Assembly: GCA_027365345.1 (NCBI GenBank)
Contig: DAHXNO010000111.1
Coordinates: 1 to 32,573, forward strand
Reading direction: 5' to 3'
Length of the DNA stretch: 32,573 bases
Source of the DNA: Granulicella sp.
Lineage (GTDB): Bacteria > Acidobacteriota > Terriglobia > Terriglobales > Acidobacteriaceae
Shown: in pieces, positions 1-32,573 of the stretch
Layout of the letters: every line of letters begins with the position of its first letter
Numbering within the stretch: the first letter of the stretch is position 1
Notes under the pieces: model-generated
The model's database searches: none
The model's input: only the letters and a program-made list of their open reading frames with translations
Told to the model about the DNA's origin: nothing
Made by a program: the position numbers and the translations under genes

Positions 1-80
1 ATACCGCCATACCTGACCATCCATATCCGCCGGAAGATGAAGATGTTGCCGCATCGACAAAAAACGATATCAAGTTATGA
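1..80 (+). CDS. possible 3' end of an upstream gene (partial)
   Basis: Reading from base 3, an open frame enters from the left edge and stops with TGA at 78-80. It gives a hydrophilic acidic tail that includes the stretch PPEDEDVAAS. The stop overlaps the ATG at 77 in an ATGA arrangement, which is typical of tightly packed operons. A second frame, from base 1, also stays open until TAG at 115-117, so the correct frame is not certain. Too little is present to name a product. Confidence 0.35.
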   Translation, partial: TAIPDHPYPPEDEDVAASTKNDIKL

Positions 81-946
81 GCAAAATGAGAAGCCCATCG
101 TGCTTTACGCGGCCTAGAGTTCTGAGAATGGTTATTCTTCCTGAACAACGCGACCTATTCCGCAAAGAAGGCTACATGATCCTTCCCGGCGTGATTCCGC
201 CGGAGAGGCTCACGATGCTACGCGAAGAGTGCTCCTACTACCTTGGCTACTATGACTCCATCATGGACGCCAAGGGCGTCCAGACGGAGAACATCAGCCA
301 CCGGGGCAAGCGCTACTTCATCAACAATCGCTACCGTCTCAGCAACCGGCTGTGGACGTTCATCTTCAGCGAACTGATGGCCGAGGTGGTCCGCGCCACC
401 ATCGGCGACGATGCCTATCTGTTCCACGAGCAGTGGGTGGTGAAGGGAGCCGAGCAGGGGATGAAGTTCTCCTGGCACCAGGACAGCGGTTATGTGAAGT
501 GGTACGATCCGTCGACGCAGCACAAACCGTACGTAACCTGCTGGTGCACCCTGGATGACGTAAGCGAAGAGAACGGCTCCGTTTACCTGCTGCCGCACTC
601 CCGCGGACGGACGAAAGATCGCATCATCGACCACGTCCAGGAAGCCGGCAGCAACGATCTGGTGGGGTACACCGGCAGCGATCCAGGTGACGTGCTGATC
701 GTTCCGGCAGGAAGCATTGTGGCGTTTGACAGCTACGTACTGCATCGCAGCGGCCCCAACCGAACAGATCGCATGCGGCGCGTCTACCTGCCGCAATACA
801 GTGCGGCGCCGATCCTTCGTCCGGATGGCAAGCCGTGGGCAATGGCCACGCCTTTTCTCCAAGGCGGCGTGAATGTCTACAACCACGAGTCAGACTCCGC
901 GGATGCCTTCGGTCCCTTCCCAAAGATGGAGGCCGTTCCAGCCTAA
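77..946 (+). CDS. phytanoyl-CoA dioxygenase (PhyH) family protein
   Basis: This is a 289-residue protein of the Fe(II)/2-oxoglutarate-dependent PhyH-like oxygenase family. The start resembles the family pattern (EQRDLFRKEGYMILPGVI). The metal triad is visible as H134 and D136 in WHQDSG plus a distal H223 in VLHRSG, followed by arginines (RTDRMRR) suited to binding the 2-oxoglutarate carboxylate. There is no signal peptide, so it should be cytoplasmic. The start at 77 forms an ATGA overlap with an upstream frame. An in-frame ATG at 128 (MVILPEQRD) gives a more typical family N-terminus and may be the true start. It sits just before a sugar symporter and glycosidases. The substrate cannot be read from the sequence; family members act on many small molecules, and a role in sugar or plant-compound metabolism is inferred only from position. 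Confidence 0.85.
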   Translation: MSKMRSPSCFTRPRVLRMVILPEQRDLFRKEGYMILPGVIPPERLTMLREECSYYLGYYDSIMDAKGVQTENISHRGKRYFINNRYRLSNRLWTFIFSELMAEVVRATIGDDAYLFHEQWVVKGAEQGMKFSWHQDSGYVKWYDPSTQHKPYVTCWCTLDDVSEENGSVYLLPHSRGRTKDRIIDHVQEAGSNDLVGYTGSDPGDVLIVPAGSIVAFDSYVLHRSGPNRTDRMRRVYLPQYSAAPILRPDGKPWAMATPFLQGGVNVYNHESDSADAFGPFPKMEAVPA

Positions 947-1072
947 GCGGCGATCTCCGAGCGCATACGATGCGTCCGGCGCAGGGAGTTCTCTTTCTCC
1001 CGGCTCATCCCGTCCCCTACACTTTGAGAACAGTGAATCGTGCGGCGCCATGCCGCCGCACGAGCGCATCCT

Positions 1073-2428
1073 ATGAAACAGGCCGTATTGACCACGCGCT
1101 TCAGCTATATGACGCCGGAGATCGGCGGTCAACTGATCTTCTGCGTCATCTCTTTCTACCTGCTGAAGTTTTATGTGGACGTGTACGGCTTGCCGATAGC
1201 GGCTGCCGGCTCGATTCTTTTGCTGGCGCGCTGTATCGATGCCATCGATGCCCCGGTGTGGGGCATCCTCTTTGAGAAAGTATGCAGCCCCCTGGGCAAA
1301 TGCCGGCCGTGGTTTCTGTGGCTCTGTGTGCCGTTTGCAGTCTCTGGAGTGCTTACGTTTTACACCCCGCCTTTGGGAGCCAGAGGAAAGATTCTGTACG
1401 CGGCCTGTACCTACGTGGCCTGCAGCATTCTTTATACCGGCATCAACACGCCGGTCTCTTCCATCCTCGCGGAGCTCACCCAGAATGTACGGGAGCGAGT
1501 GATCCTTACCTCCTACCGGATGTTCGGCTCCAAGTTCGGCGTTCTGTTTGTAAACCTCACTTTGCTGGCTCTGGTGGCCAGGCTCGGCGCCGGCAATCAA
1601 AGGCGCGGCTACTTGCTGGTGATGTGCCTGTATGGGGCTGGCAGCATTGTGATGCTTTTGACCGGCTTCCGCAATCTGAAAGAGACCACACGACGGCAGC
1701 GCCAGTCGCTTTCTATTCAGCAGAGTGTGGCCGCGTTGCGTGGCAATGGACCATGGCTGATTACCTTTGTCAGCAGTTTTTTCTTCTGGATTGCCTTTAT
1801 TGCGAGAATCTCCGCTGCGCCCTTTTATTTTCAGTACGTGCTGCATGACGCCAGGATGGTGTCTTTGGCCAACAGTCTTGATGTGGTCTCGCTCGCCAGC
1901 ATCCTTCTGCTTCCCTTCTTCTGCCGCCATACCTCCAAAAGAAATGTATGGGCGCTCGGTCTGGCTGGATCTGTGCTGGCCCAATGGATCGTCTTCCGCG
2001 GGACGGAGAATCACTCCGTTGGCCTGGTGATGGCGGGCTGGACGGTGGGTTTTTTGGCCAGCGGTGTGGCCATGGCGCTGCCGTTTTCCATTCTGGCCAT
2101 CAGCGTAGATTATGGTGAGTGGAAGAGCGGCATCCGCGCCGCCGGTTTCCTGACCGCGATCGGCGCGGCGTTTTGCCTGAAGGCCGGCAGCGGACTGGGT
2201 GGCGCTCTGCCCGCCTGGATTATGAATTGGTACGGTTATATCCCTAACGTCGCGCAGACGGCGCGGTCGCTGCGCGGCATCGAACTGGGCTGCATCGGCC
2301 TGCCCGCGGCAGCCTACGCTCTGGCCGCCGTTCCCGTGCTCTTCTACGGTCGTTACGAGCGGCAAGAGTGCCTGGTTCAGGAGCAGCTTAGCCAACGCTG
2401 GCGGGAGTTGGAGTCCGCAAGCCTATGA
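1073..2428 (+). CDS. GPH-family (MelB/XynP/YicJ-like) sugar:cation symporter
   Basis: This is an integral membrane transporter of about 450 residues with roughly 12 hydrophobic segments. It matches the glycoside-pentoside-hexuronide:cation symporter family: the N-terminus (FSYMTPEIGGQLIF) and the first-loop motif with paired acids (ARCIDAIDAPVWG) correspond to the family pattern of D-x-x-x-D-P near helix 2. It should import a glycoside coupled to H+ or Na+. An in-frame GTG lies upstream at 1040, but ATG at 1073 gives the natural family start. Its last codons overlap the next gene (GH31) as ATGA at 2425-2428, so the two are probably translationally coupled. The GPH plus GH31 pairing is the same as yicJ-yicI, which suggests uptake of an alpha-xyloside or a similar oligosaccharide; that substrate is inferred. 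Confidence 0.88.
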   Translation: MKQAVLTTRFSYMTPEIGGQLIFCVISFYLLKFYVDVYGLPIAAAGSILLLARCIDAIDAPVWGILFEKVCSPLGKCRPWFLWLCVPFAVSGVLTFYTPPLGARGKILYAACTYVACSILYTGINTPVSSILAELTQNVRERVILTSYRMFGSKFGVLFVNLTLLALVARLGAGNQRRGYLLVMCLYGAGSIVMLLTGFRNLKETTRRQRQSLSIQQSVAALRGNGPWLITFVSSFFFWIAFIARISAAPFYFQYVLHDARMVSLANSLDVVSLASILLLPFFCRHTSKRNVWALGLAGSVLAQWIVFRGTENHSVGLVMAGWTVGFLASGVAMALPFSILAISVDYGEWKSGIRAAGFLTAIGAAFCLKAGSGLGGALPAWIMNWYGYIPNVAQTARSLRGIELGCIGLPAAAYALAAVPVLFYGRYERQECLVQEQLSQRWRELESASL

Positions 2429-4935
2429 GCGCCGCAACCGCAACCCGCAGCCGCTTAACTCTGCGGCATCAAGATCACGCCGCCCTGTTCCAATGCGGCG
2501 CCATGCGATTGCGGATTTCGTTTTGCAGCCCAGCCTGCGTGCGGGTTACCTACACGCAGGGCAGAGAGTTTCAAAGTCGCCCCAGCCGAATCGTGGTTGC
2601 GGCACAACCTTCTGTGCCGTTCCGGGTGAGTCAGGACGAGCAGAGCTATCTGCTGAGCACTCCCGCTCTGTCTGTAAAGGTAGAGAAGGACACAGGAGCC
2701 TTGAGCTATCTGCTGCCGGACGGCGCACTCTTGACCCGTGAGCCGGAGCGCGGAGGCAAGTGGCTAACCCCCAAGAAGATCTTCCGCAGCGTCTTTGCGC
2801 AGGATGCGGCCATTACGGCTTCAAGCAGTGTGGACGGCTTGCGCGCATCTGCCGTTGAGGCTGAACAAGTCTTTGACCGCGATGCCTTTGAGGCCAAACT
2901 GGAGTTCTGCTTTGCTCCGGATGAGGCGCTCTTTGGGCTTGGCTCCCATGAGGAAGGTTATGGAAATCTTCGTGGACGAAGCCGCGAGCTCTATCAACAG
3001 AACCTGAAGGCCGTTGTGCCGTTTTTTGTCTCTTCCCGAGGTTATGGCGTGCTGCTGGACTGCGGCTCTCTGATGACCTTTCATGATGATGCCCATGGCG
3101 CCTACTGGTGGGCCGACGCGGTAGAAGAGCTGGACTTCTACCTGATCGGCGGAGGGACGCTGGACAACACGATGCGCGGCTATCACGCTCTTACAGGAGC
3201 CGCGCCGATGCTGCCCAAGTGGGCGTTCGGTTATATCCAATCCAAAGAACGGTACGTAACGGCAGAGGAGATGTTGGATGTGGTCCGCGAGTACCGGAGG
3301 AGAAAGATTCCGCTGGATGCCGTGGTGCTGGATTGGAAGTCATGGCCGAACGGATCGGGGTGGGGACAAAAGTCCTTTGATCCGGCCCGCTTTCCCGAAC
3401 CAGAGCGCTTCACCGCAGAGCTGCATCGTCTGGGAGCGCGGCTGATGGTCTCCGTCTGGCCGGCGATGACCGGCGGTTGTCCGGACCAGAAGGAGCTGCT
3501 CCGGGAGCATCTGATGCTGGGCAACCAGTCTACCTACAATGCTTTCCTTCCGGAGGCGCGATCAATCTACTGGCAGCAGGCCGAGCGCGGGCTCTTCCGC
3601 AAGGGAGTGGATGCCTGGTGGTGCGACTGCACGGAGCCGTTTGAGTCTGACTGGCATGGAGCCGTCAAACCGGAGCCGCATCTTCGCCTGCTGGAGAACA
3701 CGCAGCAGGCAAAGCGTTATCTGGATGCGGCGGAGATCAACCTGTACTCTCTGCTGCACTCGCAGGGAATCTATGAGGGCCAGCGCGCTGCCGACTCCAG
3801 CAAACGGGTGCTGAATCTCACCCGATCCTCCTACGCCGGGCAGCATCGCTATGCCACCGTTACCTGGAACGGCGACATCAGCGCGGCCTGGGAGACGCTG
3901 CGGCGCTGCATTCCGGAAGGGGTGAACTTCTGCGCCTCAGGCGAGCCGTACTGGACAGTGGATATCGGTGGATTCTTTGTGGGCTACGATCCGTCGCTGT
4001 GGTTCTGGCGCGGAGATTTCCCGGAGGGCTGCCGTGGGTTGACCAGCTCCGATGCTCTGGAGCCCGATGCCAACGACCGTGGATGTCAGGACCGGGGCTA
4101 CTGGGAGTTGTACACGCGTTGGTTGCAGTACGCGGCATTTCTGCCCATGTTCCGCTCCCACGGCACAGACGCGGCGCGGGAGATCTGGCGTTTTGGTGAA
4201 GAGGGTACGCTCTTTTACAACGTCATCGCCCGGTACATACGGCTGCGTTATGAGCTGCTGCCGTATATCTATTCGCTCGCTGCCGCGGTCACCCGTGAGG
4301 GGTCACCGATGCTTCGGGCGGTTGCACTGCAGTTTCCCAACGATGCCAGGACGCACGATCTTCTGGATGAATACCTCTTTGGCCCATCGTTGCTGGTGTG
4401 CCCGGTGACAGAGCCCATGTACTTTCTCCCCGGGTCACGGCCCGCGCAGCATGCCAAGCATTCCGTGCAGCATGCGCCATATTCCAGGAGCGTCTATCTC
4501 CCCGCGGGCCGCCGTTGGTTCGACTTCTGGACGAACGCTGGCTTTGAAGGAGGACAGAGGATCCAGGCACACGCACCGCTGGAAACCTTGCCGATATTTG
4601 TGCCCGAGGGATCCATCCTGCCCATGAGTGAGGCGGTGGAACATGTAGGTCAGCAGCCCGACGCGCCTTATGAGATTCGAGTCTTTACAGGTCAGGATGC
4701 GCGCTTCACCCTCTACGAGGATAGCGGCGATGGGTATGAGTACGAGCGTGGAGCCTTCTCTCTGATCGAGCTGTTGTGGCGCCAGAAGGATCGGCGTTTG
4801 ACCATTGGCCGGCGCAAGGGAAGCTTCGCTGGGATGACGCCGCGGCGGGAGTGGCGCATCGTTCTGATCTCTGACGCCCGCTGCGCAAGGCACAGCGTGG
4901 CGTACACAGGGGAGGAGGTTCAGATTGGCTACTGA
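2425..4935 (+). CDS. glycoside hydrolase family 31 (alpha-xylosidase/alpha-glucosidase type)
   Basis: The protein has 836 residues and no signal peptide, so it is probably cytoplasmic. It has an N-terminal beta-sandwich (to about 250), a TIM barrel (about 260-660) and C-terminal beta domains. The catalytic nucleophile is D401 in WWCDCTEPF, the GH31 W-x-D-x-x-E motif, and the acid/base is D484 in WNGDISAAW. The motif FRSHGTDAAREIW is also typical of GH31. Retaining alpha-glycosidases of this family act on alpha-xylosides, alpha-glucosides or related bonds. The overlap with a GPH transporter gene favours an alpha-xylosidase acting on imported xyloglucan or xylan fragments, but residue inspection alone does not separate these activities. 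The next gene overlaps its 3' end by 11 bases. Confidence 0.9.
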   Translation: MSAATATRSRLTLRHQDHAALFQCGAMRLRISFCSPACVRVTYTQGREFQSRPSRIVVAAQPSVPFRVSQDEQSYLLSTPALSVKVEKDTGALSYLLPDGALLTREPERGGKWLTPKKIFRSVFAQDAAITASSSVDGLRASAVEAEQVFDRDAFEAKLEFCFAPDEALFGLGSHEEGYGNLRGRSRELYQQNLKAVVPFFVSSRGYGVLLDCGSLMTFHDDAHGAYWWADAVEELDFYLIGGGTLDNTMRGYHALTGAAPMLPKWAFGYIQSKERYVTAEEMLDVVREYRRRKIPLDAVVLDWKSWPNGSGWGQKSFDPARFPEPERFTAELHRLGARLMVSVWPAMTGGCPDQKELLREHLMLGNQSTYNAFLPEARSIYWQQAERGLFRKGVDAWWCDCTEPFESDWHGAVKPEPHLRLLENTQQAKRYLDAAEINLYSLLHSQGIYEGQRAADSSKRVLNLTRSSYAGQHRYATVTWNGDISAAWETLRRCIPEGVNFCASGEPYWTVDIGGFFVGYDPSLWFWRGDFPEGCRGLTSSDALEPDANDRGCQDRGYWELYTRWLQYAAFLPMFRSHGTDAAREIWRFGEEGTLFYNVIARYIRLRYELLPYIYSLAAAVTREGSPMLRAVALQFPNDARTHDLLDEYLFGPSLLVCPVTEPMYFLPGSRPAQHAKHSVQHAPYSRSVYLPAGRRWFDFWTNAGFEGGQRIQAHAPLETLPIFVPEGSILPMSEAVEHVGQQPDAPYEIRVFTGQDARFTLYEDSGDGYEYERGAFSLIELLWRQKDRRLTIGRRKGSFAGMTPRREWRIVLISDARCARHSVAYTGEEVQIGY

Positions 4936-7006
4936 CAAAGTCTACGGATGGAGGTGGAAGGGCGTGGCGGCGGCTGGATTTCTGGCCGCGCTGTTCGCCG
5001 TTGGTCCCTGCGCCTGGGCTGCGCAGGGCGGTAAGGCAAAAGCGGCTGTGGTGATCGCCGTCTCGCCCGCGGGGGACGATAGCGCGGCTGGAACATTGCA
5101 GGCTCCCTTCCGCACGCTGGAGCGCGCCCAACAGGCTGCCCGCCTTGTCAACGCGCGCCACAACGTGGATGTTCTGCTGGAGGATGGCGTCTACCGGCTA
5201 CAGCGTCCGCTGCTGTTTCGCGCCCAGGATGGGGGCAGAAACGGCTATCGCGTCTGCTGGAAGGCCGCTCCCGGAGCCCATCCGGTGGTCTCCGGAGCGG
5301 TTCGCGTCTCCGGCTGGAGGCTGTTCGATCGCCCGCGGCAGATCTATGTGGCCGATACGCCGCCGGCAGTGGACAGCCGGGAACTCTGGGTGAACGGCAA
5401 GCTGGCGCCGGTCGCCTCAATGGAGATTCCGCGCTCGAGTGTCCGCTTCACCACGGAGGGTATCGTGCTGAGCGGCGGGAGCTATGGGGAACTGGCAAGA
5501 CTCCCTGAGCAGAGCCGGATGCAGGTTGTGGCCAGCGGGTTTTTCACCCAGCGAATCTCCCCGGTGGAGAAGGTCTCCGGCGACACGCTGGTGATGCGGC
5601 AGCCCGCCTGGCAGAACAACCTGTGGGGTTATGACACGATCGAGGCGCCGTTCCATCCCGAGTCGGCGCATCTCTATCTGGAAAACTCGCTGAGCTTCCT
5701 GAACAAGCCCGGGCAGTGGTATCTGGACCCCATGGCGGGCAAGCTCTATCTTCGTCCGCCAGACGGTGTTGACCTGAGCCGGATGGACGTCGAACTGCCG
5801 CGTCTAACGGTCCTGCTCTCGATCGGGGATAGCCTCTCCGCCCTGACGCAGGATCTGGAGTTTCGCGGGATTCGCTTCTCCTACACCACTTGGCTGGGCC
5901 CCTCTGGCCACCAGGGATATGCAAGCCAGCAAAGCGGATCGTATCTGGCCGGAGCCGATCCCATCTATCCGGCAGATCCAATCCGGAACTGCGCGCGCGG
6001 CTGCCCGGACTTTGAGAGCCGGCGTAATCAGTGGAGTCAGATGCCGGCATCCGTGCAGGTCTCCGCCGCGCAGAGGATCACCTTCCATGGCGATATCTTC
6101 GCCCACCTGGGACAGTATGCTCTGGGCATCGGCAACGACGCGGACGCCACGCTCTCCGCAACCGGCCTGGGCGCGAGCGACATCGTCGTGAGAGCCTGCG
6201 TCTTCAGCGACGATGCCGGCGGAGCAATTCTGGCTGGCGGCGTGCAAAGAGATGCGCACCATCCAGAGGATCCGCGCCAGATCGACCGCGATCTGATCGT
6301 GATCGACAACCGCATCCACGCTGTCAGTGAGGAGTACCTGGACAACAGCGCGATCCTGAGCACCTATGGAACTGCGCCCCTCATCCTGCACAACGACATC
6401 TCCGACGTGCCCTACGACGCGATTGACATCGGCTATGGGTGGGGCATTCAGGATCCGGGTGGAAACGCGAACTATCGCAACTTTATGCACGGATATCGGT
6501 TTCCCCAGAATCCGGTCTATCAGACGCCCACCACCTATCGCAACGCCGTGGTGGCCGGCAACAGAATCCACAACGCCAAGCAGATCTTCCATGACGGCGG
6601 CGCAATCTACAACCTCTCCGCCAGCCCCGGAACTCTGATTACAGACAACTACATCTTTGACAACCATGGGAGAATCGGTATCTACCTGGATGAGGGCTCG
6701 CGCTACATCACAGTGCGCAGAAACGTCGTGCAGGACGCTGCCGGGGAGTGGCTGAACATCAACACGGTGCATCATGCCTGGCCGTTGCGCATCTCGCCGG
6801 ATAATACAGCCACAGACAACTGGCATGACAGCAGCAAGACCGGCGGCCTGTGGACGAACTACCAGAACGACCTCATCCTGGACGATCATCTGGTGGTGCA
6901 GGCCAACTGGCCAGACGAGGCGCGACAGGTGATGAAGGATGCTGGATTGGAGCCATCCGCGGGCCCGGTAGCGGATGAGGAGGCGCAGTCAGATGCGAAG
7001 CATTGA
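4925..7006 (+). CDS. secreted right-handed parallel beta-helix protein (possible GH141-like hydrolase)
   Basis: This 693-residue protein starts at TTG 4925. An ideal ribosome binding site (GGAGGAGG) lies about 5 bases upstream, inside the end of the GH31 gene, and this decides the start. It carries a clear signal peptide: a basic start, a hydrophobic core near residues 13-29 and a cleavage-like CAWA-AQ. The mature N-terminus (VSPAGDDSAAGT, then APFRTLERAQQAAR) and the later LWVNGKLAP segment match large parallel beta-helix carbohydrate-active proteins of the GH141/pectate-lyase-like fold. Repeated short beta-rung segments with Asn, Asp and Gly turns run through residues 370-640 (for example VVAGNRIHNAKQIFHDGGAI). 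Its position between GH31 and CE15 genes suggests a side-chain or backbone hydrolase for plant hemicellulose. The exact GH family is an inference. Confidence 0.8.
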   Translation: MATDKVYGWRWKGVAAAGFLAALFAVGPCAWAAQGGKAKAAVVIAVSPAGDDSAAGTLQAPFRTLERAQQAARLVNARHNVDVLLEDGVYRLQRPLLFRAQDGGRNGYRVCWKAAPGAHPVVSGAVRVSGWRLFDRPRQIYVADTPPAVDSRELWVNGKLAPVASMEIPRSSVRFTTEGIVLSGGSYGELARLPEQSRMQVVASGFFTQRISPVEKVSGDTLVMRQPAWQNNLWGYDTIEAPFHPESAHLYLENSLSFLNKPGQWYLDPMAGKLYLRPPDGVDLSRMDVELPRLTVLLSIGDSLSALTQDLEFRGIRFSYTTWLGPSGHQGYASQQSGSYLAGADPIYPADPIRNCARGCPDFESRRNQWSQMPASVQVSAAQRITFHGDIFAHLGQYALGIGNDADATLSATGLGASDIVVRACVFSDDAGGAILAGGVQRDAHHPEDPRQIDRDLIVIDNRIHAVSEEYLDNSAILSTYGTAPLILHNDISDVPYDAIDIGYGWGIQDPGGNANYRNFMHGYRFPQNPVYQTPTTYRNAVVAGNRIHNAKQIFHDGGAIYNLSASPGTLITDNYIFDNHGRIGIYLDEGSRYITVRRNVVQDAAGEWLNINTVHHAWPLRISPDNTATDNWHDSSKTGGLWTNYQNDLILDDHLVVQANWPDEARQVMKDAGLEPSAGPVADEEAQSDAKH

Positions 7007-8327
7007 ACTCCACAAAGGAGCGAAAGGCTGGATAGCCACAGCGGCTTGGGTCATCGCCTGGGTCTTCGCCGCGGCGGCAGTTGGCTCCGCGCCGCCGTGC
7101 ATGGCGCAGGGAGAGTCAATAAGTCTTCCAGTGAATCTGCCCAATCCGCTGCTCTTCTCCAACGGCTCGCCCGTAATCACCGCAGCCCAGTGGCGGCAGC
7201 GCCGCACAGAGCTACTCCAGATGTTTACGCGGCAGATGTACGGCCACATGCCGCCACGGCCTTCCAGGATGCGCTTCCAGGTCTACGATCTGGATCCGCA
7301 CGCGCTGGGCGGCATAGCCACACGCGAGCAGGTGGCGATTCTCTTCGACGGACGCCCCCAGGGCCGTAGGATGGATCTGCTGGTCTACATCCCAAACGGG
7401 GTGGCGCATCCGCCGGTGATTCTTGGCCTCAACTTCTGGGGCAATGAGACCATCAATCCGGATCCAGGGATTCGCATCAGCAATCGTTGGATCGAGTCGG
7501 GCAGAAACCCCTTCGTCGATCTCTCCTGCGTCCAGGATCATCGCGCCACCGCGGCCTGCCGCGGCATCGATGCCGGGCGCTGGCCGGTGCCGATGATTCT
7601 GCATGCGGGATACGCTCTGGCCACGGCGTACCGCGGCGACCTCGACCTGGACCATATTGGAGGATTTGCCGATAGCATTCGCAGCGCCTATCCGCAGTGG
7701 ACGCAGGGCAACGACAACTTTTCCACGATCGGCGGCTGGGCATGGGGCCTGAGCCGCGCGCTGGATTATCTGCAGACCGACCCGCGAGTGGATGGGCGCC
7801 GGGTGGTCGTCTTCGGCTGGTCCAGGCTGGGCAAAGCGGCGGTATGGGCTGCGGCCACGGATCCGCGCTTTGCCGCCCTGATCAGTAATGAGTCCGGAGC
7901 CGGCGGCGCAAAGCTCTTCCATCATCCCGGTGGTGAGACCATCCTGCACCTGAACACCGCCTTTCCCTACTGGTTCTGCAGAAACTTCCGTCAGTACAAC
8001 GGCCGGGATACCTCCCTGCCCTTTGACCAGAATGAGGTCATGGCGCTGGTGGCTCCGCGGCCGCTGTACATCGCGAGCGCCATCAATGACCTCAACTCCG
8101 ATCCCAAGGGCGAGTTCCTGGATGCGGTTGCGGTGAGCGCCGTCTACCGCTTCCTTGGCGTAACGGGGCTACCCACAACCAAATGGCCGGCAGTAAATCA
8201 GCCTGTCTTCGGGCGCATTAGCTACCATGTGCGCAGCGGCGGACACAGCGTTACAGACTTTGATTGGGCGCAGTATCTGCGCTTTTGCGACCTTTACGTC
8301 AAGGCAAAATCGCAGCTATCCCGATGA
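6993..8327 (+). CDS. secreted CE15-like glucuronoyl esterase (alpha/beta hydrolase)
   Basis: The start at 6993 has AGGAGG nine bases upstream and overlaps the previous gene by 14 bases; an in-frame ATG at 6975 lacks such a site. The protein has 444 residues with an N-terminal signal peptide (hydrophobic core AAWVIAWVFAAAAVG, cleavage near CMAQG). The nucleophile serine is S277 in GWSRLGK, equivalent to the CE15 G-x-S-R-x-G-K elbow, and the likely catalytic histidine is H418 in SGGHSVTDFDW. Further family-like segments are GLNFWGNET, SNESGAGGAK, APRPLYIAS and DPKGEF. CE15 enzymes cleave esters between lignin alcohols and 4-O-methyl-glucuronic acid on xylan. The elbow has Trp where many CE15 proteins have Cys or His. 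Together with the neighbouring GH30-like gene this points to glucuronoxylan. The fold is well supported; the specificity is inferred. Confidence 0.82.
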   Translation: MRSIELHKGAKGWIATAAWVIAWVFAAAAVGSAPPCMAQGESISLPVNLPNPLLFSNGSPVITAAQWRQRRTELLQMFTRQMYGHMPPRPSRMRFQVYDLDPHALGGIATREQVAILFDGRPQGRRMDLLVYIPNGVAHPPVILGLNFWGNETINPDPGIRISNRWIESGRNPFVDLSCVQDHRATAACRGIDAGRWPVPMILHAGYALATAYRGDLDLDHIGGFADSIRSAYPQWTQGNDNFSTIGGWAWGLSRALDYLQTDPRVDGRRVVVFGWSRLGKAAVWAAATDPRFAALISNESGAGGAKLFHHPGGETILHLNTAFPYWFCRNFRQYNGRDTSLPFDQNEVMALVAPRPLYIASAINDLNSDPKGEFLDAVAVSAVYRFLGVTGLPTTKWPAVNQPVFGRISYHVRSGGHSVTDFDWAQYLRFCDLYVKAKSQLSR

Positions 8328-8357
8328 ATGCGAAACATTGAGGAAGGAACATACGAA

Positions 8358-10412
8358 GTGAAGATGCGATCGATTCTCATGCGCAGCGGAGTTTTCAGAA
8401 CTCCGGCGATTCCGGCCGCTCCTCAAAGAAATCTCCGGCCATCCTCCGAACGCGGGAGCGCTGGCTCTCTCCACAGGACCATGCCGAGCCGCCGTTGGAC
8501 GGGCGTTTGGGCCTGTGGGCTGGCGATCCTTCTGGCCGCCGCCGCTCAGGGAGCCGCAGCTCAGACGGCGGTCGCCTTGCCCGCTGTTACCCCCTCGGTT
8601 CCACAGGGAGCCATTCCTTTCCGGTTCGTCTCGGATGGTCCCAGAGGCTCCGGTTGGGATCATGGCGACAGGATTGCTCGCTTCTATGTGCAGCAGTGGC
8701 TGCCCGCCTTCTTCTCCCGCTCGCTGGCGCTCGATCAGGACCTTCCACGCGGAACCAGCCTCTCCTGGATCTTCACCGGCCCGCATGCGGGATTTACGGT
8801 CATCCTTGGCTCAGAAGATGTGCGCGTTCTGGAGCGGTACTATGACTCCTACGCGCTTTATGGCAGCGGCGAACCGCAGTCGGGATATCCGCAGAGGATT
8901 GTTGCTGAAGCTGATGCTCCCTATACGGGCCATCCGCGCACCATCACCGTGAGACTGGACTCGCACATGAATCTCCGGGTCTCGGTCAATGGCCGCTCCC
9001 TGATTGCGCAGCGCTGCCTGTTCGACGTGCAGCGCAGCCAACTCGAGTATGACGCTCCCCGGTCTGCGCACGACGTAATCTCCGGAGCACTGCTGCCGCA
9101 GGCGGACGCCACCGCTGCCATAACCATCGATCCCCGGAAGACCTACCAGACGATGATGGGTTTTGGAGGCAGCCCGAGTATCCCCGCTTACGCCATGCTG
9201 AGCAGCGCAGGAAAAGAGAGGTTCTGGAAGATCCTGAGCAGCTACAACCTCCTGATCGATCGCGAGTACCCGATGGGAACGCGTCTGAACCCGGCGATGT
9301 CCAATCTTGACGATCTGGCCGACGCCAGCCCGCACTACTACGGAGACAACTTTCCCAACGGCGAGGTCTCCGATTTTGACTATAGCCGCCACATTCAGGC
9401 GCTGGGCGGCAGCGTGATCTACGAGATGTGGGACCTTCCTGCGTGGGCCACAAAGCCGGTGGCCAAAGGCGCGCCGTTACCAAGGCATGGCATAGCTGAT
9501 CCGGAGGCCTATGCGCGCGCCGTGGTGAACTATTGCCGGATCGCCAAGCAGCGCACAGGGCGGCCGCCGGCAATCGTAGGAATCCAGAACGAGGTGGAAG
9601 AGCCGGGACCGGTTGCCATCCAGATGGTGCGGGTGTTACGGAAGCGACTGGATCAGGCCGGCTTTGCCGGCGTGAAGATCCACATGGCCGACGCACCGTT
9701 TACATGGCAAGGCGTGAAGCGGGCTGAGGCGCTCCAGCAAGATCCCGATGCGTGGAACGCGATCGACTATGCCGCGGTGCATGAGTATGACTACCAGGAT
9801 TTTTTCAGCAATCCGGATTTGTTCGACAGTTCCCTGCTGGCAATGCGTAAGGCGAGCGGAAGCAAGCCCTTCCTGGCCACGGAGATCTGCATCAATAAAC
9901 CCTCCTTGCAGACAGGTTCGTATCGCGTCGCCTTCAACGTCGGGCAGCTCTACCACAAGAATCTCACGCTGATGGATGCGGTGAGCCTGATGTACTGCTG
10001 GTTGATCCTGGATGTGGAGCAGCCGAGCTTTGGAGCCTCGCGCGCTCTTCTGATCCCTGACCGCGCGGATGGATTCACACCGGTGGCGTCCAGCGCGCAA
10101 CTGCGCGTCTTCGGCGCGTTCAGCCGCCATATTCTAAAGGGCATGGTGCGCGTGGATGCGCAGTCTTCCGATGCTGGCCTGCTGACCAGCGCCTATCTAG
10201 GCAAACAAGGTCAGGCTACGGTGGTAATGCTCAACCGCTCCACTCGGCCGTTGCGGGTAAACCTCGCTTGGCCGGGCGTGCGCTGGCGCGAACTGGAGCG
10301 CACCAGCCCGTACCTGCAGAACGCCGTGGAACCGGTTGAGCCGCAGTTGATGGTTCAGCCGGGAGAGATTGTCACCCTGAGCACCATAGTGCGAGGCCCA
10401 GCCCTTCCCTGA
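8358..10412 (+). CDS. secreted GH30-like glycoside hydrolase with N-terminal beta-sandwich module
   Basis: This is a clan GH-A type glycosidase. With the start at GTG 8358 it has 684 residues. The acid/base is E412 in VGIQNEVEEPG and the nucleophile E509 in FLATEICIN. The segments MGFGGSPS, EMWDLPAWATKP and a C-terminal beta domain fit GH30 (glucuronoxylanase/endo-xylanase or beta-glucosidase-like). Before the barrel lies an extra module of about 170 residues (from about 85 to 255) that looks beta-rich and may be a jelly-roll or carbohydrate-binding domain. The start is ambiguous: ATG 8328 directly follows the esterase stop, GTG 8358 has GGAAGGA about nine bases upstream, and ATG 8481 puts the signal peptide (core VWACGLAILLAAAA, cleavage near AAAQ) in a standard place. 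It is the last gene of the hemicellulose cluster. Confidence 0.72.
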   Translation: MKMRSILMRSGVFRTPAIPAAPQRNLRPSSERGSAGSLHRTMPSRRWTGVWACGLAILLAAAAQGAAAQTAVALPAVTPSVPQGAIPFRFVSDGPRGSGWDHGDRIARFYVQQWLPAFFSRSLALDQDLPRGTSLSWIFTGPHAGFTVILGSEDVRVLERYYDSYALYGSGEPQSGYPQRIVAEADAPYTGHPRTITVRLDSHMNLRVSVNGRSLIAQRCLFDVQRSQLEYDAPRSAHDVISGALLPQADATAAITIDPRKTYQTMMGFGGSPSIPAYAMLSSAGKERFWKILSSYNLLIDREYPMGTRLNPAMSNLDDLADASPHYYGDNFPNGEVSDFDYSRHIQALGGSVIYEMWDLPAWATKPVAKGAPLPRHGIADPEAYARAVVNYCRIAKQRTGRPPAIVGIQNEVEEPGPVAIQMVRVLRKRLDQAGFAGVKIHMADAPFTWQGVKRAEALQQDPDAWNAIDYAAVHEYDYQDFFSNPDLFDSSLLAMRKASGSKPFLATEICINKPSLQTGSYRVAFNVGQLYHKNLTLMDAVSLMYCWLILDVEQPSFGASRALLIPDRADGFTPVASSAQLRVFGAFSRHILKGMVRVDAQSSDAGLLTSAYLGKQGQATVVMLNRSTRPLRVNLAWPGVRWRELERTSPYLQNAVEPVEPQLMVQPGEIVTLSTIVRGPALP

Positions 10413-10515
10413 CACAGCATATCGATCCTGAGCGGCGGCTGAGGAGACACGCGCTCCGGAGGAGCCGAAGAGTGGCTTACGGTCTATGTACGGGCAATCT
10501 GCAAGCTGATCGCGT

Positions 10516-11943
10516 TCACACACAGAGCTTTGGCTGGCGGACAGCCTCAACACGCATCATCATGGGGAATTTGGGACGCAGCGTGATCCGTGCCTGGGCT
10601 ACGACCGGGTGTCTTGGAACAAAGTGCAGCCGCCAGCGCTGAGCGATGGTGGCAAGCGAAAGAACGCCCTCCATCCACGCAAAGCCCTCCCCGATGCACT
10701 GGCGGTTGCCGCCGCCGAAGGGGAAGTACACAAACCGAGGACGCGCGGCTTTGGCCTCGGGCGTGTGACGTTCCGGTCGAAAGGCAAGCGGATCGTCCCA
10801 GAACTCAGCGGAGCGATGCAGGATGTACTGGCTGAGGAAGAAATGGGTGTTCGGCGGGAACCGGTATGGCCCAAGCTCCACCGGCCGTGTGGATTGCCGG
10901 CCCATGGCCCATGCGGGCGGATAGAGCCGCATGGATTCGGCGAAGACCATCTCGGTGTATCTCATCTGCGGATATGTTTCCATCGTGGCCGCGCGGCCGC
11001 CAAGCACCTGGTCTACTTCCGCGTACATTCTGTCAGCGGCTTCGGGATTCTGGCTCAGCAGATACCAGGTCCAGGTGAGGGCGTTGGCGACCGTCTCATA
11101 GCCGGCCAGAAAGATCGTCAGCACTTCATCGCGCAACTGCGTGTCAGACATCCCAGCGCCGGTTGCTTCCTCATCTCGGGCAGCCATCAAGGTGGAGAGC
11201 AGGTCACCGCGCTGTTCAAGCTGTCGAACTGTGAGGGCGCGGCGGCTGGCGATCATCTTCGCAACCAGCGCATCCAGGCGCGAGCGTGAGCGCCGAAACT
11301 GCATCACGCCGGGGATGGGCCAGTAAAGGACGCTCTCCAGTCTGGGGAAGGCCACGAGAAAGTTATACAGCCCCATAATGGTATTCACCTCATCCCGCAC
11401 GGAGAGAACATCCGCAGTGACCTCGGAGTCGAACAGCGTCTTGGCGACGATATGCAGGCTTAGCTGCATCATCTCGTCCGAGATGTCGATCTTATCGCCT
11501 GCGCCCCACCGCTCGGCAGCCGCGGCGGCGCCGGCTACAATCTGCCCCGCATATCCGGCGATGCGCTGGCGATGGAAGGCGGGAGCCGCGATGCGGCGCT
11601 GGCGCAGATGGATAGGATCGTCTGAGGTGATAAGACCTTCCCCAAGCAGAATCTTCATCCGCTTGAGGGTTCGTTCGCGAACAAAACTTGCGGACTGGTT
11701 CACCAGAATCTCTTCAATCCAGGCGGGGTCGTTGACAAAGACGATGGTCGTGCCCATGAACCTGTAGTGCGCGATCCTGCCGAAGACCTCATGCAGGTGT
11801 TCGAAGAGCGGAATCGGCTCGCCAAAGCTCACCCACTTCCGGCGAGCATAGTAGGGCAACGCCCGTTTCAGGCCGGGAGGCAGCCGCCACTCACCGCGCG
11901 TGGTGGCTGGGATGGCATCGTACTCTCGTTCAAAGTCACGCAT
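10516..11943 (-). CDS. cytochrome P450
   Basis: A soluble 475-residue P450 without a membrane anchor. The heme-thiolate cysteine is C416 in PFGGGNRQCIGEG. The I-helix oxygen-activation motif is AGYETV and the K-helix E-x-x-R is ESMRLYPPAW. It belongs to the broad group of bacterial class E P450s that resemble the CYP102 heme domain; no reductase domain is fused and no ferredoxin gene lies beside it, so redox partners must come from elsewhere. It converges on the GH30-like gene, leaving 103 bases between the two stops, where a short GC hairpin near 10453-10466 is the only structure seen. The ATG at 11943 lacks an obvious ribosome binding site. The substrate is unknown. Confidence 0.93.
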   Translation of the reverse strand: MRDFEREYDAIPATTRGEWRLPPGLKRALPYYARRKWVSFGEPIPLFEHLHEVFGRIAHYRFMGTTIVFVNDPAWIEEILVNQSASFVRERTLKRMKILLGEGLITSDDPIHLRQRRIAAPAFHRQRIAGYAGQIVAGAAAAAERWGAGDKIDISDEMMQLSLHIVAKTLFDSEVTADVLSVRDEVNTIMGLYNFLVAFPRLESVLYWPIPGVMQFRRSRSRLDALVAKMIASRRALTVRQLEQRGDLLSTLMAARDEEATGAGMSDTQLRDEVLTIFLAGYETVANALTWTWYLLSQNPEAADRMYAEVDQVLGGRAATMETYPQMRYTEMVFAESMRLYPPAWAMGRQSTRPVELGPYRFPPNTHFFLSQYILHRSAEFWDDPLAFRPERHTPEAKAARPRFVYFPFGGGNRQCIGEGFAWMEGVLSLATIAQRWRLHFVPRHPVVAQARITLRPKFPMMMRVEAVRQPKLCV

Positions 11944-12296
11944 GCTCGCTGGGTTGGCATCTCGCCTTGCGAAGGCGTCACGTCTGCTGCTGCGGCGGCG
12001 GCGCCAAGGCGATCAAGCCTGCACCACCACTCACTACGGCTCAAGATGCGCCTGGCGATGATCTCGACGCGGGTTTGATTGGCGATTACCGCCGCGCGCC
12101 TTTCCTTTCGTCGAGCCGTCTCGCGTCCTATGATTCTCTTGATTCTCTCATCTTCCTGTTTGCGGAGTGAAAGGAGCATCCGTAGCAGAGGACGAAAGGA
12201 TGCGATCTCCCCTATAAGACGGTTGGGGAACTTTTCTCCGGGTGCGCCGCGCTGCATCCACAGGATGCCCGCCCCAGCAGGGATAGGAAGTTTCTG
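11944..12296. other. intergenic stretch with only weak coding signals
   Basis: This 353-base gap separates the start of the P450 gene from the 3' end of the VWA gene. A minus-strand frame (12257 down to 11868) could encode 129 residues, with an arginine-rich helical middle (KRIIGRETARRKERRAAV). It has no ribosome binding site and runs 76 bases into the P450 gene in another frame. No terminator, repeat or promoter could be supported. Confidence 0.4.
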
Positions 12297-13481
12297 TTAT
12301 TTTCCAGGCGCCGCTGGCGCGCTCGTGGCTGCCTTTCCCGCCACCCTGGGGAAGTATCCGGCACGCGTCCGGACCCGCAGTCCGTGATATCCGCTGGCAT
12401 CGACCTCCACACGAATGGTTCTATAACCTCCCAGCGACATGGGTTTGCTGGGACGATACTCGATGAGGTACTGCGAACGGATGTCCTGCGCTACTTTCCG
12501 GGCCACTCCATCCACGGCCTGCAGCTTCTTGGGAAAGTAAGCCTGCCCGCCCGTCTGATCGGCCAACTCTGCCAGCACGCGCTTGGATTCCTTGGCTTCT
12601 TTGCGGCTCAGATCCCCACCAAAGAGCAGACCGATGCAATAAATAGATGGTCCATCGAGCTGCTGCACCCTTTGGATAGTCTGGTCCAAGGTGGCATTCG
12701 AGGCGTTATCAGCGCCATCTGTAACAATCAAAAGAACTTGCTTTGGATCTTGGGAGTCTTTTGCCAGATAATCGGCTGAGGCGATCACGGCGTCATACAG
12801 CGCCGTGCCTCCACCCGCCTTGATGTAACTGAGTCCCTGCTGCAGCTTGGCAATGCTATTGGTAAAGTCCTGATCGATGTACGGTTCGGTGTTGAAGTCC
12901 ACCAGAAACGCCTGGTCTTTGGGATTGGAGAGTTTCACCAGGTTCAGCGCCGCCGCATCCACGGCAGGCCGTTTGTCATACATCGAACCGGAGCTGTCAA
13001 TCAGAATCCCCAGCGAGATAGGCTGGTCCTCATGACTGAATTCCACGATCTTCTGCTGAACTCCGTCTTCATACACCTTGAAGGCGCTCTCTGGCAGGGA
13101 ATCCACCTGATGTCCTGAGGAGTCCACTACGGATGCGTTTAAACGCACCAGATAGGCGTTGGTGACCAGCGTATAGTTCCCATTCTGTTTGGTAACCACC
13201 TGCGGCTGGCCAGAGTACCGCTGCGGCCCCGGTTCGGCAGCGGACGCATCCGGCGAGGGTACCGGATCAGAGTCAACCGTGAGCGGCTCGGGCTGATGCT
13301 TCTGCATCACCGCGCTTTGCGTAGAGCGCATCTGTGGCGCAACATCCTGGCTGCGAGGCGCCTGACCCAAAGCTGCCTGGCCAGAGCCCCACAGGCCCAC
13401 GGCGAGCACCGTTCCGAAGAACCACGCCCCCGCCGCCACCCGAACCCATCTCTTCCCCTGGTCTTGCACAGAACCTCTCAC
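12297..13481 (-). CDS. secreted VWA-domain protein, acidobacterial VWFA-related family
   Basis: The von Willebrand A domain carries the metal-ion-dependent adhesion site motif D-x-S-x-S (LIDSSGSMYDKRP). Upstream lies the family-typical beta domain (LNASVVDSSGHQVDSLPESAFKVYEDG split over two strands), the arrangement of the acidobacterial VWFA-related domain family. The frame is open back to TTG 13604 and holds ATG at 13565. GTG at 13481 is chosen because AGAGGAAG lies ten bases upstream and it places the signal peptide (core AAGAWFFGTVLAVGLWG, cleavage near ALGQA) at the proper distance. The protein is probably exported; its binding partner is unknown. A proline- and acid-rich linker joins the signal peptide to the folded part. 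It is divergent from the pyrophosphatase gene. Confidence 0.87.
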   Translation of the reverse strand: MRGSVQDQGKRWVRVAAGAWFFGTVLAVGLWGSGQAALGQAPRSQDVAPQMRSTQSAVMQKHQPEPLTVDSDPVPSPDASAAEPGPQRYSGQPQVVTKQNGNYTLVTNAYLVRLNASVVDSSGHQVDSLPESAFKVYEDGVQQKIVEFSHEDQPISLGILIDSSGSMYDKRPAVDAAALNLVKLSNPKDQAFLVDFNTEPYIDQDFTNSIAKLQQGLSYIKAGGGTALYDAVIASADYLAKDSQDPKQVLLIVTDGADNASNATLDQTIQRVQQLDGPSIYCIGLLFGGDLSRKEAKESKRVLAELADQTGGQAYFPKKLQAVDGVARKVAQDIRSQYLIEYRPSKPMSLGGYRTIRVEVDASGYHGLRVRTRAGYFPRVAGKAATSAPAAPGK

Positions 13482-13648
13482 GGATCGTGTTCTTCCTCTT
13501 TCTGACTTTCCGGTCCGGCTGCCTGTTCCCGTGACGCTGGCGGCCGCTTCTTCAATGTACGCCATCCGCCCGAGTCCCGAAGAACAGAGAACCCGCTTTC
13601 CCAACCTTCGGAGACTCTGCCAAGGGGCCGCTGATCTTCTAGCTTGGA

Positions 13649-13678
13649 TTGAAAGGTGTTATGCGCGTATGCTCTAAT
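13649..13678 (+). promoter_or_regulatory. candidate sigma70-type promoter for the pyrophosphatase gene
   Basis: TTGAAA at 13649-13654 is followed after 18 bases by TCTAAT at 13673-13678, with TG one base before the -10 hexamer (extended -10). Transcription would start near 13685 and leave a leader of about 80 bases before the ATG at 13768, which has its own ribosome binding site. Confidence 0.5.
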
Positions 13679-13767
13679 TCGCCCATTCGCGTATTGCGTC
13701 CCGCGCGGTTTTCTAGCTGTATCTGGCAATACCAACTCTACGAGAAGGATCAAGAGGAATTTTGTTC

Positions 13768-16092
13768 ATGAACTTCGGCCCAATTGCAACTCTGGTCTTC
13801 AACTTTCAAGATCTCCCGGCAAGCACGCAGGGAATGTCCCCGAGCGGTGACGCGATCTGGCTCTGGATCGCCCTCGGTGTAGGCGTCCTGGCCCTGCTCG
13901 CCGCCTTCATCCTGGCCCGGATTGTCATCTCCGGCGACACAGGCACAGCCGATATGCGCGTCATCTCTGACGCCATCCGCGAAGGCGCTGAAGCCTTCCT
14001 ATCCCGCCAGTACCGCACCATCGGGATCATGGCCGCCATACTGGCCGTCATCATCTTCCTGGGCTATCGCCTCTCTCCCAATACCCATGATGTCGCGTTG
14101 CAGACCGTGATCGCCTTTCTGGTGGGCGCCACCTGCTCCGGCCTGGCCGGATTTACCGGTATGTATGTGTCGATTCGGGCGAACATACGCACCGCGTCGG
14201 CTGCCCGCAACTCCCTCAACAAGGCGCTGCAATCGGCTTTGCGGGGCGGCGCGGTCACGGGCCTGGTGGTGGTGGCCCTGGCTCTGATCGGCATTGGCGT
14301 CCTGTTCCTCTTCTTTGGAGGGCTCAAGGATCCTACCCATGTCGTCTATGAGCTGGTCGGCTTCGGCTTCGGAGCCTCCTTGGTTGCGCTCTTTGCTCAA
14401 CTTGGAGGCGGCATCTACACCAAGGCGGCCGATGTGGGCGCTGACCTGGTGGGCAAGGTGGAAGCCGGCATCCCAGAAGACGACCCTCGCAACCCAGCCG
14501 TGATCGCGGACCTGGTGGGAGACAACGTGGGTGACTGCGCCGGCCGCGGAGCGGACATCTTTGAGTCCACAGCCGCGGAAAACGTGGGCGCGATGATCAT
14601 GGGCGCGGCGCTTTATCCCGTCTTCGGCATCAAAGGCATTCTCTTCCCGCTGATGGTCCACGCCATCAATCTGATCGCCTCCATCGCCGGAGTGGCCATC
14701 GTCAAGGCCCGTGACGACGAAGAGCCGATGCACGCCCTGAATCGTGGCTTTTATACCACCTCCGTGTTGGCACTGGCTGGCTTCGCCTTTATCGTCTTCA
14801 AGATGCTCAACGGCCCGGGAGTCCAGCCTGTCTACCTCTTCTTGTGCGGCCTCATCGGCCTGGTGACCGCCTTCCTGTTTGTCTGGATCACGCAGTACTA
14901 CACCGAGAGCCGTTATCGCCCAGTGCAGTCCATCGCTGAAGCTTCCCTGACCGGCCCGGCCACCAACATCATCTGCGGCCTGGCCGTGGGTATGGAGACG
15001 CCTGCCATGCCGGTCATCGTGATCTGCTCCGCCCTTCTGCTGAGTTACTACTGCGGCGTGCGCGGTCTGCAAGGCGTGCATCTGAACGGCATCTCAGACT
15101 ACGTCAAGGGCATCTACGGCACAGCCATCGCCACTATGGGTATGCTGAGCTGCGCGGCCTACATTCTGGCTATGGATACCTTTGGCCCCATCACCGACAA
15201 CGCCGGCGGCATCATCGAGATGTCGCACCAGCCGGACGCGGTTCGCGACAAGACGGACAGGCTGGACTCGGCTGGCAACACCACCAAGGCCCTGACCAAG
15301 GGCTATGCGGTGGGCTCCGCTTCGCTGGCCGCCTTCCTGCTCTTCTCCGCCTATCTGGAAGAGATCAAGGCGCTGGTGGTCAACCGCGTGGCCGCCGCCG
15401 GTCCAGCCGGGTTTATGCCCGCTGGCTGGTCGTTCAACAACATCAACCTGGCCGAGGTTCCGGTCTTCGCTGGAGCGATGCTGGGAGCCATGCTGGTCTA
15501 TCTCTTCTCCGCCAAGGCCATCCAGGCCGTGGGACGCACCGCCCAGATGGTGGTCAAGGATGTTCGCGACCAGTTCCGCGAGAACCCAGGCATCATGGAG
15601 GGGACCACCAAGCCGGACTACGCCCGTTGCGTCTCCATCGTGACCACGGCGGCGCTCAAGGAGATGGTTCTGCCGGGCCTCCTGGCCGTGGGCCTGCCGG
15701 TCGCCGTCGGCCTGATCTTCCGCAACTTCAGCTCCACCTACGGAGCCGGCTCGGGAGTGATGGTCCGTGCCAGTCTCTCCCCGGTTCCCACCATCAACGG
15801 CGTCCCTGTGAATCTGGGTGGAGCGACCGCGGTGGCCGGTTTGCTGATGGTGGGCACCATCGCGGGGGTTCTGCTGGCCATGTTGATGAACAACGGCGGC
15901 GGAGCCTGGGACAACGCGAAGAAGTGGATCGAAACCGGCAAGTTCGGCGGCAAGGGGTCCGATGCCCACAAAGCCGCGGTGGTAGGCGATACCGTGGGCG
16001 ACCCGTTCAAGGACACGGCCGGCCCCAGCCTCCACGTCCTGATCAAACTGCTGGCGACGATTACGCTGGTGCTGGCCCCACTCTTCCTCTAA
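13768..16092 (+). CDS. hppA: membrane H+-pumping pyrophosphatase (K+-independent type)
   Basis: A 774-residue polytopic membrane protein that couples hydrolysis of pyrophosphate to proton export. The pyrophosphate/Mg2+ site is seen around residues 222-266 (DVGADLVGKVEAGIPEDDPR, then DLVGDNVGDCAGRGADIFE), with a second acidic cluster near the C-terminus (GDTVGDPFKDTAGPS). The motif GNTTKALTKG has Lys at residue 507 and Thr three positions later; in this family Lys here, instead of Ala, marks the K+-independent H+-pumping class. The ATG at 13768 is preceded by AGAGGA about nine bases upstream; a TTG two codons earlier is less likely. It is transcribed alone, from a candidate promoter at 13649, and ends at a strong hairpin terminator. 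Confidence 0.96.
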   Translation: MNFGPIATLVFNFQDLPASTQGMSPSGDAIWLWIALGVGVLALLAAFILARIVISGDTGTADMRVISDAIREGAEAFLSRQYRTIGIMAAILAVIIFLGYRLSPNTHDVALQTVIAFLVGATCSGLAGFTGMYVSIRANIRTASAARNSLNKALQSALRGGAVTGLVVVALALIGIGVLFLFFGGLKDPTHVVYELVGFGFGASLVALFAQLGGGIYTKAADVGADLVGKVEAGIPEDDPRNPAVIADLVGDNVGDCAGRGADIFESTAAENVGAMIMGAALYPVFGIKGILFPLMVHAINLIASIAGVAIVKARDDEEPMHALNRGFYTTSVLALAGFAFIVFKMLNGPGVQPVYLFLCGLIGLVTAFLFVWITQYYTESRYRPVQSIAEASLTGPATNIICGLAVGMETPAMPVIVICSALLLSYYCGVRGLQGVHLNGISDYVKGIYGTAIATMGMLSCAAYILAMDTFGPITDNAGGIIEMSHQPDAVRDKTDRLDSAGNTTKALTKGYAVGSASLAAFLLFSAYLEEIKALVVNRVAAAGPAGFMPAGWSFNNINLAEVPVFAGAMLGAMLVYLFSAKAIQAVGRTAQMVVKDVRDQFRENPGIMEGTTKPDYARCVSIVTTAALKEMVLPGLLAVGLPVAVGLIFRNFSSTYGAGSGVMVRASLSPVPTINGVPVNLGGATAVAGLLMVGTIAGVLLAMLMNNGGGAWDNAKKWIETGKFGGKGSDAHKAAVVGDTVGDPFKDTAGPSLHVLIKLLATITLVLAPLFL

Positions 16093-16106
16093 CCCCGTCG
16101 GTACGC

Positions 16107-16135
16107 AAGGGCCGCCTCCAAACGAGGCGGCCTTT
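16107..16135 (+). terminator. Rho-independent terminator after hppA
   Basis: A nine-base-pair GC stem (GGCCGCCTC at 16110-16118 with GAGGCGGCC at 16124-16132) encloses the loop CAAAC. It is flanked by AA before and TTT after, which extend the stem. It lies 15 bases after the stop codon. Confidence 0.85.
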
Positions 16136-16343
16136 GCCGTCTCCGGCTCTGGTCCCTTGGCTCTGGTCCTGAGCTTTGCGCGCTCCGTCACCGGCCGGAC
16201 TCGCTCGCGTCATAGGCGTCCCAGACCCCGGAGCCCCTGAAAACTCAGAGCCCCCCAGACCTCCGTTCCGCTCGCACGTTCAGCCTCCGCTGGACCGAAC
16301 CCTCTGGCCTGAGCGTCAGCGAAACCAAACCGCCGGAGACCGA

Positions 16344-16349
16344 TAAAAT
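16344..16349 (+). promoter_or_regulatory. -10-like box TAAAAT, leaderless start of the DUF1015 gene
   Basis: TAAAAT lies six bases before the ATG at 16356 and there is no ribosome binding site in between. The spacing fits an mRNA that begins at or next to the start codon. No convincing -35 box was found 16-18 bases upstream. The 220 bases before it, after the hppA terminator, show nothing else. Confidence 0.35.
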
Positions 16350-16355
16350 GACCGT

Positions 16356-17726
16356 ATGGCTCGTTTATATCCCTTCCGCGCTCTTCGTTACGACCCCGCC
16401 CGAGTGAATATGGCTGATGTGGTCACCCAACCCTATGACAAGATCACCCCTGCCATGCAGGATGCCTACTACGCGGCCAGCCCTTTCAATCTGATCCGAG
16501 TGATCCTGGGACGCCAACTCCCGGGAGACACCGACGCCGAAAACGTCTACACCCGCGCCGCCGCCACCCTGAAGGAGTGGCGCGCCCAGGGCGTGCTGAA
16601 GGAGGAGGCTGAACCAGCCCTCTACGGCTACGCCCAGACCTATACCGTCCCTGGCGGCGCGGCGGCAGATGGAGCGGGCACGACTCGCGAGCGCCGGGGG
16701 TTCATCGCCCTGGGCCAGCTCCACGACTACGCTGATCATGTGGTCTACCGCCATGAGCAGACCTTCCCCAAGCACAAGTCTGACCGGCTTGCGCTCTTCA
16801 AGGCTACCCGTGCCTATTGCGAGCAGATTTATATGCTCTACTCTGACCCGACGTTTACCGCGGAGAAGGCGATCTTTGAGTCGGGCGCAGCGCCTGAACT
16901 GGAGATTACCGATGAGTACGGCGTCCTGCACCGGGTGTGGAAGCTCACCGAGCCGGAGCTGATCGCACGGGTGCTGGAGGCGATGGCCGACAAGTGGCTC
17001 CTGATTGCCGATGGCCACCACCGTTACGAGACCTCCACGGCCTACATGCAGGAGCGCGCCGCACAACTAGGCGTGAAGCCCGATGCCCCGCCAGCCCTGA
17101 CGGCCACCGGCCTTCCCCAACCAGCCTTCCCTGAACAGGCGATGATGATGACCTTGGTCAACATGGATGCGCCGGGAATTACCATTCTGCCCACGCACCG
17201 CGTGGCACACGGCCTGATCGGCTTCAACGGCCGCCAGTTCGCCGCCCGCGCGGAAGCGTACTTCACGGTTACCGAGATCGCTCCCACCCCCAACGGCCAC
17301 GCCCCGGATGCCCCAGCCCTGCTGAGCCGCCTGGAACAGACCCCGGGTGTCGCCTTCATCGCGGCGACGCGCGACGGGAACTTTCTGTTGACGCCCAAAC
17401 CCCAGGCGATCGCTCCGTTGCTCGCCGGCCTCTCCGAACGCCGGCAACAGCTCGACGTGACCCAGCTCCACAAGGTGGTTCTGGAGAAGATCCTGGGCCT
17501 GAGCGAGGAGACGATCCGCGCAGGTTCCAACATCGGCTACCTCCGCGAAGCCTCCGAGGCCCTGGCCCAGGTAGGCTCCGCCAACGCTGACGTAGCCTTC
17601 CTCATCAAGCCGGTGACGCTGGAACAGATGAAGGACATCTCCCTGAACCTGGAAGTGATGCCACAGAAGTCCACCGACTTCTATCCCAAGCTCCTGAGCG
17701 GTCTGGCTATGTACACCCTCGATTAG
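16356..17726 (+). CDS. DUF1015 family protein
   Basis: A 456-residue soluble protein. The N-terminus (LYPFRALRYDPARV, then VVTQPYDKI) and the central motif LLIADGHHRYETS are hallmarks of DUF1015. The GHHRY element resembles the ParB/sulfiredoxin-like nucleotide-binding loop found in free-serine kinases (SerK/SbnI), so a kinase-like role in serine metabolism is possible, but this is inference from resemblance. No membrane segment or signal peptide is seen. The length is normal for the family. The gene stands alone between the hppA terminator and an intergenic region with repeats, and seems to have its own start signal (TAAAAT, six bases before the ATG). Confidence 0.88.
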   Translation: MARLYPFRALRYDPARVNMADVVTQPYDKITPAMQDAYYAASPFNLIRVILGRQLPGDTDAENVYTRAAATLKEWRAQGVLKEEAEPALYGYAQTYTVPGGAAADGAGTTRERRGFIALGQLHDYADHVVYRHEQTFPKHKSDRLALFKATRAYCEQIYMLYSDPTFTAEKAIFESGAAPELEITDEYGVLHRVWKLTEPELIARVLEAMADKWLLIADGHHRYETSTAYMQERAAQLGVKPDAPPALTATGLPQPAFPEQAMMMTLVNMDAPGITILPTHRVAHGLIGFNGRQFAARAEAYFTVTEIAPTPNGHAPDAPALLSRLEQTPGVAFIAATRDGNFLLTPKPQAIAPLLAGLSERRQQLDVTQLHKVVLEKILGLSEETIRAGSNIGYLREASEALAQVGSANADVAFLIKPVTLEQMKDISLNLEVMPQKSTDFYPKLLSGLAMYTLD

Positions 17727-18136
17727 GAGACGTGAGGCGCAGCTATACCCGGAGTCTCGGCATCCACCAGCGATCTTCCTGAAGCAGACGCCCAGGTGAG
17801 CCGGCTCCGGCGTATGCCTCTGCGGTGATCACGGCATGGATCCCAATCCTCGGGCAACCTCCACGGCCTTGGTTGATCCACAGCAATCTGCCTGTCGCTG
17901 GGCATCCCGGTGGACGCGCGGCTCTTTCCGTGTTTTGGGAGCGATTCGGGAGCCGAGCGCGATCGGTTTTGCGGCTCTTTGGCGACCCGTTTTCCACCCC
18001 CCGGCGCAGCCATCTCGCGGCTTTGGCGCAGCCATCTCGCGGCTTCGACGGAGCCATCTCGCGGCTCTCTCTCCCGGCTCTCTGCCCAGCGACCCCGCGA
18101 TTCCCGACGCAACGATCGCCCGGTTCTGGCGCGGCC
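17727..18136. other. intergenic region between two converging genes
   Basis: This gap of about 410 bases lies between the 3' ends of the DUF1015 and thiG genes. Both strands are open for 100 residues or more in several frames, but the translations are Arg/Pro/Ala-rich and have no domain-like pattern, as expected of GC-rich non-coding DNA. The only structure supported is the 22-bp tandem repeat at 18008-18073. Confidence 0.5.
18008..18073. repeat. three tandem copies of a 22-bp repeat
   Basis: The 15-base core AGCCATCTCGCGGCT occurs exactly three times, at 18008-18022, 18030-18044 and 18052-18066, with a period of 22 bases and differing 7-base spacers (TTGGCGC, TCGACGG, CTCTCTC). Each core has inverted ends (AGCC and GGCT) and could form a small hairpin. 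Confidence 0.8.
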
Positions 18137-18907
18137 CTACCGGGAGATCCCCTCCAGCGGCGAGCTGGCCGTTGCGTACAGCTTCTTCCCCATGCGGCCG
18201 GCCAGAAAGGCCTCCCGTCCCGCCTCCACGGCCTTCTTCATCGCACTGGCCATCAGAACCGGCTGCCTGGACGCGGCCATTGCAGTATTCAACAGCACCC
18301 CATCAAAGCCCATCTCCATCGCCAGCGCCGCATCGCTGGCCGTACCCAGGCCTGCATCCACAATCAGCGGAACCTCCGTAATCAGTTCGCGCATCATGCG
18401 CAGCGTGTAGGTATTGGCAATCCCCAGCCCCGTTCCAATGGGCGCTCCCAGGGGCATGACGGCGGCGGCTCCGGCGTCGATGAGCCGCTTCGCAAAGACA
18501 ATGTCATCTGTGGTGTAGGGCAGTACGGTAAAGCCTTCCTTGACCAGCACCCGGGTAGCCTCAACGGTCGCTTGAACATCTGGATAGAGCGTCGCCATAT
18601 CGCCGATCACTTCAATCTTTACCCAGTCGGAGAGCCCCACCTCCCGCCCCAGGCGGGCGGCGCGGATCGCCTCCTCGGCTGTAAAACAACCTGCCGTATT
18701 GGGCAGCAAAAAATATCTCTTCGGATCGATAAAGTCCAGCAGCGACTGTTTGGTCCGGTCCAACTCCACGCGCCGGACCGCAACCGTCACCATCTCCGCT
18801 CCGGAGGCTTCGATGGCTGCCTTGGTCTCCGCGCCGTCCTTGTACTTTCCAGTTCCAACAATCAGTCTTGAAGCAAATGTCTTGCCGGCGATCTGCAACT
18901 CGTCCAT
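18137..18907 (-). CDS. thiG: thiazole synthase ThiG
   Basis: A 256-residue TIM-barrel enzyme that forms the thiazole phosphate of thiamine from deoxyxylulose 5-phosphate, dehydroglycine and the ThiS thiocarboxylate. The N-terminus ([20 protein letters not shown]) and [16 protein letters not shown] are typical, and the Schiff-base lysine is K97 in [10 protein letters not shown]. The frame is open further upstream, but ATG 18907 is the family start and gives the usual length. No thiS, thiO/thiH, thiE or thiC gene adjoins it here, so it stands apart from the rest of the pathway. TAAGAT lies seven bases before the start. An RNA structure followed by a terminator lies 135 bases further upstream. 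Confidence 0.96.
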
Positions 18908-18914
18908 AGCTCTA

Positions 18915-18920
18915 ATCTTA
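18915..18920 (-). promoter_or_regulatory. -10-like box TAAGAT before thiG
   Basis: On the minus strand TAAGAT lies seven bases before the thiG ATG, with an AT-rich repeat (TATTAAGTATTAAG) spanning it. No good ribosome binding site is present. It may drive a leaderless thiG transcript. The -35 region is not convincing (a TTGGCC lies too far upstream). Confidence 0.35.
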
Positions 18921-19041
18921 ATACTTAATACGGTTACCCGATCGCGGACGGCCAAGCGGATCACGACCGCCCCGCTCATCTTTGCTTCTCCAGCAGCAGA
19001 CGTGCGCCGCAACCCACGCTCCAGGATGTGCCGCCAGACAC

Positions 19042-19074
19042 AAACGGCCCGCCCCACCCGAGGAGCGAGCCGTT
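19042..19074 (-). terminator. hairpin terminator downstream of the structured RNA
   Basis: On the minus strand a 13-bp stem without mismatch, including two G-T wobbles (AACGGCTCGCTCC with GGGGCGGGCCGTT), closes the loop TCGGGT. It is followed by a modest T-rich tract (TTTGTGT, of which the first bases lie in the stem). The plus-strand reading has no T tract, so it is oriented toward thiG. It could end a separate RNA gene or act as an attenuator for thiG. Confidence 0.6.
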
Positions 19075-19084
19075 CATGCAGTGA

Positions 19085-19240
19085 TCTGTTGAGATTGACC
19101 TGAGGCATCCTTCCCGCGCCAAGGGATGAACCCGGCGGGGGCTTGCGCCTCGGAGCTTGAATCCACACAGGAGGTGGGTGATGCGCCTCCCGCACTCCAG
19201 GTCTAGAGCACGGATGCCCTAAGCCTCAGTCACCTCACGT
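19085..19240 (-). ncRNA. structured RNA candidate upstream of thiG (6S-like or unrecognised leader)
   Basis: The two ends pair over a long distance: minus-strand GTGAGGTGACTGAGGC (19238-19223) with GCCTCAGGTCAATCTCAAC (19106-19088), a closing stem interrupted by small bulges. Inside are two further hairpins, a 7-bp stem GGAGGTG/CGCCTCC (as plus-strand bases, 19169-19190 region) and a GC-rich hairpin around GGGTTCATCCC. The total length of about 155 nt, the long closing stem, an open middle and the following terminator resemble 6S RNA, and the 3' part (GGGTTCATCCC, then GGCGCGGGAAGGATGCC) recalls the 6S 3' half. The TPP riboswitch signatures expected before a thi gene (CUGAGA, ACCUGAUC) are absent. 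The identity is uncertain; the folding signal itself is stronger than the name. Confidence 0.45.
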
Positions 19241-19272
19241 GTTTTGGTACAACTGGAACTTTCAATCTTCAT
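19219..19272 (-). CDS. possible 17-codon leader ORF with an extended Shine-Dalgarno sequence
   Basis: On the minus strand ATG 19272 opens a frame encoding [17 protein letters not shown] that stops at TAG 19221-19219. Upstream lies GAAAGGAGG (19295-19287), a near-complete match to the anti-Shine-Dalgarno tail, but 14 bases from the ATG, which is longer than optimal. The frame overlaps the 5' arm of the structured RNA. If translated it would be a leader peptide for the RNA/thiG transcript; it may equally be a chance frame. Confidence 0.2.
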
Positions 19273-19421
19273 AGGCGTTGGATCAACCTCCTTTCCCGTG
19301 TTGATCCTCAAACTACGCTGGCGCTCCGCCTCACGTCAACCTCCCGCTCTGCCGTTGTCCAGTCTGCCGCGGAACCGGCCTTCCCATCGGCAGGGCGCTC
19401 GCTTGCGCAGAGCCTGTCGTC

Positions 19422-19916
19422 TCAGCCGCCGGCGCCTGTCCTCGCCTTCCCGAAGGCGGCCTCGCTGCGGCGAAGCCTGACGCGCACGATCCAGCCCAGA
19501 TCGAAAAGCGCTGTCCCCAGCACGGCAAAGACGATCGCCCCTCGATAGGCGAGCCATACCGTTGCCAGGATCGCGCCACGCGGATCTCCGGGCGGATACA
19601 GAACCGGCACCCGCTCCCCGGCAGGATAGGCGATCTCCTGCGACCGGTAGTTCACTGCATCCAGCGTCAGCAGCTCCCCGTCCGGAAGACGAAAACGGAT
19701 GCGCGGCGTGTAGATCACCTCACCCTGCTTGTCCAGTGTCGCCACGTTATCCGTGATCGTCGCTATCTCCCTCACTCTCGAGCGGCTGAACGCCCAGGAG
19801 TGGAGCCCAAACCCCGCGGCCACCGCCAGCAACACGAACCCCACCCCGGGTAGCCTTGCAGCCAGCAGCGGAGCGGCCAGCTCATAGCTTCTTCGCAACC
19901 ACCGGAGGAACTCCAT
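19422..19916 (-). CDS. DUF3592 family membrane protein
   Basis: A 164-residue protein with a hydrophobic segment near residues 25-45 (GVGFVLLAVAAGFGLHSW) and another near 125-145 (GAIVFAVLGTALFDLGW). The beta-rich domain between them includes YTPRIRFRLPDGE and the typical end PAGERVPVLYPPGDPRGA, as in DUF3592. The middle domain should face outside the cytoplasm. The function is unknown. The gene is monocistronic as far as can be seen. TAGAGT lies six bases before the ATG with no ribosome binding site, which suggests a leaderless mRNA. Confidence 0.8.
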   Translation of the reverse strand: MEFLRWLRRSYELAAPLLAARLPGVGFVLLAVAAGFGLHSWAFSRSRVREIATITDNVATLDKQGEVIYTPRIRFRLPDGELLTLDAVNYRSQEIAYPAGERVPVLYPPGDPRGAILATVWLAYRGAIVFAVLGTALFDLGWIVRVRLRRSEAAFGKARTGAGG

Positions 19917-19922
19917 CCACCC

Positions 19923-19928
19923 ACTCTA
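19923..19928 (-). promoter_or_regulatory. -10-like box TAGAGT before the DUF3592 gene
   Basis: TAGAGT on the minus strand ends six bases before the ATG at 19916. The six bases between are GGGTGG. No clear -35 box was found at the expected distance. Confidence 0.33.
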
Positions 19929-20193
19929 GCAACTACCCAGGCTGGCTGTGCCGCCACCCTGACGATCCTGGGCAGACTGGCCTCCAGCGCAGGGCGCCCT
20001 TTGCCCCCGGACGGACGCATGCCTGGCGGCACGCGCTTGGCGCCGCCGTGGAAGTAGATGGCGCAGGTGGAGGGCGTGGAGTTATGGTACGGCGCGATCG
20101 TCCCGTGGGATGGAATCGGCGATCGAACGGATGCATCGCATCTCTCTGCACCCCAAACGCTGCTGCTGAGACCGGGGACACCCTCCAGCCCTC

Positions 20194-20199
20194 TATACT
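20194..20199 (+). promoter_or_regulatory. -10-like box TATACT before the prepilin peptidase gene
   Basis: TATACT lies eight bases before the ATG at 20208, with no ribosome binding site between. A -35 hexamer at 16-18 bases is not obvious. The position supports ATG 20208 as the start, rather than the in-frame ATG at 20058. Confidence 0.38.
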
Positions 20200-20207
20200 G
20201 GACTCCC

Positions 20208-21131
20208 ATGTTGACCGGACCGCTTGTCTTCGAACTTCCAGCCTTTCTGCTGGGCCTTCTGCTGGGCAGCTTTCTCAACGTCTGCATCTCCCGGCTGCCC
20301 CAGCACCAAAGCATTCTGAAGCCGCGATCCCACTGTCCCAGCTGCCGGCACACCATCGCCTGGTATGACAACATCCCCATTCTGAGCTGGATCCTTCTGC
20401 GCGGCCGCTGCCGCAGCTGCCGGCAGCGTATTGCCTGGCGCTATCCTCTTGTCGAGTTCAGTTTTGCCCTCTGGCTCACCTTCGCAGCGCGCACCGCCTT
20501 TCCCCTGCTGCAGCCCGGCCTGCCCAGCGGAGCCTTTGGGATCACCTTGCTCGACGCAGCCGGCCTCGCCATCCTCGGGTTCCTGCTGATCGGCCTGCTG
20601 GTGATGGATTGGCAGACCCACACCCTGCCCGACGCGTTCACTCTGAGTGGATCTCTCATCGGCTTGCTTTTGATCTGTGTCCGCGCCGCCTACCTTTTGC
20701 CCCACCAGTATGACCTGCTGCTGCACGGCCCAAATCCGCTCACCAGCGTCGGCGGAGCGCAGGATCAAGGCAACATCGTGCTTACCGGACCGGAGCACCT
20801 GATCCTGGGCCGCCTGTATGCGATGGCTCTGTGGGCCGCCATCCTGCTCTTTATCCGGTTTGCCTACAAGACGCTGCGGCAACAGGAGGGCCTCGGCATG
20901 GGCGACATCAAGTTGGCCGCGATGATCACCGCCTTCCTCGGCTTCTGGCTGGGCGCGTTCGCCATCTTTTTCGGCGTGATCCTCTGCGCCGCATACGCAG
21001 GTACGCTAATCGCCCGGCATCGCGCCACGGCGGCAACGCGCCTTCCCCTGGGTTCCTTTCTTTGCATCGGCGGCCTGATCGCCGCGATTCTCGGCGCTCC
21101 TGTGATCGCCTGGTACGTCTCGCTCTTCTAG
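20208..21131 (+). CDS. prepilin peptidase (type IV leader peptidase, A24 family)
   Basis: A polytopic membrane aspartic protease of 307 residues that cleaves and N-methylates type IV prepilins or type II secretion pseudopilins. The N-terminal domain has FLLGLLLGSFLNVCISRLP and the zinc-binding cysteine pairs C43/C46 (CPSC) and C68/C71 (CRSC). The catalytic aspartates are D134 in LLVMDWQTHTLPD and D233 in GLGMGDIKLAA. The frame is open back to ATG 20058, but that adds 50 residues with no family match; ATG 20208 starts right before the first membrane helix. No pilin or secretion genes are nearby, so its substrates are encoded elsewhere. It ends 67 bases before nuoA. Confidence 0.93.
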   Translation: MLTGPLVFELPAFLLGLLLGSFLNVCISRLPQHQSILKPRSHCPSCRHTIAWYDNIPILSWILLRGRCRSCRQRIAWRYPLVEFSFALWLTFAARTAFPLLQPGLPSGAFGITLLDAAGLAILGFLLIGLLVMDWQTHTLPDAFTLSGSLIGLLLICVRAAYLLPHQYDLLLHGPNPLTSVGGAQDQGNIVLTGPEHLILGRLYAMALWAAILLFIRFAYKTLRQQEGLGMGDIKLAAMITAFLGFWLGAFAIFFGVILCAAYAGTLIARHRATAATRLPLGSFLCIGGLIAAILGAPVIAWYVSLF

Positions 21132-21160
21132 CAACGCACGCTCGGTGCGGAGCGCTCTCC

Positions 21161-21190
21161 TTGACCCCTGGACCACGCCGCTCCTACACT
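21161..21190 (+). promoter_or_regulatory. candidate promoter of the nuo operon
   Basis: TTGACC at 21161-21166 and TACACT at 21185-21190 are separated by 18 bases, a good sigma70-type arrangement in the short gap before nuoA. Transcription would start about 21197, so the nuoA mRNA would have almost no leader. Confidence 0.5.
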
Positions 21191-21198
21191 CAAAGTGA

Positions 21199-21612
21199 GT
21201 GATGAATTCGTCAAATCCGTACATTTGGCAGTATCTACCGCTTGCGTTGCAGATCCTGGCCGCCTTGGGATTGGCGGCGGGCATGGTGACTGCGTCCTTC
21301 TTTCTGGGCAAACACAAACGCTCCCGGACCAAACTCGGCGCTTACGAGTGCGGCATGGATCCCGTGGGCGACGCGCGCGGCCGCTTCTCGGTGAAGTTTT
21401 ACATGGTGGCCATGTTGTTCATCCTGTTTGACGTGGAGGCGGTCTTCGTCCTTCCTTGGGCGGTGATCTATCGCCGTCTGCCAGCCATCACCGGATCACG
21501 CTTCTTCGGCTTCTGGGAGATGTTTGTCTACCTCGGCTTTGTGGCTGTGGGACTCTTCTATGTTGTGAAGAAGGGCATCCTCAACTGGTCCGACGATAGA
21601 GCGGATCTCTAA
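21199..21612 (+). CDS. nuoA: NADH-quinone oxidoreductase subunit A
   Basis: A 137-residue membrane subunit of respiratory complex I with three hydrophobic helices. The family segments are KLGAYECGMDPVGDARGRFS, FYMVAMLFILFDVEAVFVLP and FWEMFVYLGFV. The frame offers GTG 21199 directly followed by ATG 21202; the candidate promoter is so close that either could be the first codon of a leaderless mRNA. The next gene is nuoC, only 50 bases away: nuoB, which normally stands between nuoA and nuoC, is not here. Confidence 0.95.
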   Translation: MMNSSNPYIWQYLPLALQILAALGLAAGMVTASFFLGKHKRSRTKLGAYECGMDPVGDARGRFSVKFYMVAMLFILFDVEAVFVLPWAVIYRRLPAITGSRFFGFWEMFVYLGFVAVGLFYVVKKGILNWSDDRADL

Positions 21613-21662
21613 TTGAGCCTCCGGCGCCGCCTCAGCGCCTTCAAGCGATTCAGGAAAACCCA

Positions 21663-22211
21663 ATGGCTGAAAACTCCACCCCTTCTTCAACCTCGCCCTC
21701 AGCCGGCCCGGCAGCCCATTCGGCAGCCCTGTTCGGCAAACAAGAGGTCAGCGAGGCCTTTACAGACCATCCCGCTATCCGCGCCCTGGAGCATCTGATC
21801 ACCGACGCCAAGTGGGACCGCCGGGAGCTTACCCTCAGCGTTGCTCCGCAGACGATTCTGGAGGCCGCTCAAGCCCTCAAGGCGGCTGGCTACAACTTCC
21901 TGGAAGACGTCACGGCGGTGGATTGGTACCCCACCGATACGCCCTCGGCTCCGCGGTTTCAGATAACCTACTCCCTCCTGAGCCACAGCCTGAAGCAGCG
22001 CCTTCGCCTCACCGCACGGGTCTTGGGCGAAAATCCACGCATTCACTCCATCACCTCCATCTGGCCCTCGGCCAACTTTTACGAACGCGAGGTCTTCGAC
22101 CTCTTCGGCATCCACTTTGCCGGTCACCCCAACCTCACCCGCATTATGATGCCCGATAACTGGAACGGCCATCCCTTGCGCAAGGACTACCCCGTGGAGG
22201 GATATCGCTAA
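21663..22211 (+). CDS. nuoC: NADH-quinone oxidoreductase subunit C
   Basis: A 182-residue peripheral-arm subunit of complex I (the 30-kDa subunit). It shows the family-typical C-terminus: IWPSANFYEREVFDLFGIHF, then GHPNLTRIMMPDNWNGHPLRKDYP. The first 45 residues are Ser/Pro/Ala-rich and poorly conserved-looking. AGGAAAA lies upstream of ATG 21663. Its stop codon overlaps the nuoD start by one base (TAATG at 22209-22213), so the two are probably translationally coupled. Confidence 0.95.
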   Translation: MAENSTPSSTSPSAGPAAHSAALFGKQEVSEAFTDHPAIRALEHLITDAKWDRRELTLSVAPQTILEAAQALKAAGYNFLEDVTAVDWYPTDTPSAPRFQITYSLLSHSLKQRLRLTARVLGENPRIHSITSIWPSANFYEREVFDLFGIHFAGHPNLTRIMMPDNWNGHPLRKDYPVEGYR

Positions 22212-23587
22212 TGAGCCGTGATCCCCTTCTGGAAGTTGAAACCCTGGAAGATCAGTCCCCTGCCAGCTTCCTTCCATCGGACGCCGCGGTACAAGACACC
22301 ACGGGCGCCACCCTGGCCGGCATTCGACACGCCGAAGATATTCTTATCCCCGGCGTCAAGGATGTGCTTCAGGACGTCGCCTCGCATCGTCCGCATGGCT
22401 CAGACCCGGTCGCCTCCCAGACCATGGTTCTGAATATGGGCCCGCAGCATCCTTCCACCCACGGCGTTCTGCGCCTGGTGTTGGAGGTGGACGGCGAGAC
22501 CGTGGTCTCCCTGGCTCCGGATATCGGTTATCTGCACACCGGCATCGAGAAGACCTGTGAAGCCAAGTTCTATAACCAGGTGACGCCGCTCACCGATCGC
22601 ATCGACTACCTGTGCCCGATGACCAACAACACCGCCTACGCATTGGCGGTGGAGAAGTTGCTGGATCTGGAGATCCCCGAGCGCGCCCAGGTTCTGCGCG
22701 TCCTGCTGAACGAACTCACCCGCATCCAATCCCACCTGGTCTGGCTCGGCACTCATGCGATGGATATTGGAGCGCTCACGGTCTTTCTCTACTGTTTCCG
22801 CGAGCGCGAAGACCTGTTGCGGATCTTTGAGGCGATCAGCGGACAGCGCATGATGGGAAGCTACATCCGCATCGGCGGCGTGGCGCTGGAGCCTCCTGCC
22901 GGCATCTATGACTCAATTCGCTCCTTCCTGAACGATTTCCCCGAGCATATTGAAGAGTACGAGGGGCTGCTGAACGCGAATCCCATCTGGATGGGAAGGC
23001 TCAAAGGGGTGGGCTACCTCTCCGCCGAAGACGCGATCGCGCTGGGCGTCACCGGGCCTGGCATGCGCGCATCCGGTTTGGACTTTGACCTGCGCCGCGA
23101 CATGCCTTACTCCAGCTACGAGCGCTTCAAGTTCAACGTTCCGGTCTCCAACGGCGGCGACGTCTGGGCCCGCTATCTGGTCCGGATGCAGGAGATGAGG
23201 GAGTCCACCCGCATCTGCCATCAGGCGCTGGACCTTTTGGCCACCATGCACAACCAGCCGCTCCAAGCTGATGCACCCAAGATCCTGTTGCCGGATCGGG
23301 AGAAGATGAAGACCCAGATGGAGTCTCTTATCCATCACTTCAAGATCGTCACCGAAGGCTTTCCGGTTCCAGCCGGCGAGGCGACCAGCTCCGTGGAAGC
23401 GCCCCATGGCATGATGAACTACTACGTGGTTTCAGATGGAGCCTCCAAGCCGTACCGGGTGCATATGCGCAACGCCGACTTCGCCAACCTGCAAGCCCTG
23501 GAGACCATGTGCAAGGGCCGTATGATCGCTGATGTCGTTGCGGTGATCGGCTCCATCGACATCGTTCTGGGAGCCATCGACCGCTAA
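22211..23587 (+). CDS. nuoD: NADH-quinone oxidoreductase subunit D
   Basis: A 458-residue 49-kDa-type subunit that forms part of the quinone site. The conserved core starts at about residue 72 (MVLNMGPQHPSTHGVLR) and includes GYLHTGIEKTCE, DRIDYLCPMTNN, RIGGVALEPPAGI and the end IADVVAVIGSIDIVLGAIDR. The 70 residues before the core are an unusual N-terminal extension (acidic, with IRHAEDILIPGVKDVLQDV). No other Met codon lies between M1 and the core, and M1 overlaps the nuoC stop, so the extension appears real. Two small genes follow before nuoE. Confidence 0.95.
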   Translation: MSRDPLLEVETLEDQSPASFLPSDAAVQDTTGATLAGIRHAEDILIPGVKDVLQDVASHRPHGSDPVASQTMVLNMGPQHPSTHGVLRLVLEVDGETVVSLAPDIGYLHTGIEKTCEAKFYNQVTPLTDRIDYLCPMTNNTAYALAVEKLLDLEIPERAQVLRVLLNELTRIQSHLVWLGTHAMDIGALTVFLYCFREREDLLRIFEAISGQRMMGSYIRIGGVALEPPAGIYDSIRSFLNDFPEHIEEYEGLLNANPIWMGRLKGVGYLSAEDAIALGVTGPGMRASGLDFDLRRDMPYSSYERFKFNVPVSNGGDVWARYLVRMQEMRESTRICHQALDLLATMHNQPLQADAPKILLPDREKMKTQMESLIHHFKIVTEGFPVPAGEATSSVEAPHGMMNYYVVSDGASKPYRVHMRNADFANLQALETMCKGRMIADVVAVIGSIDIVLGAIDR

Positions 23588-23713
23588 CCCGGCTCCTGTA
23601 AGGCGTGCATCCCAACACCGGCGCACGGTGCGCGATGCACGCAAACCGGCGCTGCCCGCGCGGAGCAGCAGTTCCACGCCAAGCGCCATCACCGCAGCCA
23701 CGCAGGAGATGCC

Positions 23714-23851
23714 ATGAGCTATCTTTTCCCGCAGCAAGGCGGCCGGCTCGCTGAAAGATTCGCAGACGACCGTGGTTTGGCGGCTCTTTGCGCAGATGCC
23801 TTGCATCAGCTTTCGCTCGTTCACCAGAGCCATGCCAACGGACTGACTTGA
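23714..23851 (+). CDS. small hypothetical protein (45 aa) between nuoD and nuoE
   Basis: ATG 23714 has an excellent ribosome binding site (AGGAG six to seven bases upstream, in CGCAGGAGATGCC). The frame encodes 45 residues, beginning MSYLFPQQGGRLAERFADDR and ending in HANGLT, with no membrane segment; it is likely helical (ALCADALHQLSLVHQSH). Its TGA (23849-23851) overlaps the TTG start of the next gene as TTGA, which suggests translational coupling. It is not recognised. The gene lies inside the complex I cluster. Confidence 0.5.
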   Translation: MSYLFPQQGGRLAERFADDRGLAALCADALHQLSLVHQSHANGLT

Positions 23852-24165
23852 ACACTCGCCTCCACACCGAACTCTGGACATCCTGGGCGTCTCTGCTGCG
23901 CAGTTATGCGGCCGCCCACGGACTCACCAGCACCCACCACGCCATCGTCGAGGTGAGCGCAGAGCAGATCACTCTGCGGGTGAACGATCGATGGCTCCGA
24001 TTCATGCCCTGTGAGATGCAACACAGTGGAGAATCCCCAGCGCCGTTTATGCTCCATGAAGATGGAACAGTCACCTTTCACCCGCACCATCAACCCGCAG
24101 TCTCCCTCGCTATGGACATCGCCGCCGAACAGTTCGCCCGCCAGATGCTCACCGAAGCGGGCTAA
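23848..24165 (+). CDS. hypothetical protein (105 aa) between nuoD and nuoE
   Basis: The frame reads from TTG 23848, whose first bases overlap the stop of the 45-residue gene; it is open back to TTG 23788, but the overlapping start looks more natural. The product is about 105 residues with no membrane segment. It has a helical start (LHTELWTSWASLLRSYAAAH), a beta-like centre with IVEVSAEQITLRVNDRWLRF, and a helical end (SLAMDIAAEQFARQML). It is not recognised as any complex I subunit or assembly factor. Protein-like composition and operon position argue that it is real. It ends 57 bases before nuoE. Confidence 0.6.
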   Translation: MNTRLHTELWTSWASLLRSYAAAHGLTSTHHAIVEVSAEQITLRVNDRWLRFMPCEMQHSGESPAPFMLHEDGTVTFHPHHQPAVSLAMDIAAEQFARQMLTEAG

Positions 24166-24222
24166 TCTTGTAGTTGCCGTTGCTTGATCTCACGTACTCC
24201 ACTCTGCCGCAGGAAGCTCATT

Positions 24223-24723
24223 ATGGCCGCCATATCCAAGTCGATCTTTACTCCCGCCACTGCCGCCCGCTTTGACAAACTCGCCACCATCTATCCGGTG
24301 AAGCGCTCCGCGCTTGTCCCCATGCTGCTGTACGCGCAGGATGAGGTGGGTTATGTCTCCGACGCGGTGATCACGGAGATCGCCCAGCGCCTCGACCTGC
24401 TCGAGTTGGACGTCCGCAACGTCCTCAGCTACTACTCGATGCTGCGCACTAAACCCGCCGGGAAGTACAACGTCCAGGTATGCACAAATATCTCCTGCAT
24501 GCTGCGCGGCGGGTTTGAACTGCTGGACCACTGCAAGAACCGCCTCGGCATCGATCACAAGGAAACCACCGCCGACGGACTCTTCTCCTTGGAAGAGGTG
24601 GAGTGCATCGGCGCTTGCTGCTGGGCACCCGCCGTCCAGGTCAACTACGACTTCCACGATGACCTCACTCCAGAGAAACTCGATGCCGTTCTGGACGCGT
24701 ATCGCGCCCGCGAGAGCAAATAG
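24223..24723 (+). CDS. nuoE: NADH-quinone oxidoreductase subunit E
   Basis: A 166-residue peripheral-arm subunit with a thioredoxin-like fold that holds the [2Fe-2S] cluster N1a. The four ligands are C87 and C92 (CTNISC) and C128 and C132 (CIGAC). The N-terminal helical part (IYPVKRSALVPMLLYAQDEVGYVS) is typical. ATG 24223 has AGGAAG seven bases upstream; a TTG 39 bases earlier is less likely. It forms the NADH module with NuoF and NuoG, but nuoF follows only after a gap of 428 bases. Confidence 0.96.
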   Translation: MAAISKSIFTPATAARFDKLATIYPVKRSALVPMLLYAQDEVGYVSDAVITEIAQRLDLLELDVRNVLSYYSMLRTKPAGKYNVQVCTNISCMLRGGFELLDHCKNRLGIDHKETTADGLFSLEEVECIGACCWAPAVQVNYDFHDDLTPEKLDAVLDAYRARESK

Positions 24724-25151
24724 CCTTGAGATCAGCGGCGGCCAAGCCGGCGTTCCCCGCAACCACGCGACCCGGGGTGTTCCCTCACCGCAGCTCCTCC
24801 CGACTTGGCCTTTCTTTCCCATCGCCATTCCATTCCGCAAAAGTCCGTTCTCTGGATAGCGTCGAAGCGCCTTCCAGACGATCCGTTCGCAGGCTGGACT
24901 CCTGCATACCTCCCCGCCGCGGACGATCAGCGCCGCCATGCCGTATGATTTCCCCGCCCAGACCGAATCACGCAACCGGCGATCCCAATTGCCTTTTCCC
25001 TTGCAGCATGCGGCGCCTCTCTTGCCACCGTTGCAAATTGCACTGTCGGAGACCCTTGTCTACGGCGCAGGCCGCATCATCAGCGAAGAATGCGCAACAG
25101 CAGTATTTCGACAAAATCGCGTAAACTGGAAGCCAGCGGTAAAGTTCACCT
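24724..25151 (+). other. 428-base gap between nuoE and nuoF
   Basis: No convincing gene is seen. Frames of 60-130 codons exist on the plus strand (for example 24938-25180), but they overlap nuoF or have biased composition and no ribosome binding site. The last 60 bases are AT-richer and hold the -10-like boxes TAAACT (25122) and TAAAGT (25140), so the gap probably contains a promoter for nuoF and the genes after it. Confidence 0.5.
25140..25145 (+). promoter_or_regulatory. -10-like box TAAAGT before nuoF
   Basis: TAAAGT ends six bases before ATG 25152 and no ribosome binding site lies between. With the long gap after nuoE this suggests that nuoF starts a second, leaderless transcript. The expected -35 position reads TCGCGT and is not a match. 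Confidence 0.4.
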
Positions 25152-26486
25152 ATGCCAACTCTTGCCTCGCATCCCGATGAAGTAAAGGTTCTTTCTCGCC
25201 GTTTCGGCCTTGGCGCAGCCAACATCGACAAGTACTTGGAACTTGATGGCTACAAGGCTACGCAAAAGGCCATTGCCGAGGGTCCAGAGTGGATTATCAA
25301 CACCATGAAGGCCAGCGGACTCCGCGGCCGCGGCGGCGCAGGCTTCCCCACCGGCATGAAGTGGTCCTTTGTTCCCAAGGTCTCTGAGAAGCCCAAGTAC
25401 ATTCTGGTCAATGGCGACGAATCAGAACCGGGCACCTGCAAAGACCACCTGATCTTCCGTGAGGATCCGCATTCGATTATCGAAGGCGCGTTGATCGCCG
25501 GGCTCGCCGTAGGCGCAAAGATGGGCTTCATCTATCTGCGCGGAGAGTATCGGTATCTGCTCAACATCATGGAGAAGGCCGTAGCCGACGCCTACGCGAG
25601 GGGCTTCCTGGGCAAGAATATCTTCGGCAACCAGGGAGTGGATTTCGACGTGATCACCCAAACCGGAGCCGGAGCCTATGAGGTGGGCGAGGAGTCTGCG
25701 CTGATGGAGTCCCTGGAGGGCAAGCGCGGCGTTCCCCGCATCCGTCCGCCCTTCCCCGCCGTCGTGGGCCTTTACGGCGGACCGACGGTGATCAATAACG
25801 CGGAGACCATCGCCAACGCGCCCCATATTGTACTGATGGGCGGCGAGGCCTACGCCAAACTCGGCACCGAGCGCAACGGCGGCACGCGCCTGTTTGGCAT
25901 CTCCGGACACGTGGAACGCCCGGGAGTCTATGAACTGCCCATGGGCTACTCCCTGCGCAAGGCCATCTATGAGGTAGCCGGAGGCATTCGCGGCGGTAAG
26001 AAGCTGAAGGCCGTGGTGCCGGGGGGCGCATCCTGCCCGGTGCTGCGCGCCGACGAGATCGATATTGGCCTGGACTTCGATCAACTGGCCAAGGCAGGCA
26101 CCATGCTCGGCTCCGGCGGCATCGTCGTCTTGGATGAGACGGTCTCCATAGTGGAGTTCGCCCTGCGCACCATTCGGTTTTATCAGCATGAATCCTGCGG
26201 ATGGTGTATCCCCTGCCGCGAAGGCACGGACTGGATCAAGAAGACGCTCACGCGATTCCATGCCGGCGGCGGGACAAAGAAAGATATCGACAACGTTCAG
26301 TACATCGCTGAAAACATGCTGGGACGCACCTTCTGTCCGCTGGGCGACGCGGCCGCTATGCCCACCCTGGGCTTTGTCAAGAAGTTTCGCAGCGAATTCG
26401 AACAGTACGTGGACGGCGTGCGCGTCGCCAACCCCCTGATCCAGATCACCCCGGTGGGTGCAAACGAACACGCAGGAGCCCATTGA
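25152..26486 (+). CDS. nuoF: NADH-quinone oxidoreductase subunit F (NADH-binding)
   Basis: A 444-residue subunit that binds NADH, FMN and the [4Fe-4S] cluster N3. The nucleotide-binding glycine-rich segment is GLRGRGGAGFPTGMKW; VNGDESEPGTCKD and the FMN-site stretch around GAGAYEVGEESALMESLEG are also present. The cluster ligands are C349, C352 and C355 (SCGWCIPCREG) and C395 (RTFCPLGDAA). The gene ends with TGA overlapping the nuoG ATG by one base (TGATG), with AGGAG for nuoG inside its 3' end. It seems to start a separate transcript. Confidence 0.97.
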   Translation: MPTLASHPDEVKVLSRRFGLGAANIDKYLELDGYKATQKAIAEGPEWIINTMKASGLRGRGGAGFPTGMKWSFVPKVSEKPKYILVNGDESEPGTCKDHLIFREDPHSIIEGALIAGLAVGAKMGFIYLRGEYRYLLNIMEKAVADAYARGFLGKNIFGNQGVDFDVITQTGAGAYEVGEESALMESLEGKRGVPRIRPPFPAVVGLYGGPTVINNAETIANAPHIVLMGGEAYAKLGTERNGGTRLFGISGHVERPGVYELPMGYSLRKAIYEVAGGIRGGKKLKAVVPGGASCPVLRADEIDIGLDFDQLAKAGTMLGSGGIVVLDETVSIVEFALRTIRFYQHESCGWCIPCREGTDWIKKTLTRFHAGGGTKKDIDNVQYIAENMLGRTFCPLGDAAAMPTLGFVKKFRSEFEQYVDGVRVANPLIQITPVGANEHAGAH

Positions 26487-28858
26487 TGGCAGAAGTTACC
26501 TTTACCGTAGACGGCCAGAAGCTTACCGCCCCCGCGGGCACGCTGTTGCTGGAGGCCTGCAAGGCGCACGGGATCGAGATCCCCGCCTTCTGTTACTACC
26601 CTGGACTCTCACTCCAGGCGGCCTGCCGCATGTGCGTGGTGCGGATCGAAAAGGTGCCCAAGCTCCAGACCGCCTGCACCACCCCGGTGGCTGAGGGTAT
26701 GGTGGTCACCACGGAAAGCCCTGAGATTGCACAGGCCCGCAAAGCCACGCTGCAACTGCTGCTGGGCAACCATCCTCTCGACTGCCCAGTCTGCGACGCC
26801 GGCGGAGAGTGCGAACTGCAGGACATGACTTTCAAGTACGGTGCGGCCGACAGCTTCTACGCTGAGCCCAAGAACCATCGCGAAGAGCAGAAGTGGTCTC
26901 CCGTGGTGTACTTCGATCGCCCACGCTGCATCCTGTGCTATCGCTGCGTGCGCATGTGCGGCGAGGGGATGGACATCTTCGCTCTGGGCGTCCAGAATCG
27001 CGGCAGCTCCTCGGTGATCGCTCCCAACATCCCTCCCCAGCTTTCCGGGATCTCTTCCCATGGAGAGGATCTGGCCCAGCTCGACTGCGAGCAGTGCGGC
27101 ATGTGTATCGACGCCTGCCCGGTGGGCGCCCTGACCTCCGGAACGTACCGATACAAGACGCGTCCCTGGGAGATGAACCACACAGCCACCATCTGCACGC
27201 ACTGCGGAGACGGATGCAAGACCACCCTGGGCGTCCGTCCGGTTGCGGACGGAGCGGAGATTGTGCGCGGAGACAATCGCGACAAGTCTGGCATGAATGG
27301 CGACTTCCTATGCAACAAAGGGCGCTACGCCTTCGACTTTGCCAACCACACGGAACGGCTGACCCAGCCGCTGATGCGCAAGGACGGGAAGTTGATCCCC
27401 GTGAGTTGGGAAGAGGCGCTCGACTTTGCCGGCACACGGCTTCGCGAGCTTCGCCAGCAACGCGGCGCAGACTCGATTGGCGTCATCGGTTCCAACCGCA
27501 CAACGAACGAAGAGAATTACATCCTCCAGAAATTTGCCCGCACGGTCATTGGCACCAACAACATCGATCATCACCGCACAGCGGACTTTGTTACCCTGGC
27601 CAGCTCTCTGCAAGGAACCAGCACCGCTGCGGGCAAGTCGCGCTTCGCCTCCCAGCGCTCGGTCCAGACCGCCGCGGCCATTCTGTTGGTGGGCGGTGAC
27701 CCGACGAATCAGGCGCCGCTGACCGCCTGGAACATTCGCACCGGCGTCCGGCTCAACAAAACTCGCCTGTACGTGGCCAACCATGAAACGATCAAGCTTC
27801 GCCGTCAGGCCAAGGCCTTCGCGCCGGTAGCGTCCTTCGGCTACGGAGCGTTTATCCAGAGCCTGGGCGAACAGACCGACTTTGCCAAAGCTGTCCGCGC
27901 CGAAGAGGATCTGGTAGTTCTGGTGGGCAACGAACTCCACGGCGGCGAGTTGGCCAACCTCATCGCCGCCCTTCCCCAGGCCCGCTTCGCGCTGTTCTCT
28001 GACTACGTCAACTCCCGCGGCGCCGCCGATATGGGAGTGCTTCCCGATGTGCTTCCGGGCTATCAGCCGCTCTCCGGCTCCGCTTTGGCTGCGGAGCAGC
28101 ACACTCCCGCAACGGCTGGGCTGGACCTGCTGGCGATGTTTGACGCCGCCTCCGCTGGAAACCTCTCAGCGCTCTACGTGGTCGGCTCCAACCCCATCAA
28201 GCGCTATGGCATCGACCCCGCAGCCCTGAAGTCCACCTTCCTGATCGTGCAGGATCTGTTCCTGACGGAGACAGCCGCTTTGGCGGATGTGGTGCTGCCC
28301 GCCGCTAACCTTTACGAGAAGTCCGGCACCGTGACCAATAGCTACGGAGACCTGCAACTGGTCTCCAAGGCCGCCGACAAGTCCGGGGTCCGCTCCGACT
28401 TTGAACTGATTGTCCGCCTGGCCGGCCATATGGGCCACGACCTTCGGTCGCTGGTTCCCTTCAGCCAGGGGTTACGCGCCGATATGGGCCAGACCCGCGG
28501 CGTCGCATCTGGCGAAGCCGATCGTCACGCCGTCTTCCTCACCGCCAATCACCTCGAGCCCAGGCTCAGCGCCTTTGATCCCTTCGCCATCTTGGATGAG
28601 ATCCAGCGCCTGGTTCCCGGCTATGACAAACTGCTGCGCCTGCAACTGCTCAGCGGCAACGATCAGCACCTTGCGCCTGCATCCTCCGGCCTGACGCAGA
28701 TCGCCCTCACCCGCAAGGATCTGGTCCTCGCCAGCTCAGACAACCTATTCACCTCCGGCTCCCTTACCCGCTACTCGCCCATGCTGCAAGACGTACAACG
28801 CCACCAATCGAGCTGGTCCCCAGGTGAGACGGCCGGCCAGATGGCCCCTGCGGACTAA
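26486..28858 (+). CDS. nuoG: NADH-quinone oxidoreductase subunit G
   Basis: A 790-residue iron-sulfur subunit. The N-terminal ferredoxin domain has C36, C47, C50 and C64 (N1b). The His-ligated cluster N5 uses H96, C100, C103 and C109 (HPLDCPVCDAGGEC). Further cysteine groups are CILCYRCVRMC and CEQCGMCIDACPVG (N4 region). The next domain has CTHCGDGC plus a later FLCNKGR, the C-x2-C-x3-C...C set that binds the extra cluster N7 in some bacteria. A molybdopterin-oxidoreductase-like domain fills the remainder (SIGVIGSNRTTNEENYILQK, VVGSNPIKRYG). ATG 26486 overlaps the nuoF stop. Confidence 0.97.
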   Translation: MAEVTFTVDGQKLTAPAGTLLLEACKAHGIEIPAFCYYPGLSLQAACRMCVVRIEKVPKLQTACTTPVAEGMVVTTESPEIAQARKATLQLLLGNHPLDCPVCDAGGECELQDMTFKYGAADSFYAEPKNHREEQKWSPVVYFDRPRCILCYRCVRMCGEGMDIFALGVQNRGSSSVIAPNIPPQLSGISSHGEDLAQLDCEQCGMCIDACPVGALTSGTYRYKTRPWEMNHTATICTHCGDGCKTTLGVRPVADGAEIVRGDNRDKSGMNGDFLCNKGRYAFDFANHTERLTQPLMRKDGKLIPVSWEEALDFAGTRLRELRQQRGADSIGVIGSNRTTNEENYILQKFARTVIGTNNIDHHRTADFVTLASSLQGTSTAAGKSRFASQRSVQTAAAILLVGGDPTNQAPLTAWNIRTGVRLNKTRLYVANHETIKLRRQAKAFAPVASFGYGAFIQSLGEQTDFAKAVRAEEDLVVLVGNELHGGELANLIAALPQARFALFSDYVNSRGAADMGVLPDVLPGYQPLSGSALAAEQHTPATAGLDLLAMFDAASAGNLSALYVVGSNPIKRYGIDPAALKSTFLIVQDLFLTETAALADVVLPAANLYEKSGTVTNSYGDLQLVSKAADKSGVRSDFELIVRLAGHMGHDLRSLVPFSQGLRADMGQTRGVASGEADRHAVFLTANHLEPRLSAFDPFAILDEIQRLVPGYDKLLRLQLLSGNDQHLAPASSGLTQIALTRKDLVLASSDNLFTSGSLTRYSPMLQDVQRHQSSWSPGETAGQMAPAD

Positions 28859-28929
28859 CGCACAAACTTTTATCCGTAAGCGCCTGCTGTCAGGATTTTG
28901 AACATCGCAACCTGAGACCCCATCACGTC

Positions 28930-29991
28930 ATGAGTCACCTCACGAACTTCGAAGTCTTCTTTCTCCTGAGCATCCTCAAGATCGCCGTTGTGCTGGTGAT
29001 CACGCTGATGGGAGTGGCCTACACCGTTCTCCTGGAGCGCAAGTTCCTTGGGCATCTTCAAAACCGATGGGGGCCGAGCCGCGTAGGACCCTTCGGCCTT
29101 CTGCAACCGCTGGTCGACGGTCTAAAGCTCTTCCTTAAGGAAGATATGATGCCGCTGGCGGTAGAGCGTCCCCTCTTTATCCTGGCGCCCATCATCGCCC
29201 TGGGCTGCGCCCTGATCTCCATCGCCGTGGTTCCCTTCGGCCAGGCCACCATGGTCCATGGAGTGGATCTGTTCCAGATCGCGAATGTGAACATCGGCTT
29301 GTTGGTGGTGCTCGGGGTTACCAGCATTGGCGTCTATGGCATCACGCTTTCAGGCTGGAGCTCCAATAACAAGTACTCTCTGTTCGGCTCGCTGCGCTCC
29401 ACAGCGCAGGTCATCAGCTACGAGCTGGCCCTGGGGCTTTCCCTTGTGGGCGTGGTTCTGCGGGCAGGGACGCTCTCGCTGCGCGGCATCGTCGACTCCC
29501 AGACCGCGCACGGCGCTTTGTCCTGGAACATCTTCGGGGGCTTCCAGTTCGTTGGCTTCTTCATCTATCTGATGGCCGCCTATGCTGAGACCAACCGCTC
29601 TCCGTTCGATCTTCCCGAGGCTGAGAGCGAGTTGGTGGCCGGCTACCACACCGAGTACTCCTCCATGAAGTTCGCCATGTTCTTCATGGCCGAGTACGCC
29701 AACATGATCACCGTTGCCTGCGTGGCTACGCTGCTCTTCTTCGGCGGCGCCTCCAGCCCCTTTGGACACACCTTCGACCACGTCGCCTCCGGCGCGATCC
29801 CCTCCGGCATCCTCTCGATCTTCTGGTTCGTCGCCAAGGTATTCGGCTTTCTTCTGCTCTACATCTGGGTGCGTGGCACCCTTCCCCGTTTCCGCTACGA
29901 CCAGCTCATGGATTTTGGCTGGAAGTTTCTTCTCCCCGTGGCCATGGTCAACATCCTGGCTACGGCTTTGGCACTCGCGTACCACGGGTAA
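28930..29991 (+). CDS. nuoH: NADH-quinone oxidoreductase subunit H
   Basis: A 353-residue membrane subunit at the junction of the two arms of complex I, with about eight helices. Conserved parts include LLERKFLGHLQNRWGPSRVG, GPFGLLQPLVDGLKLFLKED and the quinone-site loop DLPEAESELVAGYHTEYSSM. It starts 71 bases after nuoG; only a weak ribosome binding site (CCTGAGACC) is seen. The next real subunit gene is nuoJ, 95 bases downstream; nuoI, which normally follows nuoH, is missing. Confidence 0.97.
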   Translation: MSHLTNFEVFFLLSILKIAVVLVITLMGVAYTVLLERKFLGHLQNRWGPSRVGPFGLLQPLVDGLKLFLKEDMMPLAVERPLFILAPIIALGCALISIAVVPFGQATMVHGVDLFQIANVNIGLLVVLGVTSIGVYGITLSGWSSNNKYSLFGSLRSTAQVISYELALGLSLVGVVLRAGTLSLRGIVDSQTAHGALSWNIFGGFQFVGFFIYLMAAYAETNRSPFDLPEAESELVAGYHTEYSSMKFAMFFMAEYANMITVACVATLLFFGGASSPFGHTFDHVASGAIPSGILSIFWFVAKVFGFLLLYIWVRGTLPRFRYDQLMDFGWKFLLPVAMVNILATALALAYHG

Positions 29992-30018
29992 CAGGCTCTG
30001 CAGATCAAGGATCATCCC

Positions 30019-30081
30019 ATGCGATTCATAGATAATCACGCCCCATCCACCCGCCGCACGCGAACTCTCAGGAATCGATAG
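30019..30081 (+). CDS. possible 20-codon ORF in the nuoH-nuoJ gap
   Basis: ATG 30019 is preceded by AAGGA at seven bases. The frame encodes a basic 20-residue peptide, starting MRFIDNHAPS and ending in an Arg/Thr-rich tail, and stops six bases before nuoJ. It is too short to judge from composition; it occupies the place where nuoI would be expected. It may be a coupling ORF or chance. Confidence 0.2.
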   Translation: MRFIDNHAPSTRRTRTLRNR

Positions 30082-30086
30082 CCCCG

Positions 30087-30593
30087 ATGGAAATCGTACT
30101 CTTCATCCTCTTCGGTCTCTTGGCGGTAGCAGCAGCCCTCAATCTGCTCTTCCAGCGCCATCCTATCAACTCTGCGCTCTCCCTGGTGGTCGTCATGATG
30201 TCGCTGGCGGTCCTCTACTGGTCTCTCGGCGCGGAGTTTCTCGCCGCCGCCCAGGTGATCGTCTACGCGGGCGCGATCATGGTCCTGTTCATCTTCGTCG
30301 TCATGCTGCTCAACGCCGGCGAGGAAGAGCGCACCCATGGCTCCAAGATTGCGTATATCGTCGGCATCCCCGGCGCTGGGGCCATCTTCTGCCTGCTCAG
30401 CTTTGCCTTTCTCTCCGAGCGCAGCCAGCTTGGATCCACAACACTGGGCGGTTATCTCTCCAGCGCTGTCTCCAACATCACGGAGATCTCCCACATCCTC
30501 TTCACCTCACTTCTGCTTCCCTTTGAAGTCACCTCCCTGCTGATTCTTGTCGCCATTCTCGGCGCGGTTGTGCTGGCGCGAAAGGAGCTTTAA
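30087..30593 (+). CDS. nuoJ: NADH-quinone oxidoreductase subunit J
   Basis: A 168-residue membrane subunit with five hydrophobic helices. The family segments are NPINSAL-like (HPINSALSLVVVMMSLAVLY) and GAEFLAAAQVIVYAGAIMVL, with FIFVVMLLNAG after it. The C-terminus LLILVAILGAVVLARKEL is typical. A gene for a 35-residue membrane peptide begins two bases after its stop and uses AAAGGAG, encoded by the last codons of nuoJ, as ribosome binding site. Confidence 0.96.
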   Translation: MEIVLFILFGLLAVAAALNLLFQRHPINSALSLVVVMMSLAVLYWSLGAEFLAAAQVIVYAGAIMVLFIFVVMLLNAGEEERTHGSKIAYIVGIPGAGAIFCLLSFAFLSERSQLGSTTLGGYLSSAVSNITEISHILFTSLLLPFEVTSLLILVAILGAVVLARKEL

Positions 30594-30595
30594 CG

Positions 30596-30703
30596 ATGAC
30601 CATCCCTTGCGGCGGCTTTGCCGTTCTCACCACAGCCTGGATCCTGCTGGTCCTCTGCAGCGTTGCCGGCGTTCTGGTTGTCCATAAGTTGCGGAGACCC
30701 TGA
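30596..30703 (+). CDS. 35-residue single-helix membrane peptide between nuoJ and nuoK
   Basis: ATG 30596 lies two bases after the nuoJ stop and has AAAGGAG nine bases upstream, one of the best ribosome binding sites in the window. The peptide begins [10 protein letters not shown], has one clear transmembrane segment of about 21 residues (centre [16 protein letters not shown]) and ends in a basic tail (HKLRRP), so the C-terminus should face the cytoplasm. Its stop is two bases before nuoK, whose ribosome binding site (GCGGAG) lies inside it. It is not a known core subunit; a small accessory subunit or assembly peptide of the membrane arm is inferred from position. Confidence 0.65.
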
Positions 30704-30705
30704 CC

Positions 30706-31014
30706 ATGATCACAGTTCCCATTGCCTATTACCTCATCCTGGCCGCCATCCTGTTCTGCATCGGCATTGCCGCCTTTCTGATCAAGCGCAACGTCATCAC
30801 CATCTTTATGTCCATTGAGCTGATGCTGAATGCGGTCAACCTGACCTTTGTCGCCTTTGCGCACATGTGGCGCCAGGTCTCGGGCCAGATCTTCGTCTTT
30901 TTCGTGATGGTGGTGGCCGCGGCAGAGGCGGCGGTCGGCCTGGCCATCATCATCGCCCTGTTCCGTGCGCGGCAGACGCTCAACGTCGACGAGGTCGACC
31001 TGCTCCGGAACTAG
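30706..31014 (+). CDS. nuoK: NADH-quinone oxidoreductase subunit K
   Basis: A 102-residue antiporter-like (MrpC-type) membrane subunit with three helices. It has [18 protein letters not shown]-like start, the conserved [20 protein letters not shown] with the helix glutamate, and [19 protein letters not shown] with the second functional glutamate. Length is normal. It follows the small membrane peptide by two bases and precedes nuoL by 68 bases, a spacer that holds a hairpin. Confidence 0.97.
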
Positions 31015-31027
31015 CGCCCTTTGTCCT

Positions 31028-31050
31028 CCCGCAACCACACTGGCTGCGGG
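31028..31050 (+). other. hairpin between nuoK and nuoL
   Basis: CCCGCA (31028-31033) pairs with TGCGGG (31045-31050) around a loop that can pair further as CC/GG. No T tract follows, so it is not a standard terminator. It could be an mRNA stabiliser or processing site that sets the level of nuoL. Confidence 0.35.
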
Positions 31051-31082
31051 CTTCACGCAGCAGTAGAACATTGAATGGAACC

Positions 31083-32573
31083 ATGAATCCTCAACTGCTC
31101 TGGCTCATCCCGATCTATCCCTTCGTCGGCTTCCTGATCAACGGACTGTTTGGACGCAGGTTTCCGCGCGCAGTGGTCTCGGCCGTCGCGCTCACCGCTA
31201 CGCTGCTGCCCGCACTGCTGGTGACCAAGTTGTGGATGGTCATGGCGGCTGCCGGTGGACCTCTGAGCATCTCCATCCGCAGCGTACCCTGGATCGCCGT
31301 TTCTGGCTTTCATGTTGACTTCGCCTTTACTGTGGACCACCTTACCCTGGTGATGCTCGGAGTAGTTACCGGCGTGGGCTTCCTGATCCACGTGTACTCG
31401 GTTGGCTATATGGCGCACGAAGAGGGGTACTGGCGGTTTTTCGCCTATCTCAACCTCTTCATGTTCTTCATGCTGGTGCTGGTGCTTTCTTCCAGCTTCC
31501 TTCTTCTCTTTGTCGGCTGGGAGGGAGTTGGTTTGTCCAGCTACCTTCTGATCGGCTTTTACTTCCTCAAGAATTCGGCTGCCAACGCCGGCATGAAAGC
31601 CTTCATCGTCAACCGCATCGGCGACTTTGGCTTCCTGCTGGCGATGTTCCTTCTGGTGGCCCGCTATGGCACGCTGGACTTCCATACCATCTTTGCGAGG
31701 ATCGCAGCCTCGCCACTTAGCGGCGGCTTTTTCACCGCCGTCGCCTTGCTGCTGGTTCTGGGCGCGACGGGTAAGTCCGCGCAGATTCCGCTCTACATCT
31801 GGCTGCCGGACGCGATGGAAGGCCCCACCCCCGTCTCGGCCCTGATTCACGCGGCCACGATGGTCACCGCGGGCGTCTACATGGTGGCCCGCTGCCACGT
31901 TCTCTTCAACCACTCTCCGGTGGCGCTGATGGTCGTGGCTGGGATCGGCGCGCTCACCGCTCTCTTTGCCGCCACCATGGGCATGGTGCAGCATGACATC
32001 AAACGGGTGCTGGCTTACTCCACCGTCTCCCAACTCGGCTATATGTTCCTGGCCTGCGGGGTGGGAGCCTATTCCGCCGGCATCTTCCACCTGATGACCC
32101 ACGCCTTCTTCAAGGGACTGCTCTTCCTGGCCGCTGGCTCTGTGATTCATGCCCTCTCTGGCGAACAGGACATGCGTTACATGGGCGGTCTATGGAAGAA
32201 GATCCCCATCACCTTTTGGACCATGACGGCCGCGACCTTCGCCATCTCTGGCGTGTGGCCGTTCTCCGGTTTCTTCTCCAAGGATGAGATCCTGTTTCAG
32301 ACCTTCCAGTCTCCCAACCCGCTCGCCAAGCTGCTCTGGTTTGTGGGCTTGGTCACCGCCGGCATGACCTCGTTCTACATGTTCCGGCTCTGGTTCAAGA
32401 CCTTCTTTGGCGAGAGCCGCTATTCCCAGTCCAGCTTTGCGCAAGCCGCGCATGGCGACAACCATGGCGTCCACCACGCGCAGGGCATTCACGAGTCGCC
32501 CCTGGTGATGACCGTTCCGCTGATGCTGCTGGGCGTGCTTTCTCTCATCGGCGGTTTGGGAGGAGGTCCCCCC
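31083..32573 (+). CDS. nuoL: NADH-quinone oxidoreductase subunit L (3' end beyond the window)
   Basis: The first 497 codons of the large antiporter-like subunit of complex I are present and the frame runs off the right edge; the family is usually 600-650 residues. The start MNPQLLWLIPIYPFVGFLIN is typical. Conserved parts are HLTLVMLGVVTGVGFLIHVY, GWEGVGLSSYLLIGFYF, GATGKSAQIPLYIWLPDAME with the functional lysine, and LIHAATMVTAGVYMVAR. Upstream, ATG GAA CCA TGA at 31075-31086 forms a three-codon frame whose stop overlaps the nuoL ATG, which may matter for initiation. The extramembrane loop near residues 445-475 is rich in His. Confidence 0.96.
   Translation, partial: MNPQLLWLIPIYPFVGFLINGLFGRRFPRAVVSAVALTATLLPALLVTKLWMVMAAAGGPLSISIRSVPWIAVSGFHVDFAFTVDHLTLVMLGVVTGVGFLIHVYSVGYMAHEEGYWRFFAYLNLFMFFMLVLVLSSSFLLLFVGWEGVGLSSYLLIGFYFLKNSAANAGMKAFIVNRIGDFGFLLAMFLLVARYGTLDFHTIFARIAASPLSGGFFTAVALLLVLGATGKSAQIPLYIWLPDAMEGPTPVSALIHAATMVTAGVYMVARCHVLFNHSPVALMVVAGIGALTALFAATMGMVQHDIKRVLAYSTVSQLGYMFLACGVGAYSAGIFHLMTHAFFKGLLFLAAGSVIHALSGEQDMRYMGGLWKKIPITFWTMTAATFAISGVWPFSGFFSKDEILFQTFQSPNPLAKLLWFVGLVTAGMTSFYMFRLWFKTFFGESRYSQSSFAQAAHGDNHGVHHAQGIHESPLVMTVPLMLLGVLSLIGGLGGGPP

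Follow-up and report, generated by a model that had tools for sequence, protein, structure and literature searches.

CydX of cytochrome bd and KdpF of the Kdp system are one-helix accessory proteins of about 30-40 amino acids that are encoded with their partner subunits and are widely kept in their operons. One-helix small partners of respiratory enzymes are easily overlooked by gene finders. NdhP and NdhQ of cyanobacterial NDH-1, a relative of complex I, are described in the available part of one article as single-transmembrane peptides of less than 5 kDa, and the N-terminus of NdhP is predicted there to lie on the lumen side and its C-terminus in the cytoplasm (PMC4131877). Subunit IIa of the ba3-type cytochrome oxidases, according to the available text of another article, is a 34-residue one-helix protein in Thermus; its gene is part of the enzyme's operon and is not always annotated. 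It belongs to a recognisable family and has been shown biochemically in the enzyme of two bacteria (PMC3128077).

The frame analysed here, X, lies between the complex I genes nuoJ and nuoK and, unlike CydX and KdpF, varies among close relatives or is lacking in some of them. X is similar to NdhP and NdhQ in size and topology as these are given in the available text, a likeness of description rather than of sequence alignment; unlike them, X is a candidate subunit only, is absent from 70 of 103 genomes, and its profile has no match in the PDB. The inserts at nuoJ-nuoK also differ from subunit IIa, as far as the available part of its description goes, because they form no single recognisable family and their site is the nuo operon. 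Compared with the intergenic microproteins of Enterobacteriaceae, as presented in the accessible portion of that study (PMC11188072), many different microproteins are found here at one fixed junction of a respiratory operon. Among the literature matches listed, no title or beginning of an abstract deals with a small gene in the nuoJ-nuoK setting.

The small frame and its surroundings

In the window, that is, the whole analysed stretch of 32,573 nucleotides, X occupies positions 30596-30703 of the plus strand and runs from ATG to TGA with 35 codons for 35 amino acids. It is preceded by nuoJ (30087..30593, plus strand), which encodes the complex I membrane subunit J (PF00499, E 3.7e-37), and followed by nuoK (30706..31014, plus strand), which encodes membrane subunit K (PF00420, E 3.3e-29, and the NCBIfam NuoK model). 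With the end of the nuoJ stop codon at 30593 and the nuoK start at 30706, a gap of 2 bases is left on either flank, exactly as an earlier note on this DNA had described. The Shine-Dalgarno-like motif AAAGGAG named in that note is present in the last codons of nuoJ (30581..30587, plus strand), and 8 bases, rather than the nine that were given, separate it from the ATG of X.

A single helix was predicted for the window peptide by AlphaFold2 from the single sequence (residues 6-33, mean pLDDT 87.7), in agreement with the hydrophobic helix and basic C-terminal tail proposed earlier. Under the positive-inside rule, by which a basic tail would put the C-terminus in the cytoplasm, X is predicted to have its N-terminus outside and its basic C-terminus in the cytoplasm. 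Searches with X gave no match in Pfam up to E 10, in NCBIfam up to 0.001 or in PHROGs up to 0.1, and a six-member X profile gave none among PDB sequences up to 10; kinship with known complex I subunits was not detected in Pfam, NCBIfam or the PDB, in searches that are weak with queries of 35 residues. When the window peptide was searched against 28 genomes of its genus, only six junction copies, and nothing elsewhere, fell below E 0.01.

Several features of other nuo genes were also observed. The interval between nuoH and nuoJ in the window (29992-30086) contains no nuoI, and a single NuoI match above the cut-off was obtained, on another contig (G000:C152:20968-21366, L310). No other nuo gene was recognised by eye in 3.4 kb of that contig, and the match is followed by an ORF that, also by eye, resembles a homocysteine methyltransferase. 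A second, divergent NuoK (45% identical), encoded at G000:C64:2247-2546, has its own NuoJ with no insert between. A TTG-started frame of 125 amino acids is located between nuoD and nuoE (23788-24165).

Inserts at the nuoJ-nuoK junction in related genomes

NuoK was searched in relatives, the genus, the family, two other genera and a named genome collection, and tblastn with NuoJ and NuoK as queries served to extract the junctions. The counts exclude second complex I copies and repeats (L064-L073) as well as junctions with NuoK below 70% identity. Of 172 distinct junctions (NuoK at least 70% identical), 37 have spacers of more than 40 bases, and 33 of these belong to three genera, namely the genus of the window (g1), g51 and g48; the long spacers outside these genera (L036, L038, L039 and L103) contain no hydrophobic spanning ORF. 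Carriers elsewhere may be missed, because outside the three genera mainly junctions without a straight NuoJ-to-NuoK alignment were fetched and no more than a sample of the family was covered (300 genomes, 278 with a match, the junctions being drawn from among the matches listed).

With one operon counted per genome, a long nuoJ-nuoK spacer is present in 33 of 103 genomes of the three genera. In g1, where 25 of the 28 genomes searched have this operon, the insert is found in 16 and lacking in 9; the corresponding numbers are 15 and 45 of 60 in g51 (62 searched) and 2 and 16 of 18 in g48 (19 searched). The junction of Terriglobus roseus DSM 18391 is identical to that of one g48 genome. In the 70 insert-free genomes the spacer is 29 bases or less, which indicates that complex I can do without X.

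The inserts have a recurring layout. One ORF spans the distance from nuoJ to nuoK in 32 of the 33 long spacers, where 3.7 would be expected from dinucleotide shuffles, and 31 of these spanning ORFs contain a hydrophobic stretch, against a shuffle expectation of 0.09; L218, in which the stretch is weak, departs from the layout. In the 32 inserts, the remaining two sense frames yield 2 spanning ORFs and no hydrophobic one, and the median maximal hydropathy is 2.11 in frame as opposed to 0.66 and -0.24 in these frames. Assignment of a single helix is based on AlphaFold2 for the window peptide and on hydropathy only for the other inserts. The last 10 residues carry a net positive charge in 30 of 32 peptides. 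The possibility that the basic tail is a by-product of the nuoK Shine-Dalgarno site proved partly true, as masking of the codons that overlap this site lowers the median charge of the last 12 residues from 3 to 2, but these residues stay positive in 27 of 32 peptides. Pfam matches of four inserts (E 0.002-0.005), which are below the curated cut-offs, were not believed.

Some inserts have other forms. L303 (G374), which is without a single spanning ORF and was left out of the per-peptide counts, contains two tandem ORFs of 36 and 50 amino acids, the second with a hydrophobic stretch and a basic tail. L261 (G356) has an insert of 85 amino acids spanning nuoJ to nuoK, with about three hydrophobic stretches by eye, and the spanning inserts of L184 (G290) and L295 (G334), of 61 and 64 amino acids, have two each by the same inspection.

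The AAAGGAG motif before X is part of Lys-Glu codons of nuoJ, and AAGGAG falls within 20 bases of the nuoJ end in 62 of 70 insert-free genomes, where nuoK directly follows it, as well as in 30 of 33 carriers. The motif is therefore not independent evidence for X, and the ribosome binding site that the earlier note had cited in its support carries little weight. Carriers have in addition a ribosome site for nuoK that is located within the terminal part of the small gene. The median duplex energy is -8.5 kcal/mol at this site and -8.0 kcal/mol before the small gene, and it is -7.9 kcal/mol before nuoK at 106 insert-free junctions; 28 of 32 X starts are preceded by an anti-Shine-Dalgarno duplex of -7.7 kcal/mol or better. 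The 32 X genes start -4 to +5 bases from the nuoJ stop, and 31 of them stop -4 to +3 bases from the nuoK start, the remaining one being at 14. The X genes lie within the complex I operon with coupling-type spacing and Shine-Dalgarno sites.

The neighbouring junctions were used as a control at 72 loci, one per genome, from 72 of the 103 genomes, with spacers of more than 60 bases defined as long. At nuoJ-nuoK (72 usable), all 28 long spacers contain a spanning ORF, which is hydrophobic in 27, whereas nuoH-nuoJ (69 usable) has 63 long spacers with 10 spanning ORFs, none hydrophobic, and nuoK-nuoL (72 usable) has 15 long spacers with 2 spanning ORFs, one hydrophobic. The hydrophobic spanning ORF at nuoK-nuoL, of 35 amino acids, is that of L013, which also carries a nuoJ-nuoK insert.

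Codon-level constraint on X

The frame of X is kept by five relatives with 69-83% identity. One of the five, L005 (G010), is otherwise 71% identical to the window peptide but has frame-shifted C-terminal residues and an end that overlaps nuoK, which may be real or an assembly error; the codon tests were run without it. Lower dN than dS was obtained in every one of 16 pairs, from five groups of which two merge into one similarity cluster (for example, 0.13/0.41, 0.14/1.15 and 0.21/2.41). Relative to nuoJ, X has a several-fold higher dN/dS in the group of the window and in two further groups; in the remaining two, the dN/dS of X amounts to about 0.8 to 2 times the nuoJ value.

Differences are also unevenly distributed over codon positions. 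In ungapped stretches of six branch-independent pairs, 45, 24 and 84 differences fall on the first, second and third positions (binomial p=3.5e-8), so that the third position accounts for 84 of 153. When five members of the six-member group of the window are compared, the variable columns number 15, 8 and 23 (p 0.014). Under a null in which the same substitutions are redistributed, 8 of 11 pair tests reached P<0.05, and the three that were not significant gave P 0.06, 0.12 and 0.23; some of the 11 pairs have branches in common. The mean GC contents by codon position, 0.55/0.45/0.68 for X and 0.60/0.39/0.81 for nuoJ, are coding-like in X but more weakly so.

X thus displays the codon-level purifying selection expected of a selected intergenic microprotein, and the ORF at 30596-30703 is almost certainly a selected gene. 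The earlier note is supported in its description of an unannotated single-helix frame with a basic C-terminal tail that fits the operon, and relatives show codon-level constraint on this frame.

Relatedness of the inserts and competing explanations

At z 5, the 32 peptides fall into 20 sequence clusters, the largest with 6 and 5 members. Peptide identity, computed over the longer peptide of a pair, is uncoupled from distance in a codon-aware nuoJ/nuoK tree: L013 and L018 share 24% identity at a distance of 0.10 and L020 and L024 16% at 0.18, whereas L001 and L004 (0.21) retain 83% and L180 and L215 (0.25) 66%. This uncoupling is better explained by turnover, whether through replacement or through repeated birth, than by steady divergence. 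The carrier L013 and the insert-free L014 are sisters about 0.03 apart, which is compatible with gain or loss. On this tree the presence of the insert changes state 23 times, and if the tree is taken as fully resolved, a single gain needs 32 losses and a gain-only history 26 gains; these counts are rough, because the 143 rows include some second cuts of the same junction, the bootstrap had yet to converge and 36 inner branches lack resolution. Given the 20 clusters, the insert-free close relatives and the absence of hydrophobic ORFs from the nuoH-nuoJ spacers, nuoJ-nuoK looks like a turnover site of lineage-specific one-helix microproteins, and the sequence comparison suggests that tiny membrane-protein genes have been repeatedly gained, lost or replaced at this junction.

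Copying of the NuoJ tail or the NuoK head was rejected as a general origin of X. Similarity to these segments looked raised against plain shuffles (mean z 1.77 and 1.19, respectively), but the mean z is 0.42 and 0.18 with helix-preserving shuffles, under which one of 32 peptides (L018, with the NuoJ tail) reaches 3.2.

X is probably a real gene for a single-pass microprotein of 35 amino acids, one of a lineage-specific set that comes and goes at nuoJ-nuoK in the three related genera. As for translation of X and action on complex I, we infer that ribosomes moving from nuoJ to nuoK would translate X, and that its helix would be inserted beside newly made NuoJ and NuoK, where, in lineages that have retained X, it may help, tune or stabilise the membrane arm or the assembly of this arm; such an effect on the enzyme would be non-essential. 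It is possible, and put forward only tentatively, that the junction is a recurrent site of birth or replacement of one-helix proteins that are co-translated with complex I and plug into it. The proposal of a new supernumerary complex I subunit is supported in so far as a constrained single-helix frame resides in the operon; the frame is not fixed, however, since it is not kept wherever this form of complex I occurs (33 of 103 genomes, 16 of 25 in the window's genus) and its peptides form 20 clusters among 32.

The main rival, which we regard as unlikely, is that selection acts on an open frame as such, which carries membrane-docked ribosomes from nuoJ to nuoK, while the hydrophobic peptide is harmless and its sequence hardly matters. 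Many dissimilar sequences at one site, the strict spacing with mostly good Shine-Dalgarno sites at both starts, and the 70 of 103 genomes that do without an insert would fit a filler of this type. The amino-acid-level constraint within clusters speaks against it, as do the nuoH-nuoJ spacers, 53 of 63 long ones being without a spanning ORF, from which the operon seems to tolerate untranslated gaps.

Next in order, and rather improbable, is a single accessory subunit gene that the three genera inherited from their common ancestor and that evolved very fast and was lost many times, so that dissimilarity would reflect divergence. Length and layout are common to most members, and marginal similarity exists between peptides of different genera (z 4.9 for L013-L180 and L025-L267, 4.8 for L013-L215) and within genera (z 6.9 for L024-L025, 5.9 for L180-L265). 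A z near 5 is no proof of kinship, with about one chance pair in 496 by a rough rather than a computed estimate, yet these values (z 4.8-6.9) leave room for an old kinship between some of the clusters. Such an ancestry would need the 32 losses of the fully resolved tree and has to contend with peptides that are dissimilar at short tree distances and kept at longer ones. That X is a chance ORF without function is very improbable, because its patchy presence and the lack of a family match for the window peptide in Pfam, NCBIfam, PHROGs and the PDB are opposed by the shuffle controls, the codon-position excess, dN below dS and the neighbouring junctions.

The preferred reading, a lineage-specific set of microproteins that comes and goes at nuoJ-nuoK, would have different consequences depending on whether the peptides touch complex I. 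If they do, they would amount to numerous naturally occurring, lineage-specific modulators of the membrane arm, and if recurrent recruitment is true, the junction would present, as a natural series, new genes that dock onto a universal respiratory machine. If there is no contact with complex I, close genomes in which the slot is empty, filled or differently filled would still make the birth and selection of membrane proteins directly testable.
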